Position numbers and translations under genes: made by a program. 64,000 bases of DNA from Ramlibacter rhizophilus (GTDB lineage Bacteria > Pseudomonadota > Gammaproteobacteria > Burkholderiales > Burkholderiaceae_C): NCBI RefSeq assembly GCF_004681965.1, contig NZ_SMLL01000004.1, positions 248,001 to 312,000 on the forward strand, given 5' to 3'. This document shows, piece after piece, positions 1 through 64,000 of this stretch (position 1 is the first letter of the stretch; each line of letters begins with the position of its first letter). The notes beneath the pieces were generated by a model, which saw nothing but the letters and a program-made list of their open reading frames with translations, had not been told where the DNA came from and ran no database searches.

Positions 1-675
1 TCCATTGCGCGAGAGCTCGAACAGCGGTACAGGCTGTCCCGTGTGCATGTTCTCTACAACGCCGAGAAGGCACGCGAAGCCGCGGTGGGCGACAAGCGCT
101 TCCACCAGGTCTTCGGGCTGCCCGCGCAGGCGCGCGTGCTTCTGTTCCAGGGGGGACTTTCCGCGGGGCGCCACATCGAGGCGCTGGTGCGCGCAATGCG
201 CCGGGTGCGCTCGTCGCATGTCCACCTGGTGGTGCTGGGCGACGGAGGCATCAAGCCGCAGCTGGAGCGGATCGTCGCGACAGGATTGTCTGCGCGCGTG
301 CATCTACACGACGCCGTGCCCCAATCCGAGCTGCTGGCCTGGAGCGCCGCAGCCGACGCGGGCATCATCCCGTACCAGGCCACCTGCCTGAATAACTACT
401 ACTGCACGCCCAACAAGCTGTTCGAGTTCATTGCCGCCGGCATCCCGGTCCTGGCGTCAGACCTGCCGGAGATCCGGGCCATCGTGGAGGGGCACGGAAT
501 CGGTCGTGTGGCCGACATGGCCGACGAGGAGCGCATCGCCGTCGCGATCGACGCCTTCTTTTCCGATCCGGGCGCCCTGCGACAGTGGCAGCTTGCGGCG
601 ACACGTGCCCGCGAGGTGGTCAACTGGGACGTCGAGGGTCGCAAGCTGGTGGAGATCTTCAAGGCGTTGTCATGA
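1..675 (+). CDS. Glycosyltransferase family 4, 3' part (5' end outside window)
   Basis: The reading frame is open from the first base, so this is the C-terminal 224 residues of a longer protein. The visible part is a GT-B C-terminal (nucleotide-sugar binding) domain: a 'LLFQGGLS' strand, a 'VVLGDGG' strand-turn, then 'NKLFEFIAAGIPVLAS', the usual GT4 acidic motif that grips the sugar donor. It would transfer a sugar during assembly of a surface polysaccharide on the cytoplasmic face of the membrane. The stop overlaps the start of the next glycosyltransferase (ATGA), so the two are probably translationally coupled. Donor and acceptor sugars cannot be read from the sequence. Confidence 0.85.
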   Translation, partial: SIARELEQRYRLSRVHVLYNAEKAREAAVGDKRFHQVFGLPAQARVLLFQGGLSAGRHIEALVRAMRRVRSSHVHLVVLGDGGIKPQLERIVATGLSARVHLHDAVPQSELLAWSAAADAGIIPYQATCLNNYYCTPNKLFEFIAAGIPVLASDLPEIRAIVEGHGIGRVADMADEERIAVAIDAFFSDPGALRQWQLAATRAREVVNWDVEGRKLVEIFKALS

Positions 676-1916
676 GGGTGCTGGTGGTCTACCCCTACTT
701 CGTCGATCACCACGCCGCCGGCCACGCGCTGATGCATGACACATTGCAGGCGCTCGCTGCCCAGGGCCACGAGATCACCGTGGTGAGCGGGGAGGGCGGG
801 TACATGCAGTCCGGGCAACCGGCGACCGGGCAGCGGCGGCGCGCACTGGTCTGGCGCGACGCGGTCGGACCGATCCGCGTACTGCGTACGAAAAGCTACC
901 GCGGCCATCAGAAGGGGCTGCTGGGTCGTTTCCTGAGCTATGCCTTTCTCGCCGCCTTGAGTCCGCTGGCCGTGGCCCTCGCCCCGCGCGCGGACGTCGT
1001 GCTGCTGTCCCCGCCGCCGCTCTATCCCATCTTCACGGCGTGGCTCGCCTGCCGGCTGCGCCGCATGCCTGTGGTGACGGAAGTGCGCGACCTCTGGCCC
1101 GGATCGATGGTGCAGATGGGCATGCTGCGCAATCCGTGGCTCATTCGCCTGACGGCCTGGATGGAGAGGCGGGTTTACGACGGCTCGCGGCATATCGTCG
1201 GTCTCACGAGCGGCATTTCCCAGGACATCGTCACGCGCGGCTGGCCGGCGGATCGGGTCAGCACGCTGGCCTGTGCCGTCGACACCGCGCAGCTTGCACC
1301 CGATCCCGCTCGGCGCCATGCGGTGCGCGAGAAGCACGGATGGCAGCACTGCCACGTTCTCATGTACTTCGGGGCGCTCGGCGAGGCCAACAACCTGCCG
1401 GTCCTGCTGCGGGCCGCGCGGCGGCTGCAGGGCACATACCCGACCCTGCGAATGGTGTTGGTGGGTGACGGCTTTCGCCGGGCATGGTGCGAGAGCGAAA
1501 TCCGGGACGCCGCCCTGGAGAACGTCGACCTGCTTGCCGCCGTACCGAGGCAGCAGGCGCAGGAGTACCTGTCGGCGGCCGACACCTGCGTGGTCACCCT
1601 GCAGGATCTGCCCGTGTTCGCCGGGGCCATCCCGACCAAGCTTCTGGAATACATGGCGTGCGGCCGTCCCGTGCTGTGCGGCGTGCGAGGCGAGGCGCGT
1701 GCGATCGTCGAGACGAGTGGTGCCGGAGAGTGCTTCGATCCGGAAGACGATGCCCGCCTGGCGGAACTCGCCATCGGCCTGGCGGGCGATCTCGGGCGGG
1801 CCGCCGACCTCGGCGCCAAAGGTCGGGCCTATGTGGCGGAACACTTCAGCCTCCGCAAGCGCGCCGAACGCCTTGGCGCGGTTCTGGGGCAGGCAGCGCG
1901 CGCAGACGCTCGATGA
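672..1916 (+). CDS. Glycosyltransferase family 4 (WbuB-like)
   Basis: A complete 414-residue GT-B glycosyltransferase. The start is the ATG overlapping the previous stop; an in-frame ATG further upstream lies inside the preceding gene. The N-terminal acceptor domain opens with 'MRVLVVYPYFVDHH' and carries 'EVRDLWPGS' (about residues 137-145), a motif I associate with the WbuB group of amino-sugar transferases of O-antigen clusters. The C-terminal domain has 'YFGALGEANN' and 'LLEYMACGRPVL' for donor binding. With its neighbours it probably builds an O-antigen or capsule repeat unit. The WbuB resemblance is by eye; the real substrate is unknown. Confidence 0.85.
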   Translation: MRVLVVYPYFVDHHAAGHALMHDTLQALAAQGHEITVVSGEGGYMQSGQPATGQRRRALVWRDAVGPIRVLRTKSYRGHQKGLLGRFLSYAFLAALSPLAVALAPRADVVLLSPPPLYPIFTAWLACRLRRMPVVTEVRDLWPGSMVQMGMLRNPWLIRLTAWMERRVYDGSRHIVGLTSGISQDIVTRGWPADRVSTLACAVDTAQLAPDPARRHAVREKHGWQHCHVLMYFGALGEANNLPVLLRAARRLQGTYPTLRMVLVGDGFRRAWCESEIRDAALENVDLLAAVPRQQAQEYLSAADTCVVTLQDLPVFAGAIPTKLLEYMACGRPVLCGVRGEARAIVETSGAGECFDPEDDARLAELAIGLAGDLGRAADLGAKGRAYVAEHFSLRKRAERLGAVLGQAARADAR

Positions 1917-2015
1917 GGCCGGGGCCGATCGTGCCGCGCACCGGCTGTGCGCTCGTTTGCCGCCGCTGATGGCTCAGCCGCCCCCCCATGCGAAAATCCG
2001 CGGCTTCCCGCGACC

Positions 2016-3116
2016 ATGCTCCTCCTCCTGATCGTCACCGCCGTCGTCTCCGCCCTGGCCTGCGCGCTTTTGCTGCGGCACGGGCAGCACCTGGCCGCCC
2101 GCTACGGGCTGGACATGCCGCAGCGCTTCCACCTGGGCCACACGCCACGGCTCGGTGGGGCCGCGATGATGCTGGCCTGCTCCGCCGGCTGGCTCTGGAT
2201 GACCGGCTCCGGCCTGCCGCTGGCGCACGACATCCTGCTCAGTCCCGCGCTGGCGTCCTCCTGGCTCATGGTGGCGCTGCTCGGGGCAGGGGGCGGGCTG
2301 GCCGAGGACGTCACGCACCGCCTGAAGGCCCGCTGGCGCCTGGGTTGCACACTGGCGGCGGGGCTGGCGGCCGTGTTCATGCTGGACGTGCGGATCGACA
2401 GCCTCGGGGTCGACTGGCTCGACCAGGCGATCGCCCTGCTGCCCTGGGCGCCCATGGTCCTGGCGATCGTCGCCGTGGCCGGCCTGCCGCATGCCTTCAA
2501 CCTCATCGACGGCTACAACGGCCTGGCCAGCACGGTGGCGATCGTCTGCTGCCTGGCGCTGGCCTATGTCGCCTTCCTGGTGGGCGACCGGCAACTGATG
2601 GTCGTGGTGCTGAGCCTGGCCGGCGCCACCGCGGGCTTCCTGGTCTGGAATTACCCCCGCGGCCTGATCTTTGCCGGTGACGGCGGCGCCTACCTCTGGG
2701 GCGTGGTGATCGCGGTCGCGTCCATCCAGCTCGCCCAGCGCCATGCCGAGGTGTCGCCCTGGTTCCCCATGCTGCTGCTCATCTACCCGGTGTGGGAAAC
2801 GCTGTTCTCCAGCTACCGCAAGCTCGCGCGGGGGCAGTCGCCCGGTCTGGCGGACGCCTTGCATTTCCACCAGCTCATCTATCGGCGCATCGTGCGCGGC
2901 GTGTTCTCCGAGAGCGACGCCAACCGCGTGCTCCAGCGGAACAACCGCACCTCGCCCTACCTTTGGGGCTTCACGCTGCTCACCGTGATCCCGGCCGTCC
3001 TGTTCTGGAACAACACGCCCGTGCTGATCGGCTTCTGCCTGCTCTTCGTGCTGTCGTACCTGTACGCCTACCTGAGCATCGTGCGCTTCAAGGTGCCGCG
3101 CTGGATCAGGCGCTAG
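2016..3116 (+). CDS. MraY/WecA-family glycosyl-1-phosphate transferase
   Basis: A 366-residue polytopic membrane protein of the polyprenyl-phosphate glycosyl-1-phosphate transferase family (WecA/WbpL/MraY). It would start a surface glycan by moving a sugar phosphate from a UDP-sugar onto undecaprenyl phosphate. Family motifs are present in order: 'HTPRLGG' (42-48), a membrane-edge acidic pair (96-98), 'NLIDGYNGL' (162-170) and 'FAGDGGAY' (219-226). The acidic pair reads Ala-Glu-Asp where the family usually has Asp-Asp. The start was chosen at 'MLLLLIV', where the first membrane helix begins; the in-frame ATG at 1947 would add a non-membrane leader. A GAAAAT box lies at 1992-1997. The gene converges on kdsC. 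Confidence 0.85.
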   Translation: MLLLLIVTAVVSALACALLLRHGQHLAARYGLDMPQRFHLGHTPRLGGAAMMLACSAGWLWMTGSGLPLAHDILLSPALASSWLMVALLGAGGGLAEDVTHRLKARWRLGCTLAAGLAAVFMLDVRIDSLGVDWLDQAIALLPWAPMVLAIVAVAGLPHAFNLIDGYNGLASTVAIVCCLALAYVAFLVGDRQLMVVVLSLAGATAGFLVWNYPRGLIFAGDGGAYLWGVVIAVASIQLAQRHAEVSPWFPMLLLIYPVWETLFSSYRKLARGQSPGLADALHFHQLIYRRIVRGVFSESDANRVLQRNNRTSPYLWGFTLLTVIPAVLFWNNTPVLIGFCLLFVLSYLYAYLSIVRFKVPRWIRR

Positions 3117-3125
3117 TCCGGCGCG

Positions 3126-3689
3126 CTACTGCACCGCGCGGTGCATCACCTTGCCGAAGCCCTCGGCCGAAGCGAACACCTCCCCCCGCCCCTGCGCCCG
3201 CAGGATCCGATCCGCCAGCTCCCTGAACGCGCCGCTCCCTCCCGGCGTCTTCAGCACGGCGGTGGCCTGCGCCTTCACGTAATCCGCCGCCTCCGGCACC
3301 GCGAAGCTGAGCCCGCATGCCCCGAAGGCCGGCAGGTCGATGCTGTCGTCGCCCAGGCAGGCGGTTTCCTCGGCGGTGACGCCGGCCTGTGCCATGAGCG
3401 CGCGGCAGGCGGCCGCCTTGTCCTTGACGCCGAAGTCGCACAAATCCAGCCGCAGGTCGGCCACCCGCGCGCGCAGCGCGGGCGAGTCGCGGCCCGAGAG
3501 CACCGCCACGCGCACGCCGCATTCCTCCAGCATCCGCATGCCCAGGCCGTCGCGCACGTGGAAGCGCTTGAGGCACTCGCCGTTCGCGTCGTAGTAGAGG
3601 CCGCCGTCGGTGAGCACGCCGTCCACGTCGGTGATGACGAGACGGATGCGGGCGAGTGCCTGGTCGAGGTCGCTGCTTGCCTGGGGCAT
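3126..3689 (-). CDS. kdsC: 3-deoxy-D-manno-octulosonate 8-phosphate phosphatase KdsC
   Basis: This 187-residue HAD-superfamily phosphatase removes phosphate from Kdo-8-phosphate in Kdo synthesis for lipopolysaccharide. HAD motif I is 'ITDVDGVLTDGG', with the nucleophile Asp21 and general acid Asp23. Motif II is the Ser of 'LSGRDSPAL' and motif IV is 'CLGDDSIDLP'. It has no cap domain and is about the usual length for the tetrameric C0-type enzyme. The start follows an AAGAA-type ribosome site. The gene lies 11 bp after kdsA on the same strand, so the two consecutive pathway steps form an operon. Confidence 0.95.
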   Translation of the reverse strand: MPQASSDLDQALARIRLVITDVDGVLTDGGLYYDANGECLKRFHVRDGLGMRMLEECGVRVAVLSGRDSPALRARVADLRLDLCDFGVKDKAAACRALMAQAGVTAEETACLGDDSIDLPAFGACGLSFAVPEAADYVKAQATAVLKTPGGSGAFRELADRILRAQGRGEVFASAEGFGKVMHRAVQ

Positions 3690-3700
3690 GGCGTTCTTCT

Positions 3701-5606
<1,906 letters not shown>

Positions 5607-5662
5607 TGCGGAACGAATCCTCGTACTTTCTATTCACCTGAGCGTCAAGGTCTGATACCTTT

Positions 5663-5681
5663 CAGCCCAAAGGATGGGCTG
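5663..5681 (+). promoter_or_regulatory. Hairpin directly before the response-regulator start
   Basis: CAGCCC and GGGCTG form a 6-bp stem around a 7-nt loop that contains the only purine-rich Shine-Dalgarno candidate (AAAGGA). The ATG at 5685 follows 3 nt later. The structure could present or hide the ribosome site; which of the two is not decidable by eye. Confidence 0.4.
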
Positions 5682-5684
5682 AAC

Positions 5685-6380
5685 ATGCGAATCTTGCTTG
5701 TCGAAGACGACTTGATGGTGGCCAGTGGCATCAAGCTGGGCCTGACCGACGCGGGTTATGCGGTGGACTGGGTGGGAAGCGGCGAGCGCGCCGAGGAGGT
5801 CCTGAAGCAGGAGACCTTCGACGCGGCCATCGTCGACATCGGCCTGCCCAACATGAACGGACTGGAACTCACTCGCAGGCTGCGCAAGAGCACGAGCGAA
5901 AGCGCCGGCATGCCCGTGCTGATCCTCACCGCGCGCGACGCGGTGCACGATCGCGTGCAGGGGCTGGACCAGGGCGCCGACGACTACATGATCAAGCCCT
6001 TCGAGCTGCCGGAGCTGCTGGCGCGCATGCGGGCGCTGCTGCGTCGCTCCCAGGCCGCCACCAGTGCCGTGCTCACCTTCGGCCCCATCGAGCTGGACAC
6101 CGCCAGCCGGCGCGCCGGCGGGCGCCGGGGCGACGAGCTGGTGCAGATCGAGCTCGGCCCGCGCGAGTGGACGGTCATGGAGTACCTGCTGCTCAACGCC
6201 CCCAAGCCGGCCAGCAAGGACAAGCTCCTTCAGGCGCTCACCGGCTGGGACAAGGAGATCACCCCGAACGCGGTCGAGGTCTACATCTCCCGGCTGCGTG
6301 CCAAGCTGGAGCCTTTCGGCGTGGCGCTGCGGTCCATCCGCGGCTTCGGCTACCGCATCGAGCTGACGAGCGCCCACTGA
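5685..6380 (+). CDS. OmpR-family response regulator (TctD/QseB-like)
   Basis: A 231-residue two-component regulator. The receiver domain occupies about residues 1-120: acidic pair in 'VEDDLMV', phospho-acceptor Asp51 in 'IVDIGLPNMNG', 'LTARD', and Lys in 'YMIKPFEL'. A winged-helix DNA-binding domain follows (about 135-230), ending in 'LRSIRGFGYRIEL'. The partner histidine kinase starts 1 bp after the stop, so the pair is one operon. The TctE-like sensor domain of the partner suggests a TctD-like role, often control of carboxylate uptake. No target gene can be named from this window. Confidence 0.93.
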   Translation: MRILLVEDDLMVASGIKLGLTDAGYAVDWVGSGERAEEVLKQETFDAAIVDIGLPNMNGLELTRRLRKSTSESAGMPVLILTARDAVHDRVQGLDQGADDYMIKPFELPELLARMRALLRRSQAATSAVLTFGPIELDTASRRAGGRRGDELVQIELGPREWTVMEYLLLNAPKPASKDKLLQALTGWDKEITPNAVEVYISRLRAKLEPFGVALRSIRGFGYRIELTSAH

Positions 6381-6381
6381 G

Positions 6382-7824
6382 GTGGCCGCCCTGACCGGCC
6401 GCGGTGTGCCGGGCGTGACGGCGCCCGCGCGCGGCGGCACCATCGTTGCCAGCCTGAGATGGCGCCTGATGCTCGTGCTGCTGGCGCCGCTGCTGTCCCT
6501 GGCCTTGCTGAGCGCCTGGTCCGGATGGCGCGCGGCCGCTCAGATCGACAGGCTGCAGGACCAGCGGCTCGCCCGGCTGCTGCCGCTGCTGGCCGATTCC
6601 GTCATTCCGGGCGAAGCCGGTGCCCCCGTGCTGGTCATGGCGCCCCCGCTGCAGCAGTTCCTGGGTACCGATGGACAGACCATGACGGCCTTTGCCGTGG
6701 CGGACCTGCAGGGCACCGTGCTGGCCGGGCACGCCTGGCTCGCCGGGCTGCCGCGGGCCGGGGACGCGGTGGACTTTCGCAGCGAGCAAGGCGGTGGCGC
6801 CATCTGGCGCATCGCCAGGCAGCAGCAGGTCACCCGGGCGGGACCGATGGTGCTCGCCCTGGCCGACGCCTCCGATACGCGCCAGCAGTGGGTGCGCGCC
6901 ATCTGGTGGGAGGTGACGCTGCCGCACCTGGTCATCATGAGCCTGGCCTTCGCGGCGATGCGCTGGTCGCTCGGCTGCGTCACGCGACCGCTGCGGGAGC
7001 TGACGCGGATCATCGAGCAGCGCTCGGCCGAGGACCTCGGCCCCATCCCCGACGACGCTTCGCCGAAGGAGGTGCGGCCCCTGATCGCGGCCTTGAACCG
7101 CTTGTTCCGGCTGGTGGACGGCCAGGCCGAGGGTCAGCGCCGCTTCATCTCCGACGCCTCGCACCAGCTGCGCACGCCGCTGGCGGCCCTGCAGTCGCAG
7201 GTGGAGGCCTGGGCCCATGCCGGGCGGCGCATCTCGCCGCCCGGGCAGCTCGGCACCTTGCTGCTGCCCATCGAGCAGATCGAGATGCTGCGCAGTGCCA
7301 CCCGGCGCACTTCCGGCCTGGCCAACCAGCTGCTCGCCCTCTCGCGCGCCGACGCGCGCAGCCTGCGCGCCGAGCCGACGCGGCCCGTGAACCTTGTGGC
7401 GCTGTGCGAGGGTGTGTTGGAGCTGCACCTGGAGCGAGCCACCGACCGCGGCATCGACCTCGGCGTGGAGCTGCAGCCGGCCATGGCCCAGGGCTACGAA
7501 TGGCTGCTGCGCGAAGCCTTGTCCAATCTCGTGGACAACGCGATCAAGTACAGCCCGGCGGGCCGTGCGGTCACCATCCGCTGCGGTCCGCTGGGCATGC
7601 GTGGCGCCTTCGTCGAAGTCGATGACGAAGGCATCGGCATCCCCGCGGACGAGCGGGCGCGCGTCCTGCAGCGTTTCTATCGCGTGCGCGGCTGCGAGGT
7701 CGAAGGCACCGGCCTGGGCCTGGCGATCGCCGAGGAAATCGCGCGGGCGCACGGCAGCCAGCTGGACCTGCAGACCGGCAGCAGCGGCCACGGGCTGCGC
7801 ATCCGCATGGCGTTCGGCGGGTGA
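6382..7824 (+). CDS. TctE-like sensor histidine kinase
   Basis: A 480-residue inner-membrane kinase. Two hydrophobic segments (about residues 28-50 and 177-195) flank a periplasmic domain of the 2CSK_N type seen in TctE and QseC. A HAMP-like linker follows, then the HisKA dimerisation helix with His261 in 'SDASHQLRTPL'. The ATPase domain has the N box 'ALSNLVDNAIKYSP', G1 box 'VDDEGIGIP', F box 'RFYR' and G2 box 'GTGLGLAIA'. It should phosphorylate the regulator encoded just upstream. The GTG start at 6382 is the first possible one after that gene; an initiation closer to the first membrane segment is possible. The ligand is unknown. Confidence 0.9.
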   Translation: MAALTGRGVPGVTAPARGGTIVASLRWRLMLVLLAPLLSLALLSAWSGWRAAAQIDRLQDQRLARLLPLLADSVIPGEAGAPVLVMAPPLQQFLGTDGQTMTAFAVADLQGTVLAGHAWLAGLPRAGDAVDFRSEQGGGAIWRIARQQQVTRAGPMVLALADASDTRQQWVRAIWWEVTLPHLVIMSLAFAAMRWSLGCVTRPLRELTRIIEQRSAEDLGPIPDDASPKEVRPLIAALNRLFRLVDGQAEGQRRFISDASHQLRTPLAALQSQVEAWAHAGRRISPPGQLGTLLLPIEQIEMLRSATRRTSGLANQLLALSRADARSLRAEPTRPVNLVALCEGVLELHLERATDRGIDLGVELQPAMAQGYEWLLREALSNLVDNAIKYSPAGRAVTIRCGPLGMRGAFVEVDDEGIGIPADERARVLQRFYRVRGCEVEGTGLGLAIAEEIARAHGSQLDLQTGSSGHGLRIRMAFGG

Positions 7825-7920
7825 GCGCCCACTTGGCCGCACAGCGGCACCAGTGCCCCATCGGCGGCACTGAACGGCTGTGCGAGAATGCCCCGCTCCG
7901 ACTCGATCCTGCCAACCTGC

Positions 7921-8649
7921 ATGCCTGAAGCCGAGCCGACCCTCACCCCCGCAGCCGCTGCTTCCACTCAGGAAGGCCCGTCGCAGGCCACCGCAGTGGC
8001 CGGTCCCCCGCAGGCGCCGCAGGCCGATTCCGCGAAAGGTCCGGTGCGCAAGCGGCCCAAGCCGGGTGAGCGGCGGGTGCAGATCCTTCAGGCGCTGGCC
8101 ACCATGCTGGAGCAGCCCGGCGCCGAACGCGTCACCACGGCGGCCCTGGCCGCGCGCCTGGAAGTCAGCGAGGCGGCGCTGTACCGGCACTTCGCCAGCA
8201 AGGCGCAGATGTTCGAGGGGCTCATCGAGTTCATCGAGCAGAGCGTCTTCACCTTGGTCGCGCGCATCACGGAGCGGCCGGGCAGCCCTGGCGAGGACCT
8301 GGCCACCACCGCCACGCGCCAGGCCGCGGCCATCGTCACCATGCTGGTGCAGTTCGCCGAGCGCAACCCCGGCATGACCCGGGTGATGGTGGGCGACGCC
8401 CTCGTCTTCGAGAACGAGCGCCTGCAGCAGCGCATGAACCAGTTCTTCGACAAGATCGAGGCGACGCTGCGCCAGTGCCTGCGCGGCGGTGCCGATGCGC
8501 AGGGCTCGGCCATGCCCACGGTCGAAGGGCAACTGCGCGCCTCCATGCTCACGGCCTTCGTCGTCGGGCGCCTGCAGCGCTTCGCCCGTTCGGGCTTCCG
8601 GCGCGCGCCCTCCGAGCACCTGGACGCCTGCCTCGCGCGCATGCTCTGA
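7921..8649 (+). CDS. slmA: Nucleoid occlusion factor SlmA (TetR family)
   Basis: A TetR-fold DNA-binding protein of 242 residues. After a Pro/Ala-rich leader comes the helix-turn-helix region 'RVTTAALAARLEVSEAALYRHFASKAQMFEGLIEFIE', which matches the SlmA group: it binds chromosomal SBS sites and blocks FtsZ assembly over the nucleoid. The C-terminal dimer domain includes 'MTRVMVGDALVFENERLQQRMNQFF', also SlmA-like. I place the start at 7921 because a GAGAAT -10-like box (7884-7889) overlaps the alternative ATG at 7888, which would add 11 residues. Position near argB agrees with slmA in other betaproteobacteria as I recall. FtsZ, its target, is encoded at 61051. Confidence 0.85.
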   Translation: MPEAEPTLTPAAAASTQEGPSQATAVAGPPQAPQADSAKGPVRKRPKPGERRVQILQALATMLEQPGAERVTTAALAARLEVSEAALYRHFASKAQMFEGLIEFIEQSVFTLVARITERPGSPGEDLATTATRQAAAIVTMLVQFAERNPGMTRVMVGDALVFENERLQQRMNQFFDKIEATLRQCLRGGADAQGSAMPTVEGQLRASMLTAFVVGRLQRFARSGFRRAPSEHLDACLARML

Positions 8650-8667
8650 GCGGGCGTTCCCTCCACC

Positions 8668-9327
8668 GTGCCGTCCGTCTCGATCGCCGGGGCCGAACTG
8701 GTCCTGCTGGCCAGCGGGGCGGCCTACGCGCCGCAGCACGGGACGCTGCTGGTGGCCGATGCGCATTTCGGCAAGGCGGCGAGCTTCAGGCGCCTGGGCG
8801 TGCCCGTGCCCGAATCCACCACCGGCGGCACGCTCGAGGCGCTGTCCGAGGCCCTCGCCCGAACCGGCGCGCGGCGGCTGGTGTTCCTCGGCGATCTGCT
8901 GCACGCGCGGGGCGGCCGCTCGCCCGCCATGTTCGAGTCGCTCGCGCGCTGGCGCCGCGCCCATGCGCGCCTCGCCGTCGCGCTCGTGGGCGGCAACCAC
9001 GACCGGCACGCCGGGCCGCCGCCCGACGAGCTCGGCATCGAGCCGCTGGACGAGGGCACCCGCCTCGGCCCCTTCGCGCTCGGCCACGAGCCGCGCGAGC
9101 GCGCGGGGGCCTATGTGCTGGCCGGCCACTGGCATCCCTGCGTGCGCGTGTCCCAGGGCTTCGAGTCGCTGCGCCTTCCCTGTTTCTGGTTCGGGCGGGC
9201 GGTCGGGGTGCTGCCGGCCTTCGGCAGCTTCACGGGCATGCACCCGATCGAGGCACGTCCGGGTGACCGCGTGATCGCCATCGCAGGGGCCACCCTGCGC
9301 GAGCTGCCGATCGCGGATGAGCGATGA
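8668..9327 (+). CDS. pdeM: PdeM-like calcineurin-family phosphoesterase
   Basis: A 219-residue binuclear metallophosphoesterase. Metal-binding motifs are in order: 'VADAHFGKA' (D-x-H), 'FLGDLLHAR' (GD), 'GGNHDRH' (GNHD) and 'LAGHWHPC' (GHxH). This arrangement and length fit PdeM, described as a ligase-associated DNA damage response endonuclease. The usual companions (Lhr helicase, DNA ligase, an MBL exonuclease) are not in this window, so the specific role is inferred from the protein alone. It starts with GTG 18 bp after slmA. Confidence 0.8.
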   Translation: MPSVSIAGAELVLLASGAAYAPQHGTLLVADAHFGKAASFRRLGVPVPESTTGGTLEALSEALARTGARRLVFLGDLLHARGGRSPAMFESLARWRRAHARLAVALVGGNHDRHAGPPPDELGIEPLDEGTRLGPFALGHEPRERAGAYVLAGHWHPCVRVSQGFESLRLPCFWFGRAVGVLPAFGSFTGMHPIEARPGDRVIAIAGATLRELPIADER

Positions 9328-9367
9328 TCCGCGCCGTCGCAATCACCGCCTCGAAGGATCGATTCCC

Positions 9368-10216
9368 ATGAAACTGGTGCGCTATGGCCAAGCCGGACGC
9401 GAGAAGCCCGGCCTCATCGACGCCAACGGCAAGCTGCGCTCGCTTGCCGCGGTCGTGCCGGACATCGGCGCGCAGCAGCTCGGGGCGGCCGCCCTCGCGC
9501 GCCTGCGCAAGCTCGACCCCGCCCGCCTGCCGCTGGTGCGCGGCAAGCCGCGGCTGGGATGCCCCGTGGCGCAGGTGGGCAAGTTCATCGCCATCGGCCT
9601 GAACTACGCCGACCACGCCGCCGAGGCGAATGCGCCCATCCCGACCGAGCCGATCGTGTTCCTGAAGGCCACCAGCTGCATCCAGGGACCCGACGATCCC
9701 GTCATGCTGCCGCGCAAGTCGGTCAAGACCGACTGGGAAGTGGAGCTGGGGGTGGTGATCGGCACCCGCGCCCGCTACGTCAGTCGCAAGGATGCGCTCT
9801 CGCACGTCGCCGGCTTCTGCGTGGTCAACGACGTCAGCGAGCGCGAGTACCAGCTCGAGCGCGGGCCCCAGTGGGACAAGGGCAAGGGCTGCGACACCTT
9901 TGGCCCCATCGGCCCCTGGCTCGTCACCGCCGACGAGATCGCCAACGTGCAGCGCCTGGACATGTGGCTGGACGTGAACGGCCAGCGCATGCAGACGGGC
10001 AACACGCGCACCATGATCTTCGACGTCGCGCGGCTGGTGAGCTACGTGAGCGAGTTCATGACGCTCCTGCCCGGCGACGTCATCGCCACCGGCACGCCCC
10101 CGGGCGTCGGCCTGGGCATGAAGCCGCCGCGCTACCTGAAGAAGGGCGACGTGATCACCCTGGGCATCGAGGGCCTGGGCGAGCAGCGGCAGGAAGTCAT
10201 CGCTTTCAAGGCGTAG
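9368..10216 (+). CDS. Fumarylacetoacetate hydrolase family protein
   Basis: A 282-residue enzyme of the FAH superfamily, which cleaves C-C bonds in or decarboxylates beta-keto acids using a divalent metal. The catalytic domain starts near residue 70 with 'KFIAIGLNYADHAAEA'. Metal ligands are the two Glu of 'DWEVELGVVIG' and the Asp of 'VVNDVSERE'. 'TGTPPGVG' near the C-terminus is also typical. Length and the 'MKLVRYG' N-terminus match the group annotated as 2,4-diketo-3-deoxy-L-fuconate hydrolase or ureidoglycolate lyase-like, but the substrate is not determined. The ATG follows an AAGGA ribosome site; an upstream in-frame ATG at 9317 overlaps the previous gene. Confidence 0.88.
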   Translation: MKLVRYGQAGREKPGLIDANGKLRSLAAVVPDIGAQQLGAAALARLRKLDPARLPLVRGKPRLGCPVAQVGKFIAIGLNYADHAAEANAPIPTEPIVFLKATSCIQGPDDPVMLPRKSVKTDWEVELGVVIGTRARYVSRKDALSHVAGFCVVNDVSEREYQLERGPQWDKGKGCDTFGPIGPWLVTADEIANVQRLDMWLDVNGQRMQTGNTRTMIFDVARLVSYVSEFMTLLPGDVIATGTPPGVGLGMKPPRYLKKGDVITLGIEGLGEQRQEVIAFKA

Positions 10217-10310
10217 GCGCACTGCGCCACCCGCTGGGCCGCATCGGGCGCCGGTCGCCCGGAAGCCCCTGCGTTCCGGTCAAGTCTTGCCACGGCCTGA
10301 CGATCGCGTG

Positions 10311-10316
10311 CAAAAT
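10311..10316 (+). promoter_or_regulatory. Candidate -10 box of the TetR regulator gene
   Basis: CAAAAT in an A/T-rich patch 34 nt before the ATG. The inverted repeat just downstream would cover the transcription start, consistent with repression there. Confidence 0.4.
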
Positions 10317-10318
10317 AG

Positions 10319-10332
10319 AACGACCGTTCGTT
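10319..10332 (+). promoter_or_regulatory. Probable TetR-type operator
   Basis: A near-perfect 14-bp palindrome, AACGACCGTTCGTT (12 of 14 positions symmetric), directly after the candidate -10 and 17 bp before the TetR start. It has the size and symmetry of autoregulatory operators of fatty-acid TetR repressors. An acyl-CoA-relieved repression is inference. Confidence 0.6.
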
Positions 10333-10349
10333 TTATTCCGCCGGGAACC

Positions 10350-10979
10350 ATGCCGTCCAGCGACGCCCTGTCCAAGCCTGCCCGCGCCTTGCACAAAGGT
10401 CAGCAGACCCGCGCTGCCATCCTCGATGCAGCCCTGGGCCTGGCCGCGCACGTCGGGCTGGAGGGGCTGTCCATCGGCGCGCTGGCCGAGGTTGCGGGCA
10501 TGAGCAAGTCCGGCGTGTTCGCCCACTTCGGCTCCCGCGAGGAACTGCAGATCTCGGTCATCCGCGAGTACCACCAGCGCTTCGAGGCCGAGGTCTTCAC
10601 GCCGGCGATGCGCGAGCCGCGCGGCCTGCCGCGGCTGCGCGCGCTCTTTGGCAACTGGATGAAACGCACCTCGATCGAAATCGACTCGGGCTGCATCTAC
10701 ATCAGCGGCGCCGTCGAATTCGACGACCGCCCCGGGCCGGTGCGCGATGCGCTGGTGGAGTCCGTCAACACCTGGCTGGCCGCCATCCGCCGCGCCATCG
10801 TCGCGGCACGCGAGTGCGGCCACCTGCGCGCCGACGTGCAGGAGGACCAGATGCTGTTCGAGATCCACGGCCTCATCCTGGCCCTGCATTACGAGGCCCG
10901 CCTGCTGCGCCACCCCGGCTCCGTCGCGCGCGCGCAGGCCGGGTTCGACAACGTCCTGCGCCATCGCCTCGCCGGCTGA
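10350..10979 (+). CDS. TetR-family regulator of the beta-oxidation operon
   Basis: A 209-residue one-domain repressor. The helix-turn-helix is at about residues 23-66 ('GLEGLSIGALAEVAGMSKSGVFAHF' region), followed by a TetR_C ligand/dimer domain. Immediately downstream are an acyl-CoA dehydrogenase and the rest of a fatty-acid beta-oxidation set, and a palindrome lies on its own promoter. It therefore probably represses itself and the fad genes, released by a fatty acid or acyl-CoA; this is inferred from context. The start used follows the operator; the ORF can extend upstream through the operator, which is unlikely. Confidence 0.88.
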   Translation: MPSSDALSKPARALHKGQQTRAAILDAALGLAAHVGLEGLSIGALAEVAGMSKSGVFAHFGSREELQISVIREYHQRFEAEVFTPAMREPRGLPRLRALFGNWMKRTSIEIDSGCIYISGAVEFDDRPGPVRDALVESVNTWLAAIRRAIVAARECGHLRADVQEDQMLFEIHGLILALHYEARLLRHPGSVARAQAGFDNVLRHRLAG

Positions 10980-11016
10980 CCGGCGCCTTCCCCATTCACC
11001 TCAGGAAAGAAAGCCC

Positions 11017-12813
11017 ATGCCTCTCTACAACCCGCCGATCCGCGACATGCACTTCGTCATGCACGAGGTGCTCAAGGTCGCCGACGAGTACAAGACCATG
11101 CCGCGCCACGCCGAGGTGGACGTGGACACCATCAACGCCGTCCTGGAGGAGGGCGGGAAGTTCGCCAGCGAAGTGCTGCTGCCGCTGAACATCTCCGGTG
11201 ACGAGGAAGGCTGCACGCTCGACCGCGACACGCACGAGGTCGCCACACCCAAGGGCTTCAAGCAAGCCTTTGCGCAATACGTGGAAGGTGGCTGGCCCGC
11301 GCTGTCCTGCGACCCGGCGTACGGAGGCCAGGGCCTGCCCATCGTGGTCAACCAGTGCTTCTTCGAGATGCTCAACTCGGCCAACCAGGCCTGGACCATG
11401 TACCCCGGCCTCTCGCACGGCGCCTACGAGGCCCTGCATGCGCACGGCACCGAGGAGCAAAAGCGCCTGTACCTGCCCAGGCTCACCAGTGGCGAGTGGA
11501 CCGGCACCATGTGCCTGACCGAGCCGCATTGCGGCACCGACCTCGGCCTGCTGCGCACCAAGGCCGAGCCCCAGGCCGACGGAACGTACCGCATCACGGG
11601 CCAGAAGATCTTCATCTCGGCCGGCGAGCACGACATGGCCGCCAACATCGTGCACCTCGTGCTGGCCCGCCTGCCGGACGCGCCCGCGGGCAGCAAGGGC
11701 ATCAGCCTCTTCATCGTCCCCAAGTACAGGATCCAGCCCGACGGCACGCTGGGCGAGCGCAATGGCGTGTATTGCGGCGGCCTGGAGCACAAGATGGGCA
11801 TCCACGGCAACGCCACCGCACAGATCGTGCTGGACGGGGCGGTGGGCACCCTGGTGGGCCAGCCGAACAAAGGCCTGCAGGCCATGTTCGTGATGATGAA
11901 CGCGGCGCGCATCGGCGTGGGCATGCAGTCGCTGGGCCTGACCGAGGTCGCCTACCAGAACGCCCTGGCGTATGCCAAGGACCGCCTGCAATCGCGCAGC
12001 CTGAGCGGGCCCAAGGCCAAGGACAAGCCGGCCGATCCCATCATCGTCCACCCGGACGTCAGGCGCATGCTGCTCACGGCCAAGGCCTACGCCGAGGGCG
12101 GCCGGGCGCTGAACCTCTACTGCGCCTTCCTGATCGACCGCGAGCTGCATCACCCCGATGAGAAGGTGCGCAAGGAAAGCGGCGAGCTGGTGGCCCTGCT
12201 CACGCCCATCGTGAAGGCCTTCCTCACCGACAACGGCCACATCGCCACCAACGCCTGCATGCAGGTCTTCGGCGGCCACGGCTACGTCAAGGAATGGGGC
12301 ATGGAGCAGTTCGTGCGGGACAACCGCATCAACATGATCTACGAAGGCACCAACACCATCCAGTCGCTGGACCTGCTGGGCCGCAAGGTTCTGGGCAACC
12401 AGGGCGCGACGCTGAAGAAGTTCGGCAAGATGATCGCCAAGCTGGTGGAGGAAGAGGGCGTGAACGAGCAGATGGCCGAGTTCATCAACCCGGTGGCCTA
12501 CCTGGGCGAGCAGATGACCAAGTTCACCACCGAACTGGGCTTCCGCGGTTTCCAGAACGCCGAGGAAGTCGGCGCGGCCGCGGTGGACTACCTGCGCGTG
12601 GCGGGGCATCTCGTCTTCGGGTACTTCTGGGCGCGCATGGCGCAGGTGGCACTGCGCGAGATCGCGGCCGGCAACACCGATCCGTTCTACCAGGGCAAGC
12701 TGCAGACCGCGCGCTTCTACTTCGCGCGCCTGTTCCCCGAGACCGCGGCGCTGATGCGAAGCGCCCGCTCCGGCGCCAAGGTGCTGATGGACACCGATGC
12801 CGCACTGGCCTGA
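11017..12813 (+). CDS. Acyl-CoA dehydrogenase with extended C-terminal domain
   Basis: A 598-residue FAD enzyme that makes the 2-enoyl-CoA in the first step of beta-oxidation. It has the 'MCLTEPHCGTDLGLLRTKA' FAD/substrate loop, 'ITGQKIFISAGEHD', 'YEGTNTIQSLDLLGRK' near the FAD site, and an extra C-terminal helical domain of about 130 residues. That architecture is the long acyl-CoA dehydrogenase type near 600 residues, as opposed to the 380-residue short-chain type. The ATG follows a clear AGGAAAG ribosome site. It opens the fad operon, 37 bp after the TetR gene and 4 bp before the FadN-like gene. Confidence 0.93.
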   Translation: MPLYNPPIRDMHFVMHEVLKVADEYKTMPRHAEVDVDTINAVLEEGGKFASEVLLPLNISGDEEGCTLDRDTHEVATPKGFKQAFAQYVEGGWPALSCDPAYGGQGLPIVVNQCFFEMLNSANQAWTMYPGLSHGAYEALHAHGTEEQKRLYLPRLTSGEWTGTMCLTEPHCGTDLGLLRTKAEPQADGTYRITGQKIFISAGEHDMAANIVHLVLARLPDAPAGSKGISLFIVPKYRIQPDGTLGERNGVYCGGLEHKMGIHGNATAQIVLDGAVGTLVGQPNKGLQAMFVMMNAARIGVGMQSLGLTEVAYQNALAYAKDRLQSRSLSGPKAKDKPADPIIVHPDVRRMLLTAKAYAEGGRALNLYCAFLIDRELHHPDEKVRKESGELVALLTPIVKAFLTDNGHIATNACMQVFGGHGYVKEWGMEQFVRDNRINMIYEGTNTIQSLDLLGRKVLGNQGATLKKFGKMIAKLVEEEGVNEQMAEFINPVAYLGEQMTKFTTELGFRGFQNAEEVGAAAVDYLRVAGHLVFGYFWARMAQVALREIAAGNTDPFYQGKLQTARFYFARLFPETAALMRSARSGAKVLMDTDAALA

Positions 12814-12817
12814 CGCA

Positions 12818-15217
12818 ATGAACCGATTCAACCCGAAGAAAGTCGCCGTCCTGGGCGCCGGCGTGATGGGCGCGCAGATCGCCGCCCACCTGGTCAACTT
12901 GAAGGTGCCGGTGGTGCTGTTCGACCTGCCGGCCAAGGACGGCCCGAAGAACGGCGTGGTCACGCGCGCCATCGAGGGCCTCAGGAAGATGAAGCCCGCG
13001 CCGCTGGGCGTGGCCGATGACGCCGGCCTGATCGAGCCGGCCAACTACGGCGACGACCTGGCCCTGCTGGGCGAATGCGACCTCGTCATCGAGGCCATCG
13101 CCGAGCGCATGGACTGGAAGCGCGATCTGTATGCCCGCATCGCCCCGCACGTGGCGCCGCATGCGGTGCTGGCCTCCAACACCTCGGGCCTGTCGATCAC
13201 GCAGCTGGCTGAGGCGCTGCCCGAGTCGCTGCGGCCCCGCTTTTGCGGCATCCACTTCTTCAACCCGCCGCGCTACATGTTCCTGGTGGAGCTGATCGCG
13301 GCGCCCGCGACCGAGCCCGCCGTGCTCGACGGCCTGGAGGCATTCGTCACCACCACCCTGGGCAAGGGCGTGGTGCGGGCCAAGGACTCGCCCAACTTCA
13401 TCGCCAACCGCGTGGGCATCGCCGGCATGCTGGCCACCATGAAGGAGGCGCAGCGCTACGACCTAGGCTTCGACGTGGTGGACGACCTCACCGGCAAGAA
13501 GATGGGCCGCGCCTCCAGCGGCACCTTCCGCACCGCCGACGTCGTGGGGCTGGACACGATGGCCCACGTGATCCGCACGCTGCAGGACAAGCTGAGCGCC
13601 GAGACCGATCCCTTCTACGCAAGCTACGAGACGCCGCCCGTGCTCTCGGCGCTGCTGGAGATGGGCCACCTGGGCCAGAAGGCCAAGGCGGGCTTCTACA
13701 AGAAGGCGGGCCGCGACATCCTGCGCTTCGAGCTGGAAAGCCGCGACTACGTTCCGGCCGGCCAGAAGGCCGACGAGGTCTATTCCCGCATGCTCGCCAA
13801 GCCCGCGCCCGAGCGGCTGAAGCTGCTGCGGCATGCCACGGGCCCGCAGGGGCAGTTCCTGTGGGCGCTGCTTCGCAACAGCTTCCACTACGCCGCCGTG
13901 CACCTGGCGGACATCGCCGAGACGGCGCGCGACGTGGACCTGGCCATGCGCTGGGGCTTCGGCATGAAGCAGGGCCCCTTCGAGCTGTGGCAGCAGGCCG
14001 GCTGGTTGCAGGTGGCGCAGTGGGTCCAGGAGGACATCGACGCCGGCCGCGCGCTGTCCAAGGCGCCCTTGCCCCGCTGGGTCTTCGAAGGCCCCGTGGC
14101 CGAGGCTGGCGGCGTGCACACGCCCGAGGGCTCCTGGAACCCGGGCACGGGACGCTTCGAGCCGCCCCGGCGCCTGCCGGTCCACGAGCGCCAGCTCTTT
14201 CCGGAGACCGTGCTGGGCGCGAGCGGCCCGCGCTTCGAGACCGCCGGTCGCACGCTGCACGAGGACGCGTCGCTGCGCCTGTGGACGCTCGACGACGAGG
14301 TGCTGATCGCCAGTCTCAAGACCAAGATGCACGTGATCAGCCCGGAACTCGCCGAGGGCCTGCAGCGCGGCGTGGAGTTGGCCGAGCAGCAGTTCAAGGC
14401 CATGGTGGTCTGGTCGGGTGACGAGCCTTTCTCGGCCGGCGCCGACCTGCAGTCCATGCTGCCGGCCTTCATGGCCGTGGGCGTCGCCGCCATCGAGGAC
14501 GCCGAGCAGCACCTGCAGCAGACCATGCTGCGCATCCGCTATGCCGGCGTGCCGGTGGTGTCCGCCATCCGGGGCCTGGCACTGGGCGGTGGCTGCGAGC
14601 TGGCGGTGTACTCGGCGCGTCGCGTCGCGGCGCTGGAAAGCTACATCGGCCTCGTGGAAGTCGGCGTGGGCCTGGTCCCCGGCGCGGGCGGACTGACCTA
14701 CATCGCGCGCCGCGCGGCGGAGAACCAGCGCCTGTCCACCCACAAGGACCTGCTGGCCTTCCTCACCGAAGGCTTCACCGCCGCGGCCATGGCCAAGGTC
14801 GGCACCAGCGCCCTCGAATCGCGCCAGCTCGGCTACCTGCTGGACAGCGACCTCATCGTCGCCAACAAGGACGAACTGCTCTGGGTGGCGCTGAACGAGG
14901 CGCGCACCATGGCCGACAACGGCTGGCGCGCGCCGCTGCGCCGACCCTTCCCGGTGGCCGGGCGCAACGGCAAGGCCACCATCCAGGGGCAGCTGGTGAA
15001 CATGCGCGACGGCGGCTTCATCAGCATCCACGACTTCCGCATCGCCAGCGCCATCGCCCACGTGGTGACCGGCGGCGACGTGGATGCCGGCACGCTGGTG
15101 ACCGAGGACTACCTCATGAAGCTCGAGCGCGAGGCCTTCTGCGCCCTGGTGCAACACCCGAAGACGCAGGACCGCATCCTGGGGATGCTGTCCACGGGCA
15201 AGCCGCTGCGCAATTGA
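12818..15217 (+). CDS. FadN-like 3-hydroxyacyl-CoA dehydrogenase / enoyl-CoA hydratase
   Basis: A 799-residue bifunctional beta-oxidation protein. The NAD-binding dehydrogenase comes first ('VAVLGAGVMGAQIAAHL', about residues 8-24; 'ASNTSGLSITQLAEAL'; 'GIHFFNPPRYM'). An enoyl-CoA hydratase/isomerase (crotonase) fold comes last ('PFSAGADLQSM', 'IRGLALGGGCELAVYS', from about residue 500). This order is the reverse of E. coli FadB/FadJ and matches Bacillus FadN. It converts 2-enoyl-CoA to 3-ketoacyl-CoA in two steps. The next pathway enzyme, the thiolase, is 610 bp downstream, separated by a repeat element and a DUF559 gene. Confidence 0.92.
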   Translation: MNRFNPKKVAVLGAGVMGAQIAAHLVNLKVPVVLFDLPAKDGPKNGVVTRAIEGLRKMKPAPLGVADDAGLIEPANYGDDLALLGECDLVIEAIAERMDWKRDLYARIAPHVAPHAVLASNTSGLSITQLAEALPESLRPRFCGIHFFNPPRYMFLVELIAAPATEPAVLDGLEAFVTTTLGKGVVRAKDSPNFIANRVGIAGMLATMKEAQRYDLGFDVVDDLTGKKMGRASSGTFRTADVVGLDTMAHVIRTLQDKLSAETDPFYASYETPPVLSALLEMGHLGQKAKAGFYKKAGRDILRFELESRDYVPAGQKADEVYSRMLAKPAPERLKLLRHATGPQGQFLWALLRNSFHYAAVHLADIAETARDVDLAMRWGFGMKQGPFELWQQAGWLQVAQWVQEDIDAGRALSKAPLPRWVFEGPVAEAGGVHTPEGSWNPGTGRFEPPRRLPVHERQLFPETVLGASGPRFETAGRTLHEDASLRLWTLDDEVLIASLKTKMHVISPELAEGLQRGVELAEQQFKAMVVWSGDEPFSAGADLQSMLPAFMAVGVAAIEDAEQHLQQTMLRIRYAGVPVVSAIRGLALGGGCELAVYSARRVAALESYIGLVEVGVGLVPGAGGLTYIARRAAENQRLSTHKDLLAFLTEGFTAAAMAKVGTSALESRQLGYLLDSDLIVANKDELLWVALNEARTMADNGWRAPLRRPFPVAGRNGKATIQGQLVNMRDGGFISIHDFRIASAIAHVVTGGDVDAGTLVTEDYLMKLEREAFCALVQHPKTQDRILGMLSTGKPLRN

Positions 15218-15266
15218 GGGGGTGATGGTGGGGCTTGGCGAATTTGCGGAGGGGTTGGCGGGCGTA

Positions 15267-15343
15267 GCCCCCACCCCCGCCCTCCCCCAGAAGGGGAGGG
15301 GGTCTTGCACCTTCCCCCTTTGGGGGAAGGCAGGGATGGGGGC
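15267..15343 (+). repeat. 77-bp structured repeat, copy 1 (three-way junction)
   Basis: GCCCCCA at 15267-15273 pairs with TGGGGGC at 15337-15343. The closed region holds two hairpins: CCCTCCCC/GGGGAGGG (15280-15287 with 15293-15300) and CTTCCCCC/GGGGGAAG (15311-15318 with 15322-15329). A second element of the same length and fold is at 62304-62380, with 67 of 77 positions identical by hand count. It belongs by appearance to the class of REP-like intergenic palindromes common in GC-rich proteobacteria. It lies between the FadN-like gene and the DUF559 gene; the 233-bp gap holds no other gene I can support. Confidence 0.85.
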
Positions 15344-15449
15344 CCGCACGCCAGTACCGCCCCTTGGCGCACACCCTGCCATGTCTGACATTCGCGCTCG
15401 AAGCGTCTCCTGCAAGACTGGCCTCTTTCCACCAAGGAAAGGCCAGTCC

Positions 15450-15830
15450 ATGCAATCCCAGGCCACCGCCCAGGCCCGCCAGTTCGCCCGCGAACTGCGC
15501 AAAGCCATGACGGACGCCGAGCGTCGCCTCTGGTCCCGCCTGCGTGGAAATCAGCTCGGCTTCCGTTTCCGCCGCCAGCACCCGGTCGGTCCCTTCATCG
15601 CGGACTTCGCCTGCCTCGACCCGCAGCTTGTCGTCGAGCTCGACGGCTCGCAGCATGCGCAGCAGACGGCCTACGACCAGGCCCGCGACGCCTTCCTGCG
15701 CAGCCGCGGCTTCGCCGTGCTGCGTTTCCCCTGCCACGAGCCGCTGCGCCATTGCGACGGCGTGCTCGAAACCATCACCTCGACACTCGCCAGCCTGGCG
15801 GGTGCGGCTCCTTCCAGGATCAAGCCATGA
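15450..15830 (+). CDS. DUF559 (Vsr-like endonuclease fold) protein
   Basis: A 126-residue protein of the DUF559 family, related to very-short-patch-repair-type nucleases. The core reads 'MTDAERRLWSRLRG', 'FRFRRQHPVGPFIADFAC' and 'LVVELDGSQHA', giving the Asp and Glu expected for a PD-(D/E)XK-like metal site, then 'FLRSRGFAVLRF'. No biochemical role is established to my knowledge. The start follows AAGGAAAGG; the frame stays open upstream through the 77-bp repeat, but that stretch translates as repeat, not as domain. Its stop overlaps the thiolase start by 4 bp, so it sits inside the fad operon although it has no evident link to fatty-acid metabolism. A later insertion with the repeat is plausible. 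Confidence 0.85.
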   Translation: MQSQATAQARQFARELRKAMTDAERRLWSRLRGNQLGFRFRRQHPVGPFIADFACLDPQLVVELDGSQHAQQTAYDQARDAFLRSRGFAVLRFPCHEPLRHCDGVLETITSTLASLAGAAPSRIKP

Positions 15831-17032
15831 AACAAGTCCAGGACGCCTACGTCGTCGCCGCCACCCGCACGCCCATCGGGCGTTCGCACCGCGGCTATTT
15901 CCGCCACACCCGGCCCGATGAACTCCTGGCCACCGCGCTGCGCGCGGCCCTGGCGCAGGTGCCCTCGCTCGATCCGCAGGCCATCGAGGACGTGGTGTGC
16001 GGCTGCGCCATTCCGGAGGCGCAGCAGGGCCTGAACATCGCGCGCATCGGCGCCGTGCTGGCCAAACTGCCCAAGAGCGTGGGCGGCATCACCGTGAACC
16101 GCTTCTGCGCCTCGGGCCTGTCGGCCGTGCAGATGGCGGCCGACCGCATCCGTGTGGGCGAGGCCGACGTGATGATCGCGGCCGGCACCGAGAGCATGAG
16201 CATGGTGCCCATGATGGGCAACTCGCCCTCGCTGTCGCCGGAGATCTTCACCGACGTGGACGACATCGAGAGCTATGGCATCGCCTACGGCATGGGCCTG
16301 ACCGCCGAAAAGGTGGCGCAGCGCTGGAAGGTGACCCGTGAAGACCAGGACCAGTTCGCTTACCAGTCGCACATGAAGGCCGTGGCGGCGATGAAGGCAG
16401 GCGAGTTCGCGGGCGAGATCACGCCCGTGGAGGTCACCGAGCGTTCCGTGGACCTGAAGACCGGCGAGCCGCGCGTGGACAGCCGCACCGTGCAGCTGGA
16501 CGAAGGCGCGCGTCCCGACACCACGCCGGAGGGGCTGGCGAAGCTCAAGACGGTTTTTGCGGCGCGCGGCACCGTCACGGCGGGCAACAGCTCGCAAACC
16601 TCGGACGGCGCGGGCGCCCTGGTGCTCGCGAGCGAGGCGGCTGTCCAGCGCTTCGGCCTCAAACCCCTGGCCCGCTTCGTGAGCTATGCCAGCCGGGGCG
16701 TGCCGCCGCACCTCATGGGCATCGGGCCGATCGAGGCGGTGCCGGCGGCCCTGCGCTCGGCCGGCATCCGCAAGGAGGATCTCGACTGGATCGAACTGAA
16801 CGAAGCTTTCGCCGCACAGTCGCTGGCCGTCATCCGCGAGCTGGGCCTCGACCCGTCCAAGGTCAACCCGATCGGCGGTGCCATCGCCCTGGGCCACCCG
16901 CTGGGCGCCACCGGGGCCATCCGCTCGGCCACCGTGGTGCATGCGCTGGCCCGCAGGAAGCTGAAGTACGGCATGGTCACCATGTGCGTGGGCATGGGGC
17001 AGGGCGCAGCAGGTATCTTCGAGCGCGTCTGA
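15827..17032 (+). CDS. Acetyl-CoA acyltransferase (thiolase, FadA-like)
   Basis: A 401-residue thiolase that cleaves 3-ketoacyl-CoA with CoA in the last step of beta-oxidation. The nucleophilic Cys is in 'NRFCASGLSAVQMAAD'. The C-terminal signatures are 'GGAIALGHPLGATGA' (His) and 'VTMCVGMGQGAAGIFE' (second catalytic Cys). 'NEAFAAQSLAV' is also family-typical. The start codon overlaps the DUF559 stop (ATGA), so its translation may now depend on that gene. It follows the FadN-like gene in pathway order and precedes an enoyl-CoA hydratase by 20 bp. Confidence 0.94.
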   Translation: MKQVQDAYVVAATRTPIGRSHRGYFRHTRPDELLATALRAALAQVPSLDPQAIEDVVCGCAIPEAQQGLNIARIGAVLAKLPKSVGGITVNRFCASGLSAVQMAADRIRVGEADVMIAAGTESMSMVPMMGNSPSLSPEIFTDVDDIESYGIAYGMGLTAEKVAQRWKVTREDQDQFAYQSHMKAVAAMKAGEFAGEITPVEVTERSVDLKTGEPRVDSRTVQLDEGARPDTTPEGLAKLKTVFAARGTVTAGNSSQTSDGAGALVLASEAAVQRFGLKPLARFVSYASRGVPPHLMGIGPIEAVPAALRSAGIRKEDLDWIELNEAFAAQSLAVIRELGLDPSKVNPIGGAIALGHPLGATGAIRSATVVHALARRKLKYGMVTMCVGMGQGAAGIFERV

Positions 17033-17052
17033 GCGCATTCACGAAAGCGAGC

Positions 17053-17817
17053 ATGAGCGACATCCTCACCCATACCGAAGCGGGCGTGACCACGCTCACC
17101 TTCAACCGCCTGGAGCGCAAGAACTCCATCACCGCCGCCATGTACCAGGCGCTCGCCGACGGCTTGGCCGCGGCCGAGGCGGACTCGGCCGTGCGCGTGG
17201 TCGTGCTGCAGGGTCATGAGACGGTGTTCAGCGCCGGCAACGACATCGCGGACTTCCTGCACCAGCCGCCGGCGGGCGAGGGCGCCCCGGTGTTCCAGTT
17301 CCTGCATCGGCTCGCGGCGTTCCCCAAGCCGCTCATCGCCGCGGTGTGCGGGCCGGCCGTGGGCGTGGGCACCACCATCCTGTTCCACTGCGACCTGGTC
17401 TATGCCGGCGACAACGCGGCCTTCTCCATGCCCTTCGTGAACCTGGGCCTGGTGCCCGAGGCCGCCTCCAGCCTGCTGGTGCCGCAGATGATGGGCTACC
17501 ACCGCGCCGCCGAGGCGCTGCTGCTGGGCGAGCCCTTCATGGCCGAAGCGGCGCTGGAAGTGGGCCTGGTCAATCGCGTGGTGCCTCCCAGCGAGGCCAA
17601 GCCGCTGGCCCAGGCGCAGGCGCGCAAGCTCGCCGCCAAGCCCCTGAGCTTGCTCATGGAAACCAAGCGCCTCATGAAGCAGCAGCTCGCGCCGCTGGTG
17701 CGTGAGCGCATGCAGGAAGAGGGCGCGCTGTTCGCGCGCATGCTCAGCGAACCCGCCGCGCGCGAAGCCTTCGGCGCCTTCATGGACAAGCGCAAGCCGG
17801 ACTTCTCGCGGCTGTGA
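17053..17817 (+). CDS. Enoyl-CoA hydratase/isomerase family protein
   Basis: A 254-residue crotonase-fold protein. The oxyanion-hole segments are 'FSAGNDIADFL' and 'AAVCGPAVGVGTTILFHCDLVYA'. It ends the fad operon. Residues aligned with the two catalytic Glu of hydratases are not obvious ('MPFVNLGLVPEAASSLL' has one Glu), so it may be an isomerase or a hydratase for special substrates, complementing the FadN-like hydratase upstream. The ATG lies 20 bp after the thiolase stop. Its 3' end converges on the AI-2E-type gene with a 7-bp gap. Confidence 0.88.
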   Translation: MSDILTHTEAGVTTLTFNRLERKNSITAAMYQALADGLAAAEADSAVRVVVLQGHETVFSAGNDIADFLHQPPAGEGAPVFQFLHRLAAFPKPLIAAVCGPAVGVGTTILFHCDLVYAGDNAAFSMPFVNLGLVPEAASSLLVPQMMGYHRAAEALLLGEPFMAEAALEVGLVNRVVPPSEAKPLAQAQARKLAAKPLSLLMETKRLMKQQLAPLVRERMQEEGALFARMLSEPAAREAFGAFMDKRKPDFSRL

Positions 17818-17824
17818 AGCCCCG

Positions 17825-18910
17825 TCATTCCTCCGGCGAGGTGTGCTGCTGGCGCAGGGCCGTGAGCATGTTCCAGGTGACCAGGAACATGGCAGCGATC
17901 ACCGGGCCCATCACGAAGCCGTTGATGCCGAACATGGCCAGGCCGCCGAGGGTGGACACCAGCACCAGGTAGTCGGGCATGCGGGTGTCCTTGCCCACGA
18001 GGATGGGGCGCAGGAAGTTGTCCACCAGCCCGATGGCGATGCCGCCCCAGGCCGCCAGCGCGATGCCCTGGAACAGCTGGTTGGTGGACAGCAGGTAGAT
18101 CGCCACCGGCGCCCACACCAGGGCGGCACCGACCGCCGGGATCAGCGAAGCCAGCGCCATCACGCCGCCCCACAGCAGCGGCCCGGGAATGCCCAGTGCC
18201 CAGAAGGCCAGGCCGCCCAGGCTGCCCTGCACCAGGGCGATGACGATGTTGCCCTTGACGGTGGCCCGCACCACGGTGGCGAACTGGCTCAGGAGCAGTT
18301 CGGACTGCCGTTCGCGCAGCGGGATGGCGACGGCCACCCGCTGGACCAGCACCGAGCCGTCGCGCAGCAGGAAATACAGCACGTAGAGCATCACGAACAG
18401 GCCGATCACGAAATCGAGCGTGTTCTGGCCGATGCCCAGCAGGCGGGTGGCAATGGCCTGGCCGCTGCTGGTCAGGAGCGCCGCCAGTTGGTTCAGCAGG
18501 CCCTGCAGGTTGTCCAGCCCGAAGCGCTCCAGGATGTTGCCGGCCCAGTCGGGCACCGCGTCGAAGACCGTGCGCACGAGGGCGCCGAGGTCGATCTGCC
18601 CGGTGCGCACCTTCTGCACCACCACCAGGATCTCCTGCACGATGGACACGCTCACCAGGATCAGGGGCAGGATGACGATCACCAGGATCAGCAGCAGCGT
18701 CAGCAGCGCCGCTGCGTTCGGGCGCCCTCCCACCTGGACCAGCACGCGCCGGTGAACGGGCCGGAACACGATGGCGATGAACACCGCCCACAGCACCGCC
18801 CCCAGGAAGGGCCAGAGCACGACGGCGAAGGCCGCCGAGACGCCCACCACCAGCCACAGCAGGGTGCGGTGTTCGAGCAGAGGCGGGCGCAGAGGATCGT
18901 TCGGATTCAT
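17825..18910 (-). CDS. AI-2E family transporter (PerM/YdiK-like)
   Basis: A 361-residue inner-membrane protein with a hydrophobic pair at the N-terminus ('LLWLVVGVSAAFAVVLWPFLGAVLWAVF'), a long amphipathic middle region (about 115-200), and a C-terminal cluster of helices. The 'GNIVIALVQGSLGGLAFW' and 'LVLVSTLGGLAMFGINGFVMGPVI' segments are characteristic of COG0628. Family members are described as exporters of autoinducer-2 or as Na+/H+ antiporters, but most are uncharacterised and I assign no substrate. A thioesterase gene lies upstream on the same strand. Confidence 0.88.
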   Translation of the reverse strand: MNPNDPLRPPLLEHRTLLWLVVGVSAAFAVVLWPFLGAVLWAVFIAIVFRPVHRRVLVQVGGRPNAAALLTLLLILVIVILPLILVSVSIVQEILVVVQKVRTGQIDLGALVRTVFDAVPDWAGNILERFGLDNLQGLLNQLAALLTSSGQAIATRLLGIGQNTLDFVIGLFVMLYVLYFLLRDGSVLVQRVAVAIPLRERQSELLLSQFATVVRATVKGNIVIALVQGSLGGLAFWALGIPGPLLWGGVMALASLIPAVGAALVWAPVAIYLLSTNQLFQGIALAAWGGIAIGLVDNFLRPILVGKDTRMPDYLVLVSTLGGLAMFGINGFVMGPVIAAMFLVTWNMLTALRQQHTSPEE

Positions 18911-18943
18911 GAGGCGGTTTTCGGGGCTGGGCGGTGGCGCAGC

Positions 18944-19402
18944 TTAGCGCGGCGGCGCATCCGCCGGCCCGGCATCCCGCGGCACCGGCCGGGGGTTGCC
19001 GCGGTCGTCGATGGCGACGTAGGTCAGCGAAGCCTCGGTCACCTTGATGTAGCTGCCCTGGCTGCCGAAGCGCTCCGCGTACACCTCCACCTGGACAGTG
19101 ATGGAGGTGCGCCCGATGCGCGTGAGCCCGGCATAGAAAGACAGGATGTCGCCGACCCGCACCGGGTGCTTGAAGACGAACTCGTTGACCGCCACCGTCG
19201 CCATCCGGCCCTTGGCGATACGCGCCGGGACCACCGAGCCGGCCAGGTCCACCTGCGCCATGACCCAGCCGCCGAAGATGTCGCCGTTGGCGTTGGTGTC
19301 CCCCGGCATGGGAATCACCTTGAGCACCAGCTCCTTGTCGGCGGGCAGGCTGGCCGCCGGCGGCGCCTCGCGTCCTTCGGCGTCACCTGGTTTCATGGAC
19401 AT
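18944..19402 (-). CDS. Acyl-CoA thioesterase, hotdog fold (YciA-like)
   Basis: A 152-residue single hotdog-domain protein that would hydrolyse acyl-CoA thioesters. The family signature 'MPGDTNANGDIFGGWVMAQVDLAGS' (about residues 32-56) contains the catalytic Asp of YciA-type enzymes, and 'EFVFKHPVRVGDILSFYAGL' is also typical. The start 'MSMKPGD' was chosen because the longer opening upstream runs antisense into the ABC transporter gene. It is divergent from the Atm1-type gene over 45 bp. Fatty-acid genes nearby make a role in acyl-CoA turnover plausible. Confidence 0.9.
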   Translation of the reverse strand: MSMKPGDAEGREAPPAASLPADKELVLKVIPMPGDTNANGDIFGGWVMAQVDLAGSVVPARIAKGRMATVAVNEFVFKHPVRVGDILSFYAGLTRIGRTSITVQVEVYAERFGSQGSYIKVTEASLTYVAIDDRGNPRPVPRDAGPADAPPR

Positions 19403-19405
19403 GGG

Positions 19406-19411
19406 CACAAT
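19406..19411 (+). promoter_or_regulatory. Candidate -10 box for the Atm1-type ABC gene
   Basis: CACAAT 36 nt before the ATG at 19448, in the 45-bp gap between divergent genes. It has the same form as boxes before argB (4670) and the LysR gene (21357). Confidence 0.3.
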
Positions 19412-19447
19412 CTCCTGTCGTTTCACTGAGCTTTCGGATTCTCTTCG

Positions 19448-21328
19448 ATGCGCCGCGCCGGCGAACTCGCTTCCCCCCCGCCCCTGAGCAACGCCGCGGC
19501 GCAGCCGACGCCGCGCAAGCGCAGCGACTGGGCCACCCTCGCTCGCCTGCTTCCCTACCTGTGGCAGTACCGCTGGCGTGTGCTGGCGGCGTTGGCCTTC
19601 ATGGTGGCGGCCAAGCTCGCCAACGTGAGCGTGCCCCTGCTGCTCAAGCAGCTGGTGGACAGCATGACGCCCGGCGGCGGGCAGTTGCCGACCGGCGGCG
19701 AGGCGGTCGCGGCCGCGGTGCTGGCCGTGCCGGTGGGGCTGCTGCTGGGTTACGGGCTGCTGCGCCTGTCCACCTCGCTCTTCACCGAGCTGCGCGAACT
19801 GGTCTTCGCCAAGGCCACACACGGGGCGGCCCGCAGCATCGCGCTGCAGACCTTCGGCCACCTGCATTCGCTCAGCCTGCGCTTCCACCTGGAGCGGCAG
19901 ACCGGCGGCATGACCCGCGATATCGAGCGCGGGGTGCGCGGCATCGAGTCGCTGATCTCGTACTCCCTCTACAGCGTCATCCCCACGCTGATCGAGGTCA
20001 CGCTGGTGCTGGCCATCCTGGCGGTCAAGTTCGACATGGGCTTCGTCTGGATCACCGCCACGGCGCTGGTGCTGTACATCGGCTTCACCGTGAGCGTGAC
20101 CGAGTGGCGGACCAAGTTCAGGCGCGAGGCCAACGAGTTCGACTCGGCCGCACACACGCGCGCCGTGGACTCGCTGCTGAACTACGAGACCGTCAAGTAC
20201 TTCAACAACGAAGGCTTCGAGGCCAAGCGCTACGACGAAAGCCTGGAGCGCCTGCGCAAGTCCCGCCTGAAGTCGCAGTCCACCCTGTCCATGCTCAACA
20301 CGGGGCAGCAGCTCATCATCGCCACGGCGCTGGTCTTGATGCTGTGGCTTGCGACCCGGGGCGTGGTGGAGGGGCGGCTGACGCTGGGCGACCTGGTCAT
20401 GATCAACGCCTTCATGATCCAGCTGTACATCCCGCTCAACTTCCTGGGCGTGCTGTACCGGGAGATCAAGCAGAGCCTCACCGACCTGGACAAGATGTTC
20501 ACGCTCATGGAGCGCGAGCGCGAGGTGGCCGACAAGCCGGGCGCGCTGCCGCTTTCAGGCCTGGAGCAGCCGACGGTGCGCTTCGAGCACGTGCGCTTCG
20601 GCTACGAGCCCAGCCGCGAGATCCTGCACGACGTGAGCTTCGAGATCCCGGCCGGCAAGACGGTGGCGGTGGTCGGCCCTTCGGGCTCGGGCAAATCGAC
20701 ACTGGCGCGGCTGCTGTTTCGCTTCTACGACCTCCAGCAGGGCCGCATCAGCATCGCCGGCCAGGACATCCGCGAGGTGACCCAGGCCAGCGTGCGCCAG
20801 GCGATCGGCATCGTGCCGCAGGACACGGTGCTGTTCAACGACACGGTGGAATACAACATCGCCTACGGCCGCCCGGGCGCGACGCGCGCGGAGGTGGAGG
20901 CGGCGGCGCGGGCCGCGCGCATCCACGACTTCATCGAGTCCACCCCCAAGGGCTACCAGACCATGGTGGGGGAGCGGGGCCTGAAGCTCTCCGGCGGCGA
21001 GAAGCAGCGCGTGGCCATCGCGCGCACGCTGCTGAAGAACCCGCCCATCCTCATCTTCGACGAAGCCACCTCGGCGCTGGACTCGGCCAACGAGCGCGCC
21101 ATCCAGGCCGAGCTGAAAAGCGCGGCGCGCTACAAGACGGCGCTCGTGATCGCGCACCGCCTGTCCACGGTGGTCGACGCGCACGAGATCCTGGTCATGG
21201 AGGCGGGGCGCATCATCGAGCGCGGCACCCACCCGCAGCTGCTCGCACAGGGCGGGCGCTACGCCGCGATGTGGGCGCTGCAGCGCCAGCACCGCGACCA
21301 GCCCCAGGCCGAGCCGTCCGGCGAGTAG
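19448..21328 (+). CDS. Atm1-type ABC exporter (heavy-metal/glutathione conjugate family)
   Basis: A 626-residue fused half-transporter that works as a homodimer in the inner membrane. The membrane domain spans about residues 25-330 and has 'LNYETVKYFNNEGFE', a signature of the Atm1/HMT1 group that exports glutathione-bound metals or sulfur species. The ATPase domain has Walker A 'GPSGSGKST', Q-loop 'IGIVPQDTVLFNDTVEYNI', signature 'LSGGEKQRVAIART' and Walker B 'ILIFDEATSALD'. The charged N-terminal tail of about 20 residues lies before the first helix. The group assignment is by motif; the cargo is unknown. Confidence 0.92.
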   Translation: MRRAGELASPPPLSNAAAQPTPRKRSDWATLARLLPYLWQYRWRVLAALAFMVAAKLANVSVPLLLKQLVDSMTPGGGQLPTGGEAVAAAVLAVPVGLLLGYGLLRLSTSLFTELRELVFAKATHGAARSIALQTFGHLHSLSLRFHLERQTGGMTRDIERGVRGIESLISYSLYSVIPTLIEVTLVLAILAVKFDMGFVWITATALVLYIGFTVSVTEWRTKFRREANEFDSAAHTRAVDSLLNYETVKYFNNEGFEAKRYDESLERLRKSRLKSQSTLSMLNTGQQLIIATALVLMLWLATRGVVEGRLTLGDLVMINAFMIQLYIPLNFLGVLYREIKQSLTDLDKMFTLMEREREVADKPGALPLSGLEQPTVRFEHVRFGYEPSREILHDVSFEIPAGKTVAVVGPSGSGKSTLARLLFRFYDLQQGRISIAGQDIREVTQASVRQAIGIVPQDTVLFNDTVEYNIAYGRPGATRAEVEAAARAARIHDFIESTPKGYQTMVGERGLKLSGGEKQRVAIARTLLKNPPILIFDEATSALDSANERAIQAELKSAARYKTALVIAHRLSTVVDAHEILVMEAGRIIERGTHPQLLAQGGRYAAMWALQRQHRDQPQAEPSGE

Positions 21329-21356
21329 GGCGCCGCGTCCGTGCGCCGGGCGGGAG

Positions 21357-21362
21357 CACAAT
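21357..21362 (+). promoter_or_regulatory. Candidate -10 box of the LysR gene
   Basis: CACAAT in the 71-bp gap between the ABC gene and the LysR gene, 37 nt before the ATG at 21400. No convincing -35 is seen. Confidence 0.3.
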
Positions 21363-21399
21363 CGATCGCATGCACAACCGTTCGAGCGTCCGCTGAGCC

Positions 21400-22332
21400 A
21401 TGGAAACCAAGTGGCTGGAAGACTTCGTGAGCCTGGCCGAGACGCGCAGCTTCAGCCGTTCAGCGCAGCTCCGCCACGTGACGCAGCCGGCGTTCTCGCG
21501 CCGCATCCAGGCGCTGGAGGCCTGGGCCGGTACCGACCTGGTGGACCGCAGCTCCTACCCCACGCGCCTGACCCCGGCCGGCGAGACGCTCTACGCCCAG
21601 TCGCTGGAAGTGCTGCAGGCCGTGCAAGGCATGCGCTCCATGCTGCGCGGGCATGCGCTGGCGGGCCAGGACGTCATCGAGGTGGCGGCGCCGCACACGC
21701 TGGCCTTCACCTTCTTTCCCAGCTGGCTGGCTGAACTGCGTGAGCGCTTCGGGCCGGTCAAGAGCCGCCTGATGGCCCTGAACGTGCACGACGCCGCGCT
21801 GCGCCTGGTCGATGGCGGCTGCGACCTCCTCATCGCCTACCACCACCCGGCCGAGCCGCTGCAGCTCGACGCCGATCGCTACGAGATGGTCGTCCTCGGC
21901 CGCGAGACGCTGGCGGCCTACTCGCGCGCCGACGAGTCCGGGCAGCCGCGGTTCCGGCTGCCCGGCACCGCGGCCGAGCCGCTGCCCTACCTGGCCTATG
22001 CGCCCGGCGCCTACCTCGGGCGCCTGGTCGAGTTGCTGCTGAAAGAGGCGCAGCCGGCGGTGCACCTGGACCGCGTGTACGAAACCGACATGGCCGAGGG
22101 CCTGAAGGTGATGGCAGCGGAGGGCCACGGCCTGGCCTTCCTGCCGTCCAGTGCCGTGCGGCGGGAGCTGCGCTCGCGCCGGCTCGTTCCGGCGCAGGCG
22201 GCCGACGAGGCCGGGCGCCTGTCGCTGGAGATGGAGATCCGCGCCTACCGCGTGCGCCCGCAGGGCCGCGACGCGGGCAAGCGCGCGCTGCAGTCCCTGT
22301 GGCAGTTCCTGCGGGGCCGCACGGAAGGCTGA
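21400..22332 (+). CDS. LysR-family regulator, HypT-like
   Basis: A 310-residue LysR regulator. The N-terminal helix-turn-helix reads 'SFSRSAQLRHVTQPAFSRRIQALEAWAGTDLVDR' (about residues 17-50). The 'METKWLEDFVSLAETRSFS' opening and 'VTQPAFSRRI' resemble HypT (YjiE) of E. coli, a hypochlorite-responsive activator. The effector domain runs from about residue 90. It lies 110 bp upstream of aspA on the same strand and may control aspA or the glt genes, but LysR proteins usually regulate a divergent gene, and here the upstream neighbour is codirectional. The HypT resemblance does not prove the same signal. Confidence 0.88.
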   Translation: METKWLEDFVSLAETRSFSRSAQLRHVTQPAFSRRIQALEAWAGTDLVDRSSYPTRLTPAGETLYAQSLEVLQAVQGMRSMLRGHALAGQDVIEVAAPHTLAFTFFPSWLAELRERFGPVKSRLMALNVHDAALRLVDGGCDLLIAYHHPAEPLQLDADRYEMVVLGRETLAAYSRADESGQPRFRLPGTAAEPLPYLAYAPGAYLGRLVELLLKEAQPAVHLDRVYETDMAEGLKVMAAEGHGLAFLPSSAVRRELRSRRLVPAQAADEAGRLSLEMEIRAYRVRPQGRDAGKRALQSLWQFLRGRTEG

Positions 22333-22442
22333 TCGTGGTGCAGCGCGTCATGCGCGCCGCGCATGGACCCGCGGGAAAAAGGCATTGGCAAGCGGGCGCG
22401 GGCATGCCTAGAGTGGCTGCTTCTGCGCTCCAGCCCTTCTAA

Positions 22443-23858
22443 ATGACCGCCACCCCGCACCGCGTCGAACGCGATTTCCTCGGCCCCCGCGACATTCCTG
22501 CCGACGCCTACTGGGGCGTCCACACCGCCCGCGCGGTCGAGAACTTCCCCATCTCCGGCACGCCCGTGTCGGCCATGCCGGAGCTCATTCGGGCTTTCGG
22601 TTTCGTCAAGAAGGCCACGGCCGGCGCCAACCTGGAGCTGGGCGTGCTCGACGCCAAGCGGGCGCACGCCATCATGTGGGCCTGCGACCGGTTGATCGCA
22701 GGGGAGTTCCACGAGCAGTTCGTGGTGGACGTGATCCAGGGCGGCGCGGGCACCTCCACCAACATGAACGCCAACGAGGTCATCGCCAACCTCGCACTGG
22801 AGCGCCTGGGCTTCGAAAAGGGGCGCTACGACGTCCTGCATCCCAACGACCACGTCAACGCCTCCCAAAGCACGAACGACGTCTATCCCACCGCCGTGCG
22901 CCTGGCGCTGTGGGCGGGCATCGACAAGCTGCTCGATTCGATGGCCGTGCTGCGCACGGGCTTCGAGGCCAAGGCGGAGGAGTTCAAGGAGGTGTTGAAG
23001 ATCGGGCGCACGCAGCTGCAGGACGCGGTGCCCATGACCCTGGGCCAGGAGTTCTCCACCTACGCCGTGATGATGGAGGAGGACGAGGCCCGCCTGCGCG
23101 AGGCGCGCGCCCTCATCCAGGAGATCAACCTGGGGGCCACGGCCATCGGCACCGGCATCAACGCACCGGCCGGCTACGCGGACCTGGCCTGCCGCCTGCT
23201 CGCGCAGGGCAGTGGCATCCCGGTGGTCAAGTCCAAGAACCTGGTCGAGGCCACGCAGGACACCGGCGCCTTCGTGCAGCTCTCGGGCGTCCTCAAGCGC
23301 GTGGCCACCAAGCTGTCCAAGACCTGCAACGACCTGCGCCTGCTCTCCAGCGGCCCGCAGGCCGGCTTCGGTGACATCCGCCTGCCGCCGCGGCAGGCGG
23401 GCTCGTCCATCATGCCGGGCAAGGTCAACCCGGTGATTCCGGAGGTGATGAACCAGGTGGCCTTCGAGGTGATCGGCAACGACATCACCGTCACCCTGGC
23501 CTCCGAGGCCGGCCAGTTGCAGCTCAATGCATTCGAGCCGATCATGGGCTGGAGCCTGTTCAAGAGCATCAAGCACCTGTCCAACGCCTGCCTCACGCTG
23601 CAGGCCCATTGCGTGGCAGGGATCGAGCCCAATCGCGAGCTGCTGGCGCGCCGGGTGCGCGAGTCGGTCACGCTGGTCACGGCGCTCAATCCGATCATCG
23701 GGTACGAGAAGGCCGCCCTCATCGCCAAGACCGCGATCGCCACCGGCGCGCCCATCGAGGACGTCGCGCACTCCCTAGGCATCCTCACCCGCGAGGAGAT
23801 GGCGGCGCTGCTGGTGCCGCAGACGCTCACCGAGCCGCTTCGCCTGCAATCGAAGTGA
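22443..23858 (+). CDS. aspA: Aspartate ammonia-lyase
   Basis: A 471-residue member of the fumarase/aspartase family that deaminates L-aspartate to fumarate and ammonia. Key segments are 'GVHTARAVENFPISG', 'QGGAGTSTNMNANEVIAN', 'HPNDHVNASQSTNDVYPTA' and the flexible active-site loop signature 'GSSIMPGKVNPVIPE' with its catalytic Ser. This combination is typical of aspartase rather than fumarase C. Next downstream are the genes of a glutamate/aspartate ABC importer, so imported aspartate can be fed into the TCA cycle. Confidence 0.93.
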   Translation: MTATPHRVERDFLGPRDIPADAYWGVHTARAVENFPISGTPVSAMPELIRAFGFVKKATAGANLELGVLDAKRAHAIMWACDRLIAGEFHEQFVVDVIQGGAGTSTNMNANEVIANLALERLGFEKGRYDVLHPNDHVNASQSTNDVYPTAVRLALWAGIDKLLDSMAVLRTGFEAKAEEFKEVLKIGRTQLQDAVPMTLGQEFSTYAVMMEEDEARLREARALIQEINLGATAIGTGINAPAGYADLACRLLAQGSGIPVVKSKNLVEATQDTGAFVQLSGVLKRVATKLSKTCNDLRLLSSGPQAGFGDIRLPPRQAGSSIMPGKVNPVIPEVMNQVAFEVIGNDITVTLASEAGQLQLNAFEPIMGWSLFKSIKHLSNACLTLQAHCVAGIEPNRELLARRVRESVTLVTALNPIIGYEKAALIAKTAIATGAPIEDVAHSLGILTREEMAALLVPQTLTEPLRLQSK

Positions 23859-23942
23859 CCGCCGGCACGAAGCCTGCTTATGCTCCAACGCGGCCTCGGC
23901 CATTGGTAGGCATCGCCATTTCGATGTGAGCAAAGTGACCTA

Positions 23943-23954
23943 AGGGTATTCCCT
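23943..23954 (+). promoter_or_regulatory. Short inverted repeat upstream of gltI
   Basis: AGGG-TATT-CCCT, a 12-bp inverted repeat 64 bp before the gltI start, followed by a candidate -10 (TAGAAT, 23969-23974). It may be an operator of the glt operon; the regulator is unknown. Confidence 0.4.
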
Positions 23955-24017
23955 CAAGTTCGTTTTCGTAGAATTTTCGGTTCATTCAACCCCACGCTTT
24001 CGACACAGGAGATGCGT

Positions 24018-24917
24018 ATGAAGAAGCAAGTGCTGGCCCTCGCCGTTCTGATGGCTGCCGCCGGCGGCGCCATGGCCCAGGCCAACGACACGCTGGCCAA
24101 GATCAAGAACTCGGGCACCATCACCATGGGCGTGCGCGATTCGTCCGGTGCCCTGTCCTATACGCTGGGTGACGGCAAGTACGCCGGCTACCACGTCGAG
24201 ATCTGCCAGCGCATCATCGACAACGTCGAGAAGGCCGTCGGCCGCAAGCTGGATGTGAAGTACCAGCCCGTGACCTCGCAGAACCGCATCCCGCTGGTGC
24301 AGAACGGCACGGTGGACATCGAGTGCGGCTCCACCACCAACAACGCCACCCGCCAGAAGGACGTGGCCTTCCTGCCCACCACCTTCGTCGAGGAAGTGCG
24401 CATCGCCACCAAGGCCAACTCCGGCATCACCGGGATCAAGGACCTGGACAACAAGACGGTGGCCACCACTACCGGCACCACCTCCGTGCAGCACCTGCGC
24501 AAGCACGAGCGTGGCGAGAAGCTGAACTTCAAGGAAATCTACGGCAAGGACCACGCCGACAGCTTCCTGCTGCTGGAGTCCGGCCGCGCCGATGCCTTCG
24601 TGATGGACGGCGCCATCCTGGCGGGCAACATCGCCAACGCCAAGAACCCCGAGCAGTACAAGCTGGTGGGCGAGGTGCTGAGCGTGGAGCCCATCGCCAT
24701 CATGGTGCGCAAGGACGACGCGGCCTTCAAGAAGATCGGCGACGAGACCGTGCGCCAGATGGCCAAGTCCGGCGAACTCGCCAAGCTGTGGGACAAGTGG
24801 TTCATGCAACCCATCCCGCCGAAGAACGCGAAGGTGGGCTACGCGGCCAGCGAGAGCACCAAGCAGGCCTGGGCCAACCCCAACGACAAGCCGATGGAAG
24901 AGTACTCGAAGAAATAA
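24018..24917 (+). CDS. gltI: Glutamate/aspartate ABC importer, periplasmic binding protein
   Basis: A 299-residue periplasmic solute-binding protein of family 3. The signal peptide 'MKKQVLALAVLMAAAGGAMA' should be cut before Gln-Ala-Asn. The ligand domain has 'ITMGVRDSSGALSY', 'GYHVEICQRI' and 'DIECGSTTNNATRQKDVAFL', matching GltI. I prefer the ATG at 24018 over the one at 24012 because AGGAG at 24007-24011 gives normal spacing to it and would touch the earlier ATG. A terminator-like hairpin follows before gltJ, which would give more binding protein than permease. Confidence 0.94.
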   Translation: MKKQVLALAVLMAAAGGAMAQANDTLAKIKNSGTITMGVRDSSGALSYTLGDGKYAGYHVEICQRIIDNVEKAVGRKLDVKYQPVTSQNRIPLVQNGTVDIECGSTTNNATRQKDVAFLPTTFVEEVRIATKANSGITGIKDLDNKTVATTTGTTSVQHLRKHERGEKLNFKEIYGKDHADSFLLLESGRADAFVMDGAILAGNIANAKNPEQYKLVGEVLSVEPIAIMVRKDDAAFKKIGDETVRQMAKSGELAKLWDKWFMQPIPPKNAKVGYAASESTKQAWANPNDKPMEEYSKK

Positions 24918-24940
24918 TCGAGATCGCCTGAGGACGAAGA

Positions 24941-24972
24941 CCCCGCCGAGGCGCCTGCTGAGGCGGGGTTTT
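24941..24972 (+). terminator. Terminator-like hairpin between gltI and gltJ
   Basis: CCCCGCC (24941-24947) pairs with GGCGGGG (24962-24968), followed by TTTT. The loop itself holds the palindrome AGGCGCCT. Since gltJKL follow on the same strand, partial termination or protection of the gltI message is likely. Confidence 0.75.
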
Positions 24973-25022
24973 CAGCATCTGGCAGCGGTAAACAAGAACG
25001 AGCGATCAAGAGGGCTCCGCGC

Positions 25023-25742
25023 ATGACCTGGGATTGGGCAGTATTCCTGAACGATGACGGCAGTGGCCGCACTTACCTCGAGTGGTTGTTCGAGGCCTGG
25101 CAATGGACGCTCACGGTGGCGGGTTGCTCCTGGGTCGTGGCCGTGGTGGCCGGTGCGCTGATCGGCACGATGCGCACCCTGCCCAACAGCCCCGTGCTGG
25201 TGCGCCTGGCCAATGTGTGGGTGGAGGCGTTCCGCAACGTACCCATCCTGGTGCAACTCTTCCTCTGGTACTTCGTCGTGCCGCGGGTGTTCCCGTTCTT
25301 CCAGGAGGTCCCCGGCTTCCTGCTGGTTGTCTTCGCGCTGGGCTTCTTCACCTCCGCGCGCATCGCCGAGCAGGTGCGCGCCGGCATCCAGTCGCTGCCG
25401 CGCGGCCAGCGCAACGCCGGCATGGCCATGGGCTTCACGACGGCTCAAACCTATCGCTATGTGCTCCTGCCCATGGCGTTTCGCATCATCCTGCCGCCGC
25501 TCACCAGCGAGTCCATGAACCTGCTGAAGAACTCCTCGGTGGCGTTCGCGGTGTCCATCCCCGAACTGACCATGTACGCCATGCAGGTGCAGGAGGAAAC
25601 CTCGCGCGGCATCGAGGTGTACATCGTCGTGACGGCGGCCTACGCCGTCTCCGCCTTCGCCGTCAACCGCGTGTTCGCCTGGATCGAACGGCGCGTGCAG
25701 GTGCCAGGCTTCATCGTGGCCGGCGCCGCGGGAGGTCACTGA
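25023..25742 (+). CDS. gltJ: Glutamate/aspartate ABC importer permease GltJ
   Basis: A 239-residue inner-membrane permease of the polar amino-acid HisM type. It has about five hydrophobic segments. The EAA-type cytoplasmic loop, which contacts the ATPase, is in the 'QVRAGIQSLPRGQRNAGMAMGFTTAQTYRYVLLP' region. 'VEAFRNVPILVQLFLWYFVVP' is typical of GltJ. Its stop overlaps the gltK start (TGATG). Confidence 0.93.
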   Translation: MTWDWAVFLNDDGSGRTYLEWLFEAWQWTLTVAGCSWVVAVVAGALIGTMRTLPNSPVLVRLANVWVEAFRNVPILVQLFLWYFVVPRVFPFFQEVPGFLLVVFALGFFTSARIAEQVRAGIQSLPRGQRNAGMAMGFTTAQTYRYVLLPMAFRIILPPLTSESMNLLKNSSVAFAVSIPELTMYAMQVQEETSRGIEVYIVVTAAYAVSAFAVNRVFAWIERRVQVPGFIVAGAAGGH

Positions 25743-26410
25743 TGGGCGCGCTCGACTTCGGCTTCTTCAACTGGGAGATCTTCAGCAACTTCGTGCTGAA
25801 GGGGCTCCTGTTCAGCATCCAGCTGACCATCATCGCCACACTGGGCGGCGTCTTCTTCGGCACGCTGCTCGCGCTCATGCGCCTGTCGGGCCGCAAGGTG
25901 CTCGTGGTGCCGGCCACCATCTACGTCAACGGCATGCGATCGGTGCCGCTGGTGATGGTGATCCTCTGGTTCTTCCTGCTGGTGCCGCTCATCATCGGCC
26001 GGCCGGTGGGCGCGGAGTACTCGGCCATCATCACCTTCATCGCCTTCGAGGCGGCGTACTTCAGCGAAATCATGCGCGCGGGCATCCAGTCGATCCCGCG
26101 GGGTCAGGTGTACGCCGGGCAGGCGCTGGGCATGAGCTATGGCCAGAACATGCGCCTGGTCGTGCTGCCGCAGGCCTTCCGCAACATGCTGCCTGTGCTG
26201 CTGACGCAGACCATCATCCTGTTCCAGGACACCTCGCTGGTCTATGCCATCGGCGCCTACGACCTGCTCAAGGGCTTTTCCACCGCCGGCAAGATCTATG
26301 GCCGTCCGGAGGAGACCTACATCCTGGCCGCGGTCTTTTATTTCGTGATCTGCTACACCTTGTCCTGGCTGGTCAAGCGCCTGCAGAACCGCATCGCCAT
26401 CATTCGCTGA
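25742..26410 (+). CDS. gltK: Glutamate/aspartate ABC importer permease GltK
   Basis: A 222-residue permease, the second membrane subunit. 'GMRSVPLVMVILWFFLLVPL' and the EAA loop 'MRAGIQSIPRGQVYAGQALGMSYGQNMRLVVLP' parallel those of GltJ. The start is the ATG that overlaps the gltJ stop by one base; the longer open frame upstream is a shadow inside gltJ. It pairs with GltJ to form the channel energised by GltL. Confidence 0.93.
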   Translation: MGALDFGFFNWEIFSNFVLKGLLFSIQLTIIATLGGVFFGTLLALMRLSGRKVLVVPATIYVNGMRSVPLVMVILWFFLLVPLIIGRPVGAEYSAIITFIAFEAAYFSEIMRAGIQSIPRGQVYAGQALGMSYGQNMRLVVLPQAFRNMLPVLLTQTIILFQDTSLVYAIGAYDLLKGFSTAGKIYGRPEETYILAAVFYFVICYTLSWLVKRLQNRIAIIR

Positions 26411-26428
26411 ACCGTCGAAAGCAACACC

Positions 26429-27166
<738 letters not shown>

Positions 27167-27215
27167 AGGCGCGAATGAATCTCCTCTGCGGCCCGATCTG
27201 GCGCCTGCGCTTCTC

Positions 27216-27233
27216 GCCGTACCCAAGTACGGC
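27216..27233 (+). other. Perfect 7-bp hairpin in the gltL-pyrC gap
   Basis: GCCGTAC and GTACGGC flank CCAA. The surrounding sequence resembles a dispersed intergenic element I recall from comamonad genomes, but only one copy is in this window. No T-run follows, so it is not a standard terminator. The 163-bp gap holds no gene I can support. Confidence 0.4.
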
Positions 27234-27314
27234 TGCGATGCTCGGCACCACCCCGGGCCGCTCGCTACGATTCCTTCGCACGTTCTGAGCCGTCGGCGGG
27301 GGGCTACAGGGTGG

Positions 27315-27320
27315 GACAAT
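27315..27320 (+). promoter_or_regulatory. pyrC: -10-like box 9 nt before the pyrC start
   Basis: GACAAT ends 9 nt before the pyrC ATG at 27330. A transcript starting at the usual distance would begin at or next to the start codon, so the mRNA may be leaderless. No strong Shine-Dalgarno sequence lies in between. Confidence 0.5.
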
Positions 27321-27329
27321 CCAGGTTCC

Positions 27330-28361
27330 ATGACCTCGCAGCTCACCCTCACCCGCCCCGACGACTGGCACCTGCATGTGCGCGACGGCGCCGCCATGGC
27401 CGCCGTGGTGCCGCACAGCGCCGCGCAGTTCGGCCGCGCGATCATCATGCCCAACCTGCGCCCGCCGGTGACCACCACCGAGCAGGCGCTGGCCTACCGG
27501 GACCGCATCCTGGCCTGCGTGCCCCCGGGGCTGGCGTTCGAGCCCCTGATGACGCTCTATCTGACGGACCGGCTCCCGCCCGAGGAGATCCGTCGCGCCC
27601 GCGAAGCCGGCATCGCCGCCGTCAAGCTCTACCCGGCCGGCGCCACCACCAACAGCGACGCCGGCGTGACCGACCTGGCCAAGGTGTACCCCACGCTGGA
27701 AGCCATGCAACGCGAAGGCCTGCCGCTGCTGGTGCACGGCGAGGTGACCTCGCCCGAGGTCGATCTCTTCGACCGCGAGGCGGTCTTCATCGACGAAAAG
27801 CTCATTCCGCTGCGGCGCGATTTCCCGCAGCTGAAGATCGTGATGGAGCACATCACCACGCGCGAGGCGGCGCAGTACATCCGCGAGGCCGACGCGAACA
27901 CCGCGGCCACCATCACGGCGCACCACCTGCTGTACAACCGCAACGCGATCTTCACCGGTGGCATCCGCCCGCACTACTACTGCCTGCCCGTCCTCAAGCG
28001 CGAGACGCACCGCCAGGCGCTGGTGGAGGCGGCCACCGGCGGCAGCCCGAAGTTCTTCCTGGGCACGGACAGCGCCCCGCATCCGGCGCACCTGAAGGAG
28101 CACGCCAGCGGCTGCGCCGGCTGCTACACGGCGCATGCGGCCATCGAGCTGTACGCCCAGGCCTTCGAGGCCGCCGGTGCGCTGGAGCGCCTGGAAGCCT
28201 TCGCCAGCTTCCACGGCCCCGACTTCTACGGCCTGCCGCGCAACACCGGCACCGTTACCCTGCGCCGCGAGCCTTGGACCGTGCCCGAGGCCTATGCCTT
28301 CGGCGAGGCCCAGCTCAAGCCCCTGGGCGCGGGCGAAACGCTGGCGTGGAAGCTGGCCTGA
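27330..28361 (+). CDS. pyrC: Dihydroorotase (type II)
   Basis: A 343-residue zinc amidohydrolase that interconverts carbamoyl aspartate and dihydroorotate in pyrimidine synthesis. The metal motif '[10 protein letters not shown]' (His14, His16) and Lys99 in '[16 protein letters not shown]', the residue that is carboxylated, are present. Others are '[18 protein letters not shown]', 'MEHITTREA' and '[13 protein letters not shown]'. Length matches the E. coli-type enzyme. The DUF3025 gene begins inside its last codons. Confidence 0.96.
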
Positions 28362-29104
28362 GCCTGGACTGGTCCGCGCCCGGGCTGGCGCCATGGCGCG
28401 AGCCGGGCGAGCGCCTGGCCCGGCGCATCGCCGCTGGCGCGCCGGTGCACGCCGCCCTGAACGAGGAGGCCGGCCGCGCGCGCGTGTCCGGCGTGCCGCG
28501 CTTCGTGCCGCAGCAGGCGCTGGGCGCCGGCATGCCCTACGAGCGCTTCATCCGCGAGAGCGGCTGTTGTCCGAGCCGCGACAACCTGCACGACTTTCTC
28601 AATGGCCTGGTCTGGCTCGCGTTCCCGCGGGCCAAGGCGCGGCTCAATGAACTTCAGGCGGATCAGATCGCGCGGCATGGCATCGGCGCCGAGCGGGGAC
28701 CGGTGCGCGACGCGGTCACCCTCTTCGACGAGAACGGCCTGCTGCTGCAGGCGCCGCCTCCCCTCTGGGAGGCGCTGCTCGCGCGCGAGTGGCGGCGCCT
28801 CTTCGTGGAGCTGCGGCCCCTGTGGACCGCCGCGCAGGTGCTGATCTTCGGCCACGCGCTGCTGGAGAAGCTCGCCGCGCCGCGCAAGGACATGACCGCC
28901 CACGTCTGGCGTGCGCCCGCGCCGCTGCATGATGCGGCGCAGGCGGACCGCTGGCTGGCCGGCGAGTTCACGCCCGACGCCCTGGCCGCCAAGCCCTTCA
29001 CGCCGCTGCCGGTGCTGGGCATCCCCGGCTGGTGCGCGGCCAACCAGAACTTTTCCTTCTACGACGACTCATTGGTCTTCAGGCCGATGCGCCGTCGCGC
29101 TTGA
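28346..29104 (+). CDS. DUF3025 domain protein
   Basis: A protein of about 252 residues of the DUF3025 family, function unknown. The family core is visible: '[16 protein letters not shown]', '[25 protein letters not shown]', '[15 protein letters not shown]' and '[16 protein letters not shown]'. It has no signal peptide or membrane helix. The start is uncertain: the GTG at 28346 overlaps the pyrC end by 16 bp and is the first sensible start; no ATG exists before the conserved region. Overlap with pyrC suggests cotranscription, but no link to pyrimidine metabolism is known. Confidence 0.8.
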
Positions 29105-29171
29105 AACCGGCGGCCGCGGCCTTATCTTTCGCGCGGGAATCCTTTTCCTTCTACCGGAGCTACTAGCCAAA

Positions 29172-30041
29172 ATGAAACGCGTCTTCCTGTTCGTGGCCAC
29201 CAACCTTGCCGTGGTGGTGGTGCTGGGCGTGGTTGCCAGCCTGCTGGGCGTCAACCGCTACCTCACGGCCAACGGGCTGAACCTGGGTGCCCTGCTTGGC
29301 TTCGCGCTGATCATGGGCTTCGGCGGTGCGTTCATCTCGCTGCTGATGTCCAAGACCATCGCCAAGTGGAGCTCCGGCGTGCAGCTGATCGAAGAGCCGC
29401 GCAACGCCGACGAGAAGTGGATCGTGGACACCGTGCGCCGCTTCGCCGACAAGGCCGGCATCGGCATGCCCGAGGTCGGCATCTTCCCCGGCGAGCCCAA
29501 CGCCTTCGCCACCGGCGCGTTCAAGAACAACGCACTCGTGGCGGTGTCCACCGGCTTGTTGCAGGGCATGACCCGCGAGGAAGTGGAGGCCGTGATCGGC
29601 CACGAGGTGGCGCACATCGCCAACGGCGACATGGTCACCATGACGCTGCTGCAGGGCGTGATGAACACCTTCGTCGTGTTCCTCTCGCGCGTGATCGGCT
29701 ACGTGGTCGACGGCTTCCTGCGTCGCGGCGAGCAGTCCTCCGGTCCCGGCATCGGCTACATCGTGACCACCATCGTGCTGGACATCGTGCTCGGCTTCCT
29801 GGCGGCCATCATCGTGGCCTGGTTCTCGCGCCAGCGCGAGTTCCGCGCCGACCGCGGCGCGGCCCAGCTCATGGGCCGCAAGCAGCCCATGATCAATGCG
29901 CTGGCGCGCCTGGGCGGCATGGTGCCCGGCGAGCTGCCCAAGGGCCTGCAGTCCATGGGCATCACCTCGGGGGTGGGCAAGCTGTTCTCCACGCATCCGC
30001 CCATCGAGGAACGCATCGCGGCGCTTCAGCAGGGCGCCTGA
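29172..30041 (+). CDS. htpX: Membrane zinc protease HtpX
   Basis: A 289-residue M48 protease of the inner membrane that degrades damaged membrane proteins. Two N-terminal helices precede the zinc motif '[13 protein letters not shown]', with His144 and His148. Two more hydrophobic segments follow, and the third ligand Glu is in '[13 protein letters not shown]'. The C-terminus '[15 protein letters not shown]' is typical. It is a single-gene unit ending in an intrinsic terminator. Confidence 0.95.
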
Positions 30042-30050
30042 TCCGCAGAA

Positions 30051-30073
30051 AGCCGCCGCGAGGCGGCTTTTTT
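30051..30073 (+). terminator. Intrinsic terminator after htpX
   Basis: AGCCGCC (30051-30057) and GGCGGCT (30062-30068) form a 7-bp GC-rich stem with a 4-nt loop, followed by a run of six T ending at 30073. It lies 10 bp after the htpX stop. Confidence 0.9.
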
Positions 30074-30174
30074 GTGGCCCCGAGGCCAAGCGACGCGCCG
30101 GAAAGCGCGACAAATCCCGGCTTAGCTAGTTCATATTGCGTAACATCGGCGCTCCCGAGAGAACTGGAGTAGCC

Positions 30175-31062
30175 ATGTCATTTCATTCCAAGGTCCGCCT
30201 GCTGCGCAGCCTGTGGATCGCCGCATGCTGTGCGCTCGCCCCCGGCCTGGCCATGGCGCAGGACGTGCTGCAGCGGATCGCCACGCGCAACCAGGTCAAC
30301 GTGGGCTACAGCGAGAACTCGCCCCCGTTCTCCTTCCTGGCCGATGGCAGTCCGGCCGGCTACAGCGTGGAGCTGTGTACCCAGGTCATCGCCGAGCACC
30401 TGCGCCAGACACTGGGCATCCCGGCGCTGCGGGTGAACCTGCTGCCCGTGTCGCAGGACCAGCTCGCGCGCTTTGTCGGTGGCGGTTCGGTGGATCTCAT
30501 GTGCGCCAGCGTGTCGGACACGCCCCAGCGCCGGGCGAGCATGCATTTTTCCGCGCCCATCTTCGTCGCGGCGGTGAAGCTGCTGGTGCTGGGCGAGGAC
30601 GGGCCGCGTCGCCTGGCCGATCTCAAGGGCGCCACCGTGGCGGTGCTGGGCCGCACCACGGCTGAAGCGGCGGTGCAGCGCGCCAGCGACCGGCACGGCC
30701 TGGACCTGCGCTTGTCCCGCGTCGTGAGCACGGACGCCGCCCTGGCGCAGCTGCGCCTGCGGCAAGCGCAGGCCTGGGCCCGCGACGAACTGCTGCTGCT
30801 CGGATCGGTGGCCAAGGAGGCCGACCGGCAGCGCTTCACGCTGTTGCCCGAGGTGCTGTCGACCGAGCCGATTGCCATCGCCATGCCTCGCGACGACCGC
30901 CTGCAGCGCGCGGTGGACGAGGCCCTGGCGCAGAGCATCCGCAGCGGCCGCCTGCAGGCCCTCTACGACGCCTGGTTCGTGCATCCGAACGCGGTCACGC
31001 CGACGGGTTTCAAAATGCCGCTCTCGGGCGAACTCAAGGCCGAACTGGATCGCCGGAAGTAG
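30175..31062 (+). CDS. Orphan family-3 solute-binding protein
   Basis: A 295-residue periplasmic amino-acid-type binding protein. The signal peptide ends 'CALAPGLAMA' before Gln-Asp. The mature part has 'NVGYSENSPPFSFL', 'GYSVELCTQVIAEHL' and 'DLMCASVSDTPQRRASMHFSAP', as in GltI relatives, but it is diverged from the gltI product at 24018. No permease or ATPase gene is adjacent. The ATG follows a CTGGAG ribosome site; a weak TAACAT box lies at 30141-30146. It may serve the GltJKL transporter or act as a sensor; both are guesses. Its 3' end overlaps the convergent flavoprotein gene by 29 bp. Confidence 0.85.
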   Translation: MSFHSKVRLLRSLWIAACCALAPGLAMAQDVLQRIATRNQVNVGYSENSPPFSFLADGSPAGYSVELCTQVIAEHLRQTLGIPALRVNLLPVSQDQLARFVGGGSVDLMCASVSDTPQRRASMHFSAPIFVAAVKLLVLGEDGPRRLADLKGATVAVLGRTTAEAAVQRASDRHGLDLRLSRVVSTDAALAQLRLRQAQAWARDELLLLGSVAKEADRQRFTLLPEVLSTEPIAIAMPRDDRLQRAVDEALAQSIRSGRLQALYDAWFVHPNAVTPTGFKMPLSGELKAELDRRK

Positions 31063-32701
31063 CAGCGAGCTGCCGGGCCACGGCTTCGCCCACCTTGATC
31101 CCGTCCACCCCCGCCGAAAGGATGCCGCCGGCGTAGCCGGCGCCTTCGCCGGCGGGATACAGCCCTCGCAGCCCCAGGCTCTGGAAGTCATCGCCGCGGG
31201 TGATGCGAACGGGCGCCGAGGTGCGCGTCTCCACGCCGGTCAGCACCGCGTCGTGGCGGTCGAAGCCACGGATCTTGCGTCCGAAGACGGGCAGCGCCTC
31301 GCGGATGGCCTCGATGGCGAAGGCGGGCAGGCTCGGTTGCAGGTCGCCCAGGCGCACGCCCGGCTTGTACGAAGGGATCACCTCGCCGAAGGCCGTCGAC
31401 GCCCGACCGGCGATGAAGTCCCCGACGAGCTGCCCGGGCGCGTCATAGTTGCCGCCGCCGAGCTCGAAGGCACGCGACTCCAGCTCGCGCTGCAGCCGCA
31501 CCCCCGCCAGCGGGTCGGTGCCGGAAAAGTCGCGCGGCTCGATGGCCACCACCATGCCGGCGTTGGCATTGCGTTCGTTGCGCGAGTACTGGCTCATGCC
31601 GTTGGTGACCACCCGGCCCGGCTCGGAGGTCGCGGCCACCACCGTGCCGCCCGGGCACATGCAGAAGCTGTACACCGCGCGGCCGTTGCTGGCGTGGTGC
31701 ACCAGCTTGTAGTCGGCCGCGCCCAGCAGCGGATGGCCGGCATGCCGGCCCCAGCGGGCGCGGTCGATCAGCCCCTGCGGATGCTCGATGCGAAAGCCCA
31801 CGGAAAAAGGCTTGGCCTCCAGGAACACGCCCCGCGCGTGCAAGCGCTCGAAGGTGTCGCGCGAGCTGTGGCCGAGGGCGAGCACCACGTGGTCGGCGCG
31901 AAGCTCCTGTGCCTGGCCCGTCGCCTGGTCCAGCACGGTGAGCCCCCGCAGGCACCGGCCGCCGGGTCCGTCCTCGATGTGGAAGTCGGTGACGCGCTGC
32001 TGGAAGCGGACCTCGCCCCCGAGCGCGATGATCTGCGCGCGCAGGTTCTCCACCACTTTCACCAGCTTGAAGGTGCCGATGTGCGGGTGCGCGACGTACA
32101 GGATCTCCTCGGGCGCACCGGCCTTGACGAATTCGCCCATGACCTTGCGGCCCAGGTGGCGGGGGTCCTTGATCTGGCTGTACAGCTTGCCGTCCGAAAA
32201 CGTGCCGGCGCCGCCTTCGCCGAACTGCACATTGCTTTCTGGCTGCAGCTCACGCTTGCGCCACAGGCCCCAGGTGTCCTTGGTGCGCTCCCGGACGCTC
32301 TTGCCACGCTCGAGCACGATGGGCCGAAGCCCCATCTGCGCCAGCACCAGCGCCGCGAAGATGCCGCAGGGCCCGAAGCCGACCACCACCGGTCGCGGCT
32401 CGGGCGCGGACCGGACGCTCACCGGCGGATGCCACTGCATGTCCGGTGTGGGCGCGATGTGCGGATGGTCGCCGGCGCGGGCGAGCACGGCCGGCTCCAG
32501 CAGCGGATCGGCCAGGGTGACATCGACGATGTACACCGCCATCAGCTCGGCCTTGCGGGCATCGAAGCTGCGCTTGAAGACCTTGACGCGGACCAGCGCG
32601 TCGTCGGGAAGGGAGAGGGCCTGGCGGACGGCCGCGCGCAGCGGCGCCTCGGGCTGCTCGGCCTGCGCGAGCGGCAGCTTGATTTCGGAGATGCGGATCA
32701 T
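31034..32701 (-). CDS. FAD-dependent dehydrogenase, COG2509-like
   Basis: A 555-residue flavoprotein. After an N-terminal domain of about 90 residues comes the FAD dinucleotide fold 'PVVVGFGPCGIFAALVLAQMGLRPIVLERG'. Then follow 'VQFGEGGAGTFSDGKLYSQIKD', 'VVLALGHSSRDTFERLHARGV' and a C-terminal 'GLRGLYPAGEGAGYAGGILSAGVDGIKVGEAVA' FAD-closing motif. This layout fits the 'uncharacterised FAD-dependent dehydrogenase' family; the physiological reaction is unknown. The start 'MIRISEIK' is chosen because upstream frame extension runs into the rnpB gene. It is divergent from rnpB. Confidence 0.88.
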   Translation of the reverse strand: MIRISEIKLPLAQAEQPEAPLRAAVRQALSLPDDALVRVKVFKRSFDARKAELMAVYIVDVTLADPLLEPAVLARAGDHPHIAPTPDMQWHPPVSVRSAPEPRPVVVGFGPCGIFAALVLAQMGLRPIVLERGKSVRERTKDTWGLWRKRELQPESNVQFGEGGAGTFSDGKLYSQIKDPRHLGRKVMGEFVKAGAPEEILYVAHPHIGTFKLVKVVENLRAQIIALGGEVRFQQRVTDFHIEDGPGGRCLRGLTVLDQATGQAQELRADHVVLALGHSSRDTFERLHARGVFLEAKPFSVGFRIEHPQGLIDRARWGRHAGHPLLGAADYKLVHHASNGRAVYSFCMCPGGTVVAATSEPGRVVTNGMSQYSRNERNANAGMVVAIEPRDFSGTDPLAGVRLQRELESRAFELGGGNYDAPGQLVGDFIAGRASTAFGEVIPSYKPGVRLGDLQPSLPAFAIEAIREALPVFGRKIRGFDRHDAVLTGVETRTSAPVRITRGDDFQSLGLRGLYPAGEGAGYAGGILSAGVDGIKVGEAVARQLAATSGDPVRP

Positions 32702-32752
32702 GGTCTTGCGGGCCCGTGGTGATCGGGCCAAAGCCATCGGAAAGGGGAGGGC

Positions 32753-32758
32753 GATAAT
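32753..32758 (+). promoter_or_regulatory. rnpB: -10 box of rnpB
   Basis: GATAAT lies 8 nt before position 32767, where the P1 helix of the RNase P RNA begins. This spacing fits transcription starting at the mature 5' end. The -35 region is poor. Confidence 0.7.
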
Positions 32759-32766
32759 AGCGCCCG

Positions 32767-33098
32767 TGAAGCCCGCCAGGCCGCCGCTGGTGCAAGTGCC
32801 GAGAGGCCGCACTGGAGGAACGTCCGGACTGCACAGGGCAGCGTAGCAGGTAACACCTGTCCACCGTGAGGTGAGGATCAGAGCAACAGAGACGAGTCCT
32901 CGCGCGCTTCGGTGCGCGAGGGGTGAAACGGGCAATCTCTACGCGCAGCAATACCAAATAGGCCAGCGGTGATCTGTGTCCCGGGGAGCTGGCGGGTAGG
33001 TAGCACCGAGCCGTGTCGGCGACGCACGGCCCAGAGGAATGGCGGTCACGTCACGGGTAACCGTGACGCACAGAATCCGGCGTATCGGCGGGCTTCAC
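32767..33098 (+). ncRNA. rnpB: RNase P RNA (M1, type A)
   Basis: The catalytic RNA that trims tRNA 5' leaders. The ends pair as helix P1: GTGAAGCCCGCC at 32767 with GGCGGGCTTCAC ending at 33098. Conserved landmarks are 'GAGGAACGTCCGGACT' (about 32814-32830), the 'CAGGGCAG...GGTAA' region, 'AGAGCAACAGAGA', 'GGGTGAAACGGGCAA', and the 3' universal 'ACAGAATCCGGCGTATCGG'. At about 332 nt it matches the usual bacterial type A length. No clear terminator follows. Its 3' end touches the stop of the convergent Nudix-MBL gene. Confidence 0.96.
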
Positions 33099-34735
33099 AC
33101 TTTCTGTTTCGCTTCGAGTGCGCGCAGCCGCTCCACGTGCGCCAGCAGCGAGCGCCGGGCCACCGGCCACAGGCGCTCGGGCACGTCCTCGTACACCAGC
33201 GGCACCCAGGCATCCAGGTCGCCTTCCGGCAAGGCCCGCATGGCGGCGGCGACCTTGGCTTCGCGCTGCAGACGATGCGCCTTCAAGCGGGCGATGGCCT
33301 CGGGCGCGTTGCCGATGACATGGCCATGCGCCGGCAGGATGAAGGCCACGCCTTCGGCCTCGCACAGCGCGGCGAGCCGGTCCAGCGAGTCGAGGTAGGC
33401 GCTCATGTCGCCGTCGGGCGGGTTCACCACGGTGGTGCTGCCGTTGAGGACGTGGTCGCCGGAGAAGAGCAGCGCGTCCTCGCGCAGCAGCAGGCACAGG
33501 TGGTTGGCCGCGTGGCCCGGGGTCGCGACGACCTGCAGGCTGTGCGTGAGCTCGCCGCCGTCCAGGCGCAGCACCTCCCCGTCCTCTACGCAGCGGTCCG
33601 GCGTGAAGGCCGATTCCGGCCCGGCGGTCGGTGCCGAGGGCAGGCCGACAATGGGGGGCCGCGCCTTGCACATCGCCTGCAGCGGCCGCGCGCCGGGCGC
33701 GTGGTCCGGGTGCGAGTGCGTGCAGACGATGAAGCGGATGTCGCCGCCCGCCGCCTCGAAGAGGCGCTGCAGGTGCGCGGCGTCGGCGGGGCCGGGGTCG
33801 ATGACGGCATAGCCGGTCGCCGTCTCGCCGACCAGGTAGCTGTTGGTCCCCGGGCCGGTCATCATGCCGCGGTTGCCGGCCGTCAGGCGCGCGAGGTGGC
33901 GCAGCAGGGGCACGGGGCGCTCGTGCTGCCAGTCCAGGGCATGGACGATCTGGCCGTCCGGGCACACCAGTGCCAGCTCGCCGTAGGGCATCTCGTGCTC
34001 CATGTAGCGCGCCTCGCGCCCGTCCAGCAGGCCAGCCCGCGGGCAGCTGGTCCACAGCGCCTGCTCGCCGGCGCAGGCGTCCAGCACCGCCTGCACGCTC
34101 GCGTAGGCGGCCAGCCGCTCCAGGGTGCGAATGGTCGGGAAGATCATGAAGAAGCTGCCGGCCCGGTGCCGCTCCAGCGCCTCGGCGGGTCGCACCCACA
34201 CGGGCTCGAACTGCTCGGCCTCGTCGGCCAGGGGCTGCTGTCCCTCGGGCATGCGCGCGACCAGGAAAGGCACGTCGAAGCGGCGCGGCAGGTCGCGGTC
34301 GGTGACCCAGTGCGCGAGCAGGAACACCTCGTCGGCCCGCAGGCGCCAGCCGCGCGCGCGGCACTGCTCGTAGAAGGGCCCCTGCCGGTCCAGCGCGGCG
34401 AGGTCGCCCGCCTGCACCGGCCGCCCGTCGGCGTGGCGCGCCAGCAGCAGCCCCAGTTCCTCGAAGCTCTCGCGGATGGCGGCCAGTGCCTGGGTGAGGC
34501 GTCGATCGTCCTGGCCCGGGCGGCGCTCGGCGAGCTCGTGCGCGGCCGCGTCCGCCGCGTCGATGCCGCCGCCGGGGAAGACGTAGGCGCCGGGGGCGAA
34601 GCTGGCCGTGGCCGAGCGTCGCGTCATGAGGATCTCGAGACCGGCGGCCGAGTCGCGCATCAGGATCACGGTGGCGGCGGGGCGCGGCGATGCCGGTTCG
34701 CGCTGGGGATGGAGCAGTTGGCTGGGTCGGACCAT
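33095..34735 (-). CDS. Nudix hydrolase - metallo-beta-lactamase-fold fusion
   Basis: A 546-residue two-domain protein. The N-terminal half (about 20-240) is a Nudix domain whose box is split: 'FPGGGID' (53-59) is separated by nearly 30 residues from 'RESFEELGL' (88-96). Human NUDT19, a CoA diphosphatase, also has an interrupted Nudix box. The C-terminal half (about 285-546) is an MBL hydrolase with '[12 protein letters not shown]' (338-349), '[14 protein letters not shown]', 'LFSGDHVLN' and 'PAHGHVIGN', resembling the LACTB2 branch. The substrates are unknown; cleavage of a nucleotide or CoA compound followed by thioester or phosphodiester hydrolysis is one idea. The start lies 5 nt after a GATAAT box on the minus strand. 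It is divergent from dapF. Confidence 0.85.
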
Positions 34736-34740
34736 GGCCG

Positions 34741-34746
34741 ATTATC
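34741..34746 (-). promoter_or_regulatory. -10-like box 5 nt before the Nudix-MBL start
   Basis: On the minus strand GATAAT ends 5 nt before the ATG at 34735. It is one of a pair of divergent start-adjacent boxes in this 45-bp gap and suggests a leaderless message. Confidence 0.5.
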
Positions 34747-34767
34747 GAAGCGCGGGCGAGGCACGCC

Positions 34768-34773
34768 CATAAT
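34768..34773 (+). promoter_or_regulatory. dapF: -10-like box 7 nt before the dapF start
   Basis: CATAAT ends 7 nt before the ATG at 34781 and overlaps an alternative ATG at 34772. No ribosome site lies between, so initiation on a leaderless mRNA at 34781 is the simplest reading. Confidence 0.5.
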
Positions 34774-34780
34774 GCGGCCC

Positions 34781-35638
34781 ATGCGAGTCCGCTTCACCAA
34801 GATGCAGGGCGCCGGTAATGATTTCGTGGTGCTGGACGAGACCCGCGCACCGCTGAAGCTCGGGCCGGCGCAGTACCGCTGGCTGGCCGATCGCCACTTC
34901 GGCGTCGGCGCGGACCAGATCCTTTCCGTGCGGCCCTCGCCCGCACCGGGCATCGACTTCGAATACGTGATCCACAACGCCGATGGGGGCGAGGTCGAGC
35001 ACTGCGGCAACGGCGCGCGCTGCTTCGTGCGCTTCGTGCGCGAACGCGGCCTGACCGACAAGGACACCATCCGCGTGCGCACCGTGAACCAGCTGCTGGA
35101 GCTGCGCATGCTGCCCGACGGCCGCGTCACGGTGGACATGGGCCTGCCCGAGTTCGACCTGGCCCGCGTGCCCTTCGACTCCACCGGCCTCGCGCCGCAC
35201 CCCGAGCCGGGCTGGGAGCGCTGGGCGCTGCCGGTCGCGGGGCACGCGCCGCTGCTCGCGGTGCTCTCCATGGGCAACCCGCACGCGGTGCTGGAGGTGG
35301 ACGCCGTGGACGAGGCGCCGGTCGCCTCGCTCGGGCCGCTCGTCGAGACGCACCCGGCGTTTCCCCGCAAGGTCAACGTCGGTTTCATGCAGGTGCTTTC
35401 CCGCGCCGCGATCCGCCTGCGCGTGTGGGAGCGCGGCGCGGGCGAGACGCTGGCCTGCGGCACGGGCGCCTGCGCCGCCGTGGTGGCGGGTATCCGCCTC
35501 GGCCGGCTGGACGATCGCGTGGACGTCCACACCCGCGGCGGCGTTCTCACCATCGAGTGGGCCGGCCCGGGGCACTCCGTGCTGATGACCGGCCCGGCCA
35601 CGACGGTCTTTGAAGGGGAAGTGGAGATACCGCAATGA
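34781..35638 (+). CDS. dapF: Diaminopimelate epimerase
   Basis: A 285-residue cofactor-free epimerase that turns LL-diaminopimelate into the meso form for lysine and peptidoglycan. The two catalytic cysteines are in 'EHCGNGARC' and '[12 protein letters not shown]'. The opening '[16 protein letters not shown]' is diagnostic. An ATG three codons upstream (34772) lies inside the -10-like box and is unlikely. Its product is used by MurE, encoded at 48612. DUF484 and xerC follow with overlap or short gaps, the same order as in E. coli. Confidence 0.96.
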
Positions 35639-36336
35639 GCAGCATCAACAAGAACGACATGCACCCGATCACCGAAGACGACATCGCCAACTACCTGGCG
35701 AACACGCCCGATTTCTTCATGCGCCATGCCGAGCTGCTGGCGAGCGTGCAGCTCACCAGCCCGCACGGCAATCGCGCGGTGAGCCTGCAGGAGCGCCAGG
35801 CCGAGATGCTGCGCGAGAAGATCCGCGTGCTGGAGCAGCGCGTGATGGAGATGGTCCGCCACGGCAACGAGAACATGATCATCGCCGACCGCCTGCAGCG
35901 CTGGGCGCGGCAGCTGCTGCTCGTGCGCGCGGGCAATGCCCTGCCTGCGACGATCGCCGCCGAGATCAGGAGCCAGTTCATGGTGCCGCAGGTCGCCATC
36001 AAGGTCTGGGGCGTGCCGGACCGCTTCGCCGACGAGCCCTTCGCGCAGGGCGTGACGGAGGACGCGAAGACCTTCGCGACCTCGCTCACGCAGCCCTATT
36101 GCGGCGTCAATGCGGGCTTCGAGGCGGTGGGCTGGCTGGAGGATCCTTCCATGGCCATGTCGCTGGCCCTCATTCCGCTGCGCGAAGGGCAGGTCACCGG
36201 CACCACGCCCGCTTTCGGCATGCTGGTGCTGGCCTCGCCCGATCCGCAGCGCTTTGCCAGCGGCATGGGCACCGATTTCCTGGAGCGCATCGCCGAACTC
36301 GCAAGCGCGGCGCTGGGCCGGCTGCGCGCGGACTGA
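35635..36336 (+). CDS. DUF484 family protein (YigA-like, GAF-like fold)
   Basis: A 233-residue protein of the DUF484 family. It starts '[29 protein letters not shown]' followed by a helical segment '[30 protein letters not shown]', probably a coiled coil, then a GAF-like domain. Its function is unknown; it is nearly always found between dapF and xerC in proteobacteria. The start overlaps the dapF stop by 4 bp. The stop is 14 bp before xerC. Confidence 0.9.
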
Positions 36337-36350
36337 AAGCCTGGCCGGAC

Positions 36351-37280
36351 ATGGCCGCCACGCCCGCCGACGACGCCGCGCTGGTCGAGCGCTATCTCGA
36401 GCATGTGCGGGTGGGCAAGCGCCTGGCCGCGCGCACCGTCGAGCTTTATTCGCTGGACCTGCGCAAGCTGCAGGCGAATGCGTCGCAGGCCGGCGTGGGC
36501 CTGCTGCAGGTCCAGCCGGCGCACGTGCGGCGCTGGGTGGCGCAGATGAATGCCGCGGGACGCAGCGGCCGCGGAATCGCCCTCATCCTTTCGGGTTGGC
36601 GGGGCTTCTACGCATGGCTCGGTCGCGAGGCCCTGATCCCGGCCAACCCGGTGGTGGATGTACGGGCGCCGCGCGCGCCGCGCCCCCTGCCCAAGGCCTT
36701 GAGCGTGGACGACTCGGTGGCCCTGGCGGACTACCACGACGAGGACGGCCATCCGCGCGACGAAGCGCGTGACGCGGCCATCGTGGAGCTTCTCTATGGC
36801 TGCGGCCTGCGGGTCGGCGAGCTCGTGGGGCTGGACCTGCAGGCCACCGCAGCCGCGGCCGGCTGGGTCGATCTGGACGCCGGTGAGGCGCAGGTGCTGG
36901 GCAAGGGAGCCAAGCGGCGCAGCGTGCCCGTCGGACGCAAGGCGCTGGCGGCCCTGCGCGCCTGGATCGACGTGCGCGGCGTGGCACAGGATCCGGCCCT
37001 GTTCCTCAACGCGCGCGGGCGGCGGCTTTCGGCGCAGGCCGTCTGGCGCCTGTTGCGCCGGCGCAGCCTGCAGGCGGGCCTGGCCACGCCCGTGCATCCG
37101 CACATGCTGCGGCACTCCTTCGCCAGCCACGTGCTGCAGTCCAGCGGCGACCTGCGCGCCGTGCAGGAGCTGCTGGGCCACGCCAGCATCGCCACCACGC
37201 AGGTCTACACCCGCCTGGATTTCCAGCACCTGGCCAAGGCCTACGACGCAGCGCACCCGCGCGCACGCCGCAAGCCCTGA
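36351..37280 (+). CDS. xerC: Site-specific tyrosine recombinase XerC
   Basis: A 309-residue recombinase that, with XerD at dif, resolves chromosome dimers. The N-terminal core-binding domain runs to about residue 100. The catalytic domain has Arg in 'LLYGCGLRVGELVGLDL', 'HPHMLRHSFASHVLQSSGDLRAVQELLGHASIATTQVYT' with the His-x-x-Arg and His residues, and nucleophile Tyr286. The motif set is complete. Context after dapF and DUF484 supports XerC over XerD. Confidence 0.93.
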   Translation: MAATPADDAALVERYLEHVRVGKRLAARTVELYSLDLRKLQANASQAGVGLLQVQPAHVRRWVAQMNAAGRSGRGIALILSGWRGFYAWLGREALIPANPVVDVRAPRAPRPLPKALSVDDSVALADYHDEDGHPRDEARDAAIVELLYGCGLRVGELVGLDLQATAAAAGWVDLDAGEAQVLGKGAKRRSVPVGRKALAALRAWIDVRGVAQDPALFLNARGRRLSAQAVWRLLRRRSLQAGLATPVHPHMLRHSFASHVLQSSGDLRAVQELLGHASIATTQVYTRLDFQHLAKAYDAAHPRARRKP

Positions 37281-37308
37281 GGAACCGCCGTGCGTCCGCC
37301 CGCGAGCG

Positions 37309-37314
37309 GACAAT
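37309..37314 (+). promoter_or_regulatory. rlmI: -10-like box 7 nt before the rlmI start
   Basis: GACAAT followed by 7 nt and the ATG at 37322; no ribosome site in between. Same arrangement as at dapF, pyrC and lpxC. Confidence 0.5.
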
Positions 37315-37321
37315 CGCGGCC

Positions 37322-38506
37322 ATGAAATCCATCCGCCTGAAGGAAGGCAAGGACCGTTCCCTGCTGCGCCGCCACCCCTGGGTCTTCGATTCCGCCATGG
37401 CGAAAGGCGGTGCCGATCCGGGCGAGACGGTGCGCATCGACGCGCACGACGGGCGTTTCCTCGCCTGGGCGGCCTTCAGCCCGGCTTCGCGCATCCGCGC
37501 GCGGGCCTGGAGCTTCGACGCCGCCGAGCGCGTGGACGCGGCCTTCTTCACCCGCACGATCGCGCGCGCCGTGCAGGCCCGTCGCCGCTTCGCCATCGAC
37601 AGCGACAGCCTGCGCCTCGTGCACGGCGAATCGGACGGCCTGCCCGGTCTCATCGTGGACCGCTACGGCGACACGCTGGTCGCGCAGTTCCTCTCGGCGG
37701 GCGTCGAGCGCTGGAAGGCCGTCATCGCCGACGCCCTGCTGGCCGAGACGGGGCTCTCGCGCCTGTACGAGCGATCGGACGCCAGTGCCCGGCAGCTCGA
37801 GGGGCTCGCCCCCGCCACGGGCTGGCTGCGCGGCGAGGGGCCGACCGAGCTCACCATCCGCGAGCACGACTGGCGCCTCACGCTGGACATCGCCACGGGC
37901 CACAAGACCGGGTTCTACCTGGACCAGCGGGACAACCGGAAGCGCCTGGCCGACACGGTACGGCGCCTCGGCACGGGCAGGGTGCTGAACTGCTACTGCT
38001 ACACCGGCGGCTTCACCGTCGCGGCGCTGGTGGCGGGCGCGCAGCAGGTGGTTTCCATCGACTCCTCCGCCCCGGCCCTGGCGCGCGCCCGCGCGAACCT
38101 CGAACTCAACGGGCTGGACCCCGCGCGCGCCGAGTTCCTCGATGCCGACGTGAACGCCAGCCTGCGCCGCTTCATCGAGCAGGGCGAGCGTTTCGACGCC
38201 ATCGTGCTGGACCCGCCGAAGCTGGCCCCCACGGCGGCGCATGCCGAGCGCGCCGCCCGGGCCTACAAGGACATCAACCGGCTGGCGCTGAAACTGCTCG
38301 CGCCGGGCGGCGTGCTGTTCACGTTCTCCTGCTCGGGCGGCATTCCCTTCGACCTGTTCCACAAGATCGTGGCCTCGGCCGGCATCGATGCGGGCGTCGA
38401 CGGCTACATCACCGAGCGCCTCGGCGGCGCGCCCGACCACCCGATGACCCTCGTCTTTCCGGAAGGCGAATACCTCAAGGGGCTGGTGGTATGCCGCAAG
38501 GACTGA
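37322..38506 (+). CDS. rlmI: 23S rRNA (cytosine-C5) methyltransferase RlmI-like
   Basis: A 394-residue class I methyltransferase. The N-terminal PUA domain opens 'LKEGKDRSLLRRHPWVFDSA'. A middle RlmI-type domain has 'GESDGLPGLIVDRYGD'. The Rossmann domain has 'DQRDNRKRLADT', the SAM loop 'NCYCYTGGFTVAALVAGA' and 'DAIVLDPPKLAP'. In E. coli RlmI methylates C1962 of 23S rRNA. 'FTFSCSGGIP' fits the catalytic Cys loop. It is separate from xerC by 41 bp with its own -10-like box. Confidence 0.9.
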   Translation: MKSIRLKEGKDRSLLRRHPWVFDSAMAKGGADPGETVRIDAHDGRFLAWAAFSPASRIRARAWSFDAAERVDAAFFTRTIARAVQARRRFAIDSDSLRLVHGESDGLPGLIVDRYGDTLVAQFLSAGVERWKAVIADALLAETGLSRLYERSDASARQLEGLAPATGWLRGEGPTELTIREHDWRLTLDIATGHKTGFYLDQRDNRKRLADTVRRLGTGRVLNCYCYTGGFTVAALVAGAQQVVSIDSSAPALARARANLELNGLDPARAEFLDADVNASLRRFIEQGERFDAIVLDPPKLAPTAAHAERAARAYKDINRLALKLLAPGGVLFTFSCSGGIPFDLFHKIVASAGIDAGVDGYITERLGGAPDHPMTLVFPEGEYLKGLVVCRKD

Positions 38507-38573
38507 ACCTCGCGGGCCCCGAGCAGTTCCAACCTCGCTACACTCCCGGTCCCTTCGACCCGCGCGTGCGACC

Positions 38574-39632
38574 ATGAGCCTCATTCCCGCCACCATCCTC
38601 ACCGGCTTCCTCGGTTCAGGGAAGACCACGCTGCTCAAGCGCGTGCTGAGCGAGGCGCACGGCCAGAAGATCGCCGTCATCGAGAACGAGTTCGGCGAAG
38701 AGAACATCGACAGCGACATCCTGGTCAGCGACACCGACGAGCAGATCGTGCAGATGAGCAACGGCTGCATCTGCTGCACCATCCGGGAAGACCTGCGCGC
38801 CACGCTGCAGCTGCTGGCGGAAAAGAAGCGCAAGGGCCTGCTGGATTTCGAGCGCATCGTCATCGAGACCACGGGCCTGGCCGACCCCGGCCCCGTGGCG
38901 CAGACCTTCTTCATGGACGACGAGATCGCCGAGACCTACCTGCTGGACTCCATCCTCACCCTGGTGGATGCCAAGCACGCGGCCCAGCAGCTCAACGACC
39001 GCCAGGAGGCGCGCCGGCAGGTGGGCTTCGCCGACCGCATCTTCCTCAGCAAGACCGACCTGGTCTCGGGTGACGAGACCGAGGCGCTCATGCACCGCCT
39101 TCGGCACATGAACCCGCGCGCACCGCAGCAGCGGGTGCATTTCGGTGAGGTGCCCATCGCGCAGGTCTTCGACCTGCGCGGCTTCAACCTCAACGCCAAG
39201 CTCGAGATCGACCCGGACTTCCTCAAGGAAGACGAGCACGACCACGCGCACCACGACCATGACCACGCGCACGGGGAGCACTGCGACCATCCTTCGCACG
39301 CCCACGGCGGCCATGGCCACCACCATCATCACGACGACGACGTCAAGAGCTTCGTCTTCAGGTCCGAGCGGCCCTTCGATCCTGCGCGCCTCGAGGACTT
39401 CCTCGGCGCCATCGTGAACATCTACGGCCCGCGCATGCTGCGCTACAAGGGCGTGCTGCACATGCAGGGCACCGACCGCAAGGTGATCTTCCAGGGCGTC
39501 CACCAGCTCATGGGCAGCGACCTGGGACCGGCCTGGGCTGAAGGCGAGCAGCGGCAGAGCAAGATGGTCTTCATCGGGCTGGACCTGCCGCGCGACATCT
39601 TCCTGCAGGGGCTGCAGCAATGCCTGGTGTGA
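38574..39632 (+). CDS. COG0523 (CobW/YjiA/ZNG) GTPase with histidine-rich loop
   Basis: A 352-residue metal-chaperone G3E GTPase. Walker A is 'GFLGSGKTTLL' (11-21), the metal-binding Cys-x-Cys-Cys is at 65-68 in 'NGCICCTI', Walker B/Mg 'VIETTGLADP', and the guanine motif 'LSKTDL'. A stretch of about 37 residues (220-256) holds roughly 17 His plus Asp and one Cys, a likely zinc or nickel buffer, and it lies between the GTPase and the C-terminal CobW_C domain. No cobalamin genes are near, so a zinc-type role is more likely than cobalt. The dksA gene follows. Confidence 0.92.
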   Translation: MSLIPATILTGFLGSGKTTLLKRVLSEAHGQKIAVIENEFGEENIDSDILVSDTDEQIVQMSNGCICCTIREDLRATLQLLAEKKRKGLLDFERIVIETTGLADPGPVAQTFFMDDEIAETYLLDSILTLVDAKHAAQQLNDRQEARRQVGFADRIFLSKTDLVSGDETEALMHRLRHMNPRAPQQRVHFGEVPIAQVFDLRGFNLNAKLEIDPDFLKEDEHDHAHHDHDHAHGEHCDHPSHAHGGHGHHHHHDDDVKSFVFRSERPFDPARLEDFLGAIVNIYGPRMLRYKGVLHMQGTDRKVIFQGVHQLMGSDLGPAWAEGEQRQSKMVFIGLDLPRDIFLQGLQQCLV

Positions 39633-39906
39633 TGCTGCGCTTGCGGCAACGCAACACCCGGGCAAACAGGGAGCGGCGACTGTTCCCGTTTGAGTTAGGC
39701 TTGCGCGCTTTGTAACGGACCGGCGAATGCTTGTCTCACTCCTGCAACTCATGGGCTTTCCCTCGGCTTCGGCGCGCGGAACGGCCGAGCTGCAAGACAA
39801 AGCAGGTATAACTCGGGCCGATGCAGGCCTTACATCAACCGGGAAGAGAGGGTCCGGTGCCAGCCGCCCGCGGTTGGCCAGGGCCGCAGCCGCGAGGAGG
39901 CAGGAA

Positions 39907-41169
39907 GTGAAGCCGCAACCGAAGGCCGCCGCCAAGGCGCAGAAACCAGCCGCCAAGAGCGCCCCCGTCAAGGCCGCTGCGAAGAAGGCGGTGGGCACGG
40001 CGCGCGTCGCCGCCAAGGCCGCCTCGGCCAAGACGCCGGCCCGCGCCGTCGCTGCCAAGGGCTCCGTGCGCACCGTCGCCAAGGCCGCGGCCAAGCCCGC
40101 CGCCGCCAAGCCGGCCGCCAAGGCCGCCACCCGCTCCGCCGCGCCGGCCTCGGCCCGCCCGGCCGCGCCCAAGTCCGCCGCCAAGAAACCCGTCGCCCGG
40201 CCAGTGTCCAAGGCGCCGGCCAAGCCGGCCGGCAAGGCCGCCCCGCCTTCCACCCCCAAGGCCGTGGCCAAGCGCCCGGCCCCCGCGCGCCCGGCCACCG
40301 CATCGGCGGCGGGAAGCGCCCCGACCCGCCAAGCCGCGCCCGCCAAGGCGGCGCCGGTACAGACCCCCACCAAGGGTCTCGCCCAGGGCGCGCCCGCCGC
40401 GTCCCCGAAACCATCCACCCCGGTGGCTGCCCGCAAGAGCGTGGCTGCCGCTTCCGCCATCGCTGCCTCCCCGGCGAAGTCCACGGCTCCGGCCGCGGCT
40501 GCGCCCGAGGTGCGCGTTCCTTCTTCCACCCCCGTAGCTGCCGCAGCCGCGCCCCAGGGCGCCGTGCCGCCCCGCGCCGGCCGGGTTTCCGCCCGGCTGG
40601 CCCAGATCACGGTGCCCTCCATGGCGCAGTCCGTGGCCTCCACGGCGCCCAAGGCCAGCTACATCCAGACGCCAAGTCCTCCCGTGCTCAAGTCGCCCCC
40701 CCTCGCCCAGGTCAGCAAAGACCCCAAGCTCGCCAACAACTGGAAAACCAAGAGCCCCGAGGAGCTCACGGATCCCGAGGTGCTGGCCATGCCCGACGCC
40801 GAATACATGAACGACAAGCAGATGGCGTTCTTCCGCCTGAAGCTGGTCGCCCTCAAGCGGGACATCCTGGCCAACGCCGGTGAGACCACCGAGCATCTGC
40901 GCGAGGACACGGTCATCGTGCCGGATCCGGCCGACCGCGCCACCATCGAGGAAGAGCATGCGCTGGAACTGCGCACGCGCGACCGGGAGCGCAAGCTGCT
41001 CAAGAAGATCGAGCAGTCCATCGCCCGCATCGACGCGGGCGACTACGGCTACTGCGACGAGACCGGCGAGCCCATCGGCGTGGGCCGCCTGCTGGCCCGC
41101 CCCACGGCCACGCTGTCGCTGGAAGCGCAGCAGCGGCGTGAGCTCAAGCAGAAGATGTTCGGCGACTGA
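39907..41169 (+). CDS. dksA: DksA-family RNA polymerase-binding protein with long AKP-rich N-terminal tail
   Basis: A transcription factor that binds the RNA polymerase secondary channel and works with ppGpp. The DksA domain is at about residues 270-420: coiled-coil 'LVALKRDILANAGETTEHLRED', tip 'PDPADRATIEEEHALELRTRDRERKLLKKI', and the C-terminal 'YGYCDETGEPIGVGRLLARPTATLSLEAQ'. Only Cys383 of the four zinc-finger cysteines remains. Residues 1-250 are Ala/Lys/Pro repeats like histone H1. I choose GTG at 39907 because GGAGG at 39896-39900 precedes it perfectly; the ATG at 39727 lacks such a site and would add 60 residues. The 274-bp upstream gap holds a TATAAC box (39807-39812) but no gene. 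Confidence 0.88.
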   Translation: MKPQPKAAAKAQKPAAKSAPVKAAAKKAVGTARVAAKAASAKTPARAVAAKGSVRTVAKAAAKPAAAKPAAKAATRSAAPASARPAAPKSAAKKPVARPVSKAPAKPAGKAAPPSTPKAVAKRPAPARPATASAAGSAPTRQAAPAKAAPVQTPTKGLAQGAPAASPKPSTPVAARKSVAAASAIAASPAKSTAPAAAAPEVRVPSSTPVAAAAAPQGAVPPRAGRVSARLAQITVPSMAQSVASTAPKASYIQTPSPPVLKSPPLAQVSKDPKLANNWKTKSPEELTDPEVLAMPDAEYMNDKQMAFFRLKLVALKRDILANAGETTEHLREDTVIVPDPADRATIEEEHALELRTRDRERKLLKKIEQSIARIDAGDYGYCDETGEPIGVGRLLARPTATLSLEAQQRRELKQKMFGD

Positions 41170-41193
41170 TCTTTTCCTCGGCGCCGCGCTGCC

Positions 41194-42921
41194 ATGTCCG
41201 ACCCCAAGGACGAGAACCCCGGGCTCTTCGCCAAGGTCATCAAGTTCGTGCGCAACCCCGCATCGGGCTGGTCGGGGTTGGAGCTGCCCGAGGAGGAGCG
41301 CGAAAGCGGCTACTCCCGGCAGATGCTCAAGGAGATGATCGAGCGCAAGCGGCGCAACGACTTCGTGCGCCGCCGCGAGTTCGACATGCTGCGCAAGCTG
41401 CGCCGCAGCGAGGTCATCGCGGGCAACGACCCCGCGGCCAGGCCTTCCTTCTTCCAGAGCTCCTTGCCTTCTCGGCCGGACGACCGCGCCAGCACGCTCA
41501 AGAAGATCGACGAGATCGAGGCGCAGATGTCGCAGCAGTGGTGGAAGACCCGCAATGGGGAGCCCACCACCACGGGCGGCCTGTCGCGCTCCACGATCCC
41601 GCCGCTGACGAGCTCCGGTCCCACCGGGCTGCCGGGCAGCCGTGTCGGCGGCTTCAGCCCGTCGGAGGGGCTCTCGATCGAGCTTCCGCTGCTGCACGCG
41701 CAGACGCAGCCCCTGACCGTGGAGGCCACCCTGCCGGCCACGGTGCCCAACGTCCTGCCGCCGTCGGCGCAGCCGCCGAGCGTTCTGGCGTCGACCCTCG
41801 ACTTCTCGCCGGAGCTTGCGCCGGTGGAGGAGTTCACCCACGACGCCGAGCTCGAAGACGTCGCGATCCGCTTCGCCCAGGGGGACGACGCCGGCGTCGA
41901 AGCCGGCCTGCAGGCCCTGGTGGGCGCCGGTGGCACACGGCAGGACCATGTCGAGACCTGGCTCGTGCTGTTCGACTTCTACCGCGCCACCGGCCGGCAG
42001 GAACGTTTCGACGAAGCCGCGCTGAGCTTTGCCGAGCGCTTCGGCCGCTCGGCCCCGCAGTGGATCGCCTTCGGTGGCCCGGCCCGCGGCGGCCCGGCGC
42101 AGCCGGCCGGGCCTGCCGCGCCGGTCACGCCGGTGGACTGGACCTGCCCGCCGGTGCTCACGGCCGCCGCCTTCCCCCTGCTCCAGGCGGCGCTCGCGCG
42201 CGCCCCCCAGCCCTGGCGTCTCTCCTGGGGCCGGCTGGGCAGCATCGATGAAAGCGCCCTGGCGCCGCTGGCCCAGTTGCTGGGCCAGTGGGCCGCCCAA
42301 CCCGTGGCACTGCGCTTCGTTGCCGCCGAATGCCTGGAAGCTGCCTTGAAGGCGCGCACCCCGCCAGCCGACGCCAGCGTTCCGGCGGCCTGGTGGCGCC
42401 TGCGGATGGAGGCGCTTCGCCTGCTCAACCGCCCGGACGAGTTCGAGATGGTGGCCATGGACTTCTGCATCGCCTACGAAGTGTCGCCACCGTCCTGGGA
42501 GGCGCCGCGCTGCCGGGTCGCGGCCCTGGATGCCGACGGCCAGTCCGCGGCGCCGGCCAGCGCGTTCCCGCGCGAGCCCTATGCCGACTCCGTGGCCAGC
42601 GTGCCGGCCAGCGGCTTCGGCGAGCCCGCCTCGCGCTTCGCTCCCATGCCGCAGGGCGAACTCGCCGGTGCCCTGCAGGACGATGCCACCGCCTTGCTGG
42701 CCCGGCTGCCCGCCGTGTCCGCCGGCCAATCGCTGTCCGTCGACTGCGCCCGCCTGGTGCGCATCGATTTCGGCGCGGCCGGAAGCCTGCTCAACTGGTG
42801 CACCGCACGGCAGGCCGAAGGCTGCCTGCTGCAGTTCACCGGCGTGCACCGGCTGGTCGCCGCCTTCTTCGCGGTGGTGGGCATCGACGGCACGGCCCGC
42901 ATCGCCCTGCGCCGCGACTGA
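41194..42921 (+). CDS. STAS-domain protein of unknown function
   Basis: A 575-residue cytosolic protein with no signal peptide or membrane segment. The N-terminal 120 residues are charged ('[20 protein letters not shown]', '[19 protein letters not shown]'). A Pro/Ser/Thr-rich linker follows (about 125-210), then an alpha-helical region with TPR-like helices ('[18 protein letters not shown]', '[24 protein letters not shown]'). It ends in a STAS-type anti-sigma-antagonist domain ('[22 protein letters not shown]', '[20 protein letters not shown]'). No Ser stands clearly at the phosphorylation site. It lies between dksA (24 bp) and hslV (59 bp), suggesting a stress or regulatory setting. Function is unassigned. 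Confidence 0.8.
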
Positions 42922-42980
42922 AATCGCAACGGTTTCCCTGGTCGGCTTGCATTCGCGGGCACCGTCCCCAGTTCGCTGCG

Positions 42981-43547
42981 ATGGAACAGTTTCACGGAAC
43001 GACCATCGTGAGCGTGCGCCGTCGCGCCCCGGATGGCAGCTGGCAGGTGGCGATCGGCGGTGACGGCCAGGTCACCCTGGGCAATGTGGTGGTCAAGGGT
43101 TCGGCCCGCAAGGTGCGCAAGCTCTACCACGACCGCGTGCTGGCCGGCTTCGCCGGCGCCACGGCCGATGCCTTCACCTTGTTCGAGCGCTTCGAGGGCA
43201 AGCTGGAAAAGCACCAGGGCCACCTGGTGCGTGCCGCGATCGAGCTCACCAAGGACTGGCGCACCGACCGCGTCCTGCGGCGCCTGGAAGCCATGCTGGC
43301 GGTGGCCGACAAGGACGCCTCGCTCATCATCACCGGCAACGGTGACGTCCTCGAACCCGAGCGCGGCATCATCGCCATCGGCTCCGGCGGCGCCTACGCC
43401 CAGGCCGCCGCGCGTGCCCTGCTCGAGCACACCGAGCTCCCGGCCCAGGACATCGTCAAGAAGTCGCTGGAGATCGCGGGGGAGCTGTGCATCTACACGA
43501 ACATGAACCACACGGTGGAGGTGCTGGGGGAGGGCGCCAGGGGCTAG
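42981..43547 (+). CDS. hslV: ATP-dependent protease peptidase subunit HslV
   Basis: A 188-residue threonine peptidase of the bacterial proteasome-like HslUV complex. After removal of six residues ('MEQFHG') the catalytic Thr becomes the N-terminus of 'TTIVSVRR'. Other signatures are '[22 protein letters not shown]', '[16 protein letters not shown]' and '[17 protein letters not shown]'. The longer open frame upstream lies inside the STAS gene and is rejected. It precedes hslU by 61 bp. Confidence 0.96.
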
Positions 43548-43608
43548 CGCCCTGGCCGCAGTCCGGTTTGCCCGCACGTCTCCTCCTCGCTTCCAGCCTC
43601 CACGCCCT

Positions 43609-44919
43609 ATGTCTTCCATGACCCCCCAGGAAATCGTCTCCGAACTCGACCGGCACATCGTCGGGCAGCAGCAGGCCAAGCGCGCGGTGGCCATCGCGCT
43701 GCGCAATCGCTGGCGCCGCCAGCAGGTGGACGAGAAGCTCCGCCCGGAGATCACGCCCAAGAACATCCTCATGATCGGCCCGACCGGCGTCGGCAAGACC
43801 GAGATCGCCCGACGGCTGGCGCGCCTGGCCGATGCGCCGTTCATCAAGGTCGAGGCCACCAAGTTCACCGAGGTCGGCTACGTCGGCAAGGACGTGGACT
43901 CCATCATCCGGGACCTGGCCGAGATGGCCGTCAAGGAGACCCGCGTGGCGGCCATGCGCAAGGTGCGCACCCGCGCCGAGGATGCGGCCGAGGAGCGCAT
44001 CCTCGATGCGCTGCTTCCGGGCACCCAGGCGCACGAGGACAACGCGACCCGGCAGGCCTTCCGCAAGAAGCTGCGCGAAGGGCAGCTGGACGACAAGGAT
44101 GTCGAGGTCGAGCTGAGCGACGCCAAGCCGCCGCTGGAGATCCTGGGGCCCGCCGGCATGGAGGACATGGCCGAGCAGCTCAAGGGCATGTTCGGCCAGC
44201 TCGGAGCCGGGCGGCGCAAGACGCGCAAGCTCAAGATCCGCGACGCGCTGCGCCAGCTCACCGACGAGGAGGCCGCGCGCCTGGTCAACGAGGAGGAGAT
44301 CCGCGCCGAGGCCATCCACAACGCCGAGCAGAACGGCATCGTCTTCATCGACGAGATCGACAAGGTCACCTCGCGCAGCGAGGGCACCAGCGCGGCCGAC
44401 GTGTCGCGCCAGGGCGTGCAGCGCGACCTGCTGCCCCTGGTGGAAGGCACCACCGTCGCCACCAAGTACGGCCCCATCAAGACCGACCACATCCTCTTCA
44501 TCGCCAGCGGCGCCTTCCACCTGTCCAAGCCGAGCGACCTGATCCCCGAGCTGCAGGGGCGCCTGCCGATCCGCGTCGAGCTGGCCTCGCTGTCCGTCGA
44601 GGACTTCGAGGCCATCCTCACCCAGACCCATGCCTCGCTGGTCAAGCAGTACCAGGCGCTGCTGGCCACCGAGGGCGTCACGCTCGTGTTCACCCCCGAC
44701 GGCATCACCCGGCTGGCCCGCATCGCCTATGAGGTCAACGAGCGCACCGAGAACATCGGTGCGCGGCGCCTGTCCACGGTCATGGAGCGGCTGCTGGACG
44801 AGATCAGCTTCGAGGCGACGCGCCTGAGTGGCCAGACCCTCACGATCGACGCCGCCTACGTGGACAGCCGCCTGGCCGAGCTGAGCCGGGACGAAGACCT
44901 GTCGCGCTACATCCTCTGA
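43609..44919 (+). CDS. hslU: ATP-dependent protease ATPase subunit HslU
   Basis: A 436-residue AAA+ unfoldase that feeds HslV. Opening '[28 protein letters not shown]', Walker A '[13 protein letters not shown]', an inserted I domain (about 110-240), Walker B '[12 protein letters not shown]', sensor 'IASGAFH' and '[14 protein letters not shown]', and the C-terminal 'LSRYIL' that docks into HslV. All motifs are intact. It is followed by a 324-bp non-coding region that holds the mra promoter. Confidence 0.97.
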
Positions 44920-45053
44920 CGCCAGCCGCAGCGCACCAGTCCGACCTGTTGCGCGGCCGTGGACCGTGTTGGGCTGTCGGCACGTCCGCGCCGCCGCAGG
45001 CAGCTCGCGGGCACCTCAGACGCTACTTTCACAGCAACCTGTAAGTTCTTCAT

Positions 45054-45098
45054 TTAGAACGCGAATTTGCGTTTCGCTACGCCAAATTTGCGTTCTAA
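45054..45098. repeat. 45-bp inverted repeat in AT-rich hslU-mraZ gap
   Basis: TTAGAACGC...AATTTG...CGT (45054-45072) is mirrored by ACG...AAATTTG...GCGTTCTAA (45079-45098) around a 6-nt loop, with one mismatch and one bulge. The patch is much more AT-rich than its surroundings. No T-run follows, so it is not a classic terminator; a protein site or a bidirectional terminator for hslU is possible. Confidence 0.6.
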
Positions 45099-45136
45099 GT
45101 GCTTGATTCCATTGACTTTTTCCACGCGAGCACGTC

Positions 45137-45164
45137 TTGCGCCGTTGAGTTTTCCTGCTACAGT
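45137..45164 (+). promoter_or_regulatory. Candidate mra promoter
   Basis: TTGCGC (45137-45142) and TACAGT (45159-45164) with 16-bp spacing and an upstream TG (45156-45157, extended -10). The first MraZ box overlaps its -10, as expected for repression by MraZ. Confidence 0.5.
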
Positions 45165-45197
45165 GGGATTAAGTGCAGTTTGGTGGGAAAAAGTGTC
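45163..45197 (+). promoter_or_regulatory. MraZ operator, four GTG boxes at 10-bp spacing
   Basis: GTG occurs at 45163, 45173, 45183 and 45193, reading GTGGG, GTGCA, GTGGG and GTGTC. Exact 10-bp spacing matches the known MraZ sites of direct TGGG/GTG repeats ahead of mraZ, contacted by a ring-shaped MraZ oligomer. It lies 47-81 bp before the mraZ start. Confidence 0.8.
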
Positions 45198-45243
45198 CTG
45201 AAATCCCAGGGCTGCACCGTCTCCACCTCGGGAAAGCAAAGCG

Positions 45244-45672
45244 GTGTTCCAGGGCGCGTCCTCACTCACTCTCGATGCCAAGGGTCGGCTTTCCGTGCCG
45301 ACCCGGCATCGCGACGTGCTGAGCGCCACCGCGGGCAACCAGCTCACCATCACGCGCCATCCGCATGGCTGCCTGATGGTCTTTCCACGACCCGAATGGG
45401 AAAAATTCCGTGAACGCATCGCGGCCCTTCCCATGCAGGCGCAGTGGTGGAAGAGAATCTTCCTGGGCAACGCCATGGACGTCGACATCGACGGCGCCGG
45501 CCGCGTGCTGATCTCACCGGAGTTGCGTGCGGCAGCCGGCATCGAACGCGAGACGATGCTGCTGGGCATGGGCAATCACTTCGAGCTCTGGGACAAGGCG
45601 ACATACGACGCCAAGGAGGCCGAAGCCATGGCCGGTGAGATGCCCGATGCATTCAAGGACTTTTCTTTCTGA
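45244..45672 (+). CDS. mraZ: Transcriptional regulator MraZ
   Basis: A 142-residue AbrB-like DNA-binding protein of two tandem repeats: '[19 protein letters not shown]' (repeat 1) and '[24 protein letters not shown]' (repeat 2), each with the Asp-x-x-Gly-Arg loop. It represses the dcw operon. The GTG start is supported by length and the conserved '[11 protein letters not shown]' opening. Four GTG boxes lie upstream, so autoregulation is expected. rsmH begins 11 bp downstream. Confidence 0.96.
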
Positions 45673-45683
45673 CGGCGCAGGCG

Positions 45684-46595
45684 GTGGACACCGAATGGAA
45701 TCACACCACCGTCCTGTTGAACGAAGCGATCGAAGCGCTCGTCACCAGGCCGGACGGACACTACGTCGATGCGACCTTCGGCCGCGGCGGGCACACGCGC
45801 CTGCTGCTCTCGCGCCTCGGTCCGCAGGGGCGCGTGACGGCCTTCGACAAGGACCCGGAGGCGGTGGCGCAGGCCGCGCGCCTGCAGGACCCGCGCTTTT
45901 CCATCCGCCACCAGGGCTTCGCCCACCTGGTGGAGCTGGCGCCCCGCAGCGCCACTGGGCTGCTGATGGACCTGGGCATCAGCTCGCCGCAGATCGACAA
46001 CCCCGCCCGGGGCTTTTCCTTCCGCCACGAGGGCCCGCTCGACATGCGCATGGATACCACGCGCGGCGAGAGCGTGGCCCAGTGGCTGTCACGGGCCGAG
46101 CTCGGCCAGATTGCGCAGGTGATTCGTGACTATGGCGAAGAACGGTTTGCTGTTCCGATTGCAAAGGCGATTGTGGCTCGCCGACAGGAACGGGGCCCTC
46201 TTGCAACCACCGCCGAGCTGGCCCAGCTCGTGGCTGGTGCGGTCAAAACCCGCGAGCCGGGCCAGGACCCTGCAACGCGCACATTTCAGGCTCTTCGGAT
46301 TTTCATCAACGCCGAGCTTGAAGAGCTCGAGCAGGCGCTAGAGGCTGCCTTGGACCTCCTGGAACCCCAGGGCCGGCTCGTGGTGATCAGCTTCCACTCG
46401 CTGGAGGACCGGATCGTCAAGCAGTTCATCGCGCGCCATTCGCGCGAGGTGGTGGACCGCCGCGCGCCCTTCGCACCGGGCGTGCCCCTGAAGCTGCGTG
46501 CCCTGGCCCGCGTCAAGCCCTCGGCGGCCGAGGTCGCCGCCAACCCGCGCGCGCGCAGCGCGATCATGCGCGTGGCCGAGAGGACCTCGGCATGA
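45684..46595 (+). CDS. rsmH: 16S rRNA (cytosine(1402)-N4) methyltransferase RsmH
   Basis: A 303-residue SAM methyltransferase (formerly MraW). The opening '[14 protein letters not shown]', SAM loop '[18 protein letters not shown]', '[22 protein letters not shown]', and C-terminal '[17 protein letters not shown]' are diagnostic. It modifies C1402 in the ribosomal P site. It starts with GTG and overlaps ftsL by 4 bp. Confidence 0.97.
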
Positions 46596-46885
46596 TGCGC
46601 CTGAACATCGTCCTGCTGCTGGCCGTGCTGGCCAGCGCGCTCTATCTCGTGCGCGTGCAGTACGACTCGCGGCGCCTCTACACCGAGATCGAACGCGCGC
46701 AGTCCGAGGCGCGGCGGCTGGACACCGAGCGCGAGCGGCTCATGGCCGACAAGCGCGGCCAGGCCACGCCGCTGCGCGTCGAGCGCCTGGCCAAGGAGCA
46801 GCTGCAGATGCGCCCGCCCTCGCCGGCGATCACGCAGTACGTCACGCAGGGCGCTGCCTCCGCGCCGGAGGTCGCCAGGAAATGA
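46592..46885 (+). CDS. ftsL: Cell division protein FtsL
   Basis: A 97-residue bitopic inner-membrane protein. One membrane helix ('[19 protein letters not shown]') is followed by a periplasmic coiled coil with heptad spacing ('[21 protein letters not shown]'). It forms the FtsQLB complex that activates septal synthesis. Sequence conservation in FtsL is low; position between rsmH and ftsI and topology support the call. Two adjacent ATG codons offer the start; the first overlaps the rsmH stop. Confidence 0.92.
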
Positions 46886-48612
46886 CCCGCAGCGTCCTCT
46901 ACACCTCCAGCCCGCTGCTGGCGAGCAAGACGCCGGTCTGGCGGAGCAAGCTCATCGTCGGCGGCATGGCACTGGCCTTCGCCGTGCTGGCCGGCCGCGC
47001 CGCCTGGGTGCAGGTCTTCGGCAATGCCTTCTTCCAGCGCCAGGGCGAGGTCCGCTTCGCCCGCACCCTGGAGCTGCCCGCCAACCGCGGCCGCATCCTG
47101 GACCGCCACGGCCTGTTGCTGGCCACCAGCGTGCCGTCCCCCAGCATCTGGGCCATCCCGGAAGACGTGGACGCCGACGACGCGCAGCTGGCCAGGCTCG
47201 CGAAGCTGCTGGACATGCCGTTGGCCGACCTGCGCAAGAAGCTCGCCAACGAGGAAAGAAGCTTCGTCTGGCTGCGCCGCCAGGTGGACGAAGCGGTGGC
47301 CAAGCAGATCGCGGCGCTGGGGCTCAAGGGCATCTACGAGCGCAAGGAATACAAGCGCCAGTACCCCGAGGGCGAAGCGGTCGCGCACGTGGTCGGCTTC
47401 ACCAACGTGGAGGACCAGGGCCAGGAAGGCATCGAGCTGGCCTTCGACAAGGAGCTGGCCGGACGCGCCGGCTCGCGCCGCGTCATCAAGGACCGGCTCG
47501 GCCGCATCATCGAGGACGTGCGCGAGCAGGTGCCGCCGGTGGACGGCCGCGACCTGCAGCTGTCCATCGACAGCAAGGTCCAGTTCTTCGCCTACCAGAA
47601 GCTGCGCGACGCGGTGGTCCAGCACAAGGCCAAGGCCGGCAGCGTGGTGGTGCTCGACGCCCAAAGCGGCGAGGTGCTGGCGCTGGCCAACTACCCCAGC
47701 TACTCGCCCGACCGGCGCGTCAACCTCACCGGCGCCCAGCTTCGCAACCGCGTGCTCACCGACACCTTCGAGCCCGGCTCGACGATGAAGCCCTTCATCG
47801 CCGCGCTCGCGCTCCAGCGCGGGCTGGTGCGGCCCGAAACCCCCATCCAGACGGCCCCCGGCCGCCTGACCATCGGCGGCTCCACCATCAACGACGCGCA
47901 CCCGCACGGCGTGCTGAGCGTCGCCGAGGTGATCCAGAAGTCCAGCAACGTCGGCACCGTCAAGATGGCGATGCAGATGCATCCCCGCGACATGTGGGAG
48001 CTGTACTCCGAAGTCGGCTTCGGCCAGCGTCCCCAGGTGCCTTTCCCCGGCGCCGTCAGCGGGCGGCTGCGTGCCTACAAGACCTGGCGGCCCATCGAGC
48101 AGGCCACCATGAGCTACGGCTACGGCCTGTCCACCAGCCTGTTCCAGCTGGCCCGCGCCTACAGCGTCTTCGCGCGCGACGGCGAGCTGGTGCCGGTGAC
48201 GCTGCTCAAGACCGAACAGCCCGCCGCCGGCGTGCGCGTGTTCGAGGCCCGCCATGCCCAGGCCGTGCGGCAGATGCTGCACATGGCCGCCGGCCCCGGC
48301 GGCACCGCGCCGCAGGCGCAGACCGTGGGCTACTCGGTGGGCGGCAAGACCGGCACCGCGCGCAAGCAGGAAGGCAAGGGCTACGCCGCGGGCAAGTACC
48401 GCGGCTTCTTCGTCGGCATCGCGCCCGTGGACAAGCCCCGCATCGTGGTCGCCGTGATGATCGACGAGCCCAGCGGCGGCACCTATTACGGCGGTGCCGT
48501 CGCCGGGCCCGTGTTCAGCGCCACCGTGCAGCAGACCCTGCGCATGATGGGCGTGCAGCCCGACATGAGCGTCAAGCCGCAGGTCGTCGTGGCGGTGGAG
48601 GAATCGTTCTGA
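46882..48612 (+). CDS. ftsI: Peptidoglycan transpeptidase FtsI (PBP3)
   Basis: A 576-residue class B penicillin-binding protein of the septum. One membrane helix (about 24-42), a pedestal domain opening 'LPANRGRILDRHGLLLATS', then the transpeptidase with Ser300 in 'GSTMKPF', 'KSSNVGTVKM' (SxN) and 'GGKTGTARK' (KTG). It cross-links septal peptidoglycan with FtsW as its glycosyltransferase partner. The start overlaps ftsL by 4 bp; the stop overlaps murE by one base. Confidence 0.97.
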   Translation: MTRSVLYTSSPLLASKTPVWRSKLIVGGMALAFAVLAGRAAWVQVFGNAFFQRQGEVRFARTLELPANRGRILDRHGLLLATSVPSPSIWAIPEDVDADDAQLARLAKLLDMPLADLRKKLANEERSFVWLRRQVDEAVAKQIAALGLKGIYERKEYKRQYPEGEAVAHVVGFTNVEDQGQEGIELAFDKELAGRAGSRRVIKDRLGRIIEDVREQVPPVDGRDLQLSIDSKVQFFAYQKLRDAVVQHKAKAGSVVVLDAQSGEVLALANYPSYSPDRRVNLTGAQLRNRVLTDTFEPGSTMKPFIAALALQRGLVRPETPIQTAPGRLTIGGSTINDAHPHGVLSVAEVIQKSSNVGTVKMAMQMHPRDMWELYSEVGFGQRPQVPFPGAVSGRLRAYKTWRPIEQATMSYGYGLSTSLFQLARAYSVFARDGELVPVTLLKTEQPAAGVRVFEARHAQAVRQMLHMAAGPGGTAPQAQTVGYSVGGKTGTARKQEGKGYAAGKYRGFFVGIAPVDKPRIVVAVMIDEPSGGTYYGGAVAGPVFSATVQQTLRMMGVQPDMSVKPQVVVAVEESF

Positions 48613-50090
48613 TGCTGCGCTTCGACCAGCCCCAGGACGCCGCCTTGTGGCTCGCTGCCCGCGAATGCGGGCAGCTGCACACCGACAGCCGCCGCGTGCA
48701 GGCCGGCGACGGCTTCATCGCCTGGCCCGGCGCAAGCACCGACGCCCGCCGCCACGTGGCCGCGGCCCTGGCCCAGGGCGCGGCCGCCTGCCTGGTGGAG
48801 GCCGAAGGCGTCGAAGCGTTCGACTTCGGCGGCGCGCCGGTGGCCGCCTACCCGGGCCTCAAGGCGGCCAGCGGCCCCATCGCCGCCGCCTTCCTCGGCG
48901 AGCCCAGCGCGCGGCTCGACGTCGTGGCCGTGACCGGCACCAACGGCAAGACCACCACCGCCTGGTGGCTGGCGCAGGCCTTGAGCGCCGCCCGGCCCGA
49001 CGCCGGCTGCGGCGTGGTCGGCACCCTGGGCGTGGGCCGGCCGCCCGAGGTCCAGGGCCTGGGCCTGACCACACCCGACGCGGTGCTGCTGCAGTCCTGG
49101 TTCCGCCGCTTCGCCGACCAGGGCCTGTCCGCCTGCGCCATCGAGGCCTCGTCCATCGGCATCGTCGAGCAGCGCCTGGCCGGCACGCGCATCCGCGTCG
49201 CGGTGTTCACCAACTTCAGCCGCGACCACCTGGACTACCACGGCGACATGGAGGCCTACTGGGCCGCCAAGGCCGAACTCTTTCGCTGGCCCGGCCTGCA
49301 GGCCGCGGTCCTCAACATCGACGACGAGCGCGGCGCGGCACTGGCCGACTCGCTCGCGGCCGCGCGCCTGGACCTGTGGACCGTCTCCTGCCGGACCGCG
49401 GCGCGCCTGCGGGCCGAGTCCATCGAGCACGGCCACGAGGGCCTGGCCTTCGAGGTGGTGGAGGACGGCCAGCGCGTGCCGCTCGCCACCCGCCTCATCG
49501 GCGACTACAACATCAGCAACCTGCTGGGCGTGATCGGCGCGATGCGCGCGCTGGGCGTTGCGCTGCCCGAGGCCGTGCGTGCCTGCGCGGCGCTGCTGCC
49601 CGTGCCGGGCCGCATGGAGGTGCTGCGGGCGGCGGGCGGACCGCTGGTCGCGGTGGACTACGCGCACACGCCCGACGCGCTGGACCAGGCGCTGGCCGCG
49701 CTGCGCCCCCTGGCCGCCGCGCGCGGCGGGCGCCTCTGGTGCGTGTTCGGCTGCGGCGGCGACCGCGACGCGACCAAGCGCCCGCTCATGGCCGCCATCG
49801 CCGAGAAGCACGCCGACCGCGTGGTCGTCACCAGCGACAACCCGCGCAGCGAGAAACCGGAGAACATCATCAGCCAGATCCTTCTGGGCCTGTCCCATCG
49901 CGAGGCGGTCGAGGTCGATGCCGACCGCGCCCGCGCCATCGCCGGCGCCGTGGCGGCCGCCGACGCTCGCGACCTCATCCTGCTGGCCGGCAAGGGCCAC
50001 GAAACCTTCCAGGAAGTGGCCGGCACGCGCCTGCCCTTCGACGACCGCGAACACGCCCGCGCCGCGCTGGCGCGGAGGGCCGCCGCATGA
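48612..50090 (+). CDS. murE: UDP-MurNAc-tripeptide synthetase (meso-DAP adding)
   Basis: A 492-residue Mur ligase that adds meso-diaminopimelate to UDP-MurNAc-L-Ala-D-Glu. The ATP loop is '[14 protein letters not shown]', UDP-site '[19 protein letters not shown]', and the selectivity motif '[12 protein letters not shown]' (Asp409 onward) marks meso-DAP over lysine enzymes. It ends in the ATGA overlap with murF. Confidence 0.97.
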
Positions 50091-51472
50091 TGTTCACGCT
50101 GCAGCAAGCCCTCGACTGGCTGCCCGCATCCACGCTGGTGGGCGAGGGCTCCACGCCGGTCGCCCGCGTGCACACCGACACGCGCACGCTGCAGGCCGGC
50201 GACCTCTTCGTGGCCCTGCGCGGCGAGCGCTTCGACGCCAACGACCTGCTGGCGCAGGCGCGTGCCCAGGGCGCGGCCGCCGTGCTGGCCCACCGCGGCC
50301 GCATCCCCGCCGGCATGAGCGGGGTGGAGGTGGACGACACGCGCCTGGCACTCGGCCAGCTCGCCGCCGCCTGGCGTGCGCGCTTCTCGCTGCCGCTCAT
50401 CGCCGTCACCGGCAGCAACGGCAAGACCACCGTCACGCAGATGGTCGCGGCCATCCTGCGCGCCTGGCAGGGCGACGCCGCCCTGGCCACGCAGGGCAAC
50501 TTCAACAACGACATCGGCCTGCCGCTCACGCTGCTGCGCCTGCGCGACGCGCACCGGGTGGCGGTGCTGGAGCTGGGCATGAACCATCCGGGCGAGATCG
50601 ACTATCTCTCCCGCATCGCCCGGCCCACCGTGGCCCTGGTGAACAACGCCCAGCGCGAGCACCAGGAGTTCATGGCCAGCGTGGAGGCGGTCGCGCGCGA
50701 GAACGGGTCGGTGTTCGCTTCGCTGGCGGAAGGCGGAAGCGCCGTCTTCCCGGCCGGCGACGAATTCAGCGCGCTGTGGCGGCAGATGGCCGGCACCCGC
50801 GCATGCATCACGTTCAGCGGCGCGGCGCAGGCGCCCGCCGCGGACATCGTTCTGGCCGGGTCTGAATGGCAACAGGGACACTGGAAGGTCCGGGCGCAGA
50901 CGCCCCGGGGGCCGCTGCAGTTCCGACTCCATATCGCCGGCCGCCACAACGTGGTCAATGCCCTGGCGGCCACCGCCTGCGCGCTGGCCGCGGGCGCTCC
51001 GCTGGAGGCCATCGCCCAGGGGCTGGAAGCCTTCGAGCCGGTCAAGGGCCGTTCGCGGGCGCTGGCGCTCACGCTCGGCGAGCGCTCGATCACGCTGGTG
51101 GACGACAGCTACAACGCCAACCCCGACTCCGTCCGCGCGGCCATCGACGTGCTGGCCGAACTGCCCGCGCCGCAGCTGCTGGTGCTGGGCGACATGGGCG
51201 AGGTGGGCGAGCAGGGGCCGCAGTTCCATGCCGAGGTCGGCGACTACGCGCGGGCGCGTGGCATCCCGCACCTGTTCACGCTGGGCGAACAGGCGCGCGG
51301 CATGCGCGGGCGGCACTTCGAGCGCATCGAGGATCTGCTCGCCGAGGCGCAGGCGCTGCTGCCCACGCTGGGCAGCGTGCTGGTCAAGGGCTCGCGCTTC
51401 ATGAAGATGGAGCGGGTGGTGCAGGCGCTGGCCGAGGCAGCGCCGTCGCCGGGAGGACCCGCATGCTCCTGA
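50087..51472 (+). CDS. murF: UDP-MurNAc-tripeptide D-Ala-D-Ala ligase
   Basis: A 461-residue Mur ligase that attaches D-Ala-D-Ala to the tripeptide precursor, completing the pentapeptide. '[23 protein letters not shown]', ATP loop '[18 protein letters not shown]', '[13 protein letters not shown]', '[11 protein letters not shown]' and '[15 protein letters not shown]' are all MurF-typical. Two ATG codons are adjacent; the first overlaps murE. Its 3' end overlaps mraY by 10 bp. D-Ala-D-Ala comes from Ddl, encoded at 57890. Confidence 0.97.
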
Positions 51473-52641
51473 GCCTGTCCATCTGGCTGCAGTCGCTCTC
51501 GCCGGAATTCGGATTCCTGCGGGTGTTCCAGTACATCACCTTCCGCGCCGTGATGGCCGCCATGACGGCCCTGCTGATCGGCATCGGCGCCGGGCCCTGG
51601 GTGATCCGCCGCCTGACCGAACTCAAGATCGGCCAGCCGGTGCGCGACTACGCGATGCAGACGCACCTGGTCAAGAGCGGCACGCCCACCATGGGCGGCG
51701 TCCTGATCCTGATCTCCATCGCCATCTCCACCCTGCTGTGGTTCGACCTGGCCAACCGCTTCGTGTGGATCGTGCTGATCGTCACCCTGGGCTTCGGGAT
51801 GATCGGCTGGGCCGACGACTGGCGCAAGGTCGTGCGAAAGGACCCCGAGGGCATGCGCTCGCGCGAGAAGTATTTCTGGCAATCCGTCATCGGCCTCATC
51901 GCCGCGGTCTACCTGGTCTTCAGCATCTCGGAAAGCTCCAACCTGCGCGTCGTGGAGCTGTTCTTCAACTGGGTCGTCTCGGGCTTCGACGTCGACCTGC
52001 CGCCCAAGGCCGGCCTGCTGGTGCCCTTCTTCAAGGAAGTGAGCTATCCGCTGGGCGTGTTCGGTTTCGTGATCCTCACCTACCTGGTGATCGTGGGCGC
52101 GAGCAACGCCGTCAACCTCACCGACGGCCTGGACGGCCTGGCCATCATGCCGGTGGTGATGGTCGGCTCGGCCCTGGGCGTGTTCGCCTACGTCACGGGC
52201 AGTGCGGTGTATTCGCGCTACCTGCTGTTCCCCTACATCCCCGGCGCGGGCGAACTCCTCATCTTCTGCGCCGCCATGGCCGGCGCCGGCCTGGCCTTCC
52301 TCTGGTTCAACACCTACCCGGCGCAGGTCTTCATGGGCGACGTGGGCGCACTCGCGCTCGGCGGCGCGCTCGGGACCATCGCCATCATCGTGCGCCAGGA
52401 GATCGTGCTGGCGATCATGGGCGGCGTCTTCGTGGTGGAGGCGCTGTCGGTCATGGTGCAGGTGATGTACTTCAAGTACACCAAGAAGCGCTTCGGCGAG
52501 GGGCGGCGAATCCTCAAGATGGCGCCGCTGCACCACCACTTCGAGAAGAGCGGCTGGAAGGAGACGCAGGTGGTCGTGCGTTTCTGGATCATCACCATGC
52601 TGTTGTGCCTGGTGGGCCTGTCCACCCTGAAGCTGCGGTGA
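51463..52641 (+). CDS. mraY: Phospho-MurNAc-pentapeptide translocase
   Basis: A 392-residue membrane enzyme with about ten helices that makes lipid I on undecaprenyl phosphate. Key motifs are '[13 protein letters not shown]', the catalytic Asp pair in 'GWADDWRKV', '[13 protein letters not shown]', '[12 protein letters not shown]' and the histidine loop '[23 protein letters not shown]'. It is about 30 residues longer than the E. coli protein; the extra part lies in the loop near 160-190. The start overlaps the murF end. Confidence 0.97.
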
Positions 52642-52646
52642 GCGCC

Positions 52647-54158
52647 ATGGCCCTCCACGATCAGCACGTCCTCATCCTCGGCCTCGGCGCCTCGGGCCTG
52701 GCCATGGCGCGCTGGTGCGCTCGCGAGGGCGCGCGCGTGACCGTGGCCGACACCCGGGAGGCGCCGCCGCAGCTGGTGGTCCTGCGCGAGGCCGTGCCCG
52801 AGGCGCGCTTCATCGCCGGCCCGCTCGACGCGGCGCTCCTGGCGGGGGACACGGCAGCGGTCTTCCGCAGCCCCGGCCTGTCGCCCGCACAGGTGGCCCC
52901 GGTGCAGGAGGCAGCCCGCGCCCGGGGCCTGCGCATCGGCGGCGAGCTGGACCTCTTCATGGAGGCTTTGGCCACGCTCAAGGCCGAGCAGGGCTACGCG
53001 CCCGCCCTCATCGCCATCACGGGCACCAACGGCAAGACCACGGTCACGTCGCTCACGGGGCAGCTCGTCGAGCGCTGTGGCCGGACGGTGGCGGTGGCCG
53101 GCAACATCGGCCCGTCGCTGCTGGACACGCTGGCCGCCAAGCGTGATGCGCAGGCGCTCCCCCAGACCTGGGTGCTGGAGCTCTCGAGCTTCCAGCTCGA
53201 GGGCGTGGAGGGCTTCGAGCCCAGCGCCGCCGCGGTGCTGAACATCTCGCAGGACCACCTGGACTGGCATGGCGACCTGGCCGCGTACGCCGCGGCGAAG
53301 GCGCGCATCTTCGGCCAGGGCGCCATGATGGTGCTCAATCGCGAAGACCCGGTCGTCATGGCCATGCGGCCGGCGCCGGTGCGCCTCAAGGGCGGCCGCA
53401 TGGAGCAGCGCCCCTGCATCACCTTCGGCGGCGACCTGCCGCAGCGCCCCGGCGACTTCGGCATCGAGAACGTCAACGGCATGGCCTGGCTGGTGCGCGC
53501 CCTGGAGTCCGACGAAACGCACAAGCGCCGCAAGGACGAGGCCGAGGAACTGCACCTGCAGCGACTCATGCCCGCCGACGCGCTGCGCATCCGGGGCCGG
53601 CACAACGCCGTCAACGCGCTCTCGGCCCTGGCGCTGGCCACGGCCTGGGGCTGTCCGCTCGCGCCCATGCTGTATGGCCTGCGCGAGTACCGGGGCGAGC
53701 CGCACCGCGTGGAGCCCGTGGGCATCGTGGAGGGCGTCGAGTACTTCGACGACAGCAAGGGCACCAACGTGGGCGCCACGGTGGCCGCGCTGCAGGGCCT
53801 GGGCGCCGAGCGCCGGCTGGTCGTGATCCTGGGCGGCGACGGCAAGGGGCAGGACTTCTCGCCGCTGGCCGAGCCGCTGTCGCGGCATGCCCGCGCGGCG
53901 GTCCTGATCGGGCGCGATGCGCCGCGGCTGCGCGAGGCGCTCGGCGCCTGCGGCGTCGAGCTGGCCAGCGCCGACACGCTGGAGGACGCCGTGCGCATCG
54001 CCACGCAGCGCGCGCAGCCCGGCGACGCGGTGCTCATGTCGCCCGCCTGCGCCAGCCTGGACATGTTCGACAACTACGGGCACCGCGCCCGCGTCTTCCG
54101 CGCCGCCGTGCAGCAGGTCGCCGACGACGCCGGCGTGGTGCTGGAGGTGCAGCCGTGA
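52647..54158 (+). CDS. murD: UDP-MurNAc-L-alanine:D-glutamate ligase
   Basis: A Mur ligase of 503 residues, about 60 longer than the E. coli enzyme. '[16 protein letters not shown]' forms the UDP-site fold, '[13 protein letters not shown]' the ATP loop, '[32 protein letters not shown]' the Mg/substrate strand, and '[19 protein letters not shown]' the C-terminal domain. The extra length is an insertion of charged residues ('[21 protein letters not shown]') in the central domain. It starts 5 bp after mraY. Confidence 0.96.
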
Positions 54159-55414
54159 TCGCGCGCCTGACTTCCGGCATCGCCGACCGCTTCGGCCGCC
54201 TGGTCGCCGGCACGCCGCGCGAGGGCGGGCCGCTGCCGGTGCGGCTGTCCGGCTATTCCCGCCAGGCCGCGCCCGCCCGCGCGCAGGTCTTCGACCAGGC
54301 GCTGGTCTGGGTGGCCGTGGGCCTGATGATGTTCGGCCTGGTGATGGTGTTCTCGGCCTCCATCGCCATGCCCGACAACCCGCGCTTCGCGCGCTACAGC
54401 CAGTTCCATTTCTTCACGCGGCACCTGATCGCCATCGCCACCGGCTTCGTGGCCGCGCTGCTGGCCTTCCAGATCCCCGTGGCCACCTGGGAGCGGCTCG
54501 CCCCCTGGCTCTTCGTGGGCGCGCTGGTGCTGCTCATCGCGGTGCTGGTGCCGGGCATCGGCTCCGTGGTCAACGGCGCGCGGCGCTGGATCTCGCTGGG
54601 CTTCATCAACTTCCAGCCCTCGGAGCTGGCCAAGCTCGCGGTCGTCCTGTACGCGGCCAACTACATGGTCCGCAAGATGGAGGTCAAGGAGCGGTTCTTC
54701 CGCGCGGTGCTCCCCATGGCCGTGGCCGTGGGCGTCGTGGGCCTGCTGCTGCTGGCCGAGCCGGACATGGGCGCCTTCCTGGTGATCGCGGTCATCGCCA
54801 TGGGCATCCTGTTCCTGGGCGGTGTCAACGCGCGCATGTTCTTCCTCATCGCCGCCGTGCTGGTCGTCGCCTTCGGCGTGATGATCGCCTTGTCGGACTG
54901 GCGGCGCGAGCGCATCTTCGCCTACCTGGATCCCTGGAGCGAAAAGCACGCGCTGGGCAAGGGCTACCAGCTCTCGCACTCGCTCATCGCCATTGGCCGG
55001 GGCGAGATCTTCGGCGTGGGACTGGGCGGCAGCGTGGAGAAGCTGCACTGGCTGCCCGAGGCGCACACCGACTTCCTGCTCGCGGTCATCGGCGAGGAGT
55101 TCGGCTTCATCGGCCTCTTGTGCCTGATCGTCGCCTTCCTCTGGCTCACGCGACGCATCATGCACATCGGCCGCCAGGCCATCGCCATGGACCGCCTCTT
55201 CGCCGGCCTGGTCGCGCAGGGCATCGGCGTGTGGATCGGCTTCCAGGCCTTCATCAACATGGGCGTGAACCTCGGGGCCCTGCCCACCAAGGGCCTCACG
55301 CTGCCGCTCATGAGCTATGGCGGCTCCGCCATCCTGATGAACCTCGTGGCGCTGGCGGTCGTCTTGCGGATCGACTTCGAGAACCGCGTTCTGATGAGAG
55401 GCGGCCGTCCATGA
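54155..55414 (+). CDS. ftsW: Septal peptidoglycan polymerase FtsW
   Basis: A 419-residue SEDS-family glycosyltransferase with about ten membrane helices and a cytoplasmic N-terminal tail of about 45 residues. '[26 protein letters not shown]', '[21 protein letters not shown]', '[15 protein letters not shown]' (with the conserved Asp) and '[25 protein letters not shown]' are diagnostic. It polymerises lipid II for the septum together with FtsI. It has a GTG start overlapping murD by 4 bp. Confidence 0.96.
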
Positions 55415-56481
55415 GCACGGCCCTCATCATGGCCGGCGGCACCGGTGGCCACATCTTCCCCGGCCTCGCCGTGGCCGAGGCCCTGCGTGAGAAGGGTTGG
55501 CTCGTCGTCTGGATGGGCGCGCCCGAGAGCATGGAAAGCCGCCTCGTTCCCGAGCGCGGCTTCGACTTCGAGCCGGTGTCCTTCGGCGGCGTGCGGGGCA
55601 AGGACATCAAGACCTACGTGCTGCTGCCGCTCAAGCTGCAGCGCGCCTTCTGGCAGGCCGCGCGCGTGATCCGCCGCATCAAGCCCGACGTGGTCCTCGG
55701 GCTGGGTGGCTACATCAGCTTCCCGGGCGGGATGATGGGCGTGCTCCAGGGCAAGCCGCTGGTGCTGCACGAGCAGAACTCGCGCGCCGGCATGGCCAAC
55801 AAGGTGCTTGCGGGCGTGGCCGACCGCGTCTTCACCGCCTTTCCGGGCGTGCTGTCCAAGGCCGAATGCATCGGCAACCCGCTGCGCGAGAGCTTCCTGC
55901 GCCAGCCGCCGCCGGCCGAGCGGCTCGGCGCGCGCAGCGGCCCGCTGCGCCTGCTGGTGGTGGGCGGCAGCCTCGGCGCCCGCGCGCTCAACGAGCTGGT
56001 GCCGCAGGCGCTCAAGCGCCTGCCCGCCTCGCACCGGCCGCAGGTGCTGCACCAGAGCGGCGTGCGCATGATCGAGGAGCTGCGCACGCACTACCAGTCG
56101 GCCGGGGTGGAGGCCGAACTCACGCCTTTCATCGAGGACACGGCGCGGGCCTATGCCGAGGCCGACCTCATCGTCTGCCGCGCCGGCGCGAGCACCGTCA
56201 CCGAGATTGCCGCGGTGGGTGCGGCTGCGGTCTACGTGCCCTTTCCGCACGCGGTGGACGACCACCAGACCAGCAATGCGCGCTTCATCGTCGATGCCGG
56301 TGGCGGCTGGCTGATGCAGCAGCGCGAACTCACTCCCGAATGGCTCGCCAGCCTGCTGGCGCGGGTCAACCGGGCCGAACTCATTCAGAAAGCCCAGGCC
56401 GCCAAGGCGGTGGAGAAGACCGGCGCCACCGCCGCGATCGTCGCCGCGTGCGAGCAGCTGGTGCAGGAGAGCAAGCGGTGA
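55411..56481 (+). CDS. murG: UDP-GlcNAc:lipid I N-acetylglucosaminyltransferase
   Basis: A 356-residue GT28 enzyme on the inner face of the membrane, forming lipid II. '[20 protein letters not shown]' near the N-terminus, '[16 protein letters not shown]', '[17 protein letters not shown]' and '[38 protein letters not shown]' in the donor site are standard. The start overlaps the ftsW stop by 4 bp, and the stop overlaps the murC GTG. Confidence 0.97.
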
Positions 56482-57889
56482 AGCACGCCGTCAAGCACAT
56501 TCATTTCGTCGGCGTCGGCGGCTCGGGCATGTCCGGCATCGCCGAGGTCCTCCTCAACCTGGGCTACCAGATCTCCGGCTCGGACCTCGCCGACAGCGCC
56601 ACGCTGCGCCGCCTGGCCGGCCTGGGCGTGCGCACCTGCATCGGCCACGAGGCCGCGCACATCCAGGGCGCCGACGCGGTGGTCACGTCCACGGCGGTGC
56701 AGGCCGACAACCCCGAGGTGGTCGCCGCCCGGGCCCGCAAGATCCCCGTGGTGCCGCGCGCCATGATGCTGGCCGAGCTGATGCGCCTGAAGCAGGGCAT
56801 CGCCATCGCGGGCACGCACGGCAAGACCACCACCACCAGCCTGGTGGCCAGCGTGCTGGCCGAGGGCGGCCTGGACCCCACCTTCGTCATCGGCGGGCGC
56901 CTCAACAGCGCGGGCGCCAATGCCAAGCTGGGTGCGGGCGAGTACATCGTGGTGGAGGCCGACGAGTCCGACGCCTCCTTCCTGAACCTGATGCCGGTCA
57001 TGTCGGTGGTGACCAACATCGACGCGGACCACATGGAGACCTACGGCCACGACTTCGGCCGGCTCAAGGGCGCCTTCCTGGACTTCCTGCACCGCATGCC
57101 TTTCTACGGCACGGCCATCCTCTGCGTGGACGATCCGGTGGTGCGCGAGATCGTCCCCGACGTGCAGTGCCCCATCACCAGCTATGGCGTCAGCGAGGAC
57201 GCGCAGGTGCGGGCCGTGGACATCCGTGCCGTGGGCCCGCAGATGCATTTCACCGTGCAGCGGCGCAATGGCGTCGTGCTGCCGGACCTGCAGGTGAGGC
57301 TCAACCTCGCGGGCCACCACAACGTGCTCAACGCGCTGTCGGCCATCGCCGTCGCCGTGGAGCTGAACGTTCCGGACGCGGCGGTCTGCAAGGCCTTGGC
57401 CGAATTCCGCGGCGTGGGCCGCCGTTTCCAGAGCTATGGCGAGCTGCCCGTGTCCCCCGCCAACGGCGGCGGCCGCTTCACCGTGATCGAGGACTACGGC
57501 CACCACCCGGTCGAACTCGCCGCCACCCTGGCCGCCGCGCGCGGCGCCTATCCCGGCCGGCGCCTGGTGCTGGCCTTCCAGCCGCACCGCTACAGCCGCA
57601 CGCGCGACTGCTTCGAGGACTTCGTCAAGGTGATGGGCCATGCCGACGCGGTGCTGCTGGCCGAGGTGTACGCGGCCGGAGAAGCGCCCATCGTCGCGGC
57701 CGACGGGCGCTCGCTCGCCCGTGCCGTGCGCGTGGCAGGCAAGGTCGAGCCCATCTTCGTGGACGACATCGGCGACATGCCGCAGGCCATCCGCGAGATC
57801 GCGCGCGACGGCGACGTGGTCATGTGCATGGGCGCGGGCTCCATCGGCGGCGTGCCGGCCCGGCTGGTGGACTTGTCGGGGAGCGCGGC

Positions 57890-57893
<4 letters not shown>
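56478..57893 (+). CDS. murC: UDP-N-acetylmuramate:L-alanine ligase
   Basis: A 471-residue Mur ligase. '[31 protein letters not shown]' is the UDP-binding fold, '[18 protein letters not shown]' the ATP loop, '[31 protein letters not shown]' the catalytic strand and '[17 protein letters not shown]' a MurC marker. The GTG start at 56478 overlaps the murG stop by 4 bp. No murB follows; the next gene is ddl. Confidence 0.97.
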
Positions 57894-58854
<961 letters not shown>

Positions 58855-58858
<4 letters not shown>

Positions 58859-59649
58859 GAACGCGCGCCGCCCCGGTCGTCCCCATGGACGTGCGCCTCA
58901 TGAACGCCACCGCGATGCTGCTGTTCGCGGCCGTGGCGCTCATGGCCGTTGCCGCCCTGGGGACCTGGGCGCTGCGCCATCCGCTTTTCTCGCTCGGCCA
59001 CATCACCGTCGCCGGCGACGTGGCGCACAGCAGCGCCTCGACCCTGCGCGCCAACGTCGCGCCGCGCCTGGCGGGCAACTTCTTCACCGTGGACCTGGCC
59101 CAGGTGCGCCAGGCTTTCGTGGACGTCCCCTGGGTGCGCCAGGCCGTGGTGCGGCGCGCGTTTCCGAACGGCCTGCGCGTGGTGCTGGAGGAGCACCAGC
59201 CGGTGGCCCTGTGGGGCGCCGACGGCGACGCCACGCTGGTCAACTCCCACGGCGAGGTGTTCGAGGCCAACGTGGGCGAGATCGACGTCGAGGCGCTGCC
59301 ACGCCTGTCCGGCCCGGCCTCGCAGTCGGCCGCGGTCCTCGCGACCTACCGCGTGCTCGCGCCCCTGTTCCAGGGCATCGAGCTGCCCATCGAGCAGCTC
59401 ACGCTGACCGGGCGCGGCAGCTGGCAGGTGGTCCTGGACAGCGGCGCCAAGGTCGAACTGGGCCGGGGCAGCACCGAGGAAGTGCAGGCGCGCGCGCAGC
59501 GCTTCGTGCTCACGATCACGCAGGCGGCGGGGCGCTACGGGCGCCGGCCCGAGGCGCTCGTGGCCGCGGACCTGCGGCACGCGGACGGGTATGCGATTCG
59601 ATTGAGGGGCGTCAGCACCGTGGGTGCGGATGCACAGCAGAAAAAGTAG
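58855..59649 (+). CDS. ftsQ: Cell division protein FtsQ
   Basis: A 264-residue bitopic protein. A short cytoplasmic tail is followed by one membrane helix ('[24 protein letters not shown]'), then the POTRA domain ('[23 protein letters not shown]', '[31 protein letters not shown]') and the beta domain. It links FtsL/FtsB and the septal synthases. The start overlaps ddl; a 9-bp gap leads to ftsA. Confidence 0.94.
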
Positions 59650-59658
59650 AGGAACACG

Positions 59659-60888
59659 ATGGCGAAGGAATACAAGGACCTGGTTGTCGGCCTGGACATC
59701 GGCACCGCCAAGGTCATGGCGGTGGTGGCCGAGGTCATGCCGGGTGGCGAGCTCAAGCTGGCGGGGCTGGGCATCGCGCCGTCCAGCGGGCTCAAGCGCG
59801 GGGTGGTCGTCAACATCGACGCCACCGTGCAGAGCATCCAGCAGGCGCTCAAGGAGGCCGAGCTGATGGCCGACTGCAAGATCACGCGGGTCTACACCGG
59901 CATCACCGGCAGCCACATCCGCGGCATCAACTCCAGCGGCATGGTGGCCGTCAAGGACAAGGAGGTCACGCCCGCCGACGTGGCCCGCGTGGTCGAGACG
60001 GCCCGCGCCATCAACATCTCCACCGACCAGCGCCTGCTGCTCGTGGAGCCGCAGGAGTTCGTCATCGACGGCCAGGACGTCAAGGAGCCGATCGGCATGA
60101 GCGGCATCCGGCTGGAGGCCAAGGTGCACATCGTCACCGGTGCGCAGAGCGCGGCGGAGAACATCGTCAAGTGCGTGCGCCGCTGCGGCCTGGAGGTGGA
60201 GCAGCTGATGCTCAACCCGCTCGCCTCCAGCTATGCGGTGCTGAGCGAGGACGAGAAGGAGCTGGGCGTCGCGGTGGTGGACATCGGCGCCGGCACCACC
60301 GACGTGGCCATCTTCACCGGCGGCGCGATCCGCCACACCGCCGTCATCCCCATCGCCGGCGACCTCATCACCAGCGACATCGCGATGGCGCTGCGCACGC
60401 CGACCAAGGACGCCGAGGACATCAAGGTCGAGAGCGGCTACGCCAAGCAGCTCCTGGCCGACCCCGACCAGCAGGTCGAGGTTCCGGGCCTGGGCGACCG
60501 CGGCCCGCGCATGCTGTCCAAGCAGGCGCTCGCGGGCGTGATCGAGCCGCGCATCGAGGAGATCTTCTCGCTGGTGCACCAGGTGATCCGCGAATCCGGC
60601 TTCGAGGAGGTGCTGTCCTCGGGCATCGTGCTCACCGGCGGTAGTGCGGTCATGCCGGGCATGGTCGAACTGGGCGAAGACATCTTCCTCAAGCCCGTGC
60701 GGCGCGGCGTGCCCAAGTACATCGGGGCCCTGTCGGACATGGTGGCGCAGCCCCGCGCGGCCACCGTGATGGGGCAGCTGGAGGAGGCGCGCATCGCACG
60801 CATGCGCGGCCTGAAAGTCGCGCAGAAGAACGGGTCGATGAAAACGGCCTTCGGAAGATTCAAAGAGTTCATCGTGGGGAACTTCTGA
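59659..60888 (+). CDS. ftsA: Cell division protein FtsA
   Basis: A 409-residue actin-like ATPase that ties FtsZ to the membrane. 'VVGLDIGTAKVMAVVAEV' is phosphate loop 1, the 1C domain follows (about 85-160), 'VAVVDIGAGTTDVAIFTGGAIRH' is phosphate loop 2, and 'GIVLTGGSAVMPGMVELGEDIF' the adenosine motif. The C-terminal amphipathic membrane helix is 'GRFKEFIVGNF'. The ribosome site GAGGAACACG precedes the ATG. Confidence 0.97.
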   Translation: MAKEYKDLVVGLDIGTAKVMAVVAEVMPGGELKLAGLGIAPSSGLKRGVVVNIDATVQSIQQALKEAELMADCKITRVYTGITGSHIRGINSSGMVAVKDKEVTPADVARVVETARAINISTDQRLLLVEPQEFVIDGQDVKEPIGMSGIRLEAKVHIVTGAQSAAENIVKCVRRCGLEVEQLMLNPLASSYAVLSEDEKELGVAVVDIGAGTTDVAIFTGGAIRHTAVIPIAGDLITSDIAMALRTPTKDAEDIKVESGYAKQLLADPDQQVEVPGLGDRGPRMLSKQALAGVIEPRIEEIFSLVHQVIRESGFEEVLSSGIVLTGGSAVMPGMVELGEDIFLKPVRRGVPKYIGALSDMVAQPRAATVMGQLEEARIARMRGLKVAQKNGSMKTAFGRFKEFIVGNF

Positions 60889-60954
60889 TGCATCCCCACA
60901 AACGATGGCTCGCGCGGGGCAGCCCGCCACGAAAACGACGACGAAGCGAGCGAT

Positions 60955-60973
60955 GGCGGTGCACCGGACCGCC
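60955..60973 (+). other. Stem-loop in the ftsA-ftsZ gap
   Basis: GGCGGT and ACCGCC form a stem around GCACCGG, and partly complementary flanks (GCGAGCGA / TCGTTCGT) could lengthen it. The 162-bp gap is the longest inside the cluster and probably holds an ftsZ promoter or an mRNA processing site, but I see no clear -10/-35. Confidence 0.4.
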
Positions 60974-61050
60974 CCCTCGTTCGTTCACCGGCTAAGACAT
61001 TCCAACAGTTTCAGACATAGGCAACTGCAACCCCTTCGAGGAGTTCACAA

Positions 61051-62271
61051 ATGAGCATCGAAATGATCGAGAGCGAAGAGTTCAACATGGGCACCCAGAT
61101 CAAGGTGATCGGGGTGGGAGGCGGCGGCGGCAACGCCGTCGAACACATGATCGAGCGGCAGGTCCAGGGCGTGGAGTTCATCAACGCCAACACCGACGCG
61201 CAGGCCCTGGCCCGCACGGCCGCCCACAAGACCATCCAGCTCGGGCAGAGCGGCCTGGGCGCGGGCAGCAAGCCCGAGAAGGGCCGCGAGGCCGCCGAGG
61301 CCGCCGTGGAACAGATCCGCGAGGCCATCACCGGCGCGCACATGCTGTTCATCACCGCCGGCATGGGCGGCGGCACCGGCACGGGCGCCGCGCCCGTGAT
61401 CGCGCGCGTGGCCAAGGAGATGGGCATCCTCACCGTCGGCGTGGTCACCAAACCCTTCGACTGGGAGGGCGGCCGGCGCATGACCAACGCCGACAACGGC
61501 CTGTCCGAGCTGGAGGCCAACGTCGATTCGCTGATCGTGGTGCTCAACGAGAAGCTGCTCGAGGTGCTGGGCGACGACATCACCCAGGACGAAGCCTTCG
61601 CGCATGCCAACGACGTGCTGAAGAACGCCGTGGGCGGCATCGCCGAGATCATCAACGTGCCGGGCCACGTGAACGTGGACTTCGAGGACGTGCGCACCGT
61701 CATGGGCGAGCCGGGCAAGGCCATGATGGGAACGGCCGTGGCCTCCGGCCCCGACCGCGCGCGCATCGCCGCCGAGCAGGCCGTGGCCTGCCCGCTGCTG
61801 GAAGGCATCGACCTCTCCGGCGCCAAGGGCGTGCTGGTGCTGATCACCGCGGCCAAGGGCAGCCTGAAGCTGTCCGAGTCCAAGCTCGCGATGAACACCA
61901 TCCGCGCCTACGCCTCGCCCGACGCGCACGTGATCTACGGCACCGCCTACGACGACGAGCTGGGCGACCAGGTGCGCGTCACGGTGGTGGCCACGGGCCT
62001 GTCGCGCCAGGGCCAGCAGCGCCGCACGGCGCCGCCGCTGCAGGTGCTGCGCACGGGCACGCACGACGTGGCCTTCAACATGCCGACGCTTGGCGAGATG
62101 ACCGGAGGCCGGGCCGCCACGGTCGCTCCCGCACAGGAGTACGGCGGCCTGTCGGTGCCCAGCGTGTGGCGCACCAACCGGACCACCGCGGCGGCGAAGG
62201 TGGACGCGCTGTCCTCGGGGGGGATGGACGACTTCGAGATCCCCGCGTTCCTGCGGAAACAAGCCGACTGA
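61051..62271 (+). CDS. ftsZ: Cell division protein FtsZ
   Basis: A 406-residue tubulin-like GTPase that builds the division ring. 'IKVIGVGGGGGNAVEHMI', the tubulin signature 'GMGGGTGTGAAPVIARVAKE', and the synergy loop 'NVDFEDVRTVM' are present. A linker leads to the C-terminal peptide 'DDFEIPAFLRKQAD', which binds FtsA and SlmA-type partners. The start follows GAGGAG with good spacing. A 77-bp structured repeat lies just after the gene. Confidence 0.98.
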   Translation: MSIEMIESEEFNMGTQIKVIGVGGGGGNAVEHMIERQVQGVEFINANTDAQALARTAAHKTIQLGQSGLGAGSKPEKGREAAEAAVEQIREAITGAHMLFITAGMGGGTGTGAAPVIARVAKEMGILTVGVVTKPFDWEGGRRMTNADNGLSELEANVDSLIVVLNEKLLEVLGDDITQDEAFAHANDVLKNAVGGIAEIINVPGHVNVDFEDVRTVMGEPGKAMMGTAVASGPDRARIAAEQAVACPLLEGIDLSGAKGVLVLITAAKGSLKLSESKLAMNTIRAYASPDAHVIYGTAYDDELGDQVRVTVVATGLSRQGQQRRTAPPLQVLRTGTHDVAFNMPTLGEMTGGRAATVAPAQEYGGLSVPSVWRTNRTTAAAKVDALSSGGMDDFEIPAFLRKQAD

Positions 62272-62303
62272 GCGCGGGGCTCGCGGTGTGGTCTGCGCCC
62301 GCG

Positions 62304-62380
62304 GCCCCCACCCCAACCCTCCCCCAGAGGGGGAGGGGGTCCTTCTCCTTCCCCCACTGCGGGAAGGCTGGGATGGGGGC
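62304..62380 (+). repeat. 77-bp structured repeat, copy 2 (three-way junction)
   Basis: GCCCCCA (62304-62310) pairs with TGGGGGC (62374-62380) and encloses two hairpins: CCCTCCCCC/GGGGGAGGG (62317-62325 with 62329-62337) and CCTTCCC/GGGAAGG (62347-62353 with 62361-62367). It has the same length and fold as the element at 15267-15343; changes such as a longer first stem keep the pairing. Similarity also continues into the flank (a CGCCAG and a CCCCTTGGC stretch in both). It occupies the 200-bp gap between ftsZ and lpxC, where it may cut or shield the mRNA. Confidence 0.85.
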
Positions 62381-62456
62381 CCGTTCGCCAGCCCCTTGGC
62401 CCTTCGCCTATCACCGCCTTAGCCAAGGCCCACCTCGAGCCCGAGGGTGCCCCCCG

Positions 62457-62462
62457 TAAAAT
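62457..62462 (+). promoter_or_regulatory. lpxC: -10-like box 9 nt before the lpxC start
   Basis: TAAAAT ends 9 nt before the ATG at 62472, with no ribosome site between. lpxC would then have its own promoter separate from the dcw operon and a leaderless or nearly leaderless mRNA. Confidence 0.55.
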
Positions 62463-62471
62463 CCCGGCCCT

Positions 62472-63395
62472 ATGCTGCAGCAACGCACCCTCAAGTCCCT
62501 GACCCGCGCCGTGGGCGTGGGCCTGCACAGCGGCCAGCGGGTGGAGTTGACGCTGCGGCCGGCGCCGCCGGACACGGGCATCGTGTTCCGCCGGGTGGAC
62601 CTGCCCCAGCCGGTGGACATCCCGGTCACGGCCGAGGCGGTGACCGACACGCGCATGGCCTCCACCATCTCCAGCGGCTCGGCCAAGGTGCATACCGTCG
62701 AACACCTGATGTCGGCCTGCGCCGGCCTCGGGCTGGACAACCTCTACGTGGACATCACCGCCGAGGAAGTCCCCATCCTCGACGGCTCCTCCTCCTCCTT
62801 CGTGTTCCTGCTGCAAAGCGCCGGCATCGAGCTGCAGAGGGCGCCCAAGCGCTTCATCCGCGTGCTCGCGCCCGTCGAGGTGCGCGAGGGTGAGGGCGAG
62901 AACCTGAAGTGGGCGCGGCTGGACCCGCACCACGGCTTCAAGCTCAGTTTCGAGATCGACTTCGCCCACCGCGTGGTCGATTCCACCGCCCAGCGCCACG
63001 AGTTCGACCTGGGCCGCGACTCCTACACCCGCGACATCGCGCGCGCCCGCACCTTCGGCTTCACCAAGGACGTGGAGATGATGCGCGCGAACGGCCTGGC
63101 CTTGGGGGGCGGGCTGGACAACGCGGTGGTCATGGACGACTGGCGCGTGCTCAACTCCGACGGCCTGCGCTACGACGACGAGTTCGTCAAGCACAAGATC
63201 CTCGACGCCATGGGCGACCTGTACCTGGTGGGCAAGCCGCTGCTGGCCGCGTACTCGGCCTTCCGCTCGGGCCATGCCCTGAACAACAAGCTGCTGCGCG
63301 CCCTGCTGGCGCAGCAGGCGTGCTGGGAACTGGTGAGCTTCGAGGACGAGCGCCGGGCGCCCGTGGGCTTCGGCCTGCCGGCGCGCGCCTGGTAG
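62472..63395 (+). CDS. lpxC: UDP-3-O-acyl-GlcNAc deacetylase LpxC
   Basis: A 307-residue zinc enzyme for the committed step of lipid A synthesis. '[29 protein letters not shown]' opens the protein. The zinc ligand His is in '[17 protein letters not shown]', the second set in '[31 protein letters not shown]' (Asp and His). '[18 protein letters not shown]' is also typical. It follows ftsZ as in many proteobacteria, separated by a repeat. Confidence 0.98.
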
Positions 63396-63403
63396 GCGCT
63401 TCG

Positions 63404-63580
63404 ATGGCGCTGTTTCGCATCGTCATCCTGCTGCTGCTGCTGGCAGCGGGCGCCTGTTTCGCGGTCTATGCCGTCACGGGCCGCGCGCGCTACAAGCGCC
63501 TGGGGATCGTCATTCTCAAGTGGACGCTGATCGGCGCCTTCGGCTTCTTCGCGGTGCTGGCCGTCCAACGCTTCGGGTGA
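63404..63580 (+). CDS. Small two-helix membrane protein
   Basis: A 58-residue protein with two hydrophobic segments ('ALFRIVILLLLLAAGACFAVYAVTG' and 'IVILKWTLIGAFGFFAVLAV') joined by a basic turn 'RARYKRLG'. I do not recognise a named family. It lies 8 bp after lpxC and ends just before the convergent ruvC stop, so it is probably cotranscribed with lpxC. The clean fit between neighbours supports it being real; function is unknown. Confidence 0.7.
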   Translation: MALFRIVILLLLLAAGACFAVYAVTGRARYKRLGIVILKWTLIGAFGFFAVLAVQRFG

Positions 63581-64000
63581 CTACAAGCCCCGCCCGGCGC
63601 GATAACGCCCGGTGTTGCGCGCCGCCAGCGGCGTCGCCGCGGCCAGGCGTGACAGCGCCTGCCCTGCGTGCGCGTGCGTGATCGCCAGCCCCAGTGCGTC
63701 GGCCGCATCCGGCCCGGGCAGGCCGGGCAGGCGCAGCAGCCGCATCACCATCTGCTGCACCTCGGGCTTGCCGGCGCGGCCGTGGCCCGCCACCGCCCGC
63801 TTCATCTGCAGCGCCGTGTATTCCGACACCGCCAGGCCACAGGCGACCAGCGAGGTCACGCAGGCACCCCGCGCCTGGCCCAGCAGCAGCGTGGACTGGG
63901 GGTTGGCGTTGACGAAGACGATCTCCACGGCCGCCGTTTCGGGCTCGTAGCGCCGGCGCACTTCGGCGATGCCGTCGAACAGGGCCTTGAGCCGCCCGGG
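63581..64000 (-). CDS. ruvC: Holliday junction resolvase RuvC, C-terminal part (start outside window)
   Basis: The frame is open to the window end, giving the C-terminal 139 residues of RuvC. Segments '[23 protein letters not shown]', '[30 protein letters not shown]' and '[18 protein letters not shown]' are typical, the last with catalytic Asp residues of the RNase H-like fold. It cleaves Holliday junctions with RuvAB. The internal GTG at 63961 is not the true start, because conserved sequence continues upstream. Confidence 0.92.

Follow-up and report, generated by a model that had tools for sequence, protein, structure and literature searches.

The DUF559 genes described here are probably the sole gene of a family of small mobile elements organized much like RAYT/REPIN systems. 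Comparison among loci and genomes shows a unit with a defined anatomy, covariation within its ends that follows the rules of triplex pairing, an association between gene and repeats, a cognate pairing of gene and end type, gene-less derivatives, and one case of near-identical units at ectopic positions. The starting point was a window (the whole 64,000-nt stretch of Ramlibacter rhizophilus DNA that was analysed) with the following features.

12797-15217, + strand: upstream flanking ORF, 3-hydroxyacyl-CoA dehydrogenase/enoyl-CoA hydratase type (named from its translation)
15222-15830, + strand: extended DUF559 frame from the first GTG, 202 aa, open through the repeat; its N-terminal part is translated palindrome
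15267-15300, + strand: R-type end of repeat copy 1, an imperfect hairpin (15280-15300) preceded by a C-rich arm (15267-15279)
15310-15343, + strand: L-type end of repeat copy 1, a hairpin (15310-15330) followed by a G-rich arm (15331-15343)
15416-15448, no strand assigned: palindrome just 5' of the DUF559 start codon, with a DNA fold z of -4.1 and no G-rich arm after it
15450-15830, + strand: DUF559 (PF04480) nuclease-type gene, 126 aa (ORF list, Pfam, alignment, and structural model)
15828-17032, + strand: downstream flanking ORF, acyl-CoA thiolase type (named from its translation)
62304-62380, + strand: repeat copy 2, an R-L doublet with an imperfect second hairpin that precedes an lpxC-like start (62472)

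The first-pass annotation had placed a DUF559 gene at 15450, inside neighbors of beta-oxidation type and in a frame that stays open through the repeat, and these positions were confirmed, the gene starting 106 bp past the repeat core (15267-15343). The ORF matches PF04480 with an E-value of 2e-36 and 124.6 bits (curated cut-off 20.6), and within the 202-aa extended frame the Pfam match covers residues 85-189 only. The palindrome translated in the DUF559 frame (15222-15449) might account for the Pro/Arg-rich N-termini of annotated DUF559 proteins. Both flanking ORFs are presumably of beta-oxidation type, as judged from their translations. A PF04480 search found this to be the single DUF559 gene in the 4.59-Mb window genome. 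A role in a defense system was considered and rejected, PADLOC giving a weak match only (DpdF, E 0.005).

By comparison, an intact unit consists of an L-end, the DUF559 gene, and an R-end, and is about 400-590 bp long. The L-end is built of a hairpin, 3 nt, and then a G-rich arm, and the R-end is its reverse complement. The position of the arm would let it fold back onto the stem as the third strand of a triplex. In an intrastrand triplex, the third strand pairs as G.G:C, A.A:T, and T.A:T. In 118 arms, selected as G-rich, arm and stem bases were strongly associated when the loop was set at 3 nt (odds ratio 61), while loops of 1, 2, 4, and 5 nt gave odds ratios of 0.79-0.87, i.e., no association. 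The observed arm/stem match was 0.88, against a mean of 0.77 when arms were shuffled between elements (maximum 0.80 of 500 shuffles). The p-value of this test is not to be taken literally since the instances share descent, and it is the contrast among loop lengths that carries the argument. Because arm bases follow the stem at the 3-nt loop only, the sequences indicate that the triplex-capable form, beyond the hairpin itself, is conserved while the sequence drifts.

Hairpins of this kind flank DUF559 genes well outside the genus. In a cross-phylum sample of 64 DUF559 loci, found only by peptide patterns of the window protein and therefore blind to repeats, at least one flank of the gene had a perfect pyrimidine/purine hairpin within 150 bp at 52 loci, and both flanks had one at 31, compared with 34 and 1, respectively, of 557 control ORFs at the same loci. 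Hairpins numbered 5.7 per kb in the interval 0-100 bp from the gene and 0.054 per kb in the interval 3-10 kb away. The 200-bp upstream and downstream flanks shared an inverted repeat better than every random-position control at 49 of 63 testable loci, one locus at a contig edge having been dropped. In the order sample (30 loci picked by HMM score, less four truncated ones), 23/26 loci had a hairpin on at least one side and 16/26 on both, over a background of 4 hairpins in 46.8 kb. In the genus sample, from which L037 and L042 (under 3000 bp) and L060 were excluded, the corresponding counts were 26/27 and 25/27. In most of the 30 genus genomes with a DUF559 match, the gene stands between mutually inverted hairpins of the form CCYTCNCC..GGNGARGG. 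The recurring link between DUF559 and REP-like repeats suggested in the first-pass annotation was thus recovered in all three samples. A hairpin of the searched type within 150 bp was absent at 12/64 cross-phylum and 3/26 order loci.

In the window itself, the two ends of copy 1 form a 77-bp R-L doublet with its arms pointing outward, an order less common than L-R in this genome, and its single-stranded DNA fold has a z of -5.0 against shuffles (1/200 shuffles as good). As an own end of the DUF559 gene, copy 1 was rejected because of this R-L order; the ends of DUF559 units, and most doublets in the order, run L-R, and copy 1 is therefore best read as a separate insertion. The palindrome at 15416-15448 is possibly the decayed left end of the unit. 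Recognizable own ends of the window unit were not found, and on the downstream side the gene abuts the thiolase directly. With its recognizable ends gone, the unit would now either work in trans or be retained by the host.

The setting of the window gene is shared across the genus. A DUF559 match was found in 30 of 60 genus genomes, a few of the matches being fragments, and in 29 of these 30 the best match has the same pair of fatty-acid genes as neighbors (both recognized in 24 genomes, one in five). Of the DUF559-lacking genus genomes, 26/30 were fetched for this site and 22 were readable: in 15 no more than 4-34 bp separate the two genes, the clean empty site that the first-pass annotation had proposed to look for, four carry likely remnants of a unit or of its ends, and three carry other inserts. 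Two relatives without DUF559 (G036 and G034) have other short repeat-like sequences in the fad gap (L160 and L169, respectively).

The 25 comparable DUF559 proteins of the genus fall into two clades with a mean identity of 54% between them. After four of the 29 genus loci were dropped because the motif was not found, gene clade and flanking hairpin type agreed at 24/24 loci, or 25/25 with the window locus added, where the hairpins are those of the neighboring doublet. Distances between DUF559 genes are independent of those between the adjacent thiolases (r 0.05 over 21 loci; four more lacked a thiolase match), and loci L039 and L048 have thiolases that are 98% identical, DUF559 proteins that are only 54% identical, and ends of different type. 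Given the match of clade to end type, the independence from the thiolase, and the discordance of L039 and L048, whole units including their ends appear to have been exchanged at the fad site, and on these sequences simple vertical descent is not an adequate description of DUF559 there. The pairing extends to repeats elsewhere in the genome: the median type-A share of genome-wide repeats is 0.49 in the eight genomes with a clade-A gene and 0.08 in the 17 with a clade-B gene, a lean towards the resident type with a p of 5e-4 over 25 genomes. The earlier proposal of a mobile unit together with its adjacent repeat thus survives in part. Its link between DUF559 and the repeats stands, but copy 1 is not an end of the gene, and a fresh insertion is not supported; with the gene at the same operon site in 29/30 DUF559-bearing genus members, the window DUF559 is better regarded as a long-resident, exchanged cassette.

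Ectopic copies were found in one genome of the order (G276), on a 3.28-Mb contig. It has four DUF559 matches, and the three that were retrieved are units of about 590 bp, 95-99.7% identical to one another, with unrelated flanks, at 1.27, 1.53, and 2.85 Mb. The same genome has a DUF559 unit in which the middle of the gene is deleted (L312:481-816); it aligns with one of the intact units (L274) over 180 bp at 96.7% and over 124 bp at 92.7%, with the middle missing, and is apparently, by its sequence, an intermediate between a unit and a gene-less doublet. A further locus (L316) is a lone hairpin bearing both outer edges of the unit. Among 15 multi-copy genomes (39 loci), this was the only one with nearly identical units at separate sites (3/34 pairs). 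The motif initially used for this comparison missed 17/39 loci, and all 34 pairs were then compared by blastn; the next best pair longer than 100 bp was 87.7% identical over 357 bp, and 21/34 pairs did not match across the gene at the nucleotide level. Recent jumps of units must therefore be rare or old, and in most multi-copy genomes the units, judged by their divergence, are old or separately acquired.

At the junction of the thiolase and the next gene, doublets with the ends and order of a unit but no gene were found in 5/27 genus genomes read. Adjacent hairpin pairs were in L-R order in 11/13 cases at loci L320-L331, which were picked from pattern listings, several of them because two hairpins stood close together. 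In 604 kb of the window genome (G000), closely paired perfect hairpins were L-R in 7/10 cases, always with a gap of 56-57 bp, and in 7/7 of these L-R doublets one hairpin is of the CCCTC type and the other of the CCTTC type; the two doublets of the window, each with an imperfect hairpin and both R-L, were left out of these ten pairs. An early orientation count restricted to exact 8-bp stems, which left many arms unassigned, found L-R flanks at 8/64 cross-phylum and 22/30 genus loci, and classed the 13 short-range pairs not next to DUF559 as seven R-L, four R-R, and two L-R. With 2/13 L-R in that strict cross-phylum count, the L-R majority of gene-less pairs holds for this order only.

Those R-L doublets whose ends are some 10 bp apart (15267-15343, L335:5913, and L356:2978) resemble circular permutations of the L-R doublet, and one may speculate that the joined ends of an excised circle would yield this order. 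Copy 1 has 76 blastn matches in the window genome, the query itself and matches on both strands included. Copy 2 matches it at 82% over 109 nt (62283-62391). Of 57 stretches fetched for the lpxC-like site, six were unreadable, and among the 51 genus genomes read, the doublet is present in the window genome only; one relative (G025) has a single triplex-type hairpin there within a longer, different gap. The flanks at this site are too diverged among relatives for exact boundaries. By eye, a GTAG adjoins copy 1 and not copy 2, and a GTAG tag at the foot of the palindrome is not common to the ten G000 pairs.

An alternative to transposition is homing, in which the nuclease cuts alleles that lack its unit or carry another type, the unit is copied in by recombination, and the ends serve as recognition or recombination sites, in the manner of intron-encoded EDxHD homing endonucleases. 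Several observations fit. Type A and type B units share one site in the genus, the nearest predicted fold apart from 3HRL is that of the homing endonuclease I-Bth0305I, and ectopic near-identical units are confined to 1/15 multi-copy genomes. Visual inspection of the three G276 units and of the seven G000 L-R doublets, for which there was no close empty site to compare, showed no target-site duplication. However, three near-identical units at unrelated sites of one chromosome and dispersed gene-less doublets require ectopic movement, and homing does not predict that triplex-capable ends should be kept across phyla. We therefore consider homing unlikely as the main explanation, although it deserves some weight.

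The association of gene and repeats also holds at the level of whole genomes. In the order, 106 genomes have a DUF559 match at E 1e-20 or better, here called strong, and 77 of them contain at least five hairpins, compared with 32 of the 293 other genomes. Kinship among the sequences is allowed for only by a family-stratified test, in which DUF559 labels were permuted within 29 families holding 265 of the 399 genomes; the other 134, five of them DUF559-strong, belong to families without DUF559 variation and were dropped. The observed value was reached in 0/20000 permutations, with 23 families for the association, three against, and three tied. Within the genus, where four genomes with a weak or partial DUF559 were set aside, the median number of hairpins was 40.5 in 26 DUF559-strong genomes vs. 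1 in 30 genomes without DUF559. Two genomes with 502 (G217) and 299 (G373) pattern-matching hairpins both have strong DUF559 matches. The correspondence is incomplete in both directions: the searched hairpin pattern had no match in 15/106 DUF559-strong genomes, and 19/293 genomes have at least 10 hairpins despite having no strong DUF559.

These genome counts bear on whether DUF559 is a mere passenger, riding between two hairpins that are moved by another enzyme (Y1/RAYT) or by slippage in host replication. Y1 (RAYT-type) genes do correlate with hairpin number (odds ratio 4.7). Nevertheless, the window genome has no match to the Y1 HUH transposase (PF01797), so that a RAYT was rejected as the mover there, and yet it has the highest hairpin count of the 60 genus genomes, with 148 matches to the type-B hairpin pattern. 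Among Y1-lacking genomes of the order, at least five hairpins occurred in 14/20 with DUF559 and in 4/137 without, and among DUF559-lacking genomes with Y1 in only 28/156. Moreover, a passenger would not be expected to agree with its end type in 24/24 cases, nor would one gene family be expected to keep this position in several phyla. We consider such a passenger role improbable, more so than homing.

The protein encoded by the window gene is predicted to have a Vsr/I-Bth0305I (EDxHD) fold. An AlphaFold2 model built from 35 alignment rows had a pLDDT of 84.5, and Foldseek matched it to 3HRL (E 1e-8) and to I-Bth0305I (3r3p_B, E 1.4e-3, probability 1.00), the match to Vsr being weak (1vsr, E 0.36, probability 0.84), so that the Vsr-like fold proposed in the first-pass annotation is borne out by prediction. 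By sequence, the DUF559 profile detects 3HRL at 4e-39 and 3R3P at 3.7e-5. 3HRL (Neisseria gonorrhoeae NGO0050) is a solved structure of a DUF559-like protein, and the title of its entry reads 'putative endonuclease-like'. Residues E24, D52, H69, and D76 are invariant in 38/38 rows of a hand-picked protein alignment that includes 26 of the 64 cross-phylum loci, and all four are intact in the window gene; we take them to be the catalytic residues of the EDxHD type (for the term, see PMC12350094 and PMC5718144). I-Bth0305I and Vsr share with DUF559 the predicted fold, the profile match (3r3p), and the E/D/H/D residues. Unlike the intron-encoded I-Bth0305I, the DUF559 gene lies outside introns and is flanked by palindromes. 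The E. coli family member YcjD was earlier assigned to the PD-(D/E)XK superfamily, and its profile is reported to detect Vsr at 1e-5 (PMC1189080).

Such a fold would also suit a Vsr-like repair or structure-resolving nuclease that the host keeps near structure-prone repeats, with no mobility involved. The window gene has indeed stayed intact though its own ends are unrecognizable, and Caulobacter VsrA (CCNA_02930), a DUF559 protein like that of the window, is described as a putative mismatch-repair nuclease that is SOS-induced and linked to cytosine methylation, with no mobility role in the accessible part of that report (PMC12907096). Host maintenance alone, however, leaves unexplained why the gene stands between inverted ends, the units at unrelated sites, and the cassettes of different type at one site, and we regard it as very improbable. 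As for the possibility that the palindromes are simply transcription hairpins, or that GC-rich ones happen by chance to surround a small gene, the genomes are GC-rich and the repeats seen lie mostly between genes, but hairpins on both sides of 31/64 DUF559 genes vs. 1/557 control ORFs, and a reversed pattern with only 0-6 matches per genome, make this explanation practically negligible.

We therefore return to DUF559 as the gene of a mobile unit. Its protein would recognize the hairpin/triplex ends of its own unit and nick or cut there, and cutting at the ends would mobilize the unit and, in trans, the gene-less doublets. By comparison, the short L-R doublets scattered through the same genomes are its non-autonomous copies, similar to MITEs or REPINs, and in at least one case the copy is clearly an internally deleted unit. 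Such mobilization would parallel what RAYT is thought to do for REPINs, through unrelated chemistry. The likeness to RAYT-REP systems that had been suggested for this locus is upheld by a gene between inverted palindromes and by dispersed doublets with the same ends. RAYT/REPIN systems (REPtrons) likewise have one gene between inverted palindromes and dispersed gene-less repeats with the same ends (PMC3733652). The enzymes differ, RAYT being a Y1 HUH transposase and the DUF559 unit encoding a predicted Vsr-fold nuclease, with ends that follow triplex rules and share no GTAG tag.

The ends are of a known repeat type. BoxC of E. coli, which is the same as the PIT element and the intrastrand triplex motif (TM), likewise consists of a hairpin and a purine third-strand block with a 3-nt loop, and occurs as inverted pairs. 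According to the main text of one study (PMC4666352), it has many intergenic copies in E. coli, triplex motifs are present in over 260 genomes, and mobility functions were never found at their sites, so that their spread was left open; the words endonuclease, Vsr, and DUF occur nowhere in that main text. The second loops TTA and CCG described there are present in the ends of DUF559 units. The sub-types distinguished in that text differ in a loop, and the CCCTC/CCTTC sub-types found here are others. Two groups that it names for their many triplex motifs, Neisseria and cyanobacteria, also appear in our DUF559 search, which we take as a pointer only. A literature search, with subscription papers and most preprints outside its scope, found nothing that links DUF559 to BoxC-type repeats.

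In E. coli, the DUF559 gene found by tblastn is the annotated ycjD, between sapF and fabI. At least 80% of the 5.3-kb ycjD region is present in 3363/5426 E. coli genomes, in agreement with a report that this site carries either ycjD or the eef operon (PMC12817139). On its 3' side, ycjD is followed by BoxC-type motifs, but a left end to match them was not recognized, and the E. coli BoxC copies look old from their sequences. In the pstB-pstA gap (L261:561-780 vs. L266/L267), some E. coli strains have a 92-bp BoxC stretch bounded by repeated AACCGTGT. As a clean insertion this stretch was rejected, as short direct repeats flank it and the difference could be a deletion; zntA-tusA and ypfG-tkt were likewise rejected as loci of BoxC presence/absence, their differences involving other repeats.

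Taken further, DUF559 units may form a new class of mobile element, in which a Vsr/EDxHD nuclease alone recognizes triplex-capable hairpin ends and moves both the unit and the BoxC-type doublets of many phyla; we put this forward tentatively, as a proposal that could well prove wrong. If true, the DUF559 nuclease would be the missing mobilizer of BoxC/triplex repeats, and this would, to our knowledge, be the first transposition system in which end recognition rests on triplex-capable DNA. The covariation between arm and stem is evidence, at the level of sequence, that the triplex-capable form itself is conserved. The comparison also names a candidate mobilizer for the widespread BoxC/triplex motifs and gives the anatomy of the element, and the presence of both ycjD and BoxC makes E. 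coli K-12 a direct test. DUF559, a family of unknown function, thereby gains a likely role.
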